64,000 bases of DNA from Candidatus Pyrohabitans jungbluthii (lineage in GTDB: Archaea > Hydrothermarchaeota > Hydrothermarchaeia > Hydrothermarchaeales > BMS3B), in assembly GCA_002010065.2 (NCBI GenBank), contig MTMD02000007.1, positions 13,113 through 77,112 on the forward strand. Direction: 5' to 3'. Every line of letters starts with the position of its first letter. Position 1 is the first letter of the stretch. Below the pieces are notes generated by a model. It ran no database searches, was not told where the DNA came from, and worked only from the letters and a program-made list of their open reading frames with translations. This document shows, in pieces, positions 1 through 64,000 of this stretch. Both the position numbers and the translations under genes were made by a program.

Positions 1-426
1 CGCGTTACACTGGTGCACCGCCGCAGCGAGTTCCGTGCGATTGCGAGAAATGTGGAAAGGCTCCGCCAGAGCAGCGTGGAGGTGCTTCTAAACACAGAGC
101 TTGAAGAAATCGGCGGCGATGGAAAGGTAGAGTGGGTGAGGTTGCGAAGCGATGGCGAGAGCTTTACCCGCAGCGCCGAAGCAGTGGTGCTCGCCGTAGG
201 GCACGTGCCAAACACGGAGATCTTCGCCAAGCTTGGCTTGGATTGCGACAGCGATGGCAGGATTAAGACTGACGCCGCCCAGCGCACCAGCATCACTGGA
301 GTATACGCTGCTGGCGATATAGTCTCCGGCGTGGGGCATCTTGAGCTACTTGTAGTGGCGGTAGCTCAGGGAGCGGTGGCGGCGCACAACATCTATATGG
401 AGCTTTACGAGCCTTATTGGGCTTAA
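1..426 (+). CDS. Thioredoxin reductase-like FAD/NAD(P) oxidoreductase, C-terminal part
   Basis: The reading frame is open from the first base, so the gene begins outside the window; about 141 residues remain. They hold the end of the NAD(P)-binding domain (starting RVTLVHRR, the arginines typical of an NADPH-preferring pocket) and the closing FAD-binding motif TGVYAAGDIV followed by a helix with AVAQGAVAA, where family members contact the flavin. The order and spacing match thioredoxin-reductase-type pyridine nucleotide-disulfide oxidoreductases. The redox CxxC pair would lie upstream, so whether this is a true thioredoxin reductase or a ferredoxin/other flavin reductase cannot be settled. 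A thioredoxin-like gene is present 10 kb downstream but is not linked. Confidence 0.85.
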   Translation, partial: RVTLVHRRSEFRAIARNVERLRQSSVEVLLNTELEEIGGDGKVEWVRLRSDGESFTRSAEAVVLAVGHVPNTEIFAKLGLDCDSDGRIKTDAAQRTSITGVYAAGDIVSGVGHLELLVVAVAQGAVAAHNIYMELYEPYWA

Positions 427-514
427 AAATTGCAGGGAGAATAAGGCCCCCCTCCCCCCAATACAGGAAGGTTGGTACAGCCACTTAAGTAATTTTTCCG
501 AACATGTCAGGTGT

Positions 515-1132
515 TTAAAAATCAGGCTTTCTAATCATCTTGCTTTCAATAATCTGCAGAGTCTCGGAGAGGTAAGATTTGGAGACGTTGAGCTTCTCCG
601 CCAGCTGGGTTAAAGTTATCCTGCGGGGGTAGCTGTAGTATCCGTACTGTATAGCTTTTTTGAGAATATACTTCTGCCTCTTGGTTAAGCCATCGGAGTA
701 GGCTTCACCCGAGGCGTCCTTGTATATCCTGAATGGGTAGCCCACCTTTTTGAGGGAGTCGAGCAGAAAGTTCAGCGCTCTGGAGTTGGAGTACACCCTG
801 GCGCTGACTATGCCCCGCCTTATCACTATAGGGGTGAGCATAAGAATTTCCGCGCTGGCGAAGATGTGCACCGGGAGTACGCGAATAGCGTGGATTTCGA
901 ACACCACCGCATTGCGGCTCTTTGAGTATATGGAAATGCTCTTTGTGGAACTGCTCTTCTCCACATCGCGGAGAAATTCCTGTGTATCGTCGCCATCTGC
1001 CTTTACCAGGGCGATATAGCGCCTGTAGCCCACCCAGGCGAAGCTTATTATTGTGGCGGTTACGTTGTAGCTCCGGGTTAAATCCGTCCAGCACCCCTCC
1101 GGTGTGGGAAACTGAAAGGTGTACAGGGGCAT
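515..1132 (-). CDS. HTH_10 (bacterio-opsin-activator type) transcriptional regulator
   Basis: 205 aa. The last 55 residues form the archaeal HTH_10 domain: LTKRQKYILKKAIQYGYYSY, then PRRITLTQLAEKLNVSKS and YLSETL, the usual helix-turn-helix. The N-terminal 140 residues are a less conserved sensory/oligomerisation part of the sort found in Bat-like archaeal regulators. A TATA-like TATAAATAT on the minus strand about 30 nt before the ATG suggests a very short leader or leaderless transcript. It is convergent with the flavoprotein gene and divergent from the surface-protein operon, which it may control; that is inference from position only. The target and signal are unknown. Confidence 0.85.
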   Translation of the reverse strand: MPLYTFQFPTPEGCWTDLTRSYNVTATIISFAWVGYRRYIALVKADGDDTQEFLRDVEKSSSTKSISIYSKSRNAVVFEIHAIRVLPVHIFASAEILMLTPIVIRRGIVSARVYSNSRALNFLLDSLKKVGYPFRIYKDASGEAYSDGLTKRQKYILKKAIQYGYYSYPRRITLTQLAEKLNVSKSYLSETLQIIESKMIRKPDF

Positions 1133-1495
1133 GGGAGATACTATAAATTTTTGGTCATATTTATACCAAGCGGATGTGTCAGAGACTTAATGAAAACCCT
1201 GCCATGCTGGTTGCCTTACTATCGTTGAGAGGATATTTAGTGATTAACTAAAAAATATATCAACGTAGCACAACTAATTAAACTACCTATTATCCATAAT
1301 TTTTCTACTACTGAAACTATAAAGAAATTAATAATAAAATACCGCAGAAAAAAACAAGAGCTGCACTGAGATGTAGTAGAGACAAGTGTAAATTTAATTC
1401 TTGATAACACAGAAACCACACATTAGGGAAAAGTTTTTATAGGAGGATGTGAAGAAAAATAAGGAATAACTAGATATGGAAGGGGGTTTCGGGGA
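1133..1495. other. AT-rich divergent intergenic region with two promoters
   Basis: About 360 bases without a credible gene between the HTH_10 regulator and the surface-protein operon. Minus-strand TATA (around 1155-1164) serves the regulator. On the plus strand AAAAGTTTTTATAGG at about 1429-1443 looks like a BRE/TATA pair, placing transcription start near 1465-1470 and giving a short leader with a purine-rich GGGG just before the ATG of the large gene. A 60-aa hydrophobic minus-strand frame (1237-1419) lacks coding character. Confidence 0.6.
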
Positions 1496-4400
1496 ATGAG
1501 CTCAAGAAAGGGGGTACTCTCTCTAATTACCTTTGGTCTGGTAATGACCATGTTGTGGGGCGCGGTAAGCGCCTACCATCTAACCGCCTCTACGAGCAAG
1601 ATTCTGTACGAGAAGGCGGATTCACTGGTGATAAGTGGCACAGTGGAAACCAGTAGTTCAGTTACAGTTTACGTGGAAGTTTACAACTCCTCGGACAATC
1701 TTGTAGAAAGTGGGAATACTACAAGCGTTGCCGCGGGCAATATCTCCACTTTCTCGGTGTCCATACCTCTGGCAAACTTCTCACCGGGCAGCTATTATGC
1801 ACTGGTTTACCACACACCTGGCGACAGCGTCAGGCTTGAGTTCGATGTTGTGGAGAAGATAGTGCTCTTCAAGATCCGTCTTATCAACTCTTCTGATAGC
1901 GTCGTGATGGTTAACACCAGCACCGTAGTGACTGATGCCGGCTACCTAGGCGGTAACTTCTCCGATTTCCTTGCGGCTGGCTACGAGGTGCACTACGGCA
2001 ACCGTAACGTGCTCGAAGGCGGCAAGCTTGCCCACTTTGTACTTGTGAATGAGAGTGCCCCCGATGTATTCGATACCGTATACGTGGACGACGACCCGCG
2101 ATTTGAGCTGTACAATTCTCTTGAGGACAACTCCTCTTCACCAATGGTTGAAACCCCCCTGAAGAAGGGCGATTCCGTTGGGGATTATATCGTCGCTGAT
2201 ATTGAGTTCACTTCCGGCAACAAGGTGCTCCTCGCCAAGCCGCGCTCCTCACCGATTTATACAGGCGGCGAAAAGGTGTACTTCATGGTGGTGGCGAGGG
2301 ATAAGGTGGGCAACATCCTCAGCGGCGAGAGCATTAAGGTTGACCTGCGCTACTCCAACGGCACGATTATCTCCTCCACCTCCGGCGTAATTCAGAACGG
2401 CTACTTCGTCGGGAACTTCACAGCTCCCGACCTCGCCGGGACGTATTTAATAACTGTAAACAACACCCTTGGGATGGAGGTCTTCAGTGTAGAAGCCTTC
2501 AAGCTCTTCGGGAAGATTACTGATATAAACGACAATCCAACGGCGGTTTTTGCTCCCAATCCTGTAGTGAAGCTTACCGCCATAGCCAAGGACTTAAACG
2601 GCAACCTGCTCACCCTGAACAGCGCCCAGGCAAGAGTGGTGTATCCCAACGGTACGCAGACTACAGTGCAGCTCAGCCAGACTGAGCAGGGGCTATATTC
2701 GGGAGAACTAGACCTTAAGGGTGCGCCTACAGGCGACTACGGCGTAACCTTCCGCGGAAGCTATGGCTCTACCACTCAGGAGGTCTCCCTTGGCTTCACC
2801 ATCGCAGAGAGCAGGGCGGAGCTTTACGCGGTGAATGTGGAGTTCTTAGACCAGGTGGATGAAGGTGGCATATTCGTGAGCGCCTTCCACCCGCAGAAAG
2901 ACGTAACCCTGCTTGCGATTCTCAGCGATGTTACGAAGGGCGGGCTAATGGCTTCTGGTCCTGAAGGGGCGGGTATCATAGACATAGACGACCCCTCAAC
3001 ATCAGAGGACGAGTGCAACACCAGCGTTGAGCTGATAGAGCTTAAGGACGACCGTGAGGTTTCATACCTGGGCAACGTCACTGTGCAGATAATGAACCTC
3101 TCCAACTTTATGAACTACCTCGCACAGTCGGGAGTTCAGCCTGGTGACGAAGGCCCGCCTAAGGAGATGCTGAGCCAGTGTATGGTGGTTATTAGCAACC
3201 TCTCCAAGCAGGGCGCCTACAGGGCTAAGGTGAGGATTACCCACAACAGCGAAAGCAGCGTCGCCGGCACGACCTTCGGGGTGCAGGAGCTCTACGCCTA
3301 CGGCTCCACCGTAGATTTCAAGGGCGAAGAGTTTGGATTTAACACTCCAAACTCAACAATAAGGGTAAAGCTCCACGTGCAGGACCTGCTCACTAGAGAG
3401 TTCCTCCCGCCCGAGAGCATCATAAGCGCCAATATAGTAAGTTTAAGGCGGGAGTTCCCGAGCTTCCAAGATGTGCCAGTGAGCGATATTGCAACCACTG
3501 TTGAGGTCAACGGGGGTGTACTCTCATTTAAGGCGCCCAACATGGAGGGCTTCTTCTCCATGAAGTTCAGGTTCAAGGCGAATGTGAGCAACAAAATTAA
3601 GGAGGGCGTGGGCAGCGCCTTCTTCATGCTCAAGAAGTACATCATCTGGGCGGAGCCCCAGTGCACAGGCGGCGGCTTTGGACCGTGTGTGTTCTCCGGC
3701 AAGGGCAACGTATCCCTCAAGGTGTACATCGCAGACAGCAGCAAAGGTTCGCTCCTCGACAGAGGCGCTACCTCCTCTGCGCTGTGCTCCACCTGCGACG
3801 GCTTGGCGGTAAAAATAAGCATGCTCAGAAACGACCAGCTGGGTAAGGAAATTCCATCCTCGGAGTTTACAATCTACGGCGGCAGCGTTACCAACGGTAC
3901 GGCAACGCTCAACATAAGCTCCACCACCGGAGGTCTCACCTCCGGGTGGTACGGTGCCGACATAGAGGTGTACAATCCCGCCGATCCCAACGAGAGCTAC
4001 TTCGGCTTCGGCTGGTTTGAGGTGCGAAACTTCTTCGTTGAGGTTATGCCTGTCAGCGTGGACAAAGCGACGGGCAACCTCACCGCCAGTTGGGGCTGGG
4101 AAGGCAACACCTACGCGGTTAACCAGTCGATAGCCTTTGCGGTGATACCGCGCGACCCCTTCAACTGGGGTATCCTGCCCATTCAGAATGTGACCATCGC
4201 CAGCGTGCAGCGCGTTGATATGTGGCCGCCGGTGGAGGCGAATTACAAGCTTGTGGACATCTCCAATAAGCTGGTTTATATTGACATGGGCGGGTTTAAA
4301 CAGGGTGTGAATGTGACGGTAGTAAACATCACCGGCATTGAAAAGGAGGGCTCCTACAGGGTCAACGTCAAGGTGACCACCGCAAATGGCTCCGACATAG

Positions 4401-7327
4401 GCACCATGTGGTTCGACGTGGCGAGCTTTCAGGTTAATGTCTACTACCGCGGCATGTATGAGTGGCCGCCCACCTTCGGAAGCAATGAGAACCTGACGGT
4501 GAATGTCACCGCATTTGAATTTGATGGCTCACCTCACGAGCTTAATCAGAATGAGACGCGCTTAGCCGGCTTCTTCGACATAAAGCGCGGACGCCCGCTG
4601 AAACGCAACTATACCACAGTCTGCTCAGCAAATTCGTGCAACATCAGCATAGACCTCTCTGGCTTGGAGAGCGGCGAGTACGAGGCGAGGTTGAAGATCG
4701 TCGATACGAAAGGTGCTGAGAAGGAAACGGGCGTGTGGTTCATGGTGCGCAACCTGATAATAGCAGTGCCCAGCATCGAAGAAGCATGGCTGTGGCAGAG
4801 CGATACCGCGAAGAAGGAGATAAGGCTGGACGAGTTCATAGACACAAATATATTTGGTGAACTTGTGCCACCACCGGGCAACCACTCCAGCAACTACTCG
4901 GGCTGCGTTGACAACATGATAGAAGACCCAGGATTCTTCTGGGAGCTGAACATTTCCCAGCGCCAGATGTGCTTCTTCCACAACACCACCCACCTTTGGG
5001 TTAGCTTAAATGCGAACTTCTCCAACGCGAGCGGCTCCGCGCCGGTGGGTGGGATAATAACCGACCCGTATGGTGGCAAGTGGAAGGTGGATAACCTGAA
5101 CAAGGAGAAGGTCACTCTGCGCGGCATCAATGTGCTCGCAAAGACGGGTGCATGGCTCAACGCCTCACTCTCCAAGAGCGGAATAATAAAGCTGGGCAGG
5201 ATGGAGGAGCAGTGGCTGGGAGGCTGGGATCCCAGCACGGGAATGCCGCGTGGGCTCGACCTGAATGGCGATGGCTACACTAATGGCACTGCCTACATAG
5301 CGATTGCAGACTCGGTCACAGCCGGAATCTACGACACCCTGTTCTTCTCCTTCGATGGCAACTTCACCAGCTACGGCTCCGTGAATGACGCTCCTGCTCA
5401 GCGAACCTTCGCCAACGGCAAATTTACACTCCTCAGCATAGACCCGCGCGCCGACAGGGTGAGGATATACACCAGAAGCAAGGGCGACTGGGCAGAGCTG
5501 GGTGACGTCCGTCTTGGCGATGTGGTAAACGTACCGGTGATGGTGACACAACCTGATGGCACTCCTGTGGAGGTGAACGTCACCATAAGGCATGTGAGGA
5601 AGGAGAGCCTCACGGGTCCGCCACAGTTCATAACCCTCTCTTCTCCTGAGACTACCAGCATAAATGGCACCGGCGAGGTGCAGTTCAACCTAAGCAAGCA
5701 CAACCTGGGTTCTGGCATATATGCCTTTGAGATAGAGGTGCAGGTTGGCGATACTGTGGAGATACTCGAGGAGTGGATGTGGCCTCGGGTAACTGTGCGC
5801 GCCTTCCTGGTGAGTAGTGACCAGGGCGCTGCCGCATACGTGGGCGAGTTCAAGCCTCTGCCAACCTACGCCTTCGACTGGAGAACCTACGGAGGAGACA
5901 TACCTCAGCTGTTTGAGGTGACAGGTGGGGTCAACTTCTCCATGGTGATGGACCATTTCTATGGCTTAGGATCTCCTTTGAGCGGTTGCACAGAGCCAAG
6001 TGATGCAGGAAGCGGTACCAACTACACCATAGAAAGCCAGTTCCTGAGAGACACCAACTCCGGCTACTACTACTATCTGACCACCGCCAACGCCAGCACG
6101 CTCTGGATAAAGAAGGGCAACTGCAACTTTACCAGCGGCGCTACCGTGAAGAGCGTGAATGAGTCCATAAACATAACCCTGAACGGCAGAACCTACATGA
6201 TGAGTGTGCTCGCCGCTGACGCCAACGCGGGCGGTCAGGCGCTCGTGGTAATAGGCGTGAGGGAGGACAACCTCAATCCGAATATCCTCAACAATCCGCT
6301 GACGCAGGATGGCGGCAAGCGCTGGAACATTGTGTCCTTCAATATAGGCGGCACGACGTACAACGCAATCCTCGCGAATGCGAGCGTGGACTATCCAATG
6401 TGCGACATCTGGTGGATACCCGACTGCGCAAAGGCGGCATACTTCACCACCGATGGCAACTACTCCGCATCGCAAGAAACGCTGATAGGCGAGGAGATAA
6501 TGCCGGGCAGCGAACTCTACCTCGCCAGGATAGGAGCTTCGCCATGGGACGGCATAGTTATTGCAAACTCGTCGCAGGTTGGAGTCATGCCTGGACTCGA
6601 CATAATCGTGGAAGACAACTACAATGCGACGTTCGCAGCGTTAAACGAGAGCCAGCTCAGTGTTGACCTGAACCTAGACAACGACACCAGCGATGTGTTC
6701 TACGCCGTAACCTTCGACGACTATCCGGATGGAACCGCCAAGGCGACCAGCATACTTGTAGACGATGACCTCAACATCACCCAGGACTGGTGGGGAGAGG
6801 GCTGGAATGGGTCCCTGATAATCAACCCCAAGGACTTCTACGGCAATGAGAGCGGAACCGCGGAGGTCAGGGGCAACATGCCCACCGCAATGTGGGGAGG
6901 TTCCCTAGGATTTGCACCCTGGAACGACTTCATGCCGTATGAGGAACAGCCGTGGTGGGACATAAAGATGTACAACGGCACCCACATGCTGCTGATGAAG
7001 AACAAGTGGTCCATCAAGCCAGAGGAAAACATGACCTTTGTAATCCGTGCATACGACTTCGATCAGAAGCCTATTGTGAGTGCAAACCTCACCGTTGATA
7101 AGGTTGTGATGTTCACACCTCTGGGTCCGAAAGTGCTGGAAGAGGGCACCCACTACGTCCTCAACAAAGTGCAGGATACCACAGATGCGAATGGCTATGG
7201 AATAATCACAATCGCTCCCAAAGACGGCACCTGGGAATACGGTGACTACATGGTGACCATCACCGTTACCAAGAGCGGAGGCAGCGAGAGGGTTGATATG
7301 TGGTTCCAGGTAGGAGGTGGGTGGTAA
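1496..7327 (+). CDS. Giant exported Ig-like / macroglobulin-like surface glycoprotein (possible S-layer or cell-surface protein)
   Basis: 1943 aa. Residues 1-26 are a Sec signal peptide (basic SSRK, hydrophobic core, cleavage near VSA-YH). The body is a chain of beta-rich repeats resembling MG2/bacterial Ig domains, with recurring patterns such as YTGGEKVYFMVVARDKVGN and GTYLITVNN. There are several dozen N-x-S/T sequons, paired-cysteine inserts (for example CTGGGFGPC and CDIWWIPDC), and one calcium-loop-like DLNGDGYTNG. No C-terminal membrane helix or sorting signal is present; it ends VDMWFQVGGGW. The next gene starts 2 nt after its stop and carries the membrane anchor, so the two probably form a surface complex. 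Likely glycosylated by products like those of the 48-64 kb island (inference). Specific function unknown. Confidence 0.8.
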   Translation: MSSRKGVLSLITFGLVMTMLWGAVSAYHLTASTSKILYEKADSLVISGTVETSSSVTVYVEVYNSSDNLVESGNTTSVAAGNISTFSVSIPLANFSPGSYYALVYHTPGDSVRLEFDVVEKIVLFKIRLINSSDSVVMVNTSTVVTDAGYLGGNFSDFLAAGYEVHYGNRNVLEGGKLAHFVLVNESAPDVFDTVYVDDDPRFELYNSLEDNSSSPMVETPLKKGDSVGDYIVADIEFTSGNKVLLAKPRSSPIYTGGEKVYFMVVARDKVGNILSGESIKVDLRYSNGTIISSTSGVIQNGYFVGNFTAPDLAGTYLITVNNTLGMEVFSVEAFKLFGKITDINDNPTAVFAPNPVVKLTAIAKDLNGNLLTLNSAQARVVYPNGTQTTVQLSQTEQGLYSGELDLKGAPTGDYGVTFRGSYGSTTQEVSLGFTIAESRAELYAVNVEFLDQVDEGGIFVSAFHPQKDVTLLAILSDVTKGGLMASGPEGAGIIDIDDPSTSEDECNTSVELIELKDDREVSYLGNVTVQIMNLSNFMNYLAQSGVQPGDEGPPKEMLSQCMVVISNLSKQGAYRAKVRITHNSESSVAGTTFGVQELYAYGSTVDFKGEEFGFNTPNSTIRVKLHVQDLLTREFLPPESIISANIVSLRREFPSFQDVPVSDIATTVEVNGGVLSFKAPNMEGFFSMKFRFKANVSNKIKEGVGSAFFMLKKYIIWAEPQCTGGGFGPCVFSGKGNVSLKVYIADSSKGSLLDRGATSSALCSTCDGLAVKISMLRNDQLGKEIPSSEFTIYGGSVTNGTATLNISSTTGGLTSGWYGADIEVYNPADPNESYFGFGWFEVRNFFVEVMPVSVDKATGNLTASWGWEGNTYAVNQSIAFAVIPRDPFNWGILPIQNVTIASVQRVDMWPPVEANYKLVDISNKLVYIDMGGFKQGVNVTVVNITGIEKEGSYRVNVKVTTANGSDIGTMWFDVASFQVNVYYRGMYEWPPTFGSNENLTVNVTAFEFDGSPHELNQNETRLAGFFDIKRGRPLKRNYTTVCSANSCNISIDLSGLESGEYEARLKIVDTKGAEKETGVWFMVRNLIIAVPSIEEAWLWQSDTAKKEIRLDEFIDTNIFGELVPPPGNHSSNYSGCVDNMIEDPGFFWELNISQRQMCFFHNTTHLWVSLNANFSNASGSAPVGGIITDPYGGKWKVDNLNKEKVTLRGINVLAKTGAWLNASLSKSGIIKLGRMEEQWLGGWDPSTGMPRGLDLNGDGYTNGTAYIAIADSVTAGIYDTLFFSFDGNFTSYGSVNDAPAQRTFANGKFTLLSIDPRADRVRIYTRSKGDWAELGDVRLGDVVNVPVMVTQPDGTPVEVNVTIRHVRKESLTGPPQFITLSSPETTSINGTGEVQFNLSKHNLGSGIYAFEIEVQVGDTVEILEEWMWPRVTVRAFLVSSDQGAAAYVGEFKPLPTYAFDWRTYGGDIPQLFEVTGGVNFSMVMDHFYGLGSPLSGCTEPSDAGSGTNYTIESQFLRDTNSGYYYYLTTANASTLWIKKGNCNFTSGATVKSVNESINITLNGRTYMMSVLAADANAGGQALVVIGVREDNLNPNILNNPLTQDGGKRWNIVSFNIGGTTYNAILANASVDYPMCDIWWIPDCAKAAYFTTDGNYSASQETLIGEEIMPGSELYLARIGASPWDGIVIANSSQVGVMPGLDIIVEDNYNATFAALNESQLSVDLNLDNDTSDVFYAVTFDDYPDGTAKATSILVDDDLNITQDWWGEGWNGSLIINPKDFYGNESGTAEVRGNMPTAMWGGSLGFAPWNDFMPYEEQPWWDIKMYNGTHMLLMKNKWSIKPEENMTFVIRAYDFDQKPIVSANLTVDKVVMFTPLGPKVLEEGTHYVLNKVQDTTDANGYGIITIAPKDGTWEYGDYMVTITVTKSGGSERVDMWFQVGGGW

Positions 7328-7329
7328 AG

Positions 7330-8781
7330 ATGAGGCTTATAACATTTGCAGCGCTCCTGCTGGCGATTCTCACCATTCCCGGTGTATACGCGGCTACTGT
7401 TACGGTGTCCCAGTCAGGTGCAGACCCGGGAACAGTGATGAAGGGGAGGTACTTCACAATTACCGTTTCCGGTTTGAGCGGTAGCGGCACAGTCTCCTTG
7501 ATAAACCTGCCCTCCGGTATAAGCGTGGAGGAGGGCACCACAAAGTCCTTCAGCTCAGGCACGAGTAGTGTTTCGTGGACCACCGCAATAGCAAGCCAGA
7601 CACTCACCGGGCAGAAGATACAGGTTAGCATAAGCACCACGGGTTCGCCCACAACCGCTGAGTCGGATGCCTTCGACATAGTGCTTCCCCCTTCGCTGGA
7701 GGCGAGCGTTACTCCCACTTCTTTCTCAGATCCAAGCGGTGATAAGAGCCTGCAGCTAACCATAAAGAACTGGGGCGAAACCACAGCTCGAGACGTGGTG
7801 GTGGCAATCTCACTGCCCTCGGGGGTGACCATTAAATCTGGAAGCGCAAGTCAGGTAATCTCAACGATACTCGGCGGCACAGGTGGAAGCGGTGAGAGCA
7901 AGGGCGTATCCTGGACTCTCAGCTTCAGCAGCAGCGTTACCAACAGCAGCATAAACATCTCCATAACGCCGTCAAATGCCGATGCCAAGAGTGTCAGCAT
8001 ACCTATAACTGTTACCACAACTACGACAATTACAACCCCAACAACTACTACAGGAGGAGGCGGTCCATCTGAGAAACCGAACATTAAGGAAATACCAAAG
8101 CTACTCACCGGCAAGTCCTACCTTGTGGTATTCGATGAGAAGTACGTGCCAGACATTGCAAGCATAGAGATATTCGCATCCCGAGACCAGTTTTACACCA
8201 CTATTTCGGTTGACACGTATCAAGAGAAACCAAACTGGGTGGTATTCGACGACGCCCCGGGCAAAATCTACCGCTACTTCAGGATAAAGTACAGCAAGCC
8301 CAACACCTACATCGAAAAGGCTAAGATAGCCTTCAAATTAAACATCACCTGGCTCAAGGTTAACGACATAGACCCCTCGACGGTGGTCATGTACCGCCTC
8401 AGCGACACCAAAGAGTGGGAGAAGCTTCCAACCACGCCGGAGAAGGCTGAAGGCGGTTATATATACTACACCGCAGAGACTCCAGGCTTCAGCTGGTTTG
8501 CGGTGTCAGCGCAGGAGAAGAGTGGCTTCAGGGACATATTCGCAGAGGCGGACGGTGTCAAACCCGAGCCAACGCCAGCGCCCACACCTGAGCCCGAGGA
8601 GAAGCCCGTTGTGACGCTTCCGCCGGTAGAGACCAAGCCGCCTGTGACAACGCCGAAGCCCAAGCCCACGCCAAAGGTGGAAGAGAAGAAGCCAGAGAAA
8701 AAGGGTATCTGCGGTCCCACTCTGGTTGCGGTTATAGCGGCACTTCCTGTGTTTCTGGGGAGGGGAAGGTTAAGAAATTAG
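7330..8781 (+). CDS. PGF-pre-PGF domain surface protein with CGP-CTERM-like anchor
   Basis: 483 aa from the ATG that follows the upstream stop by 2 nt. Signal peptide at residues 1-21 (ends GVYAA). Two beta-rich domains follow, the second COG1361/CARDB-like (LTIKNWGETTARDVVVAISL). A Thr-rich, glycine-ended linker leads to a domain matching the archaeal PGF-pre-PGF family: LVVFDEK, SIEIFASR, then AKIAFKLNITWLKVNDIDPS and TPGFSWFAVSA. A proline-rich stalk leads to a C-terminal KKGICGPTLVAVIAALPVFL plus basic tail, which fits the CGP-CTERM sorting signal (invariant Cys-Gly-Pro, one helix, basic end) known from Thermococcaceae. Such tails are thought to be cleaved and replaced by a lipid via an archaeosortase-like route. 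It probably anchors the giant surface protein encoded upstream. Confidence 0.85.
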   Translation: MRLITFAALLLAILTIPGVYAATVTVSQSGADPGTVMKGRYFTITVSGLSGSGTVSLINLPSGISVEEGTTKSFSSGTSSVSWTTAIASQTLTGQKIQVSISTTGSPTTAESDAFDIVLPPSLEASVTPTSFSDPSGDKSLQLTIKNWGETTARDVVVAISLPSGVTIKSGSASQVISTILGGTGGSGESKGVSWTLSFSSSVTNSSINISITPSNADAKSVSIPITVTTTTTITTPTTTTGGGGPSEKPNIKEIPKLLTGKSYLVVFDEKYVPDIASIEIFASRDQFYTTISVDTYQEKPNWVVFDDAPGKIYRYFRIKYSKPNTYIEKAKIAFKLNITWLKVNDIDPSTVVMYRLSDTKEWEKLPTTPEKAEGGYIYYTAETPGFSWFAVSAQEKSGFRDIFAEADGVKPEPTPAPTPEPEEKPVVTLPPVETKPPVTTPKPKPTPKVEEKKPEKKGICGPTLVAVIAALPVFLGRGRLRN

Positions 8782-8812
8782 GCCGCCCGCCCCCTTCCCA
8801 TTTTTCAGGTAT

Positions 8813-9958
8813 CTAAGTTTTCTCCTCACCCAGCCAAACCACCTTCGCCTTACTCGCCATCTCCTCTGCAAGCGCGTCAACATTAAGCCCTGCCTCAGCT
8901 TTTTCTGCCCTCTCTACCGTCGCCTTTGTCACAGGCTTTAGAGGAGGACCCAGGCAGCAGTTGGCAGGGCGAATTGAAATTTCGTAGGTGCCTATTTTCT
9001 TAGCCAGAGAGATTATCTCATCCTTATCCATTCCTATCAGGGGGCGCAGCACTGGCATGGTAGCAGCCCTGGAAATCGACGCGAGGTTGGCAAGCGTCTG
9101 CGATGCCACCTGTCCAAGGCTCTCACCGGTTACCAGAGCCAGAGCCTTCTCCTGCCTTGCTACCTTCTCCGCCACACGGTACATCATGCGCTTGCACAGC
9201 ACACAACCCATGCGGTAGTCTTCCACCTTCAAAAGCTGGATGAGCACGTCGCCGTAGGGTACGAGGTATGTCTTTATCGGCTCCCCCACCCAGGTGGAAA
9301 GAGCCTTAATTGAGTCAACCGCTCGCCTTGGGGTGCGCTCATCCACGAGAGGCGTGGGGTCCATGAACAGAGCTACCACTTCAGCGCCGCGGCGCATCAT
9401 CAGCCAGGCAGCGACAGGTGAATCAATACCCCCGCTAACCAGCGCGAGCACTTTACCCTGGGTCGCGTACGGTAAGCCGCCCACTCCAGCGATTACCTCG
9501 TCGAAGAGGTAGGCACGGTCGCCGCGAATTTCGATGAAAATCTCCTTCTCCGGTGCCTTGAGGTCCACCTTAGCGCCAGTCGCCTCAACTATCTGCCTGC
9601 CGAGCTCCCTTGCCACGTCGATGCTCCTGTATGCGTGCTTCCCTTCCCTGCGCACGCGAAGGGCGAAGGTGTCTTCGCTTGAGATTCGCCTCAGCGCGTA
9701 CTCCACCCCTGCCTTCATCAGCTCATCAAAATCTGCGCTCGCTACCTCAGCGAGAGAGGTTGAAGCCACGCCAAAGACGCGACTCGCCTTTACCGCGTCT
9801 TCGCGAGAGTCTGAGTGGATGAAGATTCGTCCCCACTCCCGGGTTATCTTCACCTCGCCGAGCACGCGCTTCAGATGAGCAATAAGGGCGCGCTCCATCT
9901 CCATGCGCACAGGCTTCGATTTTAACCCTATCTCGCTGTACCTGACTATTATCACCAT
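8813..9958 (-). CDS. thiI: ThiI, tRNA 4-thiouridine synthase, archaeal type without rhodanese domain
   Basis: 381 aa. N-terminal ferredoxin-like plus THUMP domain (about 1-160) followed by a PP-loop ATP pyrophosphatase domain with SGGIDS at 175-180. A CxxC (GCVLCKR, Cys252/Cys255) and the later NCCLGPP supply cysteines; the E. coli-type rhodanese domain is absent, as usual in archaea, where an Fe-S cluster or direct sulfide use is proposed. It adenylates U8 of tRNA and inserts sulfur. The ATG lies about 25 nt after a TATA box (ATTTTATAAA), pointing to a leaderless mRNA. Convergent with the surface operon. Confidence 0.95.
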   Translation of the reverse strand: MVIIVRYSEIGLKSKPVRMEMERALIAHLKRVLGEVKITREWGRIFIHSDSREDAVKASRVFGVASTSLAEVASADFDELMKAGVEYALRRISSEDTFALRVRREGKHAYRSIDVARELGRQIVEATGAKVDLKAPEKEIFIEIRGDRAYLFDEVIAGVGGLPYATQGKVLALVSGGIDSPVAAWLMMRRGAEVVALFMDPTPLVDERTPRRAVDSIKALSTWVGEPIKTYLVPYGDVLIQLLKVEDYRMGCVLCKRMMYRVAEKVARQEKALALVTGESLGQVASQTLANLASISRAATMPVLRPLIGMDKDEIISLAKKIGTYEISIRPANCCLGPPLKPVTKATVERAEKAEAGLNVDALAEEMASKAKVVWLGEEKT

Positions 9959-9980
9959 AACCCCAGCCGAAAGCTCAACG

Positions 9981-9990
9981 TTTATAAAAT
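9981..9990 (-). promoter_or_regulatory. TATA box of thiI
   Basis: Minus-strand ATTTTATAAA centred about 27 nt ahead of the thiI start codon, the normal archaeal TATA-to-TSS distance, so the transcript probably starts at or near the ATG. Confidence 0.6.
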
Positions 9991-10003
9991 ATGCTCCTCG
10001 CAG

Positions 10004-10591
10004 CTATCGCTCTTCCTTTGTTGCAAGTGCAACCTGCCGCTTGTAGCTTTTTAAGCATATTGGACAGCAGAAGTAGCGCTCCACATTTCTAAACTTGTAC
10101 ACATGGGGCTTGGAGATTGCGCTTCCGCAGTACTCGCATGTAAGCTCAGCTTTAATCATCTCCACAGGGGGCTCGCTCTCTTTCAGAACCCCAGTCACCA
10201 CTTCCGCCTCTAGTGACTCTGCCACGCCGCGAAGTGTGTTGACAAGCCTGCCCACGTCGTCGATGTCCTTAACCAGAGCCTTGCAGAATAAGTTCTTCTC
10301 TCCGGTTAGGGAGTAAACCTCCACCACCTCAGGCAGATCCCTGAGAAGCTCAACCGCCTCCTCGCCTGCCTTCATCCTCAACAAAACAACCACAGGCTTC
10401 TCCAGCGCATCCCTGCTTATCTCCACAGTAAATCTGCTTATCACCCCGCTCTCCTTCAGCTTGTCTATCCTCGCCTTTACCGTGGGTCTACTGAGCCTTA
10501 GAAGCTTTGCAATCTCAGCCACAGGCATGCGCGCATCTTCCTGAAGCAGGCGGAGTATCTTCACATCGATAGCATCGAGTTTCAAAACCAT
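10004..10591 (-). CDS. AsnC/Lrp-type regulator with C-terminal TRASH metal-sensing domain (copper-responsive, CopT-like)
   Basis: 195 aa. Residues 1-60 form the AsnC winged helix (LDAIDVKILRLLQEDARMPV and LSRPTVKARIDKLKESGVIS). An Lrp-like alpha/beta core follows. The tail is a TRASH zinc-ribbon-like metal site: CEYCGSAI, then FCCPICLKSYKR, i.e. C-x2-C and C-x3-C. This architecture is that of archaeal copper regulators of the CopR/CopT group. It sits beside a YHS protein, a thioredoxin-like protein and CopA, so copper sensing is the best reading. An ATG preceded by GGGTG was chosen over the adjacent GTG. A minus-strand TATA (TTTTTAAATTT) lies about 25 nt upstream in the shared promoter region with the YHS gene. 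Confidence 0.88.
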   Translation of the reverse strand: MVLKLDAIDVKILRLLQEDARMPVAEIAKLLRLSRPTVKARIDKLKESGVISRFTVEISRDALEKPVVVLLRMKAGEEAVELLRDLPEVVEVYSLTGEKNLFCKALVKDIDDVGRLVNTLRGVAESLEAEVVTGVLKESEPPVEMIKAELTCEYCGSAISKPHVYKFRNVERYFCCPICLKSYKRQVALATKEER

Positions 10592-10697
10592 CACCCTTTA
10601 CATTATCAAATTTAAAAATCACAAGATAAATTAATTTTACAAAATGAAAACAAAAAAGTATATCTGTTTTGCCATAGATTGTTATGCGGTGGTAAAC

Positions 10698-10862
10698 ATG
10701 GCAATAGACCCTGTGTGTAAAATGGAAGTGGACGAGGCGAGCGCGAAGTGGAAGACCGAGTACAAGGGAAAGACATACTACTTCTGCGCTCCCGGATGCA
10801 AGACCGCATTCGAATCTGACCCAGAGAAGTACCTGAGTGGTGGCGGCGAGCCCCACCACTAG
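10698..10862 (+). CDS. YHS-domain protein (copper/heavy-metal locus)
   Basis: 54 aa. The whole protein is one YHS domain: DPVCKMEVDE at the start and YYFCAPGCKTAFESDPEKYL near the end, with Cys7 and the C-x3-C pair as probable metal ligands. YHS domains commonly accompany or are fused to copper P-type ATPases and are thought to bind or hand over the metal in the cytoplasm. The start is the ATG preceded by GCGGTGGT rather than an upstream in-frame ATG which would add 18 unrelated residues. Divergent from the AsnC-TRASH regulator, which likely controls it. Confidence 0.88.
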   Translation: MAIDPVCKMEVDEASAKWKTEYKGKTYYFCAPGCKTAFESDPEKYLSGGGEPHH

Positions 10863-10876
10863 TCTTTTATTTTTTA
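10863..10876 (+). terminator. T-rich terminator after the YHS gene
   Basis: TCTTTTATTTTTT immediately after the stop codon, a T-run of the type that ends archaeal transcription. It abuts the 3' end of the convergent thioredoxin-like gene. Confidence 0.45.
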
Positions 10877-11197
10877 CACAAGCTTCTCTATCGCCTCTAT
10901 GAACTCCTCCCGTGAGGGAAGCGCGTCTAGCCTCTCAACTTCTTTACCAGCCTTGAAAAATACAAAAGTGGGGACGCTGGTAATTTTGGATCTCTCCACG
11001 AGCGCTGGATTCTCCTCCACATTTACGCGGAAGAAGTTGATTTTCCCGGCGTACTCCCTTGCAATCTCCTCAGCGAGGGGCTCAATCTTCTTGCACGGCG
11101 GGCAGGTAGGCAGAGAGAACCATACCATCGCAGGCTTAGCTGAGCGGAGCACCGCTTCGTCGAACTCTTCCTTGCGTATGAATCTGAACATGCTCAT
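10874..11197 (-). CDS. Thioredoxin-like protein
   Basis: 107 aa, a compact thioredoxin fold. The active site is LPTCPPCKKIEP (CPPC in place of the commoner CGPC), and the cis-proline loop is TSVPTFVFFKAG. It would reduce disulfides in the cytoplasm. It is preceded by its own TATA (GGTTATAAACCC on the minus strand, about 30 nt upstream) and lies downstream of copA on the same strand, so it may be part of the metal-stress locus. A second ATG two codons in is equally possible as start. Confidence 0.9.
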   Translation of the reverse strand: MSMFRFIRKEEFDEAVLRSAKPAMVWFSLPTCPPCKKIEPLAEEIAREYAGKINFFRVNVEENPALVERSKITSVPTFVFFKAGKEVERLDALPSREEFIEAIEKLV

Positions 11198-11221
11198 GCT
11201 CTCAGCCTCTTGGTACGGATG

Positions 11222-11231
11222 GGTTTATAAC
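11222..11231 (-). promoter_or_regulatory. TATA box of the thioredoxin-like gene
   Basis: Minus-strand TTATAAACCC about 25-34 nt before the thioredoxin ATG, directly downstream of three tandem hairpins. Confidence 0.5.
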
Positions 11232-11235
11232 CGCC

Positions 11236-11290
11236 ACTCAGCTTACGCTGAGTAGCTGGGCGGGGTTACCCGTCTCACGCGTTAGCGTGA
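11236..11290. repeat. Three tandem short hairpins
   Basis: Three adjacent perfect inverted repeats with 4-nt loops: ACTCAGC-TTAC-GCTGAGT, CGGG-GTTA-CCCG and TCACGC-GTTA-GCGTGA. They fill the space between the copA 3' end and the thioredoxin promoter. Read on the minus strand, the outermost hairpin is followed by GGGTAACC, the signature shared with hairpins at 21471, 34811 and 37512. They may act as a bidirectional terminator or be copies of a small palindromic element. Confidence 0.7.
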
Positions 11291-11312
11291 TAAGGTGACG
11301 AAGAAGGCGCCC

Positions 11313-13766
11313 TTATTTTGCAACCCTCTTAATCTCTGGCACGTAGTTCTTCATCAGCAGGGAGTTGCTAACCACCGAAACGGAGCTCAGCGCCATCGCC
11401 GCAGCCGCCCACTCCGGACGGAAGACTATGCCGAAAAGAATGTAGCCCAGACCAGCGGCGAAGGGGATGAGTATGCTGTTGTAAAACAGCGCCCAGAATA
11501 TATTCTGCTTTATCTTGTTCAGTGTCTTCTCGCTAAGCTGAATCGCGGCAACGACGTCGCGCAGGTCGTCTTTAATGAGCACTATCTCACCGCTCTCTAT
11601 GGCAACGTCAGTACCCGAGCCTATGGCTATGCCCACATCAGCCTGCGCAAGCGCGGGAGCGTCATTTATCCCGTCGCCCACGAAGGCTACTACTTCTCCA
11701 GCCTGCTGGAGGCGTTTAACCTCATTGGCCTTGTCCTGGGGCAAAACCTCAGCCATAACCACATCGATACCCAGCTTCTTTGCTATAGCCTCTGCCGTAC
11801 GCCGATTATCGCCAGTGATCATCGCCACCTTCTTGCCCATGCGATGGAGGTATTCAATCGTTTCGAGGGCGTGCTCCTTTATCTTATCTGCCACTGCGAT
11901 TATGCCTGCTAACGTGCCGTCAATCGCAGCCAGCATCGCTGTCTTTGCCTCGCCCTCAAGCTTTTGGAGCTGCTCTTCTACCTCGGCGCTAATATCTACC
12001 CCGTGCTCCTTCATCAGCGTGCGATTGCCTATAAGCACCTCTCTGCCAGCGACCTTCGCCACGACTCCCTTTCCTGTTATAACCTCAAACTTCTCAGCCT
12101 CGAGAAGCTCCACATTCGCTTCTTTGGCATAGTTTACAATAGCCTGAGCAAGGGGATGCTCCGAGTTCTTCTCTGCACTTGCGACTATGCTCAAAAACTC
12201 CTTCTCGGGCATGCCGAAGGTTAGCACGTCGGTAACCTCTGGCTTGCCCTTCGTGAGTGTGCCCGTCTTGTCGAAGATTACAGTGGTAACCTTTCTTGCC
12301 AGCTCCAGCGCTTCGCCATTGCGTATGAGTATGCCCTGCTCCGCTCCGCGTCCCATGCCGACGGTTAAAGCGGTCGGCGTCGCTAAGCCAAAGGCGCAGG
12401 GGCACGCGATTACCAGCACTGAAATGAGAGATATAAAGGCGAATAGCTCAGGTGGCATTATGCTTACGTTTCCAAAGAACCGCCAGTATATGTAGGAGGC
12501 TATGGCTATTGTAAGCACCACCGGTATGAAATAAGCGACGATTTTGTCGGCAAGGTGCTGTATTGGGGGCTTGCTCGCCTGCGCCTCTTCCACCATCTTT
12601 ATAATCTGCGCCAGAAGCGTGTCCTTGCCCACCTTTGTTGCCCTAAATTTGAGCACACCGTTCTGGTTGAGCGTTGCACCCACCACCTCGTCTCCGGGTT
12701 TTTTCAGGTTGGGGATGGGCTCGCCGGTTATCATGGACTCGTCCACGTAGCTCTCTCCCTCTATCACCACGCCGTCGACGGGTATCTTCTCCCCTGGTTT
12801 CACCACCACGAGGTCGCCAACCTCTACCTCTTCAACCGGCACCTGCATCTCCTTTCCGTCTCTAATCACCGTTGCCGTCTTCGCTTGCAGGCCTATAAGC
12901 TTCTTTATCGCCTCGCTTGTCCTACCCTTCGCTATTGTCTCAAGAAGCCTGCCCAGCATAAGGAAGCTTGCGAGGAGTACCGCCGCCTCGTAGAAAACAT
13001 AACCGCTGGGGAGAAAGCCAAAGGTGGCAAATAAGCTGGATATGTAGGCAGCACCTATACCCATGGCATACATCACATCCATATTTAGTGTGCCATGGGT
13101 TAGTGAGCGATAAGCAGCTACGAATATAGGCTTTGCCACATAGTACATCACCGGCGTGGCAATTATGAACTGAAGCCAGAGAAGGTTGGGAATTTTATCA
13201 AGAGGCAGGCCCAAAAGGTCGCCATAGATAAGCAACAGCAGCACCGCACCCGCGCCGAAGCCTACGAAAACGCGCCTCTTGAGCTCCGCTATGTACTTTT
13301 CTCTGGCCTCGCGCTCAGTGTCACGGGTTTCCTCCTCGGCTAAACCGAGGTATTTGTAGCCCGTCTCCTCTATCGCGTGCCTTATGTCCTCAAGACTTAG
13401 TAAGCCGGCATCGTAGACAACGCGTGCGCTTTCTGTGCCTAGGTTGACGCTCACCTCTTTAACGCCCTCAAGCTTCTTGAGCGCCTTCTCTATCGTGGCG
13501 ACGCACATGGCGCAGGTCATGCCGCCTATCCTTATAATCGCCTCCTTTGTCTCCCTCACCACTCCGTAACCAGTGTCCTCTATCGCCTTGATTATCTGCT
13601 CCAGGGACACCTTCTCAGGGTCATACTTAACCGTCGCGGTCTCTGTGCCAAGGTTCACCGCCGCCTCCTCAACGCCCTCGAGCTTCTTGAGCGCCTTCTC
13701 TATCGTGGCAACGCACATGGCGCAGGTCATGCCCGTGACCTTTATACTAGCCTCCTTAGTAGCCAT
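11313..13766 (-). CDS. copA: CopA, copper-translocating P1B-type ATPase
   Basis: 817 aa, full length. Two N-terminal heavy-metal-associated domains, each with GMTCAMC (residues 12-18 and 82-88). Then membrane helices, the actuator loop TGEP (347-350), the transmembrane CPC metal site (455-457, in [12 protein letters not shown]), the phosphorylation motif DKTGT (499-503), the HP dipeptide in SEHPLAQ and [10 protein letters not shown]. The CPC plus double HMA defines the Cu(I)-exporting P1B-1 group. It pumps copper out of the cytoplasm. The neighbouring AsnC-TRASH regulator, YHS protein and thioredoxin support a copper-resistance role. Its start overlaps the end of a small upstream ORF by 11 nt. 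Confidence 0.96.
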
Positions 13767-13917
13767 CTTTTATCCTCCATTTTCCGCTGCGAAGCGCAGT
13801 TTCAATCTCCCATATCTGCGTGCGAGTGAGCCCATACTTCTGTATAATCTCATCTTCCTGCACAACCCCAGTGATAAGCTCCACCAGGTCGCGCAGCTTT
13901 AATGTAATTCTCACCAT
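13756..13917 (-). CDS. Small protein upstream of copA (DUF433-like helix-turn-helix?)
   Basis: 53 aa from the ATG giving [20 protein letters not shown]; a further in-frame ATG lies 8 codons upstream. The segment [20 protein letters not shown] looks like a small DNA-binding helix pair of the kind in DUF433 antitoxin-like proteins, but the match is short and by eye. It overlaps copA by 11 nt and shares its strand, so it is probably co-transcribed with copA; a local regulatory role is a guess. Confidence 0.5.
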
Positions 13918-14127
13918 GAAAAAATATGGCGCAGCGTTCATAGATAAACCTTTTTGTTTTCAAAAAGTTAATCTGCCTCGACGATTTATTATTCATATGA
14001 AACTTGTGGCTTAGACATCTCACAAAATAAAAATTCTGCAAAGCGACCTTTTCAAATTGAAGCGTAGTAAAGTGCGGCAAGTATTAACGAGGTGAAGCTT
14101 CAAGGTTACAATCCCCGAGGTGGTGTT

Positions 14128-14547
14128 ATGGCTGAGCTGAGCGACGAGGAGATAAAGGAGTTGCTTCAAAATGCTAAGACCATAGCTGTGGTGGGTTTTT
14201 CAACCAATCCTGAAAAAGACGCGCATCAGGTGCCTAAAAAGCTTATGGAGCTGGGCTACCGTGTAATCCCCGTGAATCCCTTTGCTGAGGAGATTCTCGG
14301 CGAGCGGTGCTACCCCTCGCTTCGCGAGATTCCGCGCGATGTAAATGTGGATATAGTGGACGTCTTCCGCCCGGCAGAAGAAGTACCGGAGATAGTGGAG
14401 CAGGCGATAGAGATTGGAGCTAAGGCGATATGGCTCCAGCTGGGCATCTCCCACGACGAAGCGGCAAAGCGCGCGAGAGAGGCTGGGCTCAAGGTAATCC
14501 AGAACAGGTGCATAAAGATGGAGCACCTTCGCCTGCTCGGGGAGTAA
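14128..14547 (+). CDS. CoA-binding domain protein (YccU family)
   Basis: 139 aa, one Rossmann CoA-binding domain: KTIAVVGFSTNPEKDAHQVP at the N-terminus, then YRVIPVNPFAEEILGERCYP and a C-terminal NRCIKMEH. This is the stand-alone YccU/HPS-type CoA-binding family, of unclear physiological role, related to the CoA-binding part of ADP-forming acyl-CoA synthetases. The chosen ATG is preceded by GAGGTGG. It precedes the CoA biosynthesis operon on the same strand, with about 40 nt and a separate TATA between. Confidence 0.9.
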   Translation: MAELSDEEIKELLQNAKTIAVVGFSTNPEKDAHQVPKKLMELGYRVIPVNPFAEEILGERCYPSLREIPRDVNVDIVDVFRPAEEVPEIVEQAIEIGAKAIWLQLGISHDEAAKRAREAGLKVIQNRCIKMEHLRLLGE

Positions 14548-14588
14548 ATTGGGTAAAATATTTAATCCACGCAGGAAAAATTGCATCA

Positions 14589-15761
14589 ATGAGCGAAATA
14601 CGTGGAGCAAAGAGTCGAAGACTCTGGGATAAACGCATCGCCCTGTGCGTAACCGGGAGCGCCGCCGCAATCGAGGCACCCCGCCTTGCTCGAGAGCTTC
14701 AGAGGCATGGGGCGAGGGTTAAGGCTTACATGAGTGAGGCAGCTACCAAGATTATTCATCCCTACGCCATGGAGTTCGCCACAGGGAAAAAACCCGTAAC
14801 CGAGATTACAGGTGCCCTTGAGCACCTTGCAGAGTACGATTTAATCCTTATCGCGCCGGCCTCTGCTAATACAATTGCAAAGCTTGCTCACGGTATAGGT
14901 GATACTCCGCCCACGCTTCTCTGCCTATCCTCGCAGGCGAAGCTTCTTCTCGCACCAGCGATGCACCTGGCAATGCATCGCAACCAGGCTGTTAAGGAAA
15001 ATCTTGAGACGCTCAAAAATCGTGGCATAGCCATCGTAGAGCCTATGATTGAAGAGGGTGCCGCCAAGATGGCGCCCATCGCTGAAATCGCTGACTACGC
15101 CATACGTGCGCTCAGCAGCGGGGAGCTTTCTGGTAAGCACGTTGTCGTTACCGCGGGTGCAACCGAGGAAGCAATCGACGCGGTGAGGGTTATAACAAAC
15201 CGCAGCTCGGGTAAAATGGGGCTCGCCTTGGCGAAGGAAGCCTTCTACCGCGGCGCAGATGTGACACTTATCGCGGGAAGGCTGAACGTGGCTCCGCCAA
15301 GATATATCCGTACAGTTAAGGCATTGAGCATAAGCGAGATGCGCGAAGCTGTGGTTGAGGCTGTAAGGGATGCGCACATCTTCATCTCAGCCGCTGCAAT
15401 TGGCGACTTTGTGGTTTCAGACGAGTTTAAAGGCAAGCTGGACTCCACGCGAGAGGTCACGCTTCGCTTAAAGCCAGCGCCCAAGGTGTTAAGAGCGCTT
15501 AGAGAGGAAGGGTTATTCAAAGTCGGCTTTAAGGCGGTTTACGGCGCAACAGAGCAGGAGATGTTAAATGCGGCAAGGCAGATTCTAAAAGAGGCGAACC
15601 TCGACCTCGTCGTGGCCAACGACATTTCCCGTGGCGTATTCGGCTCTGAGGAGAATGAGGTTGTGATAGTAGCTCGTAATGGCGAAGTTGCACTGCCCCG
15701 AATGTCCAAGAGTGAGGTGGCTCAGTACATCTTTGACGAAATTGTAAAGAGGCTTAAATAA
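14589..15761 (+). CDS. coaBC: CoaBC, phosphopantothenoylcysteine decarboxylase / phosphopantothenate-cysteine ligase
   Basis: 390 aa. The N-terminal flavoprotein half (about 1-180) has ALCVTGSAAAIEAPRLAREL, the PASANTIAKLAHGIGD stretch and APAMHLAMHRN. The C-terminal ligase half has HVVVTAGATEEAIDAVRVIT-N and the KMG loop. The bifunctional enzyme joins cysteine to 4-phosphopantothenate and decarboxylates the product to 4-phosphopantetheine. The ATG lies about 28 nt after an AAATATTTAAT TATA, so the mRNA may be leaderless. The stop overlaps the start of the pantoate kinase gene (TAATG), making a tight operon with the upstream steps of the same pathway. Confidence 0.95.
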   Translation: MSEIRGAKSRRLWDKRIALCVTGSAAAIEAPRLARELQRHGARVKAYMSEAATKIIHPYAMEFATGKKPVTEITGALEHLAEYDLILIAPASANTIAKLAHGIGDTPPTLLCLSSQAKLLLAPAMHLAMHRNQAVKENLETLKNRGIAIVEPMIEEGAAKMAPIAEIADYAIRALSSGELSGKHVVVTAGATEEAIDAVRVITNRSSGKMGLALAKEAFYRGADVTLIAGRLNVAPPRYIRTVKALSISEMREAVVEAVRDAHIFISAAAIGDFVVSDEFKGKLDSTREVTLRLKPAPKVLRALREEGLFKVGFKAVYGATEQEMLNAARQILKEANLDLVVANDISRGVFGSEENEVVIVARNGEVALPRMSKSEVAQYIFDEIVKRLK

Positions 15762-16633
15762 TGCGAGCGAGAGCCTTTGCTCCAGCCCACATCACCGGCT
15801 TTTTTGAGGTTTTCCTCACCGGCGATGCCCTTACCTCGGGCTCCCGGGGCGCGGGCGTGGTGCTGAGCGAGGGCGTGGTAACAGAGGTTGAAGTCACCCC
15901 TGCAAGGGAGAGCAGGATTCACGTAGAGATTAGCGACAGAGCGTGCGAGTGTGAGGTCAGTACACATGTCGCCAGAGCTTTGCTTGGCAGATGCTCAGGT
16001 AATTACGAGGTTCGCATTACACATAAAATCAGCGTACCCCAAAGGCAGGGCTTTGGTACAAGTGGCGCGGGAGCGCTGAGCACAGCGATAGCTCTGAACG
16101 AGGCGCTCAATCTCGAGCTCAGCGCAACAGCACTTGCACAGGTGGCGCATCGCGCTGAGGTGGAGTGTCGCACAGGTTTGGGCGACATAATAGCCCAGTT
16201 TACCGGCGGGCTGGTGGTGCGCACCCGCGCTGGCGCTCCCGGCATAGGTGAGGTTGAGAAGTTTTACTCCAACGCCCGCGTGGCTGTTTTTCTTGTGGGC
16301 AAAGGTATAGAAACAAAGAAAGTGCTCTCGTCTCCTGAGGCTTTATCCAGGATAAACCGCGCGGGCAGAGAATGCGTGGAAGAGCTTCTTAGAGATCCAA
16401 GCCTGCAGCGCTTCGTCTCTCTTTCAAAAAAATTCGCCCTTGCAACGGGGCTCGCGAAGGGGAAGGTCGCGAAAGCAATACTTGAGCTTGAGGAGCATGG
16501 CATCGACGCTGGTATGGCAATGCTGGGCGAGGCGGTCTTTGTTATTTCTGAAAAACCAGAGGAGGTCGTTAACCTTCTGGATTACCCCTGTATAACTGCA
16601 AGAGTAGACAACTGCGGGGCGAGGCTGCTATGA
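15761..16633 (+). CDS. Pantoate kinase (archaeal, GHMP family)
   Basis: 290 aa GHMP-fold kinase. Begins RAFAPAHITGFFEVFLTGD and has the ATP-binding loop QRQGFGTSGAGALSTAIAL, the archaeal pantoate kinase variant of the GHMP P-loop, and GLGDIIAQFTGGLVVRT. It phosphorylates pantoate; archaea then condense the product with beta-alanine (phosphopantothenate synthetase), replacing bacterial PanC/CoaA. The partner enzyme is encoded two genes downstream and CoaBC immediately upstream, which makes the assignment secure. Start overlaps the coaBC stop by 1 nt and its own stop overlaps the next start by 4 nt. Confidence 0.93.
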   Translation: MRARAFAPAHITGFFEVFLTGDALTSGSRGAGVVLSEGVVTEVEVTPARESRIHVEISDRACECEVSTHVARALLGRCSGNYEVRITHKISVPQRQGFGTSGAGALSTAIALNEALNLELSATALAQVAHRAEVECRTGLGDIIAQFTGGLVVRTRAGAPGIGEVEKFYSNARVAVFLVGKGIETKKVLSSPEALSRINRAGRECVEELLRDPSLQRFVSLSKKFALATGLAKGKVAKAILELEEHGIDAGMAMLGEAVFVISEKPEEVVNLLDYPCITARVDNCGARLL

Positions 16634-17217
16634 AGCTGCTCCAGAGCATAAGGAACACATTTCTGGCAGGACTCATTGTATTCATACCGCTCGTTGCCAC
16701 GGTGTATGTGCTGTGGTTTGGGTTTGATTTCTTGGACAGCCTTCTCCGCCCCGTGCTGAAACGCGTACTCGGCGTATATCTCCCAGGCTTCGGCCTGGTT
16801 GCGACGCTGCTCTTAATCTTTGCTCTCGGCGCATTGGCAAGGCTCACCCTGGGAAAGCGCGTAGTCGCGGCGCTTGAACAGGCGATAATGCGTATCCCTC
16901 TGGTAAAGACGGTGTACGCCACGGTGAAGCATGCGAGCGAGGCGCTGATAGACAACAAGGCGAGCGGCTTCAAGGGTGTAGTGCTGGTGGAGTACCCGAG
17001 GCGGGGATGCTACGTAATCGGCTTTACCACGGGCGCGAACATAGAGGAAGTGCAGGAGAAGATAAAGGAAAAGGTGATCAATGTGTTCATTCCCACCGCG
17101 CCTAACCCCACCTCGGGCATGGTGATAATAGTGCCAGAAGATGAGGTGATACCCCTGAAGATGACCGTGGAGGAGGGACTCAAGCTGATAGTCTCTGGAG
17201 GTTTTGTGAGAAAATGA
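16630..17217 (+). CDS. DUF502 family membrane protein
   Basis: 195 aa. Two transmembrane segments near the N-terminus (FLAGLIVFIPLVATVYVLWF and FGLVATLLLIFALGALARL), then a soluble domain with KGVVLVEYPRRGCYVIGFTT and FIPTAPNPTSGMVIIVPEDE, which are hallmark DUF502 stretches. The family is widespread and its function is unknown. Here it is embedded by 4-nt overlaps on both sides between pantoate kinase and phosphopantothenate synthetase, so it is co-translated with the CoA pathway, although no direct link to CoA is known. Confidence 0.92.
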   Translation: MKLLQSIRNTFLAGLIVFIPLVATVYVLWFGFDFLDSLLRPVLKRVLGVYLPGFGLVATLLLIFALGALARLTLGKRVVAALEQAIMRIPLVKTVYATVKHASEALIDNKASGFKGVVLVEYPRRGCYVIGFTTGANIEEVQEKIKEKVINVFIPTAPNPTSGMVIIVPEDEVIPLKMTVEEGLKLIVSGGFVRK

Positions 17218-17960
17218 GCGTACCTCGCGACCATCCGCGCTACCATTCGCTTATGCAGCGGGAGAAGCTTGCAAGGGGATATGAGCAGGGGATTACTGTA
17301 ATAGAGGGGCTTATCGCTCATGGCAGGGGCGAAGCCTTCGACTACCTCATAGGCGAAGCCACCGCTGAGCCAGCTAAAAGAGCGATTCGCGCAGCCGCGG
17401 CAACGCTGCTACTCGCCTCTATGCCAGTGATTTCAGTGAACGGCAACACCGCTGCGCTTTGCCCCGCGCAGCTTGTTCACCTCGCGAGGGTAGCGAATGC
17501 AAAGCTGGAGGTGAACCTCTTCTACCGCTCTCGCGAGAGGGCGCGCAGAATCGCTGCTGTGCTTAAGCAAGCGGGCGCTGAGGAAGTGCTTGGGGTGGAG
17601 CCTGAGGCAGAGATTCCAAACCTGAGCAGTGAGCGCAGGCTGGTGGCGAAGCGGGGCATCTACTCAGCGGACGTTGTGCTTCTCGCAATAGAGGATGGTG
17701 ACCGTACCGAGGCTCTGGTTGAGATGGGGAAGAGGGTTATAGCCATAGATTTAAATCCCCTCTCCAGAACGGCGCAGCGTGCAAGCATAACCATAGTGGA
17801 CGAGGTTACGCGTGCACTTCCATTGCTTACCCAGGAGGTGGAGAAGCTGCGCGGTCTCAGCAAGGCGCAACTCGAGGAACTCGCAAGCTTTGACAACCGC
17901 GCTAACTTAAAGGCTATGCTTAGACACATTACCCAGCGCCTCTCTGAGCTTGAGCCGTAG
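17214..17960 (+). CDS. 4-phosphopantoate-beta-alanine ligase (phosphopantothenate synthetase)
   Basis: 248 aa, matching the archaeal phosphopantothenate synthetase family (formerly DUF137): N-terminal PRDHPRYHSLMQREKLARGY, ISVNGNTAALCPAQLV, FYRSRERARRIAAVLKQAGA and AIDLNPLSRTAQRASITIVD are characteristic. It condenses 4-phosphopantoate with beta-alanine using ATP. With pantoate kinase and CoaBC in the same operon it covers the route from pantoate to phosphopantetheine. Last gene of the operon; 42 nt separate it from the next gene, which has its own TATA. Confidence 0.94.
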   Translation: MSVPRDHPRYHSLMQREKLARGYEQGITVIEGLIAHGRGEAFDYLIGEATAEPAKRAIRAAAATLLLASMPVISVNGNTAALCPAQLVHLARVANAKLEVNLFYRSRERARRIAAVLKQAGAEEVLGVEPEAEIPNLSSERRLVAKRGIYSADVVLLAIEDGDRTEALVEMGKRVIAIDLNPLSRTAQRASITIVDEVTRALPLLTQEVEKLRGLSKAQLEELASFDNRANLKAMLRHITQRLSELEP

Positions 17961-17966
17961 CATGAT

Positions 17967-17977
17967 GTCTTTTATAA
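17967..17977 (+). promoter_or_regulatory. TATA box of the GTPBP1-like gene
   Basis: CTTTTATAAAC about 27-36 nt before the ATG, implying an essentially leaderless transcript. Confidence 0.5.
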
Positions 17978-18002
17978 ACGTTATCTATCTTGCAAAGAAA
18001 AA

Positions 18003-19580
18003 ATGGATGAGCTTCTCGCACTCGCAGCTAAGGGCGAGGGAGGCAATGTAGAGTTTAAAGAGTACCTCTCGCGCAAAGTGCACCTCTCCCGAGATAGGAG
18101 GCAGAGCTTGGCCTCGCAGCTGAAGTACCGCGCAAATAACGGCTCGGGTAGGGCGGTTTACCTTCTCGGGGTGAGCGACTCAGGCGAAGTTGTGGGGCTT
18201 ACGCAGGAGAGGCTGGAGGAGAGCCTTGAGGTGCTCGAATGCATAGCACGAGACGTTGGCTTCGCCATAACAGAGAAGAAGATTTACAGCATGGACTCCC
18301 GCTACGCTGCGATGCTCACCCTGGAGCGGGCTCGTCTGGAGAAGGAGCACCTGCTTATAGCCACTGCCGGACATGTGGACCATGGGAAGTCCACCCTGGT
18401 GGGTACCCTCGTTTCTGGTGAGCACGATGACGGCTCCGGCAGGACGAGGCGCTATCTGGATACGCAGAAGCACGAGATTGAGCGCGGCTTAAGCGCAGAT
18501 TTAAGCTACGCCGTCTATGGGTTTACCAGCGGAGGCGAGGTTATTCGCCTCAGAAACCCGCTGAGCAGAGAGGAGCGCGCAGGCGTGGTTGCGCGAGCTT
18601 CCAAGCTTGTGAGCTTTGTCGACACCGTTGGACATGAGCCCTGGCTGCGCACTACAATAAGAGGCATAGTGGGGCAGAAGTTGGATTACGGCCTGCTGGT
18701 TATCGCCGCTGACGACGGCATAACCCACATAACCAAGGAGCACCTAGGCATAATGCTGGCGATGGATTTGCCGGTGATCATCGCCATAACCAAGGCAGAC
18801 AGGGCGAAAAACTTGGGAAAGCTTCAGAGCGATATCTCTTCGCTCCTCGCTCTCGTAGGGAGGGTTGCAAAGTTTATCTCCTCACCTCGGGACATAGCCG
18901 AGCTGGGCAACTTCTGGCAAAGCAAGGTACTCGTGCCCGTGGTGGTTACCTCTGCGAAGACCGGAGAGGGACTGGAAATTCTTGACAGGCTTTTCTACTA
19001 CCTTCCCAAGAGGGCTTCTCAGCGAGAGCGCGAGGCGGAGTTCATGATGTACATAGACAAAATTTACAGCGTCGCGGGCGTGGGCACAGTGGTGAGCGGG
19101 AGTGTGAAGCGCGGTATGGTCACGCGCGGGCAGACTCTGTATTTAGGTCCTGACGAAAAAGGGGAGTTTCACAGGGTGAAGGGTTCTTCAATTGAGATAC
19201 ATCATCTCAGCGTCGAAAGCGCAGAGGTTGGCGAGGTGGTGGGTATTGCGATAAAGGGCACCAAGATTAAACCGCGACGCGGCATGGTCTTAACCTCACG
19301 CAAGGATTTGTACGCAGTCAAGAGCTTCCTCGCAGACGTGGTGGTGCTGAACCACCCCACCAGGATAGCTCACGGATATGAGCCTGTGATTCACCTTGAG
19401 ACGATTTCAGAGGCGGTGGTACTCGAGCCTCTGGAGCGGGAGTTCCTCGCCGCAGGGGATAGAGGAAAGGTTAAGGTGACATTTAAATATGCGCCGCACT
19501 TCGTGGAACGGGGGCAGCGCTTTGTTTTCCGCGAAGGGAGAAGCAAGGGCATCGGTGTGGTGACTGAAATTGTGGCGTAG
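18003..19580 (+). CDS. GTPBP1-like translational GTPase (EF-Tu/EF-1A superfamily)
   Basis: 525 aa. A ~115-residue N-terminal extension (GGNVEFKEYLSRKVHLSRD) precedes the G domain: G1 GHVDHGKST at 123-131, G3 VDTVGHEP, G4 TKAD, G5 TSAKTG. Beta-barrel domains follow (VVSGSVKRGMVTRGQTLYLG and FKYAPHFVERGQRFVFREGR), as in EF-Tu-like factors. The layout and the long insert after G1 (RYLDTQKHEIERGLSADLSY) match the archaeal GTPBP1/GTPBP2 family, implicated in translation or mRNA surveillance. It is followed after 2 nt by tsr3. Confidence 0.9.
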   Translation: MDELLALAAKGEGGNVEFKEYLSRKVHLSRDRRQSLASQLKYRANNGSGRAVYLLGVSDSGEVVGLTQERLEESLEVLECIARDVGFAITEKKIYSMDSRYAAMLTLERARLEKEHLLIATAGHVDHGKSTLVGTLVSGEHDDGSGRTRRYLDTQKHEIERGLSADLSYAVYGFTSGGEVIRLRNPLSREERAGVVARASKLVSFVDTVGHEPWLRTTIRGIVGQKLDYGLLVIAADDGITHITKEHLGIMLAMDLPVIIAITKADRAKNLGKLQSDISSLLALVGRVAKFISSPRDIAELGNFWQSKVLVPVVVTSAKTGEGLEILDRLFYYLPKRASQREREAEFMMYIDKIYSVAGVGTVVSGSVKRGMVTRGQTLYLGPDEKGEFHRVKGSSIEIHHLSVESAEVGEVVGIAIKGTKIKPRRGMVLTSRKDLYAVKSFLADVVVLNHPTRIAHGYEPVIHLETISEAVVLEPLEREFLAAGDRGKVKVTFKYAPHFVERGQRFVFREGRSKGIGVVTEIVA

Positions 19581-19582
19581 GG

Positions 19583-20092
19583 ATGAGGATGAGGCTTATC
19601 GTATACCACGCTAAGCAATGCTCGCCAAAGAAGTGCACAGCTTTAAAGCTCTCCCGTTTTGCGCTGGTCAAGCTGGTGCACAGCGCAAAGGCAATCCCAC
19701 GAAATGCGATTGTGCTCAACCCCTTTGCCGCTAAGCCTCTCTCGCCAGCTGAGGATGCAAATGCCACAACCTTGGTGGCGCTGGATTGCTCCTGGGAGCA
19801 TGCCAAGGAGGTTTTCCGCAGCTATCGCAGCAGAGCCAGGCATCGCTCTTTGCCCCTGCTGGTAGCCGCTAATCCCGTGAACTACGGAAAAATCGCCAAG
19901 CTAAGCACCGTCGAAGCTTTAGCTGCGGCGCTCTACATCCTGGGCGAGCGGGAGCATGCGGAGAAGCTGCTTTCAAAATTTAACTGGGGGCACAGTTTCC
20001 TTGAGCTCAACCGTAGCCTGCTGGAAGACTACGCCAGCGCTTCAAGCATGGAAGCTTTGCTTGAGGTGCAGCGGGAATACTTCGGCGTCTAA
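19583..20092 (+). CDS. tsr3: Tsr3-like rRNA aminocarboxypropyltransferase (DUF367)
   Basis: 169 aa. Opens VYHAKQCSPKKCTALKLSRF and carries ALDCSWEHA, the LPLLVAANPVNYGKIAKLST segment and a C-terminal LSKFNWGHSFLELNRSLLED, all typical of Tsr3. The enzyme transfers the 3-amino-3-carboxypropyl group of SAM to a conserved pseudouridine (yeast position 1191) of small-subunit rRNA. It follows the GTPBP1-like gene by 2 nt, so the two are likely co-transcribed; both act in translation. The stop overlaps the end of a short convergent ORF. Confidence 0.93.
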   Translation: MRMRLIVYHAKQCSPKKCTALKLSRFALVKLVHSAKAIPRNAIVLNPFAAKPLSPAEDANATTLVALDCSWEHAKEVFRSYRSRARHRSLPLLVAANPVNYGKIAKLSTVEALAAALYILGEREHAEKLLSKFNWGHSFLELNRSLLEDYASASSMEALLEVQREYFGV

Positions 20093-20211
20093 GCTTCGCC
20101 GGCTAACCTCGCCTTGAAGGGTCCGGAGAATATCTTCAGGTTGAGAATCTCCTCCTCGGTTATGATTGAAGGGTCGTGAGGTAATAGATACGCTGCACGT
20201 CTTTCCAACAT
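20089..20211 (-). CDS. Possible small ORF or 3' remnant between DUF169 gene and tsr3
   Basis: 40 aa from the only ATG: starts [20 protein letters not shown] and ends [11 protein letters not shown], with its stop overlapping the tsr3 stop on the other strand. The same frame stays open upstream, without a standard start codon, back to the stop codon of the DUF169 gene (about 68 codons in all, including [16 protein letters not shown]). Composition looks protein-like but no ribosome-binding site or known family is visible. It could be a real small protein, or the tail of a gene whose front was lost when the DUF169 operon arrived. Confidence 0.3.
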
Positions 20212-20295
20212 TATCAGAGGCGATAAAGATTGCCGCTCAATCCTTCCGAAGGGATGTAACCAAGATGAGCCGTTGTGTGGAGTGATGGGTACTTT

Positions 20296-21201
20296 TTATT
20301 TTTTCTTAACCTTTGCGGCAAGCTCTTCAATAAGCTCTTTCAAACCCTTCCCCGAGCTTATGTCGAAACCTTCGCCGTCCTTGAAGGTTGCATAGAGGTC
20401 TGTCCACGCGCCGCGCTTTCTCGCCTGGAAGGGTGGAGTTACCTCAACCTCACCTTTAACAGGGAAGTGGATTGTTACATAGCTTATCTTACCGTTAATG
20501 TCCTTGTTCAGGTAGATGCGCACATTTTGCGAGTCAACCCTTCCAAAGAAGTAGTCTATGCCCCGCTCAAAGCCAAGCTCAGAGAACACCTGGATTACTC
20601 GCGGCGGAAGGTCGCTGGTCTTGCACCCGCAAAGCGCTCCGCAGCTCTTTTCGAGAGCTTTAACTTTAGTCTCGAGCTCCTTGAAGACCTCCAGAGGCGC
20701 GCCCAAGATAACCTCGCTGTCCTTGTAGTCAGCGAACATTCTGGCGCCGCCGCACAGGAAGGTTACATTTGCCTTCCCGCTCTTAAGCGGCTCTGCAATA
20801 ACCTCACCGCACACGGCAATTTCGCCGGCGAACTTCGCTTCGATGCCGTGGAGAAGTGCCGCCGCCTCCATCACTTGGCGCGGGGTGGCTATCATCAGAA
20901 CCACATCCGGGTCTGGAATCTCCTCCACGGGCGCGATGAGCACCGCCTTGGTTTCAGCGGGCTGTATCCTCGGCTGGATGTCTATGAACATGGGCTCCTG
21001 AAAGCCCAGAGCGATCAGCGACTGGTGGCACTCCTCATCCTCGGCGCGCATGAGTATCGTCTCACCCAACGCGGCGCGCCTAACAAACTCGCAGAATTTT
21101 CCGGGCTTCGCCGGCGTGGGATAACCTTCTGGAATCTCCTTAAACAGCTTCACACCCACAAGGCGATACTTGCTACCGAAATAGGCGCGTATGCTCTCCA
21201 T
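20296..21201 (-). CDS. DUF169 family protein with C-terminal extension
   Basis: 301 aa. The first 200 residues match DUF169: YRLVGVKLFKEIPEGYP, GKFCEFVRRAALGETILMRA, DVVLMIATPRQVMEAAALLH and AVCGEVIAEPL-KSG. Many cysteines (CGGA, SCGALCGCK) hint at a metal or sulfur site. The last ~100 residues (from about VIQVFSELGFERGIDYFFGR) form an extra domain. DUF169 proteins are common in anaerobes and methanogens, with no settled function. Last gene of the sulfur-carrier operon, 2 nt after the TusA-like gene, which suggests a role in sulfur or cofactor handling. Confidence 0.85.
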   Translation of the reverse strand: MESIRAYFGSKYRLVGVKLFKEIPEGYPTPAKPGKFCEFVRRAALGETILMRAEDEECHQSLIALGFQEPMFIDIQPRIQPAETKAVLIAPVEEIPDPDVVLMIATPRQVMEAAALLHGIEAKFAGEIAVCGEVIAEPLKSGKANVTFLCGGARMFADYKDSEVILGAPLEVFKELETKVKALEKSCGALCGCKTSDLPPRVIQVFSELGFERGIDYFFGRVDSQNVRIYLNKDINGKISYVTIHFPVKGEVEVTPPFQARKRGAWTDLYATFKDGEGFDISSGKGLKELIEELAAKVKKK

Positions 21202-21203
21202 GG

Positions 21204-21452
21204 CTAATCCTCGAAAGCGGGAATCTCTATATAAATTTCGTATGTTCTTTCTGCCACCTGCTTAACCTCTAGAACCTTGTATCCCTTGCCCTCCTGAGCC
21301 AGGCTGCGCGGTATACTCTCCACCGCCGGCGGATAGTCCACTATCACCTTGAGCTTCCCGCCGCCCGAGTAGCCTATCTCCTCAGCTTTAATCTTGGTGT
21401 ACACAAAGGTATCAGGGCACTTCTCGCCGCGAAGGTCTAAAGTCTCCATCAC
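21204..21452 (-). CDS. TusA/SirA-like sulfur-carrier protein
   Basis: 82 aa. Carries the TusA signature near the N-terminus, LDLRGEKCPDTFVYTKIKAE, in which the cysteine would carry a persulfide. The normal CPxP is CPDT here, losing the second proline. The fold pattern (strand, CP helix, KLKVIVDYPPAVESIPR strand, helix, YEIYIEI strand) is intact. TusA-like proteins relay sulfane sulfur to tRNA thiolation, molybdopterin or, in Dsr organisms, sulfur metabolism. The start overlaps the ThiF-like stop by 4 nt. Partners are probably the ThiF-like enzyme and the MoaD-like carrier. Confidence 0.9.
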   Translation of the reverse strand: MMETLDLRGEKCPDTFVYTKIKAEEIGYSGGGKLKVIVDYPPAVESIPRSLAQEGKGYKVLEVKQVAERTYEIYIEIPAFED

Positions 21453-22273
21453 TCATCACCCTCCGTCACACCGGAAGCTTCACTTCCGGGTAACACTGTG
21501 CATACATCTTCTACGGGTTTGGGAATAAAGTGCTCTCCACATGCGGTGCAGTCGTCTCGCTTCGCCACTCTAACCTTCTCAAAGCGCATCTCGTCCACAT
21601 TTATTATCAGCAGCTGATTCTTCAGTCCAATCTCCAGTCCAGCGAGGTAACGTATCGCCTCACTCGCCTGTATGGCACCGACGATGCCCACGACAGAGCC
21701 CAGAATACCTGCTTCTCTGCAGGTGGGTATCATGCCCGCGGGTGGCGGCTCGGGGAATACGCATCTAAAGCATGCGGTCTCGCCGGGGATTATGCTCATC
21801 GCCCTGCCCTCGTACATCAGCGCGGCGCCGTGAAAGAGAGGCACGCGGTTAACCACGGCGGCGTCGTTAACAGCGTAGCGCACAGCGAAGTTGTCTGTTC
21901 CGTCGACGATGGCGTCATAGCCCTTGAGCAGCTCAAAGGCATTGTCGTAGGTTACCTTCTCGTTTATCCCCTCTATCTTAATCTCCGGGTTTATCTCACT
22001 TAGCCGCTTTGCCGCCATCTCCGCCTTGGGTTTGCCAACATCCTCGGGGGTGTAGAGGAACTGCCTGTTCAGGTTGCTCATCTCTATGCGGTCAAAATCG
22101 AAGATGTGAATCTCGCCCACGCCAGCCAGAGTGAGGTAAGTCGAAACCGGGCAGCCCAGTCCACCTGCCCCGGTTACAGCTACTTTGGCCTTCTTAAGCC
22201 TAGACTGCTCCTTGGTACCGAAGTCCGGAAGGATGAGCTGCCTTGAATAGCGCTTTATCTCATTCAGATTCAT
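21449..22273 (-). CDS. ThiF/MoeB/HesA-family E1-like adenylyltransferase
   Basis: 274 aa. Rossmann nucleotide loop VAVTGAGGLGCPVSTYLTLA, the catalytic NLNRQFLY segment, DGTDNFAVRYAVND and the conserved cysteine in IPTCREAGILGSVVGIVG. Two CxxC pairs (CFRC and CTAC) bind the structural zinc. It adenylates the C-terminal glycine of a ubiquitin-like sulfur carrier, here surely the MoaD-like protein ending SGG two genes upstream. The extreme C-terminus (VLPGSEASGV) is encoded by a perfect hairpin that looks inserted. It overlaps its neighbours on both sides (14 nt with the YkgJ-like gene, 4 nt with the TusA-like gene). Confidence 0.93.
   Translation of the reverse strand: MNLNEIKRYSRQLILPDFGTKEQSRLKKAKVAVTGAGGLGCPVSTYLTLAGVGEIHIFDFDRIEMSNLNRQFLYTPEDVGKPKAEMAAKRLSEINPEIKIEGINEKVTYDNAFELLKGYDAIVDGTDNFAVRYAVNDAAVVNRVPLFHGAALMYEGRAMSIIPGETACFRCVFPEPPPAGMIPTCREAGILGSVVGIVGAIQASEAIRYLAGLEIGLKNQLLIINVDEMRFEKVRVAKRDDCTACGEHFIPKPVEDVCTVLPGSEASGVTEGDE
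21471..21489. repeat. Hairpin element inside the 3' end of the thiF-like gene
   Basis: Perfect 7-bp inverted repeat CCGGAAG-CTTCA-CTTCCGG followed directly by GTAAC so that the plus strand reads CTTCCGGGTAACA. It shares the layout CAC-stem-loop-GGGYAAC with hairpins at 34811 and 37512 and, inverted, near 11275. It adds or replaces the last ~15 codons of the gene without breaking the frame. Confidence 0.6.
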
Positions 22274-22730
22274 GCTCTCGACTCTCCTTCAGGTAATCTT
22301 TAATCTCCCTGACGAACTGGTTGCCCAGCTCTTCAATGCGGAGCTCAAACTCCTCGCCCAGCGTGTCGCCCCTGCCTATGCCGGGGCACTCGTCGGCGCA
22401 GCGAAGCTTGAGTACCAGCTCGTCCGCGTAAATTATCCCATCGAACAGGAAGGGATACATCTGGCAAGAGAGGGGCTTCACCCCAAGCTCATGAAGCTCA
22501 CAGCTCAGATCCTCGCGCAGGAAGATGCATTTTCCAGCCTTGCCCTTGAGGCGGAAGAGCCCCTTCTCAGGCTTGAGCTCTGCGAACTCCTCCGGTGCTT
22601 TGCCTGTTGCACGGGAGATTCGCTCAACTCCTCGCGAGGTGACCACTCTGCCCTCAACGCAGCACTTGGCTCCGCACTCGCGGTAAACGCAGGAGAAGCG
22701 CTCCACTTTGTGCGGCGAGTATATTATCAC
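22260..22730 (-). CDS. YkgJ-like CxxCxxCC-type Fe-S/zinc cysteine-cluster protein
   Basis: 156 aa with ten cysteines. Pattern: FSCVYRECGAKCC near the N-terminus, KCIFLREDLSCELHELGVKP, LSCQMYPF and LRCADECPGI. This is the YkgJ/UPF0153 family (Fe-S or zinc binding), often linked to methylation, flagellar or cofactor operons; molecular function not established. It lies between the MoaD-like and ThiF-like genes, 3 nt after the former, so it should belong to the same sulfur-transfer system. Confidence 0.88.
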   Translation of the reverse strand: MIIYSPHKVERFSCVYRECGAKCCVEGRVVTSRGVERISRATGKAPEEFAELKPEKGLFRLKGKAGKCIFLREDLSCELHELGVKPLSCQMYPFLFDGIIYADELVLKLRCADECPGIGRGDTLGEEFELRIEELGNQFVREIKDYLKESREHESE

Positions 22731-22733
22731 CGC

Positions 22734-23003
22734 TCAGCCTCCAGAGACCGCGGGTAAGATGCTTATAACGTCATCCTCGGCGACCTCTGTGTCTAAGCCT
22801 TTCTTGAAGCGCACATCCTCGTTGTTGTGGAAGATGTTTATAAACTGCTTTATCTCGCCGTTCTCAATTATGCGCTCCTTGAAGCCAGGCTTCGCTTTGT
22901 CTATGTTTTCTATAATCTCGCGTATCGTTTTGCCGCTCGCCTGTATTTCGGGCTTACCATCGCTGAACTTTCTAAGGGGGGTAGCAAGCCTAACTGTTAC
23001 CAT
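22734..23003 (-). CDS. MoaD/ThiS-like ubiquitin-fold sulfur carrier
   Basis: 89 aa. Beta-grasp pattern typical of MoaD: VTVRLATPLRKFSDGKPEIQ, then a helix TIREIIENID, and VAEDDVISILPAVSGG with the mandatory C-terminal Gly-Gly that is adenylated and thiocarboxylated. An insert (FINIFHNNEDVRFKKGLDTE) resembles the ARCP/MoaD-type carriers of archaea. The start overlaps the stop of the PLP-enzyme gene by 7 nt, which implies translational coupling and suggests that the thiocarboxylate is the sulfur donor for that enzyme (inference). Confidence 0.93.
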   Translation of the reverse strand: MVTVRLATPLRKFSDGKPEIQASGKTIREIIENIDKAKPGFKERIIENGEIKQFINIFHNNEDVRFKKGLDTEVAEDDVISILPAVSGG

Positions 23004-24244
23004 GCGACCACCTCCTTCTCGAGCTTCTTTTCTACTAACTCGCGAAATGCGTCGAGATCAGGCTTTATAACAGGCGGCTTTGTTAAGTAGTTCGCAAGAA
23101 CGTCCTGCGTCTTTAAGCCATTGCCTGTGATGTACGCAACAACACTCTCATCGCGGTCGATTTCTCCCGCCTCAACCAGCTTTTTAAGCGTGGCTATCAC
23201 AACACCGCCCGCGGTTTCTGTGAATATACCCTCTGTCTTTGCGAGAAGCTTTATCCCCTCGATGATCTCGGGATCGCTGGCAGCGCCGGCTGTGCCTCCG
23301 CTCTCCTTAATCACCTTTACTGCATAGTAGCCGTCCGCTGGATTGCCTATGGCAAGGCTCTTCTCTATCGTATTCGGCTTCACGGGCTTAATGGGCTCGC
23401 CGGTGCGGAACGCCGTGGTTACAGGCGAACATCCCTCGCTCTGGGCTGCGGTAATGCGCGTGTCTGCGCTGTCTATTAAGCCTAGAGTCTCAAACTCCTT
23501 CAAGCCTTTGTATATCTTTGTGAGCAGCGAACCACTGGCTACGGGGATAATCGCCCGCTCTGGAGCGCGCCACCCAAGCTGCTCCGCAACCTCGTATCCT
23601 AGGGTTTTTGAGCCCTCTGAGTAGAATGGCCTCAAGTTTATGTTCACAAAGCCCCAATTATAGTAGCCTGCGATCTCAGTGCACAGGCGATTGACATCGT
23701 CGTAGTTGCCCTCCACGCTTATAAGGTTGGGGTCGTAGGCAAGGGTCTGGATTATCTTCCCGAGGTTGAGGTTCGCTGGTATGAAGATATAGCAGTTCAG
23801 CTTCGCCTTAGCAGCGTGCGCTGCCACGCTGTTCGCCAGGTTACCTGTGGAGGCGCAGCCCACCGTATCGAAGCCAAACTCTATCGCCTTGCTCACCGCC
23901 ACGCTCACAACGCGGTCCTTGAATGAGAATGTGGGGTTAACTGAGTCGTTCTTTATGTAAAGCTCCTTTAAGCCGAGAGCTTCCGCTAAATTATCAGCGC
24001 GGTGAAGCGGTGTGAAGCCTGCCTGCAGGTCAACGATGCTCGAATCACTCTCCACAGGCAGGAGTTCGCGGTAGCGCCACAGCGTGGGTGCACGCTTCTC
24101 AATCTTCTCTTTGCTCAGCTTCTCCTTTATCGCCTCGTAGTCGTACTCTACCTCAAGCGGACCAAAGCACTCCTCGCAGATGCTTATCGCCTCTACGGGG
24201 TAGCGCTTTCCACAGTTCCTGCACTTTAGGCTAATGACCGTCAT
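22997..24244 (-). CDS. Threonine-synthase-like PLP enzyme (possibly thiocarboxylate-dependent sulfur amino-acid synthase)
   Basis: 415 aa. N-terminal zinc-ribbon-like LKCRNCGKRYP and ICEECFGPLEVEYDY as in archaeal threonine synthases and the related cysteate synthase. PLP lysine in NPTFSFKDRVVS, the phosphate-interaction STGNLANSVAAHAAKA and VASGSLLTKIYKG complete fold type II. By sequence alone it would be called ThrC. However, co-transcription with a MoaD-like carrier, its E1 and a TusA-like protein is the arrangement used for protein-thiocarboxylate-dependent cysteine or homocysteine formation, so a phospho-homoserine or O-phosphoserine sulfhydrylase role is possible. The ATG after GGAAGGTGATACC was chosen over an upstream start. 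Confidence 0.85.
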   Translation of the reverse strand: MTVISLKCRNCGKRYPVEAISICEECFGPLEVEYDYEAIKEKLSKEKIEKRAPTLWRYRELLPVESDSSIVDLQAGFTPLHRADNLAEALGLKELYIKNDSVNPTFSFKDRVVSVAVSKAIEFGFDTVGCASTGNLANSVAAHAAKAKLNCYIFIPANLNLGKIIQTLAYDPNLISVEGNYDDVNRLCTEIAGYYNWGFVNINLRPFYSEGSKTLGYEVAEQLGWRAPERAIIPVASGSLLTKIYKGLKEFETLGLIDSADTRITAAQSEGCSPVTTAFRTGEPIKPVKPNTIEKSLAIGNPADGYYAVKVIKESGGTAGAASDPEIIEGIKLLAKTEGIFTETAGGVVIATLKKLVEAGEIDRDESVVAYITGNGLKTQDVLANYLTKPPVIKPDLDAFRELVEKKLEKEVVAW

Positions 24245-24274
24245 GGTATCACCTTCCAGAATACAGATATGTAA

Positions 24275-24288
24275 CAATATATATAATT
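24275..24288 (-). promoter_or_regulatory. TATA box of the sulfur-carrier operon
   Basis: Minus-strand AATTATATATATTG about 35-45 nt before the first ATG, leaving room for a short leader with the ribosome-binding site GGAAGGTG. Confidence 0.6.
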
Positions 24289-24311
24289 TTCGGTAAAACT
24301 TATTACCAAAA
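24287..24311. promoter_or_regulatory. Palindromic operator candidate overlapping the BRE/TATA of the sulfur-carrier operon
   Basis: Inverted repeat TTTTCGGTAA-N6-TTACCAAAA with one mismatch, abutting the upstream edge of the TATA box. A dyad at this place would block or recruit TFB/TBP, as archaeal repressors and activators do. The cognate regulator is not known. Confidence 0.5.
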
Positions 24312-24351
24312 GTAATATTAAAAAATAGAGAAAATAGAAAAGCTCCCAGCT

Positions 24352-24537
24352 TCAGCAGGAGCTATGCGAGATTGCACCCTCTGGACACGCCTCTACGCAG
24401 GCGCAGCACTCCACGCAGTCGTCGGCGTTCACCACTACGCTCTTGCCGTCGTTCAGCTCATAAACCGACGAGGGGCAGGTGTCAACACAGGTTCCACAGC
24501 CGACGCACTTTGCTTCGTCAACGCTTATGTCTACCAT
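24352..24537 (-). CDS. 2[4Fe-4S] ferredoxin
   Basis: 61 aa. Two complete cluster motifs: CVGCGTCVDTCPS and CVECCACVEACPEG. It is a bacterial-type 2[4Fe-4S] electron carrier. The ATG (MVDISVDEAKC) lies 9 nt after GGAGG and is preferred to a TTG three codons upstream. It stands alone between the sulfur-carrier operon and the divergent single-cluster ferredoxin, near dsrAB, and may supply electrons to sulfite reduction (inference). Confidence 0.95.
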   Translation of the reverse strand: MVDISVDEAKCVGCGTCVDTCPSSVYELNDGKSVVVNADDCVECCACVEACPEGAISHSSC

Positions 24538-24655
24538 TCTCTTCAACCTCCGACTTTTCAGGGTTATCGCTGCTTATTTAAACTTTTTGGTGACCTCGCA
24601 GAGCACGAGGCACTTAAGCCCAGAGGTTTAACAAGTTAAAACTGAACATAACAAA

Positions 24656-24664
24656 ATTTAAATA
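24656..24664 (+). promoter_or_regulatory. TATA box of the second ferredoxin
   Basis: ATTTAAATA preceded by an A-rich BRE (ACAAA), about 50 nt before the ATG; the ribosome-binding site AAAAGGAGG falls after the expected start. Confidence 0.5.
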
Positions 24665-24709
24665 TGTTAAGCTAAAGCTATGCTTGGAAAACTAAAAGGA
24701 GGCTAAGTA

Positions 24710-24916
24710 ATGGCGAACATAGAGGTTGATCTCGACGCGTGTGTGGGTTGTGGCACCTGCGAGTCTCTCTGCCCAAGCACCTTCCAGCTTCAGGACGGCA
24801 AGAGCTACGTGATTGGTGACGGCTCAGACTGCGACCTGGAAGAAGTAGTAAACAGCTGCCCGACCAGCGCAATAACTGTCGAGGGCATAGGTTCTGCTGA
24901 GAGAAAGCAGGTGTAA
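24710..24916 (+). CDS. Single-cluster ferredoxin ([4Fe-4S] or [3Fe-4S])
   Basis: 68 aa. Motif CVGCGTCESLCPSTF plus a distant cysteine in VVNSCPTSAITVEG: a mono-cluster ferredoxin in which the second motif is reduced to one CP. A strong ribosome-binding site, AAAGGAGG, precedes the ATG. It is convergent with dsrAB. Archaeoglobus carries a ferredoxin gene behind its dsr operon, so an electron-donor role for DsrAB is plausible, though this gene is on the opposite strand. Confidence 0.94.
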   Translation: MANIEVDLDACVGCGTCESLCPSTFQLQDGKSYVIGDGSDCDLEEVVNSCPTSAITVEGIGSAERKQV

Positions 24917-25007
24917 ATACCCCTCCACCTTTTTTAAATTTTAAAACTTACAAAATTTTATTCTGCTTTTATCAAAATTGGTTATTTAAAAAGTATCTAA
25001 ATTTTAA

Positions 25008-25027
25008 ACACAAAAAAAGACAAAAGG
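25008..25027 (-). terminator. T-run terminator downstream of dsrB
   Basis: On the minus strand, CCTTTTGTCTTTTTTTGTG lies within 30 nt after the dsrB stop, a T-rich archaeal terminator. The opposite strand has CCTTTTTTAAATTTT at about 24928-24942 after the ferredoxin. Confidence 0.5.
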
Positions 25028-25036
25028 GGGAGGGCT

Positions 25037-26149
25037 TTAGGAGAACTTCTTCATCTCCTTGCCCTTCACGCGAGCGCCGGCGTTCATGTCGCGGATGTTG
25101 AAGATGTAGTCGTCGATGTGCTTGTGGGTGAACTCCAAGCCAGTGCGTTCGAAGAACTCCGTCCAGCCGATGCGCTCTATCCACTCACCCATGCGCTCGT
25201 CCGGCTTGGCATCGCTGGCCCAGGCGTCGATTATCTTCTTAACTGTCTCCACAACCTCTGGCCAGCGTGGCGGGTTGTTGGGTATGAAAGGCACCGCGAG
25301 GCGCGAGAAGGCGGGACCTCCTCTGGTGTTGGAGATCTTGCCACCCACCCAGATTGAAACGCCGTCGTTCTTGGGGTCAGCCAGTGGTGTGCCTGGGCAG
25401 AGACCATAGCAGATACCGCAGTACATACACTTCTCGCCGTCTATGCTAATGCTCCTTATGGTGGTGCCGTCCTCCTTCTTTATCATCTTGGGCTTTATTG
25501 CATAGGTTGGGCACGCGGCGATCATGCTGGGAATCTCGCACGCCTTGCTAACCACTTCGTCAATAACCGTCGGTGGGCGGCGGTGAACGCCTAGGATAGC
25601 GATATCCGAGCAGTGCACTGCACCGCACATGTTAAGGCAGCCTGAGACAGCTATTGTGAGGCGCGTGGGAAGCTTCTCGCTCACGAAGTAGTCGTATAGC
25701 TCGTCCATGAGCACCTTCTGAAGACCTGGTGAGTCAGTTGCAGGTGTGTGGCAGTGCACCCAGCCGGTGCATGCTACGATACTGCGCACAGTCCTGCCGG
25801 TACCACCTACTGGGAATCCCAGCTCCGCAAGTTCCTTCTTCAGGGGCTCCACGTTATCTTTATTGTCCAGGATGAACTCAACGCTGTGCCTAGAGGTAAA
25901 GCGCAGGTAGCCGTTGGCATACTTGTCAGCAAGGTCGCACAGCTTGAGCACAGTCTCGCTAGCGATAAACTTGGGCTGCCCGGCGCGGACAGTGTAGGCT
26001 TCCTCACCGCTCTCGCTTACGTGCTTGTAAACCCCTGGCTCAAGCTCCTCGTGGTACTTCCACTTGCCGTAATTGCGCTGCACCACAGGGGGGAGCATCT
26101 CCTTATAATCTGGTGGACCAAAATCCAGCTCATCAAAGGAAAGCGCCAT
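25037..26149 (-). CDS. dsrB: DsrB, dissimilatory sulfite reductase beta subunit
   Basis: 370 aa, normal length. Siroheme-[4Fe-4S] ligands: Cys127 and Cys133 (ACTGWVHCHTPATDS) and Cys171/Cys175 (SGCLNMCGAVHCSD). An inserted ferredoxin domain has CMYCGICYGLCPG (Cys241/244/247/251) and the partner CPTYAI. In DsrAB the beta subunit holds the catalytically active siroheme. A strong GGAGGTGA precedes the ATG, 13 nt after dsrA. DsrAB reduces sulfite with six electrons, or to trisulfide on DsrC, in the cytoplasm. No dsrD follows; the next genes are ferredoxins. Confidence 0.97.
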   Translation of the reverse strand: MALSFDELDFGPPDYKEMLPPVVQRNYGKWKYHEELEPGVYKHVSESGEEAYTVRAGQPKFIASETVLKLCDLADKYANGYLRFTSRHSVEFILDNKDNVEPLKKELAELGFPVGGTGRTVRSIVACTGWVHCHTPATDSPGLQKVLMDELYDYFVSEKLPTRLTIAVSGCLNMCGAVHCSDIAILGVHRRPPTVIDEVVSKACEIPSMIAACPTYAIKPKMIKKEDGTTIRSISIDGEKCMYCGICYGLCPGTPLADPKNDGVSIWVGGKISNTRGGPAFSRLAVPFIPNNPPRWPEVVETVKKIIDAWASDAKPDERMGEWIERIGWTEFFERTGLEFTHKHIDDYIFNIRDMNAGARVKGKEMKKFS

Positions 26150-26162
26150 CTTCTTTCACCTC

Positions 26163-27332
26163 CTACTCCTCATCCACCTGTACTTCGCCCGGGAAGTAGA
26201 ACCAGAACGGGTTGTTCCTGGGCGCCTTCACCATCGTTGGCAGTGGGTCAAGTCCCACTTCGTGGAGGAACTTGCCAGCGCCTATGCGGTATATGGTTTC
26301 GCCGATTCTCTCCTTCGCTCTGCCGTTCTCATCCCACCAGTCGAGAAGCTTGTACATCAGCTCTTTAAGCTCAGTGTACGGAGGCTCCAGCTTCATGAAG
26401 GGTATCAGCGTCCACGCCAAGAAGGCACCGTAGCGACCTCTCGCACGTCCGCCAACGAGTATCGTGGCACCCCTGTCGTCTCCTGGGGAGAGTGCCTTGG
26501 GCATCTTCTGCAGGCAGTACATGCAGCGCACGCACTCGTCGTTGTTTATCTTGAGCTCATTACCATCCCAGCTCATCGCATTTGTGGGACAGTTTTTAAC
26601 TATGTACTCCACATCCACCTTGCCACTCTTGGCGTAGTTCCTTACTTCCTCCTGATCTATCTTGATGTCATCGCGCCAAGTACCCATTATAACGAAGTCT
26701 GCTCTGGGAACACCTGCAACGCAATCGGTGGGGCAGCCGGAGATCTTCACCTTGAACTTGTACGGGAAGCGCGGGCGGTGCATGTCGTTGAGGATCTCTT
26801 CGTCGGTCATCAGAGTGTGGTATATATCGTTGGTGTCTATGCACGCCATTTCACAGCGCGCGGGGCCGATACAGTTGCTCGCAGTACGGAAGTCGCCAGC
26901 GCTTCCTCCAATGTCCCAGTGCTCCTTCGCTGCCTCGTCGAAGAAGGGTTCAATGTTCTCAGTTGGTATGCCCACAACCTGCAGGTCTCCAGTGGCGCCG
27001 TGGAAGTTCATCAAACCAGAGCCGTACTTGTTCCACAGTTCAACAAGCTTGCGCAGCTTCTTTGTGCTGTAGAACCACCCGGCGGGCTGGATGAACCTTA
27101 TTGTGTGGGCATCTGCGAGGATGTCACGCCTGTCAGAGACCCTGCCAATAACACCAGCGTCGTAGCCGGGAACACCCACCATGCCGCCATGGGTCCAGTG
27201 GGTCATTTTGTCTTCGTAGTTCAGCTCATAGAGCTTGAGCAGCCCAGTGTAGCCCGTCTTTTTAATCTCTTTGACTATACTGGGCCATGGCCCCTTTTCA
27301 AGCTCGTCCAGAAGAGGGGTTTCCGATGCCAC
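26163..27332 (-). CDS. dsrA: DsrA, dissimilatory sulfite reductase alpha subunit
   Basis: 389 aa, slightly shorter than Archaeoglobus DsrA. Siroheme/cluster ligands Cys154, Cys160 (SNCIGPARCEMACIDT) and Cys200/Cys204 (ISGCPTDCVAG). The ferredoxin insert has CVRCMYC plus KNCPTNAMSW. N-terminal HWTHGGMVGVPGYDAGVIGR is highly typical of DsrA. The start is a GTG 10 nt after GGAGGTGA. The TATA is about 75 nt upstream in a region shared with the divergent operon. Together with DsrB it forms the alpha2beta2 sulfite reductase. Whether the enzyme works in the reductive direction cannot be read from sequence alone; archaeal DsrAB usually does. Confidence 0.97.
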   Translation of the reverse strand: MASETPLLDELEKGPWPSIVKEIKKTGYTGLLKLYELNYEDKMTHWTHGGMVGVPGYDAGVIGRVSDRRDILADAHTIRFIQPAGWFYSTKKLRKLVELWNKYGSGLMNFHGATGDLQVVGIPTENIEPFFDEAAKEHWDIGGSAGDFRTASNCIGPARCEMACIDTNDIYHTLMTDEEILNDMHRPRFPYKFKVKISGCPTDCVAGVPRADFVIMGTWRDDIKIDQEEVRNYAKSGKVDVEYIVKNCPTNAMSWDGNELKINNDECVRCMYCLQKMPKALSPGDDRGATILVGGRARGRYGAFLAWTLIPFMKLEPPYTELKELMYKLLDWWDENGRAKERIGETIYRIGAGKFLHEVGLDPLPTMVKAPRNNPFWFYFPGEVQVDEE

Positions 27333-27402
27333 CTCATTTCACCTCCTGCCTTAGTTACAACAAAATCTACCTACGCCTAGCGAATTGAATTAAAGTTTTT
27401 TT

Positions 27403-27415
27403 GGTATATATAATT
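27403..27415. promoter_or_regulatory. Shared divergent TATA region between dsrAB and the GluTR-paralogue operon
   Basis: GGTATATATAATT reads as a TATA box on both strands (AATTATATATACC on the minus strand). It lies about 75 nt before dsrA on one side and about 95 nt before the first gene of the plus-strand operon on the other, so the two operons may share control. Confidence 0.5.
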
Positions 27416-27448
27416 TTTCATTAAAGTGACCAGTCTGTGCAAAGTTGC

Positions 27449-27502
27449 CCACAACCGTGCACAATTTTACCTCGTTAGGCTACGCTGCGCCTATGGTTGT
27501 GG
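27449..27502 (+). promoter_or_regulatory. Structured 5' leader of the operon divergent from dsrAB
   Basis: Outer 8-bp inverted repeat CCACAACC (27449-27456) and GGTTGTGG (27495-27502), enclosing an inner stem TAGGC (27476-27480) / GCCTA (27489-27493). The right arm ends 5 nt before the ATG, where the ribosome-binding site would be, so folding would mask translation initiation. It could be a cis-regulatory RNA element; no known riboswitch class was recognised. Confidence 0.45.
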
Positions 27503-27507
27503 TTTTA

Positions 27508-28049
27508 TGGACAAGGAGGAATTTCTGGAGAGGTTCTACCTCGACGAGGAGGAGAGGCACAAGCGTGCGGAGCGCATAAGCAAGGGGATGGTGCGCTACG
27601 AGCGCAAGAAGAACGCCATTTTCACCTTTAAAGACAGCGTTGCCAAAATCGACCTCTGCGAGGTGTGCAGGCATCCCAAGGGCGTGACCTATACCCTGTG
27701 CGAGGTTGTGCCGAGCTTTGAAAATGTGGACGTTGGCGAGATGCTCGTCGAGGCGAGGGAGAAGGCAGAGGTGTTCTGCAAGAGCGAGGGCACCAGGGGG
27801 CAGTGCATAATCAACATAGTGATACCCCCGGAGCCTAAGATGATTATGGAGCTTGGTGAGCACCTCGACGAGATGACAAAGCTTGGAAACTTCGCTGTTA
27901 CCGTGTACGACACGAAGAGCGGGAAGATGGGAATGCTTGTGATAGATGAGAGCTTCCTTTCAGAGCTGCGCGAGGACCCCGATTACAAGGGGATGAGCGA
28001 CGCCGAGATATTCACGAATTTTATGATGAACTACGCTGAGCTACTATGA
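27508..28049 (+). CDS. Unrecognised protein, first gene of the operon divergent from dsrAB
   Basis: 180 aa from MDKEEFLERFYLDEEERHKR. No family was recognised. Visible features: a charged helical N-terminus, six cysteines (LCEVCRHPKG, TLCEV, VFCKSEG, GQCI) that could bind metal, and a mixed alpha/beta body ending IFTNFMMNYAELL. A longer frame opens upstream but would run through the leader hairpin. The stop overlaps the start of the GluTR paralogue (ATGA), implying translational coupling. The position opposite dsrAB suggests a role in sulfite-reductase maturation or siroheme supply (inference). Confidence 0.8.
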
Positions 28050-29023
28050 CGCTGCTTTGCTTATCTCTGCACCACATAAAAACGAGCTATAAGAACTTCT
28101 CCCGGGTTAGGTTTTCCTCTCCCTCGAGCTTTTATGAGGCCACTCAGAGCTTTGGCGAGCGAGTGTTATTCCAGACTGGCACCAGGGTTGAGGTATACAC
28201 TACTGGCGATTCAACATCTGCGATGCTGAAGGTGCTATCACAACACAGTGGCATCGCAGAGGAGGAACTCTCAAAGCTGTTCATGGTTTACAGTGCCTCC
28301 GACGCAGCGGAGCATCTTTTCAGACTTGCGTGCTGCATTGAGTCTCGCGTGCTGGGCGAAACCTATATCCCCTGGCAGGTGGAGGCGGCGCTTGAGCAAG
28401 CTAAAGCGGCAGGTGCCGCTGGCGAGGTGCTTGAAAAGCTTTTCGGCGCATCGCTGCAGGCAAGCAGGAGGGCAATAGAGGAGACGGGCATAGCCAAAGG
28501 CGACCTCCACATCAGGGCACTGGAGGCGCTTCGTGCAGCGACAGAGCTTAAAGGAAAAAAGGTGCTCCTGTACGGCGCAGGTTTAACCGGCAGAAGGGTT
28601 GCAAAGCTGGCTAAGCAGCATGGCGCAAGCATCGCCGTACTAAACCGCAACTACGACATAGCGCAGCGATGTGCACATGAGATTGGCGCTGAGGCGCTTA
28701 ATTATGAGGAGCGCAATGACGCGCTGAGGGATGCCGACATCCTGGTATGCGCCACTCTCGCCTCGCACTACCGCGTTACCCCGGAGCTTCTCGCTAAGCT
28801 TGAGCGGGAGAAGCGCCTTGTGATTCTTGATGTCTCACCCTTCAGAAACGTCTCGCCAGAGGTGGCGAAGCTTGGCTTTGTCACCCTTGTTAACGGCGGG
28901 GTAGCGAAGGCTGCGGAGGAGAACCTCAAGGCGATGAGGGTAGAGGTTCCCAAAGTGGAGGGGATAGTGGCTGAGGAGCTGGCCAAGCTCAGGGCTGAGC
29001 TTCCTGAGCTTTTTGAGGTGTGA
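28046..29023 (+). CDS. Glutamyl-tRNA reductase (HemA) paralogue lacking the catalytic cysteine
   Basis: 325 aa. It follows the GluTR plan: N-terminal LLCLSLHHIKTSYKNFSRVR aligns with the family's LxxGxxHxxxP start; SDAAEHLFRLACCIESRVLG aligns with the usual HLFxVAxGLxSxVxGE; and a Rossmann motif LLYGAGLTGRRVAKLAKQHG starts near residue 174. Where true GluTR has TCNRxE with the thioester-forming Cys, this protein has TGTRVE (Thr44-Gly45-Thr46-Arg47): the Cys is Gly, though the Arg is kept. The C-terminal dimerisation domain is shortened. It therefore should not make glutamate-1-semialdehyde by the standard mechanism. Location beside dsrAB hints at a siroheme-related dehydrogenase or regulator. 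Confidence 0.8.
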   Translation: MTLLCLSLHHIKTSYKNFSRVRFSSPSSFYEATQSFGERVLFQTGTRVEVYTTGDSTSAMLKVLSQHSGIAEEELSKLFMVYSASDAAEHLFRLACCIESRVLGETYIPWQVEAALEQAKAAGAAGEVLEKLFGASLQASRRAIEETGIAKGDLHIRALEALRAATELKGKKVLLYGAGLTGRRVAKLAKQHGASIAVLNRNYDIAQRCAHEIGAEALNYEERNDALRDADILVCATLASHYRVTPELLAKLEREKRLVILDVSPFRNVSPEVAKLGFVTLVNGGVAKAAEENLKAMRVEVPKVEGIVAEELAKLRAELPELFEV

Positions 29024-29026
29024 ACC

Positions 29027-29224
29027 ATGCCCTACATAGCGCTTGAGCTTGGCGACGAGGATTTGGAGCATGCGAAGCTGGTGCTTGGCGAAGCATGCGA
29101 GAGCTGCGAGGTTAATATAGATGGCAGAGTGGAGAAAGGGATACTGCTGTCAAAGAAGACCCCTAAAAATCTTTACGCCCTCCTCGCGATATACATGCAG
29201 AACCGCGTGGACTGGAGGCGGTGA
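29027..29224 (+). CDS. Small unrecognised protein A of the dsrAB-divergent operon
   Basis: 65 aa, starting MPYIALELGDEDLEHAKLVL and ending YMQNRVDWRR. Three nt after the GluTR paralogue. It has two cysteines in ACESCEV and looks like a small alpha/beta protein. Its N-terminal pattern (Y-I-x-L-E-L-x-D-E) and length resemble the next gene product, so the two may be diverged paralogues forming a heterodimer. Function unknown. Confidence 0.7.
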   Translation: MPYIALELGDEDLEHAKLVLGEACESCEVNIDGRVEKGILLSKKTPKNLYALLAIYMQNRVDWRR

Positions 29225-29225
29225 G

Positions 29226-29423
29226 ATGGGCTACGTGCTCCTCGAAGTCAGCGACGAAGCCTTCGCAGCCATAGAGGCGCTGTTAAAGGGAAGCTTCCGA
29301 AAGCTCAGCGTGGAGTGCTCCTCCTTCAAAGAAGGTGAAGAGGTTCTGGTTTTCGAGGAAAGGCTGAGCTCTGGCGACTACCACCTGCTCCAGTCGATAC
29401 TGGTGCAGGATTTGGAGTGGTAG
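29226..29423 (+). CDS. Small unrecognised protein B of the dsrAB-divergent operon
   Basis: 65 aa, starting MGYVLLEVSDEAFAAIEALL and ending LLQSILVQDLEW. It starts 1 nt after the stop of protein A and has the same length and a similar N-terminal strand (Y-V-x-L-E-V-x-D-E). Predicted alpha/beta fold, cytoplasmic. Last gene of the operon; convergent with the radical SAM gene, whose stop is 1 nt away. Function unknown. Confidence 0.7.
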   Translation: MGYVLLEVSDEAFAAIEALLKGSFRKLSVECSSFKEGEEVLVFEERLSSGDYHLLQSILVQDLEW

Positions 29424-29424
29424 G

Positions 29425-30633
29425 CTAACTCACGCGTCTCGAAAAATTCGTAACCCTCAGCTCATTCAGTATTGCCTCTTTATTCACATCGGGAAGCTCA
29501 ATTCTGCCCGGCACGTAGGCGCAGTAGGGGTCCTCCGCAAGGTAGTCCCCGGTTACAGCGTAAGCGCGAGAGCGCGAGCCCCTGCATATGTCGTTGAACT
29601 CGCACACTCTGCACTTACCCTTAAGCTTCGTTGCGTCGTGGAGCTCTTTCAGCACCTCTGAGCTGGAGTATATCCCTTCCAGCGTATCCTCTCTCACGTT
29701 GCCAAGCGTTACGGGCATGAAGCTGCTCGGGTAAACTTCACCCTTGTGCGCCACGAATATTCCCTTTCCAAACACCTTCTTGTCTTTGGGCTTATAGCCG
29801 CTGCCCTTTACCTCAACCTCAGGAAGCTCAACATCGCGGGTTAGCTGCTCCAGCTTTTGCCTTAGATGCCCGTATAGCGCGCCCTGCATCAGTGCGCTTT
29901 CGTCGAGCATGCCCTCTTCAACCATGCGGCGCATAACCGCAACCCGGCGATAGGGCTCACTCCCTGCGATGGCATTCACGGTGATAAGCGGTAAACGCAT
30001 GACGTCGTAGACGAAGTTGAAGACATCCTCGTACTCCTCCGGCGAAAGCGCAAGCTCTTCCGTCGCTCTGCCTGTGGGGATGAGCATGTACAGGTACCAG
30101 CCTATTGCGCCCAGTCTCTTCGCGAGAAACATAATCTCGGGCAGCTCGCGCACATTGTGCCTGGTAACCGTCGTTAGGAGGCGGAAAGGCAAACGCAGCT
30201 CTCGCATTATCTCCGTAGCTTTAACCAGCCTTTCGAAGGTTCCCGGCACGCCTCTAAAAGCGTCGTGCTGCTCTGGTGTAGCCCCGTCGATGCTTATTGC
30301 CACTGTATCGCAGCCCGCCTCCTTGAGCTTCTCTATGTTCTTCCTGTTCAGCAGGGGCGTGGTGCTGGGCGCTATCGTAACCGTGAGCCCGACGTCTTTG
30401 GCGTAGCGTATTAGGTCAAAGATATCCTCCCGCCTCAAAGCGTTGCCACCGGTGATGCGCAGTATTGGATACGGCTTGCCAAAAGCGACAATCTGGTCAA
30501 TAAAGGCGTAGCTTTCCTCTGTAGTAAGCTCCCGCGGGTCTCGTTCTGTGCGCGCACTCGCCTTGCAGTGCTTGCAGCGCAACCCGCAGGCTATTGTAGA
30601 CTCCCACATCACAGAAACTGGCTTGAGATGCAT
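29425..30633 (-). CDS. Radical SAM/SPASM protein (TIGR04053 / AhbC-AhbD-like)
   Basis: 402 aa from ATG giving MHLKPVSVMWEST. The radical SAM cluster motif is CGLRCKHC (C-x3-C-x2-C), followed by LRITGGNALRREDI and AISIDGATPEQHDAFRGVPG. The SPASM-like C-terminus holds GKCRVCEFNDICRGSRSRAY and DPYCAYVPGR. It is close to the archaeal/bacterial heme-biosynthesis-type radical SAM group (AhbC, AhbD, and the TIGR04053 family). Proximity to dsrAB and the GluTR paralogue makes siroheme or heme modification attractive, but the substrate cannot be read from sequence. An upstream frame extension overlaps the thermosome gene and was not used. Confidence 0.85.
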   Translation of the reverse strand: MHLKPVSVMWESTIACGLRCKHCKASARTERDPRELTTEESYAFIDQIVAFGKPYPILRITGGNALRREDIFDLIRYAKDVGLTVTIAPSTTPLLNRKNIEKLKEAGCDTVAISIDGATPEQHDAFRGVPGTFERLVKATEIMRELRLPFRLLTTVTRHNVRELPEIMFLAKRLGAIGWYLYMLIPTGRATEELALSPEEYEDVFNFVYDVMRLPLITVNAIAGSEPYRRVAVMRRMVEEGMLDESALMQGALYGHLRQKLEQLTRDVELPEVEVKGSGYKPKDKKVFGKGIFVAHKGEVYPSSFMPVTLGNVREDTLEGIYSSSEVLKELHDATKLKGKCRVCEFNDICRGSRSRAYAVTGDYLAEDPYCAYVPGRIELPDVNKEAILNELRVTNFSRRVS

Positions 30634-30721
30634 CCCCCTACCACAGAAGCATAACAAGGTAAAGCAGTAGCAAGAATCAGCCGGGAAACAAAAATCAGAA
30701 GGAGAAAAAGGGAGAGAGAGT

Positions 30722-32365
30722 TTACTCCTCGTCGCCGCCGGCGCCGCCTTCGTCGCCTTTCTTGGTCTCACCGCTGGCAGCGATGACGTCGTCGATGCGG
30801 AGTATCATCACCGCAACCTCGCTGGCGCTGTCTATCGCCTGGCTCTTCACAGAGAGCGGCTCCACTATGCCCTCGCTGTACATGTCTTTCACTTCACCCT
30901 CGTACACGTCCAAGCCGAAGCGGTAGCCTTTGTCCTCCTTCTCGTGCTTGGCGCGCAGGGCGACGACCATGTCTATTGGATCAAGACCTGCGTTCTCTGC
31001 AAGCGCGCGCGGAATCACCTCAAGCGCGTCTGCGAAGGCCTCAATTGCAAGCTGCTCCCTGCCGCCGACGGTCTTGGCATAGTCGCGCAGGCGCAGGGCA
31101 AGCTCTATCTCGGGTGCACCGCCACCAGCTAAGACCTTGCCGTCGCGTATGGCAGCGGGCACAACGCCCAGGCAGTCCTCAAGGGCGCGCTCCACCTCAT
31201 CGACGATGTGCTCAGTGCCGCCGCGTATGAGTATCGTCACGCTCTTGGGATCCTTGCACTCGCGCACAAACACCATCTCATCGTCGCCTATCTTGACCTC
31301 CTCGACGATGCCCGCATAGCCAAGGTCCTTCTCGCTCAGGTCGTCGATGTTGGTCACTATGGTAGCGCCTGTAGCCTTCGCCAGCTTCTCCATGTCGCTC
31401 TTCTTCACCCTGCGTACGGCGAAGATGCCTTCCTTGGCAAGGTAGTGCTGCGCCAAGTCGTCGATACCCTTCTGGCAGAAGAGCACATTCGCCCCGCTCG
31501 CCTTAATCTTCTCCACCATCTCCTTAAGCATGCGCTCCTCTTCGTCGATGAAAGCCTTGAGCTGGTTCGGGTCGGTGATGCGTATCTCGGCGTCGAACTC
31601 GGTCTTCTCAATCTCCAGCGGGGCGTTTATCAGCGCAATCTTGGCGTCCTTCACCTTGCGCGGCATTCCTGGATGCACGCGCTCCTTGTCTATAACTATG
31701 CCGTTGATGAGCTCAGTATCCTCAACGGCGCCGCCCTCCTTCTTCTCAAGCTTTATGTCGTCGGTGTCTATGATGTACTTGCCATTCTCCTTCTCAGCCA
31801 CGGCGCGCACTGCCTTAACCACGAGGTCTGCGAGGTACTCCTTCGCCAGCTCTGCACCCTTGCCGGTCATCGATGTCATGGCTATCTTCTTCAGAAACTC
31901 GTCGTCGTTCACGTCTATGCTCTCTGCGATCTCCTGGAGAATCTCCTGGGCTTTCTCGGCTGCCATGCGGTAGCCATTGGCGATTATCGTGGGATGTACA
32001 TCCTGGTCAAGAAGCTCCTCGGCGTTCTTCAGAAGCTCGCCCGCGAGTACGACCGCCGTTGTGGTGCCGTCGCCGACCTCGTTCTCCTGAGTCTTCGCCA
32101 CCTCCACCATCATCTTCGCGGTGGGGTGCTCCACGTCCATCTCTTTAAGTATGGTGGCGCCGTCGTTGGTTACGACAACGTCGCCTATCGTATCTACCAG
32201 CATCTTATCCATGCCCTTGGGACCCAGCGTTGACTTCACCGCCTCGGCAATGACGCGCGCCACCATTATGTTGGTGCGCTGCGCGTCCCTGCCGCGGGTG
32301 CGGGTAGTTCCCTCCTTCAGTATCAACACAGGCGTACCTCCAAGCTGGGAAGGTGCTGCTGCCAT
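30722..32365 (-). CDS. Thermosome subunit (group II chaperonin)
   Basis: 547 aa. All hallmarks are present: N-terminal [64 protein letters not shown], the [18 protein letters not shown] segment and a Gly/Glu-rich C-terminal tail [11 protein letters not shown]. It is the ATP-dependent cytoplasmic protein-folding chamber of archaea. The ribosome-binding site AAAGGAGGTGG is strong, as expected for an abundant protein. A single subunit gene is seen here; other paralogues may lie elsewhere. Confidence 0.98.
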
Positions 32366-32551
32366 CTTCTTCCACCTCCTTTAAATTCTCCTCCTTATAA
32401 GCTATAACCGCGAAAATTCTTGTCAACCATTATGAGAGCGATGTTTTGCCTGGCGATTAGATTATCACCAGTTACCGTGGTAAAAAATTTTAGTAACTAT
32501 TGGTTAGGAAAGTAGGGGCGCGTCCCTTTTATGAGGGGGTTTATAAGGTGG

Positions 32552-32559
32552 TTTATACA
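32552..32559 (+). promoter_or_regulatory. TATA box of the small membrane-protein gene
   Basis: TTTATACA centred 26 nt before a GTG start, exactly the archaeal TATA-to-TSS spacing. A second TTTATAAG lies 12 nt further upstream. Confidence 0.45.
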
Positions 32560-32580
32560 AGGTGAATAACCCAAACTCTG

Positions 32581-32727
32581 GTGGTAGGGGAAAGTACTCC
32601 ACCCGAAGCAAGGGAGCCGGAGTACCCCATTTCATCCTTTATTTTTACGCTGGGTTTATGGTCTGTGTTCGGGTGGCTCATGGGGTATGTAGCGAGCATT
32701 GCCCTCAAAGGTGATAGCTATGAGTGA
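32581..32727 (+). CDS. Small single-span membrane protein, leaderless GTG start
   Basis: 48 aa. Charged, proline-rich N-terminus (VGESTPPEAREPEYP) followed by one clear transmembrane helix, SSFIFTLGLWSVFGWLMGYV, and a short tail ALKGDSYE. The GTG sits at the predicted transcription start, so a leaderless mRNA explains the lack of a ribosome-binding site. Not recognised as a known family. Downstream is a truncated DUF255 remnant. Support is the composition of the encoded helix and the promoter spacing; no homology was recognised. Confidence 0.5.
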   Translation: MVGESTPPEAREPEYPISSFIFTLGLWSVFGWLMGYVASIALKGDSYE

Positions 32728-32747
32728 GATTTTTGACCTTTCCTAGG

Positions 32748-32918
32748 TGGATTCGCCCTGCCCAAGAGGATGAGCCGGAGATTACAGCTATAGCTGAGTT
32801 CACAAAGGATTTAAAGAGCATTCAGGGCAAAGTCACAGCCTACATCTGCAAGGACTACGCCTGTAGCGAGCCCACCACTAGTGTAGAGGAGATGTTGGAG
32901 AGGCTGAGGCGTGGGTGA
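32748..32918 (+). pseudogene. C-terminal remnant of a DUF255 (YyaL/SSP411-type) thioredoxin-domain protein
   Basis: The frame encodes RWIRPAQEDEPEITAIAEFT, KDLKSIQGKVTAYICKDYAC and SEPTTSVEEMLERLRRG, which matches the last ~55 residues of YyaL-type proteins (normally 600-700 aa, ending with a G-K-x-T-A-Y-V-C-x-x-x-x-C-x-x-P-T-T motif). Nothing of the thioredoxin or glycosidase-like domains is present upstream; a GTG at 32724 could start translation but would give only 64 aa. Best read as a gene fragment left by deletion. Confidence 0.7.
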
Positions 32919-32936
32919 AATACGTTTATGTAGTGT

Positions 32937-33176
32937 TTACTTTCTCTTTTTCAGCAGCCTCTTAAATTCCTCAACAGTTAAATCGGCATCTCTGATAATA
33001 CTTTTAACCAACTTTGGGTGGAGAATTTTTCCGGAATGGTATGGTACTGTAATTCGCACACCTTTATCATTCTTGTAAATCTTATGACTCCCACTCTGCC
33101 TCACAAGGTAAAAACCTACCTTTTCGATTACCTTTATAACGTCTCTGGCGGTCACCCTCGGAAGCTTTTCACTCAT
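32937..33176 (-). CDS. hicA: HicA-family mRNA interferase toxin
   Basis: 79 aa. HicA double-stranded-RNA-binding-like fold: LPRVTARDVIKVIEKVGFYL, then RQSGSHKIYKN with the catalytic histidine and VRITVPYHSGKILHPKLVKS. It cleaves mRNA when not bound by HicB. It overlaps the HicB gene by 4 nt and lies downstream of it. Intact in length. Confidence 0.95.
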   Translation of the reverse strand: MSEKLPRVTARDVIKVIEKVGFYLVRQSGSHKIYKNDKGVRITVPYHSGKILHPKLVKSIIRDADLTVEEFKRLLKKRK

Positions 33177-33397
33177 ACTGTAACTTCCACCGCTGCCAGG
33201 TTTATCATCTCAACTCTGGGTATCTCCTCCCCCTCTTCCAGCCTATCTTTAATATGAAGCTTTATTGCATCTTTAATGTTCTCCAAAACCTCCTCATAGG
33301 TATCCCCCTGTGTATAACACCCCTGCAACTCAGGACAATAAGCAAAGTAACCATTTTCGTCCTTCTCTATCACTACAGACACTCTATAGACAGTCAT
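33173..33397 (-). CDS. hicB: HicB-family antitoxin
   Basis: 74 aa. HicB partial RNase H-like fold: RVSVVIEKDENGYFAYCPEL, QGCYTQGDTYEEVLENIKDA and IKLHIKDRLEEGEEIP. It neutralises HicA. Antitoxin-first order with a 4-nt overlap is one of the usual arrangements. No extra DNA-binding domain is fused, as in many archaeal HicB proteins. Confidence 0.95.
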   Translation of the reverse strand: MTVYRVSVVIEKDENGYFAYCPELQGCYTQGDTYEEVLENIKDAIKLHIKDRLEEGEEIPRVEMINLAAVEVTV

Positions 33398-33528
33398 CCT
33401 TATTCCACCTCATTAATATCCGTCAAGCTAACATGATAAGGGTTTGGTCAGCTTCTTAGGAGAGCTTCCAAACATCAGTAACAAAACCTTTTTATCCTCT
33501 CGCCTCGAAGCTACCTGCGGTGATAGTT

Positions 33529-34794
33529 ATGGAAGGCTCACGCATTCCTGGCTTCTACAAGCTTCCGCCACAGCAGAGGCTGGAGAAGGTCAAGAGTTTC
33601 GCCTCCCTGGGCGAGGAGGAGGTTGAGGCTATCGCAAGGCACGGCTCGCTTACCATTGAACAGGCAGACCGCATGATTGAGAACGTCATAGGCACCTTTG
33701 AGCTTCCCCTTGGCATAGCTACCAACTTTCTGATAGACGGAAAGGACTACCTCATACCCATGGCTATAGAGGAGCCCAGCGTGGTAGCTGCGGCAAGCAA
33801 CGCCGCAAAAATGGCGCGCCCCGGCGGAGGCTTTGTAACCAATGCCACGCCGCCAATAATGATAGGGCAGGTGCAGCTTTGCGGTGTAGATGACCCCTAT
33901 GCCGCGAGGATGGAAATCCTCACCATTAAGGATGAGATAATAGCAAAGGCAAATGAGCAGGATCCAATACTGGTAAAGCTGGGCGGTGGATGCAAGGACA
34001 TCGAAGTTAGAGTGGTTGAGTCTAAGCAGGGGCCGATGGTTGTAACCCATCTCCTAGTGGACTGCCGCGATGCAATGGGGGCAAACGCGGTGAACACCAT
34101 GGCAGAAGCGGTGGCTCCGCTGATAGAGCGCGCCACCGGGGGCAAGGTTTACCTGCGCATAATCTCCAACCTGGCGACTTTCCGCCTGGCTCGTGCAAAG
34201 GCGGTTTTCAAGGCAGAGGCGATAGGCGGCGAAGAGGTGGTAGAAGGCGTGCTCAATGCCTACGCCTTCGCGGAGGCGGACCCCTTCCGCTGTGCCACCC
34301 ACAATAAGGGGATAATGAACGGGGTTACCGCCGTGGTGCTCGCCACGGGCAATGATACTCGCGCTGTAGAAGCTGGGGCGCATGCGTACGCTGCGCTTAG
34401 AGGCTACAAGCCCCTGACCACCTACGAGAAGAACCGCGATGGCGACCTGGTGGCGACGATTGAGCTCCCTGTGGCGGTGGGTTTGGTTGGCGGTGCTACA
34501 GCTTCGCATCCCGTTGCAAAGGCGTGCATTAAAATTCTCGGAGTTAAGAGTGCTGAAGAGCTTGCCCGTGTAATCGCCGCGGTTGGGCTGGCGCAGAACT
34601 TCGCTGCTCTGCGCGCTCTGGCAACGGAAGGGATACAGCGGGGGCACATGGAGCTTCATGCTCGCAATATTGCGGCAATGGCAGGCGCTAAAGGCGAGGA
34701 GATAGACGCCGTAGCCGAGGTGCTCGTGAGGGAGCGCAAGATACGCGTTGACCGCGCAAAGGAGGTGCTGGAGGAGATAAGGAAGAAGGGATAA
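33529..34794 (+). CDS. HMG-CoA reductase, class II (bacterial-type)
   Basis: 421 aa. Class II features: [18 protein letters not shown] at the N-terminus, [39 protein letters not shown] with the catalytic Glu, the [23 protein letters not shown](P)/substrate segment and [20 protein letters not shown]. Class II enzymes occur in Archaeoglobales, Thermoplasmatales and some bacteria, whereas most archaea use class I. In archaea it makes mevalonate for isoprenoid lipids. It lies 1.5 kb from GGPP synthase, the next pathway block. The start after GGTGATAGTT was chosen over a GTG 9 nt upstream. Confidence 0.95.
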
Positions 34795-34804
34795 CATCCC
34801 CTCG

Positions 34805-34951
34805 TTCCACCTCGCATAGCGAGGGTAACAGTGGAAGGGTCCCTATATTAGAATCTATAGTTGCAGGAGGTCTCGCAACTCTCGCAGAGAGTTGCTTCGG
34901 TCTCCCTCGCGAATGCTCAGGAAACAATAGGAACCCGCTGGTGGTTCCTAT
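34805..34951. repeat. Cluster of three inverted repeats in a 180-nt intergenic region
   Basis: First: nested TTCCAC (34805-34810) / GTGGAA (34831-34836) around CTCGC-ATA-GCGAG, with GGGTAACA after the inner stem. Second: a 9-bp stem GCAACTCTC-GCA-GAGAGTTGC (34875-34895). Third: ATAGGAACC (34927-34935) / GGTTCCTAT (34943-34951). The third right arm runs into the CTATATG TATA-like box of the next gene. The first is probably a terminator or a copy of the hairpin element seen elsewhere; the third could be an operator. Confidence 0.7.
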
Positions 34952-34978
34952 ATGTAAAACCCCTTTTACTCGTTAGTT

Positions 34979-35518
34979 ATGGCTCAGAAAACCATGAACC
35001 TTGAAATTCTTCAGCAGAAGTGGCTTGCGACAATGGACATGCTGGTTGAGCTTAACCGCGAGAAATTCCGCTCACCGAAAGCGAGTGAGCTTTTGAGGCA
35101 TGCAAGAAGCATGATAAACGAAGCCTCGCTGAATCGCGCAGCTGACGAGAGTTTTCTGGTAAAGGTGGAGCGTTTGCTGGAAGAAGCGCAGCGTGAAATC
35201 TTTGTTGCCGCGCAACCTCTGGGCGATGAGTTTCTACTGCGCTGGAGCAGCACTTTTGACCGCATCGACGCTGGGGAGCGCTACGGGGAGTACAGTTTTG
35301 GCGTTACTCGCTTTTATCCACATCTGCCCAGGGCGAGGAAGTGGGTGAGGATTAAGCAGCCTTCTAACCTAACCCCGCGGAGGCTTCTGGAAATTTCCCA
35401 CAGCTGCGATGTGAAGATAAAGCGTCACGGGAAGGATCACCTTGTAATAGTGGGTGAAGGCGAAGCGCTCAAGCGCGCCCTCGCTGAAGTTGCACCCTAC
35501 ATCAAGGGCGAGAAGTAG
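34979..35518 (+). CDS. Conserved archaeal protein, probably DUF2096-like
   Basis: 179 aa. An N-terminal coiled alpha-helical half (LEILQQKWLATMDMLVELNR, then a long helix through VKVERLLEEAQREIFVAAQP) and a C-terminal alpha/beta half with KWVRIKQPSNLTPRRLLEIS and KDHLVIVGEGEALKRALAEV. The layout fits DUF2096, a family of methanogens and Archaeoglobus without assigned function; the assignment is by eye. The TATA CTATATG lies about 28 nt before the ATG, suggesting a leaderless mRNA. It is followed after 1 nt by the amidohydrolase gene. Confidence 0.7.
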   Translation: MAQKTMNLEILQQKWLATMDMLVELNREKFRSPKASELLRHARSMINEASLNRAADESFLVKVERLLEEAQREIFVAAQPLGDEFLLRWSSTFDRIDAGERYGEYSFGVTRFYPHLPRARKWVRIKQPSNLTPRRLLEISHSCDVKIKRHGKDHLVIVGEGEALKRALAEVAPYIKGEK

Positions 35519-35519
35519 A

Positions 35520-36365
35520 ATGATAATCGACGCTCACACTCACTTCTCAACCGCAAAAGAGCTAAGCGCTCTTGAGAGGGAAGCGGCGAGGGAGTATCTC
35601 TTAGCCACTGGCATAGAGGTTTCCCGCTACGGCAGTGTGGAGGAGCTTCTTGAGGCGATGAAAAAGCACGGCATAGCCAAGGCTGTGCTAATGCCACTGG
35701 CAACCTCAACTTCGCTGCGTGAGGCAGAGAAGCTAAACAACTTCGTAGCCAAGGTGGCGAGGGAAAGCGAGGCTATAATCCCCTTTGCATCCGTGAATCC
35801 AAATTGCGAGGATGCAGTGGAAGAGCTAGACCGCGCCGTGGCTGAGCTTCGCTTACGAGGGGTGAAGCTTAATCCAAACCTGCAGGGCTTTACCTTTGAC
35901 CAAGATGAGGTTTGGACGCTTTTCGAAGCTATAGAACAGCTTCGCGTCCCTGCGTTTATCCACTCTGGCTTCACCGTTGGCATGGGGAAGAACAACTTTT
36001 CGCCGGAAGAAGCGAACGAGCTCATCGCAAGCTTCCCCCGCGTAACCTTCATCTTTGCCCACATGGCGAGACATAAAAGCAGGGAGGACGCGCCCAGCGT
36101 CATACCTGAGCCCAACGTTTACTTGGAGACCTCTCACGCCCCAGCGGAGGTTATCCTCAAGGCGATAGAAACCTTCGGCGTGGATAAGCTCCTCTTCGGT
36201 TCAGACTTCAAGTACAACTTCTACCCCAGCTATGAGATTGAGAAAATCGCCTCTCTGCTCATTAGCGAGGAGGAAAAGAGGAGCATATTCTACGCCAACG
36301 CAGCTAGGCTCTTCGGAGTGGAGAAAAAGAATGGCTTGCTCTCGTCTCTGCTGAAAAGGCGTTAG
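35520..36365 (+). CDS. Amidohydrolase-2 family TIM-barrel hydrolase/decarboxylase
   Basis: 281 aa. Metal-binding start IIDAHTHFSTAKEL, then RLRGVKLNPNLQGFTFDQDE, FIHSGFTV, FIFAHMARH and the closing LLFGSDFKYNFYPSYEIEKI followed by FYANAARLFGVE, all hallmarks of the amidohydrolase_2 (ACMSD-like) branch. The substrate is unknown. It starts 1 nt after the DUF2096-like stop, so the two are one operon; its end overlaps the convergent GGPP synthase gene by 4 nt. Confidence 0.9.
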   Translation: MIIDAHTHFSTAKELSALEREAAREYLLATGIEVSRYGSVEELLEAMKKHGIAKAVLMPLATSTSLREAEKLNNFVAKVARESEAIIPFASVNPNCEDAVEELDRAVAELRLRGVKLNPNLQGFTFDQDEVWTLFEAIEQLRVPAFIHSGFTVGMGKNNFSPEEANELIASFPRVTFIFAHMARHKSREDAPSVIPEPNVYLETSHAPAEVILKAIETFGVDKLLFGSDFKYNFYPSYEIEKIASLLISEEEKRSIFYANAARLFGVEKKNGLLSSLLKRR

Positions 36366-37387
36366 TACTTTCTCCTTATTAGGAACTCTGCCAGCACCTC
36401 TATCTTTTCTATAGCTTCGTTTTTTATCCCAGTGGCGCGAAGCTCCTTCAAAGCTTCGCTCTCGTACTTCTCTGCCATCTCTGTGGTGTACTCTCTCGCA
36501 CCTGTGCTTTCAAGAATCTCGAGCACCCTAGCTACGTCCTCCTGATTGAGCTTCTCCTTGGCGTAGGTCTCGGTAAGAATCTCCTTCTCTTCCCGCGATG
36601 CCCTCTCAAAAGCGTAGATCACAGGTAGGGTCTTCTTCTTGTTGCGGATGTCGCTCGCCTTGGGCTTGCCAGTCTTCTCCTCCCATATGCCTATGATGTC
36701 GTCTATTATCTGGAAGGCTATGCCTATCTTCCGTCCAAAGTTTTTGAAATGCTGTATAACCTCCTCATCTCGCGTTGCGAGCATAGCCCCTATGTGGGTG
36801 CTCGCTTCAATAAGCGCGGCTGTCTTTCGGGATATCATGTCCAGGTAGCTCTCCACGTCTATGTCCATGCGCTCCTCAAAGCTCATGTCCAAGTACTGCC
36901 CCTCGCACAGCTCCATTATTGTTCTATTCAGTATGGCGAGCACATCCACTATCTTTTCATCCGTAACATTGTAATCGCGCAGGCGAAGCGCGGCTAAGTT
37001 GGCAAGAACGTGCATCCCATCGCCCGCGTTTATCGCATGGGGTATGCCGAAGAGCTTCCATAGCGTGGGCCGATGCCTGCGCTCCTCGTCCATGTCCTCA
37101 ATGTCGTCGTGGATGAGGGAGAAGTTGTGTATCAGCTCAATCGCCGCCGCCGCAGGCAGCGCCTTGGTATAAACCCCTGCCAGAGCCTTATATGTGAGCA
37201 GGCACAGCGTTGGCCTGAAGCGCTTCCCGCGGTACTGCTTCGCAGGTTTCAGCGACTCGTCCAGCCAGCCCAGGTGGTATTCCATCATCTCGTAAAGCCT
37301 GCGAGGCTCGCTGCGCTGGAGAAAAACCGCCCTTATCTCATTGTCAATCATCTCAATGTGCTCGGCAAGAATATCTTCTGCGCGCAT
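36362..37387 (-). CDS. Geranylgeranyl-diphosphate synthase / trans-prenyltransferase (IdsA-like)
   Basis: 341 aa. First aspartate-rich motif DDIED in IELIHNFSLIHDDIED, second motif DDIIG in GIAFQIIDDIIGIWEEKTGK, plus KRFRPTLCLLTYKAL (IPP-binding) and KKKTLPVIYAF. It condenses IPP with allylic diphosphates to give the C20 or longer precursor of archaeal ether lipids. The chain length cannot be fixed by eye. ATG after GAAGGTG was chosen over a 24-codon upstream extension that enters a hairpin region. Confidence 0.94.
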   Translation of the reverse strand: MRAEDILAEHIEMIDNEIRAVFLQRSEPRRLYEMMEYHLGWLDESLKPAKQYRGKRFRPTLCLLTYKALAGVYTKALPAAAAIELIHNFSLIHDDIEDMDEERRHRPTLWKLFGIPHAINAGDGMHVLANLAALRLRDYNVTDEKIVDVLAILNRTIMELCEGQYLDMSFEERMDIDVESYLDMISRKTAALIEASTHIGAMLATRDEEVIQHFKNFGRKIGIAFQIIDDIIGIWEEKTGKPKASDIRNKKKTLPVIYAFERASREEKEILTETYAKEKLNQEDVARVLEILESTGAREYTTEMAEKYESEALKELRATGIKNEAIEKIEVLAEFLIRRKY

Positions 37388-37444
37388 TGCCACACCTTCA
37401 AAAGCTTGCTTAGCTTTGGTCTTGGAGAATAAAAATGTTTCTAT

Positions 37445-37611
37445 ATAGGGGCGCCGCACCCGCCCCTATCACCCCATCCTCACCAAATAGGACACCTTCC
37501 CCGCTTCGTCACCCGGAACAGAACGTTCCGGGCAACCCCTATTACCCCACTCTCACCATAGCAAGAGCAACTCAGCTAACTGATTTCACTTTTCCGGTGC
37601 TCTCGGAAAAG
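37445..37611. repeat. Hairpins and direct repeats upstream of cdc6 (candidate replication-origin region)
   Basis: A ~310-nt gene-free stretch holds three strong inverted repeats: ATAGGGGCG/CGCCCCTAT (37445-37469), CCCGGAAC/GTTCCGGG (37512-37532, followed by GCAACC) and CTTTTCCG/CGGAAAAG (37589-37611). Two 23-nt direct repeats at 37463-37485 and 37536-37558, both of form CCCCTAT-ACCCCA-CTCACCA, differ at three positions. Archaeal origins usually lie beside orc1/cdc6 and carry ORB inverted repeats with a G-run; the third hairpin followed by GGGAG is only loosely ORB-like. Confidence 0.5.
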
Positions 37612-37666
37612 GGAGATAAGGGTAGGAGGAAGAGGTAATACCACCCTTACCCCCCAGGTGAAAACC

Positions 37667-37672
37667 TTTATA
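37667..37672 (+). promoter_or_regulatory. TATA box of cdc6
   Basis: TTTATA in AAACCTTTATACC, about 30 nt before the ATG. GGAG touches the ATG directly, too close to act as a ribosome-binding site, so the transcript is probably leaderless or nearly so. Confidence 0.5.
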
Positions 37673-37698
37673 CCCGCTGAAAGGGAAAATAAAAGGAG

Positions 37699-38832
37699 AT
37701 GTGCCCGAGAAGCTTTAAGGACCTGCTCTCCGCTGAGGAAAGCCTCTTCCGCAGTCCGGAGGTATTCGACCCGGATTACGTGCCGGAGGAGTACCTCCAC
37801 CGTGGGGAGCAGATGCAGAGCATAGCTCAGTGCATAAAGCCAGCGCTACGTGGAGAGCGCCCTCTCAATGCGCTGATTTACGGCCCGCCTGCGACGGGCA
37901 AAACCACTGCGATGCGCAAGCTCTTTGAAGAGCTTGAGGACATACCCGAAGCAACGCGAATCGCAAGGGTGCATATAAACTGCCAGATAAACGCGACGAA
38001 GTTTGGCATCTTTTCTCTAATCCACAAAGCGGTGGTGGGACATCTCCCCCCCGAGACAGGGGTGCCCTTCTCAAGGGTTTACGAAGCTATTTTTAGAAAA
38101 TTGCGCCGTGAGAATAAGGTTCTGCTTGTGGTGCTGGACGACATGGACCACTTATTCTACGACCGCTACGCAAACGAGATACTCTACGACATACTGCGCG
38201 CCCATGAAGTTTTTCCGGGAGCTAAGACTGGGATATTCAGCATCGTTAGCAGCACCGAGTTTCTTTACAAGCTCGACGACCGCGTGCGCTCAATGTTCCG
38301 CCCGCAGGAGATATACTTCCCGCCCTACAGCGCAGGCGAGATGTATGACATACTTAAGCGCAGAGCTGAGCTGGGCTTCTTCGCAGGGGTTATAAGCGAC
38401 GAGCTCGTGGAGAAAATTGCAACCTATGCGTATGAGCACGGGGATTTGAGGCTCGGTATAGAGCTTCTCAGAGTGAGTGCCCATATAGCAGAGTACCACG
38501 CCTCGCGGAAGATTACAGAAGAGCATGTTGAGGAGGCGTATGCAAAGTCTCGCGTAGCCACGCTTCGCTCTCTGGTGGAGCCCCTCTCGAAGGAGGATAA
38601 GCTGCTTTTGAAGCTTCTGTGCGAGGCGGAGCAGGGTATAACCTCCGGCAAGTTGTACGAGCGCTTTTCCAAAGCTTCCGGGCTGAGCTACACCAAGTTC
38701 TACCGCATTCTCACGAAGCTGGAGGAGCTTCGCCTGGTAGACACAAAGGTTGCGAGCGGTGATAAGCGCGGGCGAAGCAGGGAGATATTCCTGCGCCATC
38801 CACGGGAGGAGCTTTTGAAGGTGCTCCCATGA
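37699..38832 (+). CDS. cdc6: Orc1/Cdc6 replication initiator
   Basis: 377 aa. AAA+ ATPase: Walker [12 protein letters not shown] starting at residue 62, Walker [10 protein letters not shown], sensor-1 region [11 protein letters not shown] and sensor-2 region [10 protein letters not shown]. The C-terminal winged helix (about 295-377) has [11 protein letters not shown] and [20 protein letters not shown]. It binds origin repeats and loads MCM. The gene has its own TATA and a repeat-rich upstream region. The stop overlaps the start of trm56 (ATGA). Confidence 0.95.
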
Positions 38833-39362
38833 GGGTAGTGGTTCTGCGCCTGGGACACAGGCAGGAACGCGATAAGCGCGTGACCACCCACGTGGGCTTA
38901 GTGGCGAGAGCCTTTGGGGCGGACGGGATGATACTCACCACACAGGATGAGAAGGTGGTGGAGAGTATATGCAAGGTTGTGGAGAACTGGGGGGGCGATT
39001 TCTTCGTTGAGGTAGAGCAAGAATGGCGCAGGTTCATCAAAGAATGGAAGGGCATAACGGTGCACCTCACCATGTACGGTGAGCACGTCGATGACAGAAT
39101 CGCTGAGATTCGCTCATCGGGTAAGGACGTTCTCGTGGTGGTGGGCGCTGAAAAGGTGCCGGCAGAGGTCTTCAAGCTGGTGGACTACAACATAGCTATA
39201 GGGCACCAGCCCCACAGCGAGGTGGCAGCGCTTGCGGTATTCCTCGACAGGTACTTCTCTGGCAGAGAGCTTCACAGGGAGTTTCAAGGTAAGCTGAAGG
39301 TGGTGCCCTCACGGCGAGGGAAGCGCGTTGTCGAGCAGGTTTCCGGTTCTGCGGAGCAATAG
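38829..39362 (+). CDS. Trm56, tRNA (cytidine-56-2'-O)-methyltransferase
   Basis: 177 aa SPOUT methyltransferase. Begins [20 protein letters not shown], the Trm56 signature, followed by [53 protein letters not shown] and [20 protein letters not shown], the knotted SAM-binding region. It methylates C56 in the T-loop of archaeal tRNAs. It overlaps cdc6 by 4 nt and the following ATP-grasp gene by about 35 nt. Confidence 0.95.
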
Positions 39363-40506
39363 GGAAACGAAGGGTGAGCGCCTTCTTATCGTGGGAGTGC
39401 ACACCCGCCCTGCGGTAGCCTCGGCGAAGCGCTCAGGCTACGGCGTCGCAAGCGCAGATTATTTTGGCGATATTGATTTAAAGAGGCTGGCGGATGAGTC
39501 TCGCTCCATAGTTAAGCAGAAGCCCTACTGCTCCAACGGCAGGCTGGCTGAGAACTACTCCGACGAGAAGCTTCTTGCCCTTGCGCAACGCTTGGAAGGC
39601 GACAGGATAATTCTGACCTCCACGCTACCTTTGCGAAGCAGAAAGATCGCCGGAATCTCTGGCGTAAGGGCAAAGAAGCTTAAAGACAAGGCGTACCAGC
39701 TTAAAAAGGTGAAAAAGCTCAACATAGCACTGCCAGAGACGAGGGTGGTTGAGAGCAGGGAAGAGGCGGTGCAGGCGGCGGAAGAGATTGGTTTTCCCGT
39801 GGTGGTTAAACCAGCGCTCGGCGCAGGAGGCGAGGGGGTTGTGCTGGCGCGTTCTCCGCGTGAGATTCCAGAAATTTACGAGCGCTTCCTGGTGCAGGAG
39901 TACATTCAAGGCAGGGCGATAAGCGTCTCAACCCTTTCTTACCGCAATGAAAGCGTGGCTATCTCCACCAGCGTTCAGATTCTTGGCTCCAGACTAGCGA
40001 AAGCCAGAGGTTTCAGATACTGCGGAAGCCTTGCGCCTTACTCAAGCGATGATCGCCTCTTAAGCATTGCCGAGGAGATTTCCTGCCTCTTTAACCTTCG
40101 TGGCTGGAACGGTATAGACTTTGTGGAGGCAAAGGGTGAGTACTACTTCATTGAACTCAACCCGCGCTTTCAAGGCACTCTCGACGTTGTGGAGCGTGCA
40201 TATGGATTGGCCATAGTGGAGGCCCACCTTGCAGCTTGCGATGGCGAGCTACCCGGGCAGCGTCCTGAGGCGAATAGCTTTGCCGCGAGGCTAACGCTTT
40301 TCGCTAGCGAGAAGTGCATAGTGAGGGGCAACCTTCTGAAGCTGTGCAGCGACGTGCCCGCGAGAAATGCGATAATCGAGGCGGGCGAGCCTGTAACCAC
40401 GGTGCTGAGCTCTGGCAAAAGCAGGAGCGAGGCGCTGCAGAGGGTTAAGAAGAAGGCGAGGCAGGTGTACTCCCGCTACCTCTTTAGCGTGCCCGAAGCT
40501 TTTTAA
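39328..40506 (+). CDS. ATP-grasp family ligase (COG2232-like)
   Basis: 392 aa from a TTG preceded by GCGAGGG at normal spacing; no ATG exists before the conserved N-terminus [23 protein letters not shown]-grasp features: [54 protein letters not shown], and metal-binding [20 protein letters not shown]. It belongs with archaeal ATP-grasp proteins of unknown substrate related to biotin-carboxylase-type carboligases. It overlaps the end of trm56 by 35 nt. The unusual start and overlap make exact N-terminus uncertain. Confidence 0.85.
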
Positions 40507-40524
40507 ACCACTGCCGCAAAAGCT

Positions 40525-41598
40525 ATGCGTAGAATGAGCGACCTGGCGGAGATGAGGAAGGAGATAGACGAAATAGACGCCCAGCTTCTAGAGTTACTCA
40601 GGCGCAGGATTCGGGTTGCAGAGCAGGTTGGCAAGTACAAGCTCGCCAAGGGGATGCGCATCGAAGACCCGGAGCGGGAGAAGCAGGTGCTCTCGCGAGC
40701 ACTTGCAAACGCCGGTGAGCTTAGCCGCGAGTTTGTGCGCGACATCTTTGAGCGGATTATCCTGGAGAGCAAGCGTGCCCAGCGGCAGGGCAAAATAGCC
40801 ATACTCGGACCGAGAGGTACATTCTCCGAGGAAGCGGCGCTCAGGTTCATGAAGTCCCCGCATTTAGTGCTCGCCCGCGACATCGAGGAGATATTCGATC
40901 TTGTTGAAAGGGGAGAGGTGGAGTTTGGTGTCTTACCTGTGGAGAACTCCCTCGAGGGCAGCGTCGCCCTCGCCATGGAACTGCTCGTCAAGAGGAATGC
41001 TAAGGTTTATGCGGAGGTGATTCTGGACATAAACCACCACCTGCTCGCGTTGCCGGGGGTTAAACTGGGTGAGATACGCAAGATAATCTCCCATCCTCAG
41101 GCACTGGCGCAGTGCAAAGGCTTCATCTCGAGCTTAGCGGTGGCTACAGCCAACTATCCGAGCACTGCCGACGCTGCACGGGAAATTAAAGAGAAGCAGC
41201 TTCGCGACGTGGCTGCTATCGCTCCGCTGGCAGCGGCAAAGCTCTACGGCTTAGAGGTGCTCAAGGAGAAGATTCAGGATATAGACCACAACCAGACGCG
41301 CTTCTTCATCCTTGCCAAGAAGGACCACGCGCCCACGGGCAGGGACAAAACCTCTATTATCCTCAGCCTTAAGGACAAGCCGGGCGCCCTGTATGAGATA
41401 CTTGAGGCCTTTGCCAAGGCGAAGGTGAACCTCACAAAGATAGAGTCTCGCCCCTCTCGTCGCGCTCTTGGCGATTATATATTCTTTATAGACTTTGAAG
41501 GGCATCGCAGCGAGGAGAGAATAAAACGTGTGCTTGAGGAGATAGAGAAACGGGCGTCCTTCCTGAAGATACTGGGGAGTTATCCTTCGGGAGGTTAG
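40525..41598 (+). CDS. pheA: PheA, bifunctional chorismate mutase/prephenate dehydratase
   Basis: 357 aa P-protein. Chorismate mutase AroQ domain at 1-90 (EMRKEIDEIDAQLLELLRRR and KQVLSRALANAGELS). Prephenate dehydratase domain with ILGPRGTFSEEAALRF, GVLPVENSLEGSVALAMELL, HPQALAQCKGF and the catalytic NQTRFFIL. The ACT domain (KTSIILSLKDKPGALYEILE, KIESRPSRRALGDYIFFIDF) carries the GALY and ESRP phenylalanine-feedback motifs. It converts chorismate to phenylpyruvate and is inhibited by Phe. An ATG three codons in is an alternative start. Confidence 0.95.
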   Translation: MRRMSDLAEMRKEIDEIDAQLLELLRRRIRVAEQVGKYKLAKGMRIEDPEREKQVLSRALANAGELSREFVRDIFERIILESKRAQRQGKIAILGPRGTFSEEAALRFMKSPHLVLARDIEEIFDLVERGEVEFGVLPVENSLEGSVALAMELLVKRNAKVYAEVILDINHHLLALPGVKLGEIRKIISHPQALAQCKGFISSLAVATANYPSTADAAREIKEKQLRDVAAIAPLAAAKLYGLEVLKEKIQDIDHNQTRFFILAKKDHAPTGRDKTSIILSLKDKPGALYEILEAFAKAKVNLTKIESRPSRRALGDYIFFIDFEGHRSEERIKRVLEEIEKRASFLKILGSYPSGG

Positions 41599-41628
41599 GG
41601 ATGCCGTGCGCTCGCCGTAGGTGAGGAG

Positions 41629-42588
41629 ATGAGCTTTCTGGGCATGGACCACGGCACGCGGGAGGTGCGCTTCTACATCCTTCCCGAGAATGTGGGCTTT
41701 TCTGTACCCCGCAGCAAAGCTGCGCGCGAGGGCGTGCTACGCGAGATTGAGCGCAGGGTTGAGCTGGCGAAGATAGAGCTTGCGGCGATAACCTACTCCA
41801 TGGGCGATGCGCTAACGGCGATCACCCGCATAGATAAGGTTGAGAACCGCGGAGTGCTCCCAGGAGGCGGCGCTGGCGAGCATGTTGGCGGGGGCACCCG
41901 CGCCTACGATGAGCTTGCGGCGAGCGGGATTAAGGCGGTGGTTATACCCGGGCTCCACCGCGGCTTAGCCAGCTTAGACGAGCGCATGCGCGCGCTTTAC
42001 TCCCACATGGCGAGCGCGGAGAAGGTGAGCATAGCCTACGATGCCTATCTGAGGGTAAAGCGCGAGCTTGGCGCGGAGAACTTTATTGTGAGCGACATAA
42101 GCTCCAATACTGTGAGCGTGGCTGTGAAGTCTGGGAGGATAGTCGGTGCTATTGACGCCTGCCTAGGTGCGATAGGCATGTTCCACGGTCCCCTTGACTT
42201 AGAGGCGATCCGCCGCATTGATAAAGGTGAGGTTACCGCAGGCGAAGCCTTTTCCCGCGCGGGTGTTGTGAAGATATACCCCTTTTCAGATCTCAGGGAG
42301 ATTCTTGAACCCAAAAACGAAAGAGCGAGGCTCGCCTTGAATGCTCTCGTGCTGAGCGTGGAGATGGAGATTCGCTCCCTCACGGCGCTGGTGGAGCCTC
42401 AGGCGATAGTAATAACCGGCGGTGCAGGTGTTCACGAGGCGGTGTTTTCGAGGCTCGCGGAGAGGCTGCGCAAACTCGCGCCGGTGCTGCGCATAGACGA
42501 GTATAGTGCAGCAAGGGGGAGTGCCGAGATTGCAAGGGCGGTTTACGAAGGCGAGAGGGAGATTCTGGGTATAGGGGTGGAGGTTTGA
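41629..42588 (+). CDS. Methanogenesis marker protein 12-like (ASKHA-fold)
   Basis: 319 aa. N-terminal FLGMDHGTREVRFYILPE is an acetate kinase/Hsp70-type phosphate-binding loop. ITYSMGDALTAITRIDKVEN, RGVLPGGGAGEHVGGGTRAY and ALVEPQAIVITGGAGVHEAV follow; together they match putative methanogenesis marker 12. The family is conserved in methanogens and some relatives, with unknown function. Presence with dsrAB suggests an ancestor with methanogen-type cofactors, as in Archaeoglobus. GGTGAGGAG precedes the ATG. Confidence 0.88.
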   Translation: MSFLGMDHGTREVRFYILPENVGFSVPRSKAAREGVLREIERRVELAKIELAAITYSMGDALTAITRIDKVENRGVLPGGGAGEHVGGGTRAYDELAASGIKAVVIPGLHRGLASLDERMRALYSHMASAEKVSIAYDAYLRVKRELGAENFIVSDISSNTVSVAVKSGRIVGAIDACLGAIGMFHGPLDLEAIRRIDKGEVTAGEAFSRAGVVKIYPFSDLREILEPKNERARLALNALVLSVEMEIRSLTALVEPQAIVITGGAGVHEAVFSRLAERLRKLAPVLRIDEYSAARGSAEIARAVYEGEREILGIGVEV

Positions 42589-42635
42589 GTAAGCAGCAGG
42601 TAGTTTTTTAAGCTTTGAATAGCATTTGCACTCTT

Positions 42636-42845
42636 GTGAGCAGATTCAGAATTTTCAAAACAGAAGAATTCGACAAGGACTATGCTAAACTGGACAAATC
42701 AGAACAAAAACGCGTGGATAAGATTCTCAAGCAGTTGATGGAGAGGGGCGACGAAGTAGGTAAACCTTTAGCAGGACTCTCATTTTTCAGGGAAAAGAAG
42801 TTTAATGGTAAGCGCTTATATTACTTAGTATACCACTCACTAATC
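42636..42845 (+). pseudogene. Truncated RelE-type toxin
   Basis: From the GTG start the frame gives a normal RelE N-terminus: SRFRIFKTEEFDKDYAKLDK, EQKRVDKILKQLMERGDEVG, and FFREKKFNGKRLYYLVY. After that strand the family should continue with a core strand and C-terminal helix carrying catalytic residues; instead the frame runs into unrelated Ser/Phe-rich sequence that is antisense to a minus-strand ORF. About one third of the toxin is missing. Probably inactive. Confidence 0.7.
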
Positions 42846-42949
42846 CTTCCCTGCTTTATGTCTTCAAGGCTTCTTTTTATCTTCTCTACGAGCTCCCAGT
42901 CTATCTCTGTCCTCTCTTTAAGTTCCTCATATTCCTTCTTTGTTTGCAT
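42821..42949 (-). CDS. Short antitoxin-like ORF opposite the relE remnant
   Basis: 42 aa: starts MQTKKEYEELKERTEIDWEL and continues VEKIKRSLEDIKQGRISEW. The closing 'SLEDIKQGRI' pattern is that of RelB-like archaeal antitoxins encoded just upstream of RelE. It overlaps the broken toxin tail to tail and starts a few nt after the vapC stop on the same strand, so it could be translated with VapBC. Likely a displaced antitoxin fragment brought next to relE by an inversion. Confidence 0.5.
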   Translation of the reverse strand: MQTKKEYEELKERTEIDWELVEKIKRSLEDIKQGRISEWYTK

Positions 42950-42957
42950 GCCCACAG

Positions 42958-43344
42958 CTACCAGCTTCTCACCTTAAGCCCTTTAATTCTGCTGAAGTGC
43001 TTCACATTTCTTGTAATCAGCGTGAGGTCATACGTTGCCACCGTCGCTGCAATCATCACATCCCTCACATCTAGGCTGAGCCCCTCCTTCTTCAGGGTTG
43101 CAAAGATTTCCCCCGCCCTCTCAGCGCAGGCATCGTCGAAGGTGAGGATGTGAAACTTGGACAGCAGATTTTTAGCCTCTCTGACGGCTCTCCCGCCGGT
43201 GTAATATGCGCCGGCGTAGAGCTCGAAGGCATTTATGACGGTGGTGAACCTCACCCTCTCCCTGTCCAGCTCCTCAATCACCGGCACAGCACTCTTATCC
43301 CCCCTGAGCACCGCCACGAGGAAGTCGGTATCCACGCACTTCAA
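42958..43344 (-). CDS. vapC: VapC-family PIN-domain toxin
   Basis: 128 aa. PIN domain acidic residues: VDTDFLVAVLRGD at the start, INAFELYAGA, and SLDVRDVMIAATVATYDLTL followed by ITRNVKHFSRI. It is a Mg-dependent ribonuclease targeting tRNA or rRNA in known members. It overlaps the VapB gene by 4 nt. Intact. Confidence 0.95.
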   Translation of the reverse strand: MKCVDTDFLVAVLRGDKSAVPVIEELDRERVRFTTVINAFELYAGAYYTGGRAVREAKNLLSKFHILTFDDACAERAGEIFATLKKEGLSLDVRDVMIAATVATYDLTLITRNVKHFSRIKGLKVRSW

Positions 43345-43547
43345 GGCATAGCCTCCGTGTACTTCTTCCAGGCTTTCCTGAGGTCTTTCATAACCTCCTC
43401 ATCTATACTGCACCTGCCAAAGCTGTCCATAATCCTGCCCTCCTTTGCAACAAGCCGCTTGATGACGTCGGAGAAACTCTCGTCTCTCCTCTTCACACTC
43501 TTCAGGAGGTTGTAGCTCTCCTCCGTAATAGTAATGGTCTTTGCCAT
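43341..43547 (-). CDS. vapB: VapB-family antitoxin (COG1753/DUF217)
   Basis: 68 aa. AKTITITEESYNLLKSVKRR and ESFSDVIKRLVAKEGRIMDS are typical of archaeal DUF217 antitoxins: a short ribbon-helix-helix-like N-terminus and a toxin-wrapping C-terminus (KDLRKAWKKYTEAMP). It precedes and overlaps vapC. Confidence 0.93.
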   Translation of the reverse strand: MAKTITITEESYNLLKSVKRRDESFSDVIKRLVAKEGRIMDSFGRCSIDEEVMKDLRKAWKKYTEAMP

Positions 43548-43633
43548 GTATGTTTAAACTTATGTTCACATCTTAAAACTCGAAACCCCACAAACTTTTT
43601 TATTCTACACCCTGAATTTAGCATGGTGGTGTG

Positions 43634-44776
43634 ATGTACAAAATCGCTGTGATACCCGGTGATGGAGTCGGGCCTGAGGTGATGCAGGAAGGTATAAAGG
43701 TTCTTGAGGCGGCTGGAGAAGTGGCTAATATAGACTTCGAGTGGGTTCGCTACCCCTTCGGCGCGGAGCATTACCTTGCCACTGGAGAGATTCTCGGCGA
43801 GGATGCGCTGAAGGAAATCTCCGGCTGCGATGCAATTTACCTCGCGGCCGTGGGTGACCCGCGCGTTAAGCCGGGCATCCTGGAGCAGGGCATCCTGCTG
43901 AAGCTGCGCTTCTACTTCGACCAGTATGTGAACCTGCGCCCCGTGAAGCTTTACCCCGGCATCCCTACGCCGCTGAAGGATAAGAAGCCCGAGGACATAA
44001 ACTTCTTTGTGGTGAGGGAGAACACAGAAGACTTCTACGTTGGCGTGGGTGCGAGGGTGACTTCGCCAAAGCAAAGGGAAGAGCTTGAAGTTAAGCGCGA
44101 GCTGTACGAACTCAAATTTGGGGTGGATATAACAAAGGAGAGAAGCGAGGAGGTAGCCTTTCAGATAGGCGTGATCTCCCGCGAGGGTGCGGAGCGCGTG
44201 ATTCGCTACGCCTTCGAGCTGGCGAAGCGTCAGGGCATGCACAGGGTGACAAGCGTGGACAAGGCGAATGTGCTCACCCACGTTTACTCCCTGTGGCGGG
44301 AGGTGTTTGAAGAGGTGGCGAAAGGTTACGCTGAGATGGAAACGGAGTTTAACTACGTGGATGCGATAACCATGTACTTCCTCACTATGCCGGAGCATTT
44401 TCAGGTTATCGTGACCCCCAACATGTTCGGGGACATAATCACCGATCTGGGTGCGCAGATTCAGGGGGGCATAGGCCTAGCACCCAGCGGGAATATAAAT
44501 CCTGACGGAGTGAGCATGTTTGAGCCGGTGCACGGCTCTGCGCCCAATCTGAAGGGCAAAGGGTTAGCGAACCCTGTGGCTCAGATACTTGCAGGAGCGC
44601 TCATGCTCCAGGAACTCGGCGAGGCTGAGGCTTCACGCCTGGTTGAGCAGGCGGTGGCAGAGACGCTGCGCTCAGGCGTGCGCACACCCGACATAGGTGG
44701 CAGCGCCTCAACAGCGCAGGTGGGCTCGGCGATAGCGGCGAAGGTGAAAGAGCTGGCTGAGAATGGAGGAGATTGA
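43634..44776 (+). CDS. 3-isopropylmalate dehydrogenase family (LeuB-like)
   Basis: 380 aa beta-decarboxylating dehydrogenase. [20 protein letters not shown] at the start, [10 protein letters not shown], the substrate arginine segment [34 protein letters not shown], and [20 protein letters not shown] with [20 protein letters not shown] for metal and NAD binding. The same family holds isopropylmalate, homoisocitrate and tartrate/malate dehydrogenases; the sequence suits LeuB or an archaeal relative but no leucine genes are adjacent, so specificity is open. ATG after GGTGGTG was chosen. Confidence 0.85.
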
Positions 44777-45674
44777 GAAGCGAGTGGTGGAGTTTCTCAG
44801 GCAGCATGGCGTAGCCCTAGGAAAGGAGCTTTACGAGAGCCTGGGCATAGACTCCTTTCTGCTGTGGCGCACCTGCATGCTGAGCAGACGCATAGTAACC
44901 AGGCGAGTGGGAAGGCGCTACCTCCGCCTGGATAGGCGCGTCGAGGGCTACGCTAGGCTTTCGCCTTCGATTCAGCGGGAATTTCTTACCTACACCGTCG
45001 TCGGACTAAAGGAGCAGGAGCGCGAGGTAGCGGCGAGGGCAGCGCAGCTTGAGAGGGAAATCGCGGAGATAAGCGCGCAGAAGCTAAGGTTAGCGAAGCG
45101 TGTGGTTGAGGAGGCGATTGAGAGACTTGGCAGCGAGAGAGTGGCGCTTCTCAGCAAAGCGTGCTTTGTAATAGGAGGCGACGTGCCCTTGGGAATGGCG
45201 CACGCAGACCCTCGCCCGGAACGCAGCACCGGTGAGCTTGTGGCGGGCTCCGACTTAGACCTGGTGGTCATCCTCGGCGATGAGGTTAGCCATGAGATTG
45301 AGGAAAAGCTGGACAGCGCGCTCTTTGAGATAAAGCACCGCCTGCTTGCGATGCCCCGCAAGGAGGAGCTTGACTACCTGATTAAAAGGTGGAGCAGGGT
45401 GAAGGAGCAGCTCAGCTTCGCAAGCTTCGAGGATATGGTGGCGTGCAAGATACTCGACGAGGCGAAGCTTCTCGCGGGTAGCAAAGAAATGCTCTCAAGG
45501 CTCAGGGAGGAAATGCGCCAGCGTAGTGTGGTTGCGAAGCTTCGCGAACTCGAGAGGCGAGCACAGGAGTATCGCAGATGGAGCGAGGAGGTGCTCCTCG
45601 CAACGCCTCAGCCAGAGGAAGAGCTTCTGCTGCGCACCTTCACCACTACCATAGAGGCGAGTGAGATTTTCTAG
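44763..45674 (+). CDS. Nucleotidyltransferase-like protein with N-terminal winged helix
   Basis: 303 aa. Residues 1-65 look like a winged helix (VVEFLRQHGVALGKELYESL, LWRTCMLSRRIVTRRVG). A coiled coil follows (LKEQEREVAARAAQLEREIA). The core has AGSDLDLVVILGDEV, the GSDxD metal-binding motif of polymerase-beta-type nucleotidyltransferases, preceded by CFVIGGDVPLGMAHADPRPE. It overlaps the LeuB-like gene by 14 nt. Target unknown; nucleic-acid modification or regulation is possible. Confidence 0.7.
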   Translation: MEEIEKRVVEFLRQHGVALGKELYESLGIDSFLLWRTCMLSRRIVTRRVGRRYLRLDRRVEGYARLSPSIQREFLTYTVVGLKEQEREVAARAAQLEREIAEISAQKLRLAKRVVEEAIERLGSERVALLSKACFVIGGDVPLGMAHADPRPERSTGELVAGSDLDLVVILGDEVSHEIEEKLDSALFEIKHRLLAMPRKEELDYLIKRWSRVKEQLSFASFEDMVACKILDEAKLLAGSKEMLSRLREEMRQRSVVAKLRELERRAQEYRRWSEEVLLATPQPEEELLLRTFTTTIEASEIF

Positions 45675-45710
45675 GCGAACCCTTTTATTGCCAGAATCCT
45701 AACTAAAAAC

Positions 45711-47408
45711 ATGCCTAAAATCCGCGTGCTCAGCGAGAGCATTGCAAGCAAAATCGCCGCTGGGGAGGTGGTGGAGCGTCCCGCAAGCGTTGTCAAGGAG
45801 CTGGTGGAGAACAGCCTGGACGCGAGCGCTACCCGCATAGCTGTGGAGATTCGCGATGGAGGCAAGAGCTACATCCGCGTTAGCGACGACGGCTTTGGGA
45901 TGAGTCGCGAGGATGCGCGCCTAGCCTTCGAAAGGCATGCGACGAGCAAAATTTCCAGCTTCGAAGACCTCTACGCCGTTCGTAGCCTGGGCTTCCGTGG
46001 CGAGGCGTTGCCCAGCATAGCGAGCGTGGCAAAGGTTACTATGGAGACCAGGGAGAAGCACAGCCTCGAGGGTACCCGCGTAGTGGTTGAAGGCGGGAAG
46101 GTGCTCAGCCTTGAAGCCTGGGGCTGTCCCCCAGGCACGAGTGTTGTGGTGGAGAGACTATTCTTCAACACTCCGGCGAGGCGAAAGTTTCTCAAAAGCG
46201 ATGCCACAGAGGCGAGAGAGATTGTCGCGGTGCTTACGCGCTACGTGCTCGCCTTTCCGGAGGTACACTTCGAGTTTTTCAAAGACGGAAGGCGCAGTTT
46301 AGTTGCGCCTAAGGGTAGCCTTAGAGACAGGCTGGCGCTGCTCTTTGGTAAAGAGGCAGTGATGCAGATGCGGGAGGTGGAGGCTGAGAAAGACGGCTAC
46401 CGCATCTCTGGTTTTGTATCGCTGCCTTCGCTGAGCAGAGCCTCGCGGGGGGAGCAGTACCTCTTCGTCAACCGCCGCTTCGTCAAAAGCAGGCTGCTCA
46501 ACATTGCCCTGGATGAAGCATACCATACCCTTCTGCCCAGGCATCGCTATCCCCTCGCCTTCATCTTCCTCGAGCTTGACCCTGCGCAGGTGGACGTGAA
46601 TGTGCACCCTGCAAAAATCGAGGTGAAGTTTAAAGAGGAGGAGAAGCTTCGCCAGCTCTTAGTGGAGGCGATTCGTGAGGCGCTGCTCACACCTGCGAAG
46701 GCACAGGTGATGCCCCAGAGGCAGCTCAGCCTCCAAGTTGAGCGCGCTCCCGCGGAAAGCGTGGTGAGGGAGGCGAAGGCTGATTACGCCTTGCAGCTTC
46801 ATCAAAGCGAGCCAAACTACACCCTTTTTTTCAGGCAGCTTAAACCCCTCGCCCAGCTCCACAACACCTACATCCTCGCGGAAAGCAGCGAGGGTTTAGT
46901 GCTAATAGACCAGCATGCGGCTCATGAGCGGGTGCTCTTTGAGAGGTTCAGGGCACAGCTTGAAGAGGCAAAGCTGGAGAAGCAGGAGCTACTCTCGCCG
47001 GCGCTTATTGAGCTTTCCCCCCGCGAGGCTGCGATACTCGAGGAAAACCTCGAGCTGATCTCGGAGCTGGGCTTCGAAATTGAGAGCTTCGGGGAGAGGA
47101 GCTACCTTGTTAAGGCGGTACCCCTTTTCCTGGGCAGGGCGGTGGAGAAGGAGGAGATTTACGAGATAATCCACTCACTGATAGAGGCGGGGAGCATAAG
47201 GCAGCGGGAGCAGCGCAGGGAGGAGATGATATACCGCGTTGCCTGCAAGAAGGCTGTGAAGGCCGGAGATTACCTGACAATGGATGATATGCTCGCGCTA
47301 CTTGCCCACCTCAGCAGAACTTCTCAACCCACCACCTGCCCCCATGGAAGGCCGACAATGATCACCCTGGACTTAAAGGAGATTGAGAGGAGGTTTAAGC
47401 GGAGCTAG
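45711..47408 (+). CDS. mutL: MutL DNA mismatch repair protein with endonuclease motif
   Basis: 565 aa. GHKL ATPase N-terminus: IASKIAAGEVVERPASVVKE, LVENSLDASA, VSDDGFGMSREDARLAFERH, TSKISSFEDLYAVRSLGFRG-EAL. The C-terminus has the nickase motif DQHAAHERVLFE (Asp400 first), ACKKAVKAGD and CPHGRP, the zinc-binding parts of endonuclease-active MutL. A linker QRQLSLQ could bind a sliding clamp. It acts with MutS in mismatch repair; no mutS lies in the window. MutL is patchy in archaea and usually acquired from bacteria, but codon usage here resembles its neighbours. Confidence 0.96.
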   Translation: MPKIRVLSESIASKIAAGEVVERPASVVKELVENSLDASATRIAVEIRDGGKSYIRVSDDGFGMSREDARLAFERHATSKISSFEDLYAVRSLGFRGEALPSIASVAKVTMETREKHSLEGTRVVVEGGKVLSLEAWGCPPGTSVVVERLFFNTPARRKFLKSDATEAREIVAVLTRYVLAFPEVHFEFFKDGRRSLVAPKGSLRDRLALLFGKEAVMQMREVEAEKDGYRISGFVSLPSLSRASRGEQYLFVNRRFVKSRLLNIALDEAYHTLLPRHRYPLAFIFLELDPAQVDVNVHPAKIEVKFKEEEKLRQLLVEAIREALLTPAKAQVMPQRQLSLQVERAPAESVVREAKADYALQLHQSEPNYTLFFRQLKPLAQLHNTYILAESSEGLVLIDQHAAHERVLFERFRAQLEEAKLEKQELLSPALIELSPREAAILEENLELISELGFEIESFGERSYLVKAVPLFLGRAVEKEEIYEIIHSLIEAGSIRQREQRREEMIYRVACKKAVKAGDYLTMDDMLALLAHLSRTSQPTTCPHGRPTMITLDLKEIERRFKRS

Positions 47409-47590
47409 TAATACTTTTATTTAGTGTGCTCCGGGTCTTGGTAGCTGTTCCCGGGAGAAGGATTTCAAGCTCATCTCCCTTTTCATCCAGATCAAACACC
47501 ATGTTCTCTGCCACCAGCTCATATTTTTCCACCCTTTCGCAGGCGCAGGTAGAGGGCGCCTATCTTCTTGACCTTGGCTACCCAAAACTT
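47395..47590 (-). pseudogene. Frameshifted DUF2283-like remnant
   Basis: Two minus-strand frames join into a DUF2283-like protein: first WVAKVKKIGALYLRLRKGGK, then, after a one-base slip in an A-run near 47530, YELVAENMVFDLDEKGDELE followed by ILLPGT. DUF2283 proteins are about 60-70 aa with the pattern A-L-Y-I-x-L then D-x-D-x-x-G. No start codon remains. It overlaps the mutL 3' end by a few nt and marks the beginning of the decayed zone before the glycan island. Confidence 0.55.
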
Positions 47591-47761
47591 TTAATAACAT
47601 CTGGCAGAGATAATACTTAATGAAGCTAAGAATAGGAACCTCTGGCGAAATGGCTCACAATGTTGGCTACATACCTCTCATTTTATCTGTAGCAGAGAGT
47701 TTGGAGAAGTTTCCGGGTAACGCAAGGGTTTTCGAGGTAAAGAAGGAGTACACATGGAGGA
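47591..47761. other. Short intergenic/decayed stretch
   Basis: A plus-strand frame from ATG 47620 (KLRIGTSGEMAHNVGYIPLI, then LSVAESLEKFPGNARVFEVK) looks protein-like for about 50 codons and then runs antisense through the ribbon-helix-helix gene with poor composition. It may be another fragment of a lost gene; no family recognised. Confidence 0.3.
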
Positions 47762-48004
47762 TTATGAGTATAGAGGGGGACTACAGATATTTGACGGCTT
47801 TCCAGCTCCAGAATAGCAACCTACGGCGGAAAAATGCTTTTCCTCTTCTTCGCTGTAGACCATTTTCGTCTCTTCATCCTCGTCTTTCAGTATCTCTTCG
47901 AGCACAAAGTTCACAAATTCCTCCACTGAAGCAAATTCTTTGCTGTCTTCAACACGTTTCTTTATCTCTCCATATATCTTATCTTTTATCTCGATTTTCA
48001 CCAC
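47762..48004 (-). CDS. Ribbon-helix-helix-type small protein with aberrant C-terminus
   Basis: 80 aa from GTG after GAGGTGGT. The first 55 residues are a CopG-like ribbon-helix-helix protein: VKIEIKDKIYGEIKKRVEDS, FASVEEFVNFVLEEILKDED and MVYSEEEE. Archaeal homologues typically end in E-x-x-V-K-E-R-L-K-A-L-G-Y-L and are found near type I phosphodiesterase genes, one of which lies 1.6 kb away here. In this copy the tail is replaced by an unrelated Cys/Ser/Gly-rich stretch (HFSAVGCYSGAGKPSNICSP), suggesting a breakpoint near 47840. Confidence 0.6.
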   Translation of the reverse strand: MVKIEIKDKIYGEIKKRVEDSKEFASVEEFVNFVLEEILKDEDEETKMVYSEEEEKHFSAVGCYSGAGKPSNICSPPLYS

Positions 48005-48139
48005 TTTACCACCTCAAATTATTTATCCTTTTTCAACTTTACTTCTTAACTTCGCATTTTCATAGCCTCTATTTGAAGCCAGATATATAAAGAATGATTT
48101 AATCAAATACTATTAGCTGTGTTTGATCGGAATTAATGA

Positions 48140-49504
48140 CTATAAACTTATCTTGATTATGATGCTCTTTATCTCTTTCTTTATCTTCTTCATCAGCTCC
48201 CTGTCATAGTCATCTATTTCTAGTATTTCTTTAAATATAATTCTTATACCCTCCCTTCTTATATATTTATATCTAAGTAAGAATCCGATAAGGCCGTTTA
48301 TAATGAAAGCTAATGCGAATCCATATAAACCGCCGAGTAATATTAAAATGATACCTAAAAGAAGGAAAGTCATCGTACTTATGGCATATATTATGAAGAG
48401 ATACTTTTGTGCTCTTAGACCAAAAAACAATGGGCGCATAGTCAAATTAAGTGCGTAAACTAAAGAAATGAAAATCAATATCTGAAATATCCTTGCTGAT
48501 TCTGAATAAGAACTGCCAAAGAATATATTGAATGCAAAAGGAGAAAGTATTATGGAGAGTGTAATAATTGGTAGAGAAAACCATATTGAATATTTAATGC
48601 TTTTGTTAATTATCTTGTTTATTCTTTCAATATTTTTAATCTCTTTGGAGATAACAGGCATCAGTACATTCTCAAGAGGAGAAAATAAAAAAATTGTATA
48701 CCTAACTGCTTTTCTAGCAACGTTAAATATCGCAACTGCTTCAACACCAAGGAAAAACTGGATTAACCATGGTTGGATGTTATCGGTTAATTTTTTAAGT
48801 GGCCGTATCCCAATTGCCCATTTCCCATGAGATGTCACAGTTTTCAAGAAAAAGTTTTCTTTTGGTCTTGAAATTGAAAAATAACCTTTTATTATTCTGA
48901 GATAATTAGGAAAAATTAAAAGAAGAGAGGTAAATGATGAGAGAGGATACGCAAGCATTACACCATAGAGACCAAGTTCTAAGTGATAGCCAAATAATAT
49001 AACATAGATAAGTTTAAAGAAACTTTCTCCCACATTTAAAGAAAAAATAGACTTAAAATCAAGATGAGAATTGAAAGTAGTTAGGAATATATTCTTCCCA
49101 GCAGTTGTGATTATTAAAAATGCAGATATCTTGACTAGTTCGCTAACTATCTCTGAGTATCTCTGCTCGAAATATGTATTTGACAAAAATATGATCACGA
49201 ATAAGAAAAAACCAGAAAAAATCTCAACTTGAGAATAGTGGTAAAGAAGTGATTTTACCTTATCATAGCGCTTGGCTCCCCTTTCCCTTGATGCATCTGC
49301 TGTTATAACCCCTCCTATACCAGGGTCAAGTAAAGTGCCTGCAATGCTTATAGCGGAAGAAGCGAGGACTATCAGGCCATATTCAAATCTTCCAAGTATC
49401 CTGACAATTACTATGAAACTCAGAAGACCAAAAATTCCTGTAATTATATTTGCTAGGCTTATTAGTGCTGTTCCTTCTGCAATTTTACGAGCTAAGGATG
49501 TCAT
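48140..49504 (-). CDS. Wzx-type polysaccharide flippase (MATE/MVF superfamily)
   Basis: 454 aa, strongly hydrophobic with about 12-14 transmembrane helices. Start ARKIAEGTALISLANIITGI and ILGRFEYGLIVLASS are typical of RfbX/Wzx flippases; the C-terminus is a basic cytoplasmic tail. It would move lipid-linked oligosaccharide across the membrane. The base composition is much more AT-rich than the core genome. It is the last gene of the minus-strand glycan cluster. Confidence 0.92.
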   Translation of the reverse strand: MTSLARKIAEGTALISLANIITGIFGLLSFIVIVRILGRFEYGLIVLASSAISIAGTLLDPGIGGVITADASRERGAKRYDKVKSLLYHYSQVEIFSGFFLFVIIFLSNTYFEQRYSEIVSELVKISAFLIITTAGKNIFLTTFNSHLDFKSIFSLNVGESFFKLIYVILFGYHLELGLYGVMLAYPLSSFTSLLLIFPNYLRIIKGYFSISRPKENFFLKTVTSHGKWAIGIRPLKKLTDNIQPWLIQFFLGVEAVAIFNVARKAVRYTIFLFSPLENVLMPVISKEIKNIERINKIINKSIKYSIWFSLPIITLSIILSPFAFNIFFGSSYSESARIFQILIFISLVYALNLTMRPLFFGLRAQKYLFIIYAISTMTFLLLGIILILLGGLYGFALAFIINGLIGFLLRYKYIRREGIRIIFKEILEIDDYDRELMKKIKKEIKSIIIKISL

Positions 49505-49567
49505 GATTTTTGATTAGAAAGTATAGATATTAAAATCTATTCTTAGGTAGCCCCCTAGCTACTCTTT

Positions 49568-51145
49568 TTACTTTTTGTTTAATTTTTCCAATGTTTTTAA
49601 TTCTCTAATTTTTCGCCTGATTCTTTCTTTTTCAGTATATTCTTGATATTTTATTGGCATTTTAGCATATTTGCTATCCCCATTAAAAATATCCTTTAAT
49701 ACTCTTCCGTCCATGTCCTTTGGGATAGGTATGTCGAATAAATGTAAAACTGTTGGAGCAATATCTGTAATTTCAATTTCTCCTAATTTCTTTCCCTTTT
49801 TAATATCATGACCATAGGCGATAAAAATACCTTCTCTTGCTTTTTCGTGACGCCCTATGATTTTAGTTTCCTTTCTTTTATTAAATATGTTTTTGGATAA
49901 GGAAGTGGTAGTATTAAAATATTCTGAGGCTAAATATACAATATCTGGAATATGAGAAATATATCTTCCATCAAACACTTCTTCTCTTTTCCATACATTT
50001 TCTAAAACTCTTTTTCCATCTTTGTTAAGATGCTTTAGTTTACTAATTATCTCTTCTCTTATCTTTTCATAATCCTGATCTTGACGCAGATTCTTTTTAA
50101 TTATCTTTATTCCCAATGGATTAGCGCCGTAAGCTATTGCTATTGTATCGTTATGATTTACACCCCATGGAAAATATATATTTTCTTTTTTTTGAGTTAA
50201 ACTCTTTTCATACCAATTATCTAAAATTAATTTATTAACCAATTTATTTATATTATATTTTAGAGATTTAAAATGCTTCAATAAAATCCTTCCGACACGA
50301 TATTTTGCAAATGAATAGGCTTTATATGTTAACCACTGTCGAAGTCTATTTCCTTTTAATTTAAGGTATCCCTGATCCAATAACCATGAATTAACATTAA
50401 ACTCATATATTGCAGGTCCATGGAATCCATGATCAGATATTATGAAAATCTCCATATTTTGGAAGTTTTTAATGATGTCACTTAAAATTTTATCGACTTC
50501 TTTAAAAAAATCCAAAATAATATCTTTATAATTCCAATACCAATGTTGAATCGAATCTGTTTCTTCAATCCAGTATATTATGAAATCATATTTACGTTCC
50601 TTTGTAAGATTTTTGAATATCTTATATCTTCGCCACATTCTTTGAACATAAAGGGAAAATAACCTTTCATCAAAAATTTTTTCTTTCCATAATTTTTTAA
50701 GCTCTTCGTTCTCTAAATGAAACCCTTTAACTTTATTTTTTAAATCCGGTGGATATGTGTATTCACTATCTTCAGAAGGCGGCAATCCAGAAATCATAAT
50801 TCCATTTATTTTTTTAGGCGGATATGTCATTCGCAAGTTAATAATCATCGATTTATATCCATATTCACCTAGTATATCCCAAATAGCTGGCTCTTTTATA
50901 TCATTGTAACTTACCAGAGATCCATCAGGTTTTATAAAGTCGAAAAATCCAAGTTTAGCTGGATTTTTACCAGTAAAAAAAGATGGTATTGCAGGTGAGC
51001 TCAGACATGGAATAGTGCTTTTTAATATCCCCCAAGTTCCATCTTCTATTAACTTTTTAAATGTGGGTAAATATCCTCCATCTATCCAAGGTTTAATAAC
51101 TTTCCAAGTGGTACCATCTAAGCCTATTATTAGTACTTTACTCAT
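49568..51145 (-). CDS. Type I phosphodiesterase / nucleotide pyrophosphatase-like protein (alkaline phosphatase superfamily)
   Basis: 525 aa. SKVLIIGLDGTTWKVIKPWI carries the first metal Asp; the nucleophile Thr/Ser region is in LKSTIPCLSSPAIPSFFTGK; later IFIISDHGFHGPA and RHEKAREGIFIAYGHDI hold the remaining metal ligands, and ITDIAPTVLHLFDIPIPKDM-DG is the usual closing motif. Homologues sit in archaeal glycosylation islands and may be phosphoglycerol or phosphoglycan transferases/hydrolases. ATG after GGTGATCCT. AT-rich like its neighbours. Confidence 0.9.
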   Translation of the reverse strand: MSKVLIIGLDGTTWKVIKPWIDGGYLPTFKKLIEDGTWGILKSTIPCLSSPAIPSFFTGKNPAKLGFFDFIKPDGSLVSYNDIKEPAIWDILGEYGYKSMIINLRMTYPPKKINGIMISGLPPSEDSEYTYPPDLKNKVKGFHLENEELKKLWKEKIFDERLFSLYVQRMWRRYKIFKNLTKERKYDFIIYWIEETDSIQHWYWNYKDIILDFFKEVDKILSDIIKNFQNMEIFIISDHGFHGPAIYEFNVNSWLLDQGYLKLKGNRLRQWLTYKAYSFAKYRVGRILLKHFKSLKYNINKLVNKLILDNWYEKSLTQKKENIYFPWGVNHNDTIAIAYGANPLGIKIIKKNLRQDQDYEKIREEIISKLKHLNKDGKRVLENVWKREEVFDGRYISHIPDIVYLASEYFNTTTSLSKNIFNKRKETKIIGRHEKAREGIFIAYGHDIKKGKKLGEIEITDIAPTVLHLFDIPIPKDMDGRVLKDIFNGDSKYAKMPIKYQEYTEKERIRRKIRELKTLEKLNKK

Positions 51146-51149
51146 AGGA

Positions 51150-52057
51150 TCACCGCTTAGCAAGTATCAAGTAAAACATATATCCTTTCCCCTTGAACAT
51201 TTTAGCAAGGAGGAAATTCAATAGAAAACAGACCATATCTTTCTTAGGGTCAATCTTCCCTAAGTGGTTATAAGTTCTTATTTCTAAAACACTTAAATCT
51301 AGAAGTTGAGATACAATCTTTTCTGGAATAAAACCTTTATTTTTATTAGGTGTTCCAGAGGCTGTTGGTGAATGAATATCTACCAAACTTTGAATTTCCC
51401 TTTGAGATAAAGGTTCTGCAATCACTCCTTCATTTATCAGTCTTCGATTGACCCTTTCGAATAATTCAGTTTCATCTATTCTTCGCTTTTTGTTTTTTAT
51501 AAATTTAGACTTAAAGTTTAGGTATAGTTGGCATATACGGTTTATCTTTGAAAGCAAACTTTTGTAAAACAATTTATTTGGTTCGTGCATAATGAATAAA
51601 ATTCCTTCATTAGAGAGTATCCGATTAATTTCATCCAGCAATTTACTATAATTTGGGATATGATGTAATGTAGAGTTAATAGTGATGATATTTATACTAT
51701 TTTTTTTTTAAATGGTAAGTTCACAGCATCACAAACTACAAATTCAAAACGATTTTTTGAATTATACGACTTCATCTTAGCTGTCTGTAACATTTGTTTG
51801 GATATGTCAGTGCAAATAATTAAACCTCCTTCTAAATAATTATTAACAATAGAAGGTACAAAACCTGTTCCAGTTCCTATATTTAAAACTATAAGATTCT
51901 TATATGTATTTGGCAAATATTTACTAAGAACATAATTCCAATTTTCTCTCTCCTTTTCTATTTCTGGATGTCTTTTATCATATAATTTCGCCTCTTCATC
52001 GTGAAAGATTCTATTTATCTCTTTCACTAACTTATCAGAAACTTCTATTCTTTTCAT
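51150..52057 (-). pseudogene. SAM-dependent methyltransferase interrupted by a frameshift in an A10 tract
   Basis: The first part (52057 down to about 51692) gives the class I methyltransferase N-terminus with LIVLNIGTGTGFVPSIVNNY and FEFVVCDAVNLPFKK, then hits a stop right after ten A residues (T at 51700-51709 on the plus strand). Removing one A restores NSINIITINSTLHHIPNYSK and the second frame LLDEINRILSNEGILFIMHE through to LAKMFKGKGYMFYLILAKR. The joined protein is about 300 aa, full length. Either a recent pseudogene, a homopolymer sequencing error, or transcriptional slippage. Confidence 0.75.
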
Positions 52058-52182
52058 TAAAAAACCTTCCCTTATATTGAATTATCCTATTATAATGTTT
52101 TTGTTATGACAATCCTTAACTCTTTTTCTATTTTTAACCATATTAATTTGCAACAAACAGGGCATCAAGATAATATATACGA

Positions 52183-52314
52183 CTATTCTTCATTTTTTAT
52201 CTGAATCTCTCTTAACAAACGTCTCTTTTTTGCTTTCTCCACTGGTGTGAAGTCAGAGTAGGTTCGTGTCTCATCAAACCAAAACAACCTCGTATTTCTA
52301 CAACTACTAAAATC
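52183..52314 (-). other. Unassigned short coding-like remnant
   Basis: A 43-codon minus-strand frame without start codon: DFSSCRNTRLFWFDETRTYS followed by DFTPVEKAKKRRLLREIQIK. The composition resembles island genes and it sits between the frameshifted methyltransferase and a glycosyltransferase. Probably the tail of a deleted gene; family unknown. Confidence 0.3.
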
Positions 52315-52323
52315 TTATTATTT

Positions 52324-53466
52324 TCATCCTGATAGAACCTTATCATAAACATCAATAATTTTTTTGCCTAAAATTTTCCAATCATACGTATCTACAACAT
52401 ATTTTCGAGCATTTTTCCCAAGCTTTTTTCTTAACTGTTCATCTTGGATTAGAGTTGAGATAGTATCAGCAAGAGATTTTATTCTATCTTTGGGCAGTGT
52501 TAATGGTGCGTTATAATCTGAATAATCACGATCAAATAATTTAACCAAAAGCCCCCTTTCATTGTCACCTAACAAGTCCTTATACGCCCTAAGAGAACTG
52601 GCGACAATTGCTTTCTCCATTGCCATCGCCTCCAAACAAGCAAGGCTGGTCGACTCTGCACTTGAAGGAAATACAACTATATCAGCAATATCATAGTAAT
52701 ATTTTGTTTTGTCATGTGGAATTTCACCAATAAATTTGACATACTTTTCTATATTAAGTTCCTTAACTCTTTCCCTCAGATAATGTTCCAATTTTTTTCT
52801 TCCAGCAATCCAAAACTCAATTTCATTACCAATCTCTTTGATTAAATAGGGTATGGCTTCTATAAGGTACTGTACACCATTTTTTGGATTTAATCTGCGC
52901 ATACTTAGAATTATTATCTTATATTTTTTGGAATTTTGAATTGAAGATGGTTTAAAATAATCTGTATCCACACCATTGGGTATCATATAAATTTTTTCCT
53001 TTTTTACAAATCTTTTTGCCACTTCTGCCATTTCACTACTCGTTGCGATAATGGCGTCAGCAAATTTAAATGATATTAAACGATAAGCTTTCATTCGAGG
53101 TGAATTGCCTACTGATGAGTCTAATGTACCTAAACCATGAAGAGTCACCACATTTGGTTTTCTCAGCATCTTTGCCAAAGGGCAAGTTAAGAAAGACAAA
53201 TAAAAAGTATAATGACAGTGGGCAATATCAATTTCTTTTATAAAATTTCGTAAATTTAGCATATCAGTTATCATATTTAGGGGAGTATTTTTTTTTGTAT
53301 GGTTTCTAATAACCTTAAACCCATCTACGTCCCATTCTCCTTCTGTATTTGTAAATATTTTAACGTTATGTCCCAAATCTCGAAGTGTCCTACTTAAACG
53401 ATAAACATGAATCTCTGCACCTCCAATTTGCGGCAAAAAAGTATCGGATATCATTCCAATTTTCAT
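52324..53466 (-). CDS. Glycosyltransferase family 4
   Basis: 380 aa GT-B fold. N-terminus IGMISDTFLPQIGGAEIHVY; central HCHYTFYLSFLTCPLAKML; C-terminal donor-binding part with ILSMRRLNPKNGVQYLIEAI, YYDIADIVVFPSSAESTSLA and CLEAMAMEKAIVAS, holding the E-x7-E motif. It transfers an activated sugar onto a lipid-linked glycan at the cytoplasmic membrane face. Its start overlaps the stop of the upstream methyltransferase by 4 nt. AT-rich. Confidence 0.93.
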   Translation of the reverse strand: MKIGMISDTFLPQIGGAEIHVYRLSRTLRDLGHNVKIFTNTEGEWDVDGFKVIRNHTKKNTPLNMITDMLNLRNFIKEIDIAHCHYTFYLSFLTCPLAKMLRKPNVVTLHGLGTLDSSVGNSPRMKAYRLISFKFADAIIATSSEMAEVAKRFVKKEKIYMIPNGVDTDYFKPSSIQNSKKYKIIILSMRRLNPKNGVQYLIEAIPYLIKEIGNEIEFWIAGRKKLEHYLRERVKELNIEKYVKFIGEIPHDKTKYYYDIADIVVFPSSAESTSLACLEAMAMEKAIVASSLRAYKDLLGDNERGLLVKLFDRDYSDYNAPLTLPKDRIKSLADTISTLIQDEQLRKKLGKNARKYVVDTYDWKILGKKIIDVYDKVLSG

Positions 53467-54284
53467 TTTTTCACCTCTATTACATACGTTGTCCCATATC
53501 CAAAATAGTTTAACACTTTCCTATCTTTAAATCTATCTATAAACTTGAAAATTTCAATGGTTTTTGGGAAAATATAAGAAATATATGGCGAACATAACGA
53601 ACTTGCCTCAACGTGTAGTATCTTAAATCCATTATCTTCCAAAATTCTTCTAAATTTCCAAGGATAAAACCAAAGATGAGGGAACTCATTCTTTCCCGCA
53701 TATTTTTCTATCACTCCTTCTCTATTAATATTTTTTATCACCCTCAGAAAGCCAAAAAGAAATGCAAAAGGCGACTTCCTCGTAATGGTCCAAGGTGAAT
53801 CGCCACCCAAAATAGAAAAGCTACTTAAACCTAGACACGTAGGAACTGCGATTATTGCTTTATTTGCTACCCTTTTTATTTCTCTTAAGCTTTTTTCAAT
53901 ATTAGGTAAATGTTCTAAAACATGAGATGCAACAACTAGATCAAAACTTTTATCTTCAAATGGTAAATTCTCTCCATCCCCAATTATGAAATCTATTTTT
54001 AGATCTCTCTTTTTAATTATTTCCTTTGCTGCTATTATATTAGGGATAGAAATATCCATTCCAATTACATTGAATCCTCTCTCCCCAATTAAAACAGATA
54101 AAACACCCTCTCCACATCCATAATCAAGTATTAATTTTGGAGGTGGATTCATTTTTTCTATATATTTTAAAATAGTATTGTATTGTGCCCTATGGAGGTA
54201 TCTCCTTATTAAAAAAGGAGAATTAAATCTCTTTTCCCAAATTCTATCTGCATGCTTCGTGTATTCTTCTTTGGTATTGTTCAT
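53463..54284 (-). CDS. Class I SAM-dependent methyltransferase
   Basis: 273 aa. Motif I LILDYGCGEGVLSVLIGERG, motif II GMDISIPNIIAAKEII, IIGDGENLPFEDKSFDLVVA and SHVLEHLPNIEKSLREIKRV, the Methyltransf_11 layout. Probably methylates a sugar or lipid carrier of the glycan pathway. A strong AT bias matches the adjacent GT4 gene, with which it overlaps by 4 nt. Confidence 0.92.
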   Translation of the reverse strand: MNNTKEEYTKHADRIWEKRFNSPFLIRRYLHRAQYNTILKYIEKMNPPPKLILDYGCGEGVLSVLIGERGFNVIGMDISIPNIIAAKEIIKKRDLKIDFIIGDGENLPFEDKSFDLVVASHVLEHLPNIEKSLREIKRVANKAIIAVPTCLGLSSFSILGGDSPWTITRKSPFAFLFGFLRVIKNINREGVIEKYAGKNEFPHLWFYPWKFRRILEDNGFKILHVEASSLCSPYISYIFPKTIEIFKFIDRFKDRKVLNYFGYGTTYVIEVKK

Positions 54285-54730
54285 ATTTTATCACCGCAAT
54301 GTTTTTGCCTTTTTTTATTTGTTGTAAAAATTCAAATATCACCCAAAAAAGTTGCCAGAATTTATAATATAAATATAAAAATGTTTGATTCCCAGTAGCG
54401 TTTATAGGCCCTTTCATAAGAGAGAGTCTAGAAGTATGCCTATCTGAAAAAGACAGAAGTCCTGCAAGGAGAAATAAAGACACGAAAATCTTCTACACTT
54501 GCTTACAATGGAGAAGCTGAATAAGGAGATGAAGTAAAAAGCTAAATCTTCTCTTCAGGATAATTTGTTCTACTTATTGGTAATAGAACTTAATGGTCCT
54601 TTAACATAAATGCTGAGTTTATTTTTCTTTAATATAGTAGGAAAGTACTTTTAGTGGCACAATTAATGAAACACTTTCCATATAATCGCCCACTCACCAA
54701 TCAACCTGTAATGAAGCCGGTTCCTCATTT
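54285..54730. other. Gene-free stretch at a composition boundary
   Basis: About 445 bases between the AT-rich block and the less AT-rich GT block. A minus-strand frame (54244-54483) encodes one hydrophobic helix (YYKFWQLFWVIFEFLQQIKK) and may be the end of a lost membrane protein; it runs into the methyltransferase start. The rest shows nothing recognisable. It probably marks a junction between two acquired segments. Confidence 0.4.
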
Positions 54731-55777
54731 TCACTCTTGTTCATTGTCTAATTGCCCTTCCGGTTTGCGAAATGCATGTATCAGCGACCTTAGGGATATG
54801 TGAGGAACTCCAAATCGAACAAGACCTGCCCAGAAGCCGATTCCCCAACTTAGGTGAATAGTTGCAAAAACAAATGGAAGTAATGGTAGATATTGCCAAC
54901 CACGGTGTTGTGCAGCCCAAAAAGAAGCAACCAGATTAGCAATAACATAGAAGCTTGGGATGATAATTCCTACCATCCAAAAAATATGGAGGAATATTAT
55001 AGACGCAATTAGGGAAAAAACGAACACAGGGGGAACTAACTGCCGCCAGCGTAATGAATCTGGGTGGGCTTTGAGTGTTTTCACCTTCCAGAGGCCGTAG
55101 CGGAAGTACTGATAAGCCAAAGCCTTAAGTGATCCGCGTACATAGTACTTGCAGCGAATATTGGGGGAAAGCAAGACCTTGCCACCTGCCTTGCGCAAGC
55201 GGTGGTTGAGTTCATAGTCTTCATTAACCACCCATTCCTCATTGAAGCCGCCTAAGGCTTCTAAGGTTCGCTTATACCAAGCGCCAAGGTAGACTGTATC
55301 TACCCACTTTTCCCGATTGGAGTAGCGGAACTGGGCATCTCCTGCTCCAAATGGTGAAGTAGTGGCAATGGCAATGGCATTGCTGATGTATCCTGTTCCT
55401 ACAGCGTATTGTACTCCTCCCACATTAGTAGCGCCTGTGGTTTGAAGCAAAGTGACGCACTGGCGGATATAGTCTGAGGCGTAGGTAGTATGTGCGTCCA
55501 TTCGGATAATGACATCCCCTTTCGCCTCATGGATTCCAATATTCAGTGCAGAAGATTGAATACGCTTTGGATTGTTCAAAAGCCGAATGAAGGGGTAGCG
55601 TCTAGCGTATTCTTGAACGATCTTTTGAGAGCGATCAGTGCTCATACCATCGATAACTAATACCTCCAACCGGTCTTTTGGATAGTCATTAGCAAGAATA
55701 GAGTCGAGGCACTGAGCAATGTAGCGTTCCTCGTTACGTATGGGGACAATAATTGTGACCCGAGGCATTTGCGTCAT
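54731..55777 (-). CDS. Glycosyltransferase family 2 with C-terminal membrane helices (ExoA-like)
   Basis: 348 aa. GT-A fold: VTIIVPIRNEERYIAQCLDS, the nucleotide-binding VLVIDGMSTDRS, DVIIRMDAHTTYASDY (DxD) and VVNEDYELNHRLRKAGGKVL (the acceptor ED motif). Three C-terminal transmembrane helices (VFVFSLIASIIFLHIFWMVG and others) anchor it, as in ExoA-type succinoglycan enzymes. Start overlaps the polymerase-like gene by 4 nt. Composition is closer to bacterial genes than the block to its left. Confidence 0.93.
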   Translation of the reverse strand: MTQMPRVTIIVPIRNEERYIAQCLDSILANDYPKDRLEVLVIDGMSTDRSQKIVQEYARRYPFIRLLNNPKRIQSSALNIGIHEAKGDVIIRMDAHTTYASDYIRQCVTLLQTTGATNVGGVQYAVGTGYISNAIAIATTSPFGAGDAQFRYSNREKWVDTVYLGAWYKRTLEALGGFNEEWVVNEDYELNHRLRKAGGKVLLSPNIRCKYYVRGSLKALAYQYFRYGLWKVKTLKAHPDSLRWRQLVPPVFVFSLIASIIFLHIFWMVGIIIPSFYVIANLVASFWAAQHRGWQYLPLLPFVFATIHLSWGIGFWAGLVRFGVPHISLRSLIHAFRKPEGQLDNEQE

Positions 55778-57051
55778 GTTGCCCCCCTATTTTCACCTTG
55801 AGACCAAATAAGTGCTGCGACAAGCCATGGAAAAGGATTATACATAAGAGAAAATGATAGAAACATGAATAGTGTAAGCAACCAAACATGGAGCCAAGGC
55901 AAAAGCCCTGCACGCTGCGAAAGTGAGGCGATACCTCGCATTGTTGTAAATATAGCAAATAAAGTCCATAATGCAAAGCCAATGAGCCCCGTTTCAAACA
56001 GCAAATCTAGGTAGGAATTATGGGAGTAACCCCCTAATTCTTCCTCCGCAGCGCGCAGACCAGCTCCGAAGACTAGGAAGGCGGGGTTAGACAGTTTGGT
56101 CACAATGGATTCCCAGTAAACAAACCGTGGTGAAGAGCCGATCATAGCGAATCGAAATGCTAAACTTTCTAGGGGGTCTACACCCATAGACCGAACGGAA
56201 AGAAGGCCAATTACTAGAATTATGCTCAATATAGTTAGTGGCCTAACATACCTCCACACAAGTGATAATCTCCTAAGGAAAAACAAAATGCTCCATAAAA
56301 TTATGGTTGATATCACAAAAAAGATAAGAAAACTGCGGGACAAAGTTAATAGTAATGACAGAGAAATTATAGATAAACCCAAAATTTTAATTAGTCTGCT
56401 CACACTTGTCACATTAAAACCGCAGAACAGCGAAAGTGCCATCCAGAGGGAATAAAAGTTTGGGTCTCTTGCAAATCCTATAAGGCGTGGTATGTGACCT
56501 TCATCTACCATAAGAATAATTCCTCCATAAGGTCTTCGGATATTACTAATCATGGAAAAATTCCTAAGCGCGTCAACAAACAGAATGACCGCCAAGGTTG
56601 AAATTACTATTCCAATAAAAAATACAGCTTTATTGACCCTATCTAGGTCTACTAATCGATTTGCCATAGTTGAAATCATCAGAAAGATCATTATGTTTCG
56701 AAGCAGTAGCAAAAACATTGTTAATCCACGGATCGGTTGAGGGGATTTGAATACTTGAAGGCCTATCCATATAGTGAACGGAACTATCAAAGTGAAACCC
56801 ATAACAAGATGCCGACTAACCTTTAGCCGGACAAGTGCTATATACGAGAACCAGAGCAGGAAAATTAATACTGTTGCAATATCCCAAAGTGCGATGTCAA
56901 TATGACCAGCTACGATAAAAACTTTAATGCCACTTAGGTTGATAGATAGAAGTAGAAGAACAATGAACACCAATGCCAGCGTTTGGGCTGAAGTTGAAAT
57001 AGAAAGTGGTCGCAATTTTTTGATTGCTGCATTACCCTCTCTCAGTACCAT
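55774..57051 (-). CDS. O-antigen ligase / Wzy-type polymerase
   Basis: 425 aa with about 10-12 transmembrane segments. The large extracytoplasmic loop ends in GYSHNSYLDLLFETGLIGFA, the Wzy_C/O-antigen ligase signature with the conserved histidine, preceded by RDPNFYSLWMALSLFCGF and SRSFLIFFVISTII. It polymerises or ligates glycan repeats on the outer side of the membrane. Gene overlaps both neighbours (4 nt and 10 nt). Confidence 0.9.
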   Translation of the reverse strand: MVLREGNAAIKKLRPLSISTSAQTLALVFIVLLLLSINLSGIKVFIVAGHIDIALWDIATVLIFLLWFSYIALVRLKVSRHLVMGFTLIVPFTIWIGLQVFKSPQPIRGLTMFLLLLRNIMIFLMISTMANRLVDLDRVNKAVFFIGIVISTLAVILFVDALRNFSMISNIRRPYGGIILMVDEGHIPRLIGFARDPNFYSLWMALSLFCGFNVTSVSRLIKILGLSIISLSLLLTLSRSFLIFFVISTIILWSILFFLRRLSLVWRYVRPLTILSIILVIGLLSVRSMGVDPLESLAFRFAMIGSSPRFVYWESIVTKLSNPAFLVFGAGLRAAEEELGGYSHNSYLDLLFETGLIGFALWTLFAIFTTMRGIASLSQRAGLLPWLHVWLLTLFMFLSFSLMYNPFPWLVAALIWSQGENRGAT

Positions 57052-57971
57052 AACCTCCCAAAATTGGTTTTCAGGTAAGTAAGCGTCTGTTTTGTCAACG
57101 CTGAGCGTCTTTGCCCCTTCAACTCAGCAATAGCTGTCCAAATACCCCGAAAGAATTCAGGCAATCTATTGTTTCTAATAGCTGTCGCACCATAATATCC
57201 CAGCCAAATCAAAAGGTGAATCAATAAATACGGGAATGGCAAATATTTATATGCGAACCAGATCCTGTTGCGAACTGTAAAATAAAGTTCTTTGTCACTT
57301 TTTTTATCTAAGACAGAGCATTGTGGCATGTGGTGGACAATAACATCTGGTGTATAAAGCAAATGAAATCCCTTTTGAATCATCCGATAAGCCAAGTCAA
57401 GCTCCTCTCCATAAAACATGTAATTATCTTGATACAACCCACATTGCTGGATTATTTCTTTCCGTAGTGCATGCCCAGCCCCAATGTAATAGGAGCAAAG
57501 ACGTGTTTGGCTTGTAAGATTAGGCCATTTTCTGCGTGCATGGCGAGAGAAAGGAACCTGTAAATCCTTGCGATATCCATCGTATACAATGATTTTAAAA
57601 GCAATCGCGCCCAAGCAAGGATCTTGCGAAAAATGATTTACAATCTTCTCGAGACATCGCTCGTTGTCAAACCACGCATCATCATCAAGAAAAACGAGGA
57701 TTTCTCCATTCGCACGCTTTATTAAAAAATTTCGTCCCCCGGCTACACCCAGCTGCGTTTCGCTGCGGAAACATTTGACTCTACCATCACTTACATACTT
57801 GTTAACTATATAACATATGTTATGTTTTTCTGAATAATCATCTAATACCAAAATTTCAAATTCTGGGTAGGTCTGGCTTAAAACACTATCTAGGCAGCGG
57901 AGCAGGGATTCAGGACGGTCACGTGTTCCTATCAGCACGGAAACCAGTGGTTCTTTTCTGTTGGTTTTCAT
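57042..57971 (-). CDS. Glycosyltransferase family 2
   Basis: 309 aa. VSVLIGTRDRPESLLRCLDS, ILVLDDYSEKHN, RANGEILVFLDDDAWFDNER (DDD metal site), then GHALRKEIIQQCGLYQDNYM-FYGEELDLAYRM, the rhamnosyltransferase-like ED motif. A C-terminal hydrophobic helix (FPYLLIHLLIWLGYYG) may associate it with the membrane. It overlaps the next GT4 gene by 4 nt. Confidence 0.92.
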   Translation of the reverse strand: MKTNRKEPLVSVLIGTRDRPESLLRCLDSVLSQTYPEFEILVLDDYSEKHNICYIVNKYVSDGRVKCFRSETQLGVAGGRNFLIKRANGEILVFLDDDAWFDNERCLEKIVNHFSQDPCLGAIAFKIIVYDGYRKDLQVPFSRHARRKWPNLTSQTRLCSYYIGAGHALRKEIIQQCGLYQDNYMFYGEELDLAYRMIQKGFHLLYTPDVIVHHMPQCSVLDKKSDKELYFTVRNRIWFAYKYLPFPYLLIHLLIWLGYYGATAIRNNRLPEFFRGIWTAIAELKGQRRSALTKQTLTYLKTNFGRLWY

Positions 57972-59149
57972 AACAATCTCTCCAAAAGGGAGATATACGC
58001 TTGGGCGCTTGCATCTACTGAGAAACGAATGGCACTCTTTACTCCTTCTTCAACTAATTGTTTTGACTTTTTTGGATTACGAAGCAATTCCACTATCGCA
58101 TTGGCCATAGCTTCCGCATCTCCTACTGGAACTAAGATACCAGCTTTTCCATTGAGCAGGATTTCTTTGGGTCCGTGTGGACAATCCGTTGCTATTGCTG
58201 GAACCCCCAGTGCCAAAGCTTCGACAAGGGAGTGCACAAGGCCTTCCCATCTAGAAGAAAGCACAAAGACAGAAGCCAACGCCATGTACTTGTAAGGATT
58301 GTCCACAAAACCTGGCATATATACATCTTCAGAGACCCCAAGGTCTTTTGCTAACCTCTCTAGTTTAGGCCTATCTTCTCCTTCCCCAAGAATAACCAGT
58401 CTAGCAGGAAGCTCTTTCCGTACTAAAGCAAAAGCTTTGATTAGAGTCTCGAAATCCTTTTGTCTTGTTAGACGACCTACACCTAAAATCACTGGAGGTT
58501 CTCCTGGTTTAAACCAATTAAATTTCACAGGTTCTTTCGCTTTTTTAAAAATTGATGCATATATGACAGGATCGGGAATAATAAAAATCTTTTTCTCAGG
58601 AACATTTGCGATTTGTCTCACAATTTCTATTAAATTTTCTGAGGGTACGGTAATCGCGTCTGCCTTTGAAAATAATAAACGCCAAAGAAACTTGCGAAGG
58701 AGAGATGTGCGTGGCCAACCCCCCATGCTAATTATCATTTTGGTCTCCGAATTACTAACTAGTTTTGCTAAGAGAGCTACACTTGGCAACATACGTACAA
58801 TTAACGTGTCAGGACAGTCATAATGGAGGTAATGAATAAGGCTAGGTAGGATTGATACCCCTCCCAAAAAAACACGAATCCGAAAGGCTAACCATTTAGG
58901 CAACCATGCTAATCGGGGCAGAATTGGCCTAAAGACTTTTCCTTTCAGACTGATAATTTCAACATTTTTAATATTATATTTTTTATCTTTCAAGTAGTGC
59001 CATTCTTGCCAAGCTTCAAGTAAATCGACCTGCCATCCTTTTTGAGCGAAACACTTTGCTAATTCAGGAATTGATCGAGTTTCGCCTATATGCTCCAAAT
59101 GTGGTGAGAAAAATGCAACTTTATGGTTTTTTGTTCTGTTCATCTTCAA
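57968..59149 (-). CDS. Glycosyltransferase family 4
   Basis: 393 aa. N-terminal KVAFFSPHLEHIGETRSIPE; C-terminal VILGVGRLTRQKDFETLIKA, LVILGEGEDRPKLERLAKDL, MPGFVDNPYKYMALASVFVL, SSRWEGLVHSLVEALALGVP and IATDCPHGPKEILLNG. Clearly homologous to the two genes upstream but diverged throughout, unlike those two with each other. Overlaps the following GT2 by 4 nt and the preceding GT4 by 29 nt. Confidence 0.94.
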   Translation of the reverse strand: MKMNRTKNHKVAFFSPHLEHIGETRSIPELAKCFAQKGWQVDLLEAWQEWHYLKDKKYNIKNVEIISLKGKVFRPILPRLAWLPKWLAFRIRVFLGGVSILPSLIHYLHYDCPDTLIVRMLPSVALLAKLVSNSETKMIISMGGWPRTSLLRKFLWRLLFSKADAITVPSENLIEIVRQIANVPEKKIFIIPDPVIYASIFKKAKEPVKFNWFKPGEPPVILGVGRLTRQKDFETLIKAFALVRKELPARLVILGEGEDRPKLERLAKDLGVSEDVYMPGFVDNPYKYMALASVFVLSSRWEGLVHSLVEALALGVPAIATDCPHGPKEILLNGKAGILVPVGDAEAMANAIVELLRNPKKSKQLVEEGVKSAIRFSVDASAQAYISLLERLL

Positions 59150-60242
59150 TCAACCTCAAGTATGCCTTATAACACGTTTCAGGTTTAAATCTGTCGAGGT
59201 GTTCTCGAGCAAACTGGAGTAGTGATTGAGCGAAGGATTTATCGCGCAAGAGCTTCAGTATGGCAGTTGCCATTTTCTCTGCATTTCCTACAGGAACCAG
59301 AAGCCCTCCTTTACCGTTCATCAGTATCTCTCTGGGTCCTGAAGGACAATCGGTGGAGACTACTGGCGTTCCGCATGCCAGCGCTTCGATTAGCACATTA
59401 GGTAAACCCTCATAACGAGAAGACAGCACAAAGAGCGAGGCCCGCGCCATATATTTATAAGGGTTGTCCACAAAGCCAGGCAGGTCTACATCCTCTCCTA
59501 TTCCCAACTCCTTCGCAAGTGCTTCTAGCTTTGGCCGCTCCTCGCCCTCTCCTAAAATTACCAGTCGACATTCAAGCTCCTTCCGCACTATCGCAAAGGC
59601 TCGTATAAGTGTTGCAAAATCCTTCTGATGGGTTAATCGCCCTACGCCCAATATAACCGGTGGTTCTCCAGGCTGAAACCAGGGGTGATTCAGAGGTTCC
59701 TGAGATTTTTCCAAAATAGAGTCGTCATAAGTCGGATTGTATATGACATGTATTCGTTGACGCATCCAGCCTAAAATACAGGCCAGATCTTCTGCGCCCC
59801 CCTCAGAGTTGGCCACTACAGCTTCAGCTTTCTGATAAAACCAACGTATTAATAGAGGTAGAACATATTCTCGAAAATTTCGTTTATTTGCAAATGCTTC
59901 TGATAACGCCAAGCGCTCTGTTATGATCAATTTTGTTTTAGCCCTTGAGAGCATACAAGCCCATATGCTTACAATGTTTGCATAGTGCTGAGCTGATATA
60001 AGGGCAGTTGGCTGTTCTTTTCGAAGATATGTGATCAACTTCGGAATAGCAGTAAGAGTGCGACGAGTATGCAAATTAACGACTCGTATCTCTGAAGGCA
60101 TTTGTTTAAGGAACGGTCCCCAAGGTTTTAACGTTATTATATCTACCGAATGCCCATCTTTTATGAACATCTGGCTTAAAATGAGTGTGGTGCGCTCAAC
60201 ACCGCCGTCTCCGAAATATGGGATGAAGAAGGCCACCTTCAT
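59121..60242 (-). CDS. Glycosyltransferase family 4 (C-terminal half identical to upstream gene)
   Basis: 373 aa. N-terminal VAFFIPYFGDGGVERTTLIL, acceptor half specific to this gene. From YNPTYDDSILEKSQEPLNHP onward the donor-binding half is identical to that of the gene upstream: GVGRLTHQKDFATLIRAFAI, LPGFVDNPYKYMARASLFVL, SSRYEGLPNVLIEALACGTP and STDCPSGPREILMNGKGGLL. Likely an N-acetyl-sugar or hexose transferase with the same nucleotide sugar as its twin but another acceptor. Overlaps neighbours by 29 and 4 nt. Confidence 0.94.
   Translation of the reverse strand: MKVAFFIPYFGDGGVERTTLILSQMFIKDGHSVDIITLKPWGPFLKQMPSEIRVVNLHTRRTLTAIPKLITYLRKEQPTALISAQHYANIVSIWACMLSRAKTKLIITERLALSEAFANKRNFREYVLPLLIRWFYQKAEAVVANSEGGAEDLACILGWMRQRIHVIYNPTYDDSILEKSQEPLNHPWFQPGEPPVILGVGRLTHQKDFATLIRAFAIVRKELECRLVILGEGEERPKLEALAKELGIGEDVDLPGFVDNPYKYMARASLFVLSSRYEGLPNVLIEALACGTPVVSTDCPSGPREILMNGKGGLLVPVGNAEKMATAILKLLRDKSFAQSLLQFAREHLDRFKPETCYKAYLRLIEDEQNKKP
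59172..59735. repeat. 564-bp direct repeat, copy 1
   Basis: Identical by line-by-line reading to 60281-60844, offset 1109 bp, same orientation. It spans the donor-binding half of a GT4 gene and ends abruptly at GTCATAAGTCGG, after which the two genes differ. Confidence 0.9.
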
Positions 60243-61399
60243 AATCTCTTTCCTTCTACAAGCATGATATACTTGCTAACACACGTTTCAGGTTTAAATC
60301 TGTCGAGGTGTTCTCGAGCAAACTGGAGTAGTGATTGAGCGAAGGATTTATCGCGCAAGAGCTTCAGTATGGCAGTTGCCATTTTCTCTGCATTTCCTAC
60401 AGGAACCAGAAGCCCTCCTTTACCGTTCATCAGTATCTCTCTGGGTCCTGAAGGACAATCGGTGGAGACTACTGGCGTTCCGCATGCCAGCGCTTCGATT
60501 AGCACATTAGGTAAACCCTCATAACGAGAAGACAGCACAAAGAGCGAGGCCCGCGCCATATATTTATAAGGGTTGTCCACAAAGCCAGGCAGGTCTACAT
60601 CCTCTCCTATTCCCAACTCCTTCGCAAGTGCTTCTAGCTTTGGCCGCTCCTCGCCCTCTCCTAAAATTACCAGTCGACATTCAAGCTCCTTCCGCACTAT
60701 CGCAAAGGCTCGTATAAGTGTTGCAAAATCCTTCTGATGGGTTAATCGCCCTACGCCCAATATAACCGGTGGTTCTCCAGGCTGAAACCAGGGGTGATTC
60801 AGAGGTTCCTGAGATTTTTCCAAAATAGAGTCGTCATAAGTCGGGTTATAGATAATGTGGATCTTCTGGACGGGCAGGTGGAGAATTCGTGCTAGGTCCT
60901 GTGCAGCTCCTTTTGAATTGGCTACAATGACATCCGCCCTTGGGTAGCTTAATCGCTTCAATAGGGGCACCAGTTTGGCAAGCAGACGCTTATCCTCAGC
61001 GATGGCTTTAGAAGGAGTGTTACTCTCTCGAACGATCAGGCGAGTTGTGGAACGGGCGAGCTTTTGAGCCCACACAGCGACGACGCTGGATTGAAATGAA
61101 ATTAACACTTCCGGCTGGGCCTGCCTTAAATAAGCGCTGAGTTTCGGGAGAGTGGTTAAAGAGATGCTCACGCGTGGGGGGACTAAACCCTTTAGACTGG
61201 GCATGCGCCGAGCCGAGCGTAAACTAATAATACGAACCGTTTCTGGCACCTGTTTCAGAAATTCATCCCGCGCATAAGCAAACAGAAGGTCCACACAATA
61301 GCCCTGCGTAACGAATGCTTTGAGCAGATTAACCAACGTACGTTCCACACCACCGCGCTCTAAGGAAGGGATAAAGAATGCTATACGCTTGCTCTTCAT
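60239..61399 (-). CDS. Glycosyltransferase family 4 (twin of the downstream gene)
   Basis: 386 aa. N-terminal RIAFFIPSLERGGVERTLVN and LISFQSSVVAVWAQKLARST; the C-terminal ~190 residues are identical to those of the next gene, the last few residues apart (KYIMLVEGKRL). The E-x7-E-type motif and nucleotide-binding glycine loop are intact. The pattern of divergent front and identical back indicates gene conversion or a recent partial duplication that swapped acceptor domains. Overlaps neighbours by 4 nt on both sides. Confidence 0.94.
   Translation of the reverse strand: MKSKRIAFFIPSLERGGVERTLVNLLKAFVTQGYCVDLLFAYARDEFLKQVPETVRIISLRSARRMPSLKGLVPPRVSISLTTLPKLSAYLRQAQPEVLISFQSSVVAVWAQKLARSTTRLIVRESNTPSKAIAEDKRLLAKLVPLLKRLSYPRADVIVANSKGAAQDLARILHLPVQKIHIIYNPTYDDSILEKSQEPLNHPWFQPGEPPVILGVGRLTHQKDFATLIRAFAIVRKELECRLVILGEGEERPKLEALAKELGIGEDVDLPGFVDNPYKYMARASLFVLSSRYEGLPNVLIEALACGTPVVSTDCPSGPREILMNGKGGLLVPVGNAEKMATAILKLLRDKSFAQSLLQFAREHLDRFKPETCVSKYIMLVEGKRL
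60281..60844. repeat. 564-bp direct repeat, copy 2
   Basis: Second copy of the segment at 59172-59735; see that entry for its limits. No insertion-sequence ends flank either copy. Confidence 0.9.
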
Positions 61400-62574
61400 A
61401 GCTTTTCCTCATTCAACTTTTCTAAAATCTTTTGCGCTCGCTGCTCCCATGTCCACTCATGTACCTGTTCAAAAGCTGCGTCAGCGAGTCGCTGAGACAA
61501 TTGAGGGTCATCCAAAAGACGCTGGATAGCCTGAGCTAAGGCAACAGGATCACCAGGCGGCACAAGGAGAGCGTTTCGTTCATGTTCTAACACTTCTCGT
61601 AGAGCTGGTAAATCTGAAGCCACTATTGGTCGCCTTGCTGCCATATATTCAAATAGCTTTAAAGGTGAAGAATGTTTAAAATGCTGGGCATCAACTCCTA
61701 ACTGCGGATGTGCAAGGACATCCGCCGCCTGCTGAAACACTGGCACTTCAGATGGGGGTACATGTCCCCAAAGCAAGACTTGTTCAAGTTGTTGTTCCTG
61801 AATAAAACTTCTCATTTGCAACTGCTCTTGTGGGCTCCCACCAACTAAGATCACTAAGGCGTTAGACAAATAGCGGCTACTCTCCGCTAAAACATAAACT
61901 CCTCTGCTGTGAAATAAACTTCCAGTATATACAATGAGAGGAACATCCTGCGGCAAGCCCAACAGCCTCCGAGCTTCTGCTTTTGTTAACGGCTTTTCAT
62001 AACTGCGCATATCTACTGCATCGGGGAGAACAATGATCTTTTGCTTGGGCACACCGGCTTTAAGTAAATCATACTTAAGCCCATGGGAGATCGTAACAAT
62101 TAATCTTAAAGCTGAAGCATGATTGAACGCACTTATAATACGACGTGATAGGGCTCCTACCCATTGATGGACTTCTAAAATCGTTGGATAACCTCTCCGA
62201 ATGAGTTGCCAAGCGACCATATATTCTCTGGTATAGTAAAGATCCGCTTTTGACCGAGAAGCTTGCATAGCGGCTGTTAAACCAAAAATAAAATTACTTA
62301 ATGTATAAAATGGACGAAATAAGTTTCTTCCTAAATAAGGCCCTAAAGGAAACAGGTCGAGATATGGCACCCTGCGAATCTCAAAGGGAGTTTGTATACC
62401 AAAGAATTCAAACGCATCCCTATGGTGAAGGTCTGGGTTGCTCTGAAACCTATAAGGATAGAAAAGGATTACATGGTTTCCAAGCCTAGCAAAAGCTTCG
62501 CACATTCGCATCACTTGGAGCCCATGGGCCCTTTCTGTTGGCATCCTCATGTTGGCGATATAGGCGATCTTCAT
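61396..62574 (-). CDS. Glycosyltransferase family 4
   Basis: 392 aa. IAYIANMRMPTERAHGLQVM at the N-terminus, YTREYMVAWQLIRRGYPTIL, LIVYTGSLFHSRGVYVLAES, VPVFQQAADVLAHPQLGVDA and SSPLKLFEYMAARRPIVASD followed by LPALREVLEHERNALLVPPG. A member of the GT4 group distinct from the three genes downstream. ATG is embedded in the stop of the truncated methyltransferase (4-nt overlap). Confidence 0.93.
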   Translation of the reverse strand: MKIAYIANMRMPTERAHGLQVMRMCEAFARLGNHVILFYPYRFQSNPDLHHRDAFEFFGIQTPFEIRRVPYLDLFPLGPYLGRNLFRPFYTLSNFIFGLTAAMQASRSKADLYYTREYMVAWQLIRRGYPTILEVHQWVGALSRRIISAFNHASALRLIVTISHGLKYDLLKAGVPKQKIIVLPDAVDMRSYEKPLTKAEARRLLGLPQDVPLIVYTGSLFHSRGVYVLAESSRYLSNALVILVGGSPQEQLQMRSFIQEQQLEQVLLWGHVPPSEVPVFQQAADVLAHPQLGVDAQHFKHSSPLKLFEYMAARRPIVASDLPALREVLEHERNALLVPPGDPVALAQAIQRLLDDPQLSQRLADAAFEQVHEWTWEQRAQKILEKLNEEKL

Positions 62575-62909
62575 AGCGCTTTCACCTTACACCGAACCAC
62601 ATAACCTGCAACCCCCAGTAGGGTTACAGTGGCAAAGGACCGGTCCTCAAAAGGCAATGGCAGTTGTGTCACATCAAGTGTGTAGGCTTCTATTCCTAGT
62701 TGCCTTGCTTTTTCTATGGCAACAGGAGATATGTCTACGACAATAATATTACGAAAACCATGAGCTTGAAGATTGGCAAAAATGCCATCACCTCCTCCAA
62801 TATCTAAAACAGGATCTTTTTTAACCATTTTCATCGCTTCTATGTGCCACCTTTGAATTCCAATGGGATGTTCTAACCATTTTTTGTTTTCAAAGTCACG
62901 AACTTGCAT
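62571..62909 (-). pseudogene. C-terminally truncated MetW-like methyltransferase
   Basis: 112 aa. QVRDFENKKWLEHPIGIQRW, SAM motif DPVLDIGGGDGIFANLQAHG and VDISPVAIEKARQLGIEAYT, then LPLPFEDRSFATVTLLGV. The usual LEH-x-x-x-P motif and the ~100-residue C-terminal half are missing; the frame ends with an unrelated AGYVVRCKVKAL and overlaps the next gene. Possibly an internal deletion that fused the start of this gene to the ribosome-binding region of the next. Could still fold partly, but is unlikely to be active. Confidence 0.7.
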
Positions 62910-63180
62910 AGCTATACCTACCTCTTATTCAACTAATCAGAACATCAAATTTAAGCCCTACTTTTCCATTTTAGGAAATAACTATTAAATAACTATTTTT
63001 TTAACTTAGACCTTTTAAGCACATCTTGTCGATTTTATAGGGGTCTCAAAATAGCAGATAGTATAATATCACGATTCAATAAAATTGCTATAATGACTTT
63101 TGAAAAGACCATAACCAAAGCAAGTAAATAGAGAAAGACGATGTATTGAAAATAGAAAAATAAAAGTGTCAAAATAAATG

Positions 63181-63423
63181 TCATGTCTTTTTTGCGATGC
63201 AAAGATAACCTAAAGCATATATTTCAGCAAGATTACTCCTACTAATCTTATTCATTGTTTTATCGTACAGTATGAAAATATATACAAATATGGCAAATAT
63301 AATTCTTGTAATAACACTCATATAAAAAATTTTAGATATTAAAGATAATGAGGCTGTAAATGGGCCAAATCCTAGCGGTATTATAGTTATCTCCGAAAAT
63401 CCTGAACTATTTAATAAGCTATT
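63181..63423 (-). pseudogene. C-terminal remnant of a SAM-dependent methyltransferase
   Basis: An 80-codon minus-strand frame with no start, bounded upstream by a stop: NSSGFSEITIIPLGFGPFTA, two hydrophobic segments, then NKISRSNLAEIYALGYLCIA-KKT. This is the usual C-terminal end of class I methyltransferases from polysaccharide clusters (G-F-x-E-I-x-x-I-P-L-G-x-G-P-F, closing with a Y-x-x-x-A-K-K strand). The SAM-binding half is absent. Confidence 0.65.
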
Positions 63424-63915
63424 TTAATTCTTTAATAATCACTCAATTTTTAATATAAATGTTTATGCCTTGATTACAATTCTCTTGTGGAAATGGAGTA
63501 TTTCCTCACAGCCTTGATGAACGCCGCTTTTTGAGAGTTCCTTGAGTATAAACCTCTAATAGCTATTTTGTCCATCTAGAATACCAAATTTTGGAGGATA
63601 CAGTGGAGACTCTTTCCAGTTTGACACTCTTGAAAAATACAGAGTGAAATATTTCATTGTACGCTTACCATACCTCTTTGTCTCCTACTACTTATACTAA
63701 AGTTAAATTTAGGGGCTATCTTTAGCGAATAGCACTAAGGAGGGAAATCTGGCACTTTACTATAACATATTACAATCTAATATAAAAGTTCGCAATAATT
63801 TCCAATGAAGCCCTAAGCAAAATCTTGTATCACCAATTGGTCAATGATATTAATACTAATGCCAGTAATTTTTATTGTGACAGAATTTTCCTAAGAGAGA
63901 ACTGTAAAAAATATC
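63424..63915. other. AT-rich gene-poor stretch
   Basis: About 490 bases with frequent stops in all frames. Minus-strand scraps such as RGLYSRNSQKAAFIKAVRKY (about 63490-63575) look protein-like but have no start and no recognised family. It follows the epimerase gene and holds decayed sequence; no terminator or RNA gene is evident. Confidence 0.4.
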
Positions 63916-64000
63916 TTAAACTCTTTTAGCAACTAATAAATTCCTAAACCACTCAATGGTTTTTACAAGACCCTCGTCGAGGTTGTATTTTGGGTTATAG
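63916..64000 (-). CDS. NAD-dependent sugar epimerase/dehydratase, C-terminal end (partial)
   Basis: Only the last 27 codons are in the window: YNPKYNLDEGLVKTIEWFRN LLVAKRV. The G/Y-x-P-x-x-x-L-x-E-G-L-x-x-T-I-x-W-x pattern is the standard C-terminus of extended short-chain dehydrogenases acting on nucleotide sugars (UDP-glucose 4-epimerase, dTDP-glucose dehydratase). It fits the glycan island, supplying activated sugars. Specificity cannot be judged from the tail. Confidence 0.75.
   Translation of the reverse strand, partial: YNPKYNLDEGLVKTIEWFRNLLVAKRV

Follow-up and report, generated by a model that had tools for sequence, protein, structure and literature searches.

What does a protein with the fold of glutamyl-tRNA reductase (GluTR), the enzyme that opens haem synthesis, but without the catalytic cysteine of that enzyme, do when its gene stands head to head with dsrAB? 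The case considered here comes from the deep-sea archaeon Candidatus Pyrohabitans jungbluthii and from the window, i.e. the whole stretch of 64,000 nucleotides that was analysed. Its host genome (G000) comprises 1.99 Mb on 15 contigs and is 99.95% complete; Candidatus Pyrohabitans sp. JdFR-17, of the same phylum Ca. Hydrothermarchaeota, is a public relative whose copy of the protein in question, P0002, is 94% identical. The occurrence of dsrAB in this phylum has already been described (PMC6775978, PMC10591310, PMC12948486), and recent papers count this DsrAB group with the early branches of the pathway in archaea (PMC10504309, PMC12948486).

Layout of the locus

The features of the locus, in window coordinates, are as follows.

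24710..24916, plus strand: single-cluster 4Fe-4S ferredoxin, 68 aa
25037..26149, minus strand: DsrB (TIGR02066)
26163..27332, minus strand: DsrA (TIGR02064)
27401..27418, between dsrA and P0001: AT-rich TATA-like element TATATATA, kept in all four relatives
27436..27463, near the expected P0001 transcript start: 28-bp dyad TGTGCAAAGTTG-CCCA-CAACCGTGCACA, candidate operator
27507..28049, plus strand: P0001, 180 aa, undescribed family with invariant C51-E52-x-C54-x-H56-P57
28046..29023, plus strand: P0002, 325 aa, GluTR-fold NADP(H)-type protein without the Cys and without the dimer domain, TGTR replacing TCNR
29027..29224, plus strand: P0003, 65 aa, genus-restricted
29226..29423, plus strand: P0004, 65 aa, likewise genus-restricted; a probable remote paralogue of P0003
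29425..30633, minus strand: TIGR04053 radical SAM/SPASM protein, AhbD-like, 413 bits against a cut-off of 395

As the sequence-only reading had proposed, P0001 to P0004 form a packed set divergent from dsrA (27332-26163) and dsrB (26149-25037), with spacings of -4, +3 and +1 bp and an ATGA overlap of P0001 and P0002. Both Dsr subunits pass their NCBIfam cut-offs (478.5 bits against 392.85 for DsrA, 485.6 against 341.5 for DsrB). Substitutions relative to the sister genome, counted at codon positions 1/2/3, amount to 17/21/61 in P0001, 12/9/32 in P0002, 2/2/8 in P0003 and 5/1/12 in P0004, and this third-position bias marks all four as real genes. The start of the first gene had been put at a GTG at 27426; it is better placed at 27507, at a methionine common to the orthologues, since the GTG extension is not conserved. 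Two small ferredoxins, a two-cluster and a one-cluster protein (window 24352-24537 and 24710-24916), adjoin dsrB, and the one-cluster protein is often encoded in the P0002/dsrAB neighbourhood of other genomes, from several families, as well (G002, G006-G008, G010, G014, G044). At the far end, sister genomes carry an FtsX-like permease and a lipoprotein-like CxxCH protein between P0004 and the radical-SAM gene (L045:1676-4054, L046:5339-7791); the window has neither, and the ends of P0004 and the radical-SAM gene lie 1 bp apart.

Fold and active site of P0002

The AlphaFold model of P0002 (pLDDT 94.2) superimposes on the GluTR structures 5yjl, 4n7r and 1gpj with Z 22-23 over about 313 residues (about 22.5 for 1gpj), while other, unrelated Rossmann proteins follow at about Z 15-16. 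Sequence profiles agree, with 90 bits for the Pfam domain GlutR_N (PF05201) and 1gpj as best match in hmmsearch (E 2.4e-51), and the protein has the two-domain architecture of GluTR, i.e. domain I and the NADPH-binding domain II. Together with the Rossmann residues G177 and R201, which are kept throughout the family, this confirms the earlier claim that fold and Rossmann site are retained. At the same time, P0002 reaches only 195.5 bits against the curated equivalog TIGR01035, below its cut-off of 209.55, and the C-terminal dimerisation domain is absent, the profile alignment stopping at residue 323 and the structural alignment at residue 327 of the 404-residue 1gpj chain, at the point from which the dimer domain extends in GluTR. 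The VLGE stretch, previously taken for a dimer-forming region, sits within '...SRVLGE...' in catalytic domain I (GE-QI motif). Family members measure about 295-356 aa.

The replacement of TCNR by TGTR was correctly seen and holds for the whole family: at the position of the catalytic cysteine, position 45, all 15 aligned members carry G, N, S or A and never Cys, so that the motif reads TGTR, SGTR, TSTR or TATR. Other GluTR residues are retained, namely T46, R47, S100 and E105 without exception, T or S at position 44, and H90 in 13 of 15 sequences. Here, R47 is the arginine that binds the substrate carboxylate in GluTR, an enzyme in which roles are ascribed to Arg50, His84 and Ser94. In addition, the family has acquired invariant positions of its own (C235, A236, L238, A239, S240, H241, D262, S264, P265, F266 and N268), only A236 and D262 of which also occur in canonical enzymes; they form the motifs CA[TS]LASH and D-x-SPF-x-N. 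Such a residue pattern is to be expected of an active site that has been rebuilt, not of one in decay. C235 and H241, placed where a Rossmann strand ends, would lie near the nicotinamide; the kept Rossmann motif and R201 point to the use of NADP(H), and R47 to a substrate that carries a carboxylate.

With the thioester-forming cysteine and the dimer domain lost, it is most improbable that P0002 makes glutamate semialdehyde in a tRNA-dependent reaction. The statement that it cannot act through a thioester holds for the nucleophile of GluTR; it does not extend to thiol chemistry in general, given the invariant C235. Likewise, the alignment places no cysteine at the GluTR site, but it does reveal this one in the Rossmann domain. 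Whether P0002 could still be a glutamyl-tRNA reductase with C235 as a substitute nucleophile was therefore considered, as C235 is invariant and lies in the NADP domain and as R47, S100 and, mostly, H90 are kept. Canonical enzymes aligned have T or S at this very position, the dimer arm is missing and a canonical hemA exists in the same genome, which makes such an activity hardly credible; as a second true GluTR, P0002 was rejected on the cysteine, the dimer domain and the TIGR01035 score.

Canonical tetrapyrrole genes in the same genome

A canonical hemA elsewhere in the genome, for which a check had been proposed, is indeed present as a 458-aa frame (G000:C8:267262), clustered with hemB and a gene for a SirC-type precorrin-2 dehydrogenase; adjoining genes of 426 and 305 aa are presumed from size and order to be hemL and hemC. 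The SirC-type gene (TIGR01470) scores above cut-off in 19 of the 23 genomes of the phylum, including every P0002-positive one except G022 (81% complete). Since hemA and SirC-type genes are separate from P0002, formation of 5-aminolevulinate and of sirohydrochlorin needs no P0002. This also bears on the idea that the Rossmann domain of P0002 replaces SirC/Met8/CysG as an alternative precorrin-2 dehydrogenase, which its NADP(H)-type fold and its linkage to a siroheme enzyme might recommend. P0002 matches PF13241 (NAD_binding_7) only marginally (24.6 bits, cut-off 22.1) and PF14824 (Sirohm_synth_M) not at all, while the genome's own SirC has both domains; with SirC so widespread, and adjoining hemA in this genome, the idea is very improbable, and a replacement of SirC by P0002 was rejected.

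Distribution of the P0002 family and co-occurrence with DsrAB

The P0002 family comprises 18 members from two phyla and is monophyletic relative to canonical HemA (100/100); some inner branches of the tree are long, leaving the branching order inside the family unsure. Apart from the one in G044, short members were found in none of the other archaea sampled, and a wider spread was rejected after profile searches of 421 more genomes (392 from the phylum to which G028 belongs, 29 from that of G291) returned only canonical-length HemA above threshold, in frames of 422-472 aa. A search of the open PMC subset of the literature turned up no description of the family, which is not proof of absence. 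P0002 appears to found a neofunctionalised family of the GluTR fold.

A search for GluTR copies devoid of the catalytic cysteine had been proposed, together with a test of whether they accompany dsrAB; members of the P0002 family are such copies, and they do accompany it. The DsrAB type of the window occurs in 17 of 24 genomes (16 Hydrothermarchaeota and G044 of another phylum; contig-edge fragments in G003, G004 and G014 included), all 17 of which encode P0002, as compared with one of the seven genomes lacking this type, G019 (88% complete). Fisher's test gives p 5.2e-5, a value that overstates the case, as the genomes are related and the counts not independent. The core gene is consequently not confined to this genome among those with dsrAB. 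In nine genomes (G000, G006, G007, G008, G010, G011, G012, G014, G044), P0002 is divergent from dsrA or at most 5 kb from dsrAB. Support that depends less on lineage comes from the presence of P0002 in a second phylum, from its adjacency to dsrA/dsrB across families (f1, f2, f3, f5, f32) and from the retention of the P0001-P0002 pair in the genus of G003-G005. Within this genus, DsrAB of G005 is 88-92% identical to that of the window, as against only 56% for DsrAB of its congener G004 (L049 vs L051), which suggests replacement by lateral transfer. The P0001-P0002 pair of G005 nevertheless groups with its own genus despite the Pyrohabitans-like DsrAB, and the association is therefore not mere physical linkage.

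An unrelated function of P0002, with accidental proximity to dsrAB, would accord with those genomes that carry the gene away from dsrAB (G001, G002, G020-G022). Against it stand the co-occurrence of P0002 with DsrAB in two phyla and its persistence in G005, where DsrAB appears to have been replaced; a slight chance is left. The linkage has its limits, as other DsrAB types come without a P0002-type protein (G028, G285, G291, G144 and the second type in G015), so that P0002 is not required for DsrAB in general. This second, deep-branching type, about 40-49% identical to the DsrAB of the window, is found in the Hydrothermarchaeota G010 and G015 (L057:8237-10436, L064:4671-6886). G009, a member of the same genus as the window, has no dsrAB, P0001, P0002 or P0004, either because a large segment was deleted or because the assembly has a gap. 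The latter is conceivable because the neighbouring threonine-synthase orthologue is missing too, and for the same reason 'natural loss' in G009 was set aside as decisive evidence.

The radical-SAM neighbour

The protein encoded at 29425-30633 reaches 413.1 bits for TIGR04053, whose cut-off is 395, and 309 bits for the AhbD equivalog TIGR04545, which demands 500. AhbD converts Fe-coproporphyrin III into haem by decarboxylation of propionates (PMC11306076), and a tetrapyrrole theme is likewise plausible for the TIGR04053 protein. Within the phylum it belongs to one clade, from which a second set of proteins, AhbD-like, stands apart (100/100); this second set is widespread and also present in genomes without this DsrAB. 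The TIGR04053 clade, by comparison, includes 11 Hydrothermarchaeota (G000, G001, G005, G006, G007, G008, G010, G014, G019, G020, G021) plus G044, every one of them P0002-positive, and was not found in any of the six genomes that have neither this DsrAB nor P0002. In G000, G006, G007, G012, G014, G019 and G044 no more than a few genes separate the TIGR04053 gene from P0002. The family as such also has matches in control genomes, i.e. outside DsrAB organisms, and may therefore serve ordinary haem synthesis.

Even so, the TIGR04053 gene, which lies just beyond 27403-29423, is better supported as partner of P0002 than is the module of four genes that the sequence-only reading had envisaged. That module was rejected: a wide association with DsrAB is seen for P0002 alone, P0001 being restricted to nine genomes and P0003 and P0004 to one genus. 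A better description is a pair of P0002 and the radical-SAM gene of TIGR04053, which P0001 joins in some of the genomes. Both P0003 and P0004 occur in the four members of the genus that have the locus, and a P0004 profile found no convincing relative beyond the genus in 198 genomes. Their described similarity stands in part. Both have 65 aa, and their end-to-end alignment score was equalled by one of 2000 shuffles (hhalign P 1.5e-4, probability 51%); BLASTP, however, gave no match between the two. The resemblance, weak though end-to-end, would make them remote homologues at best.

P0001 and the intergenic region

P0001 has nine homologues in nine genomes only, all of them P0002-positive, and in eight its gene overlaps or directly abuts P0002, from which a physical pairing of the two proteins is probable. 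By sequence, nothing significant was found in Pfam, NCBIfam or the PDB, so P0001 is treated as a new family. AlphaFold (pLDDT 93.9) predicts for it a core of the order alpha-beta-beta-beta-alpha-beta, which best matches XisH (2inb; Z 12.3, 120 residues, rmsd 2.5), with several other restriction-endonuclease-like proteins and nucleases at about Z 10. A restriction-endonuclease-like fold is thus probable, though not certain, as the Foldseek E is only 1.8e-3. No conserved (D/E)xK of a catalytic D...(D/E)xK is present on the third strand among the nine homologues. Instead, C51-E52-x-C54-x-H56-P57-x-G59 is invariant and lies on the second strand and in the turn that follows. In this fold, the active site normally lies where the CExCxHP stretch is located, and a metal or thiol site in P0001 can reasonably be supposed from the model.

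This Cys/His motif, the divergent pairing with dsrA and the clade-wise association with one DsrAB type would also suit P0002, together with P0001, as an assembly factor of DsrAB, namely a chaperone for siroheme delivery or Fe-S/siroheme insertion without chemistry of its own. Plain delivery offers no evident role for the conserved NADP(H) site, and Pfam/NCBIfam profiles found no homology to a known chaperone, which renders this fairly improbable.

The intergenic region speaks to regulation. The two-way TATA region postulated between the divergent genes is borne out by the TATA-like TATATATA in the dsrA-P0001 stretch, which all four locus-bearing members of the genus share. Between it and P0001, the 28-bp dyad at 27436-27463 is largely conserved in these four, while its flanks have diverged. 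As RNA, the hairpins of dyad and intergenic region are not more stable than those of shuffled sequences, and Rfam gave no match for the region; an RNA element was accordingly rejected, and a DNA operator is the likelier reading of the dyad.

Such a shared bidirectional promoter, the fold of P0001 (best known from DNA-acting proteins) and the loss of a catalytic cysteine from an otherwise kept fold, typical of pseudoenzymes, could mark P0002 as a sensor or regulator. It would bind NADP(H), siroheme/haem or both and would adjust, by way of P0001, either the expression of dsr or the flux through canonical GluTR. But P0002 has no GluTR dimerisation domain, so that a simple heterodimer with HemA is not available; the new invariants C235, H241 and SPF suggest selection for a new active site instead of decay; and no DNA-binding domain was detected with Pfam/NCBIfam profiles. 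A regulatory pseudoenzyme is hence an unlikely explanation, albeit one to be taken seriously.

Proposed role

Preference is given, tentatively and somewhat short of an even chance, to P0002 being a neofunctionalised NADP(H)-dependent enzyme of GluTR fold in a tetrapyrrole step dedicated to DsrAB, i.e. siroheme tailoring or insertion; that it serves the siroheme of DsrAB is suggested by linkage. Siroheme supply, DsrAB maturation and redox sensing, as named in the sequence-only reading, are candidate functions. P0002 would act with NADP(H) on a small molecule bearing a carboxylate, most plausibly siroheme or a siroheme precursor, in a tailoring or insertion step serving this DsrAB. The TIGR04053 protein may act on the same cofactor, and P0001, as direct neighbour, probably binds P0002 and could offer a Cys/His metal site. 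A more far-reaching version, which we consider doubtful, is an undescribed pathway in which thioester-free NADP(H) chemistry by the GluTR-fold enzyme and the TIGR04053 protein tailor siroheme or its precursor, such that DsrAB of Hydrothermarchaeota and the neighbouring lineage would carry a siroheme derivative.

To our knowledge, only a single reaction has so far been associated with the GluTR fold. A lineage without the nucleophile and the dimer arm, yet with a new active-site-like signature, would represent a second use of this fold. Moreover, P0002 is associated with DsrAB, which is central to sulfur cycling, as well as with a radical-SAM protein akin to AhbD, and this points to a step, so far unrecognised, by which the cofactor of DsrAB is made or loaded. 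As the family supplies a clear list of residues and partners, these proposals are testable.

Comparison with known systems

P0001 shares its core arrangement with PD-(D/E)XK proteins such as XisH (2inb), but differs from them in having CExCxHP in place of a conserved (D/E)xK and in the lack of detected sequence similarity. The 29425-30633 protein resembles AhbD and other tetrapyrrole radical-SAM/SPASM enzymes in combining radical SAM and SPASM regions (309 bits for TIGR04545); in contrast to AhbD, it belongs to TIGR04053, in a clade apart from the AhbD-like proteins that the same genomes also encode.

A second clade of GluTR paralogues without the cysteine, 358-359 aa long and with a TASR motif, was noticed in another archaeal family with genomes of about 1.6 Mb (G066, G086, G264), where the genes (L107:5523-6599, L109:5138-6217, L110:4500-5576) stand beside a canonical-length GluTR. 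As in P0002, Cys is replaced at the same position, here by Ala, and the same genome holds a canonical-length GluTR match. These proteins nevertheless form a separate clade (100/100) without LASH or SPF, and dsrAB is not in their neighbourhood; being separate, they indicate that the cysteine of GluTR was probably lost at least twice.

With GluTR itself (HemA/GtrR, e.g. 1gpj from Methanopyrus kandleri), P0002 has in common domains I and II, the NADP-type Rossmann site, the substrate Arg of T-x-x-R, the Ser and the Glu of the GE motif. It differs in being shorter, in lacking the catalytic Cys and the C-terminal dimer domain, in scoring below the TIGR01035 cut-off and in possessing CA[TS]LASH and D-x-SPF-x-N as motifs of its own.
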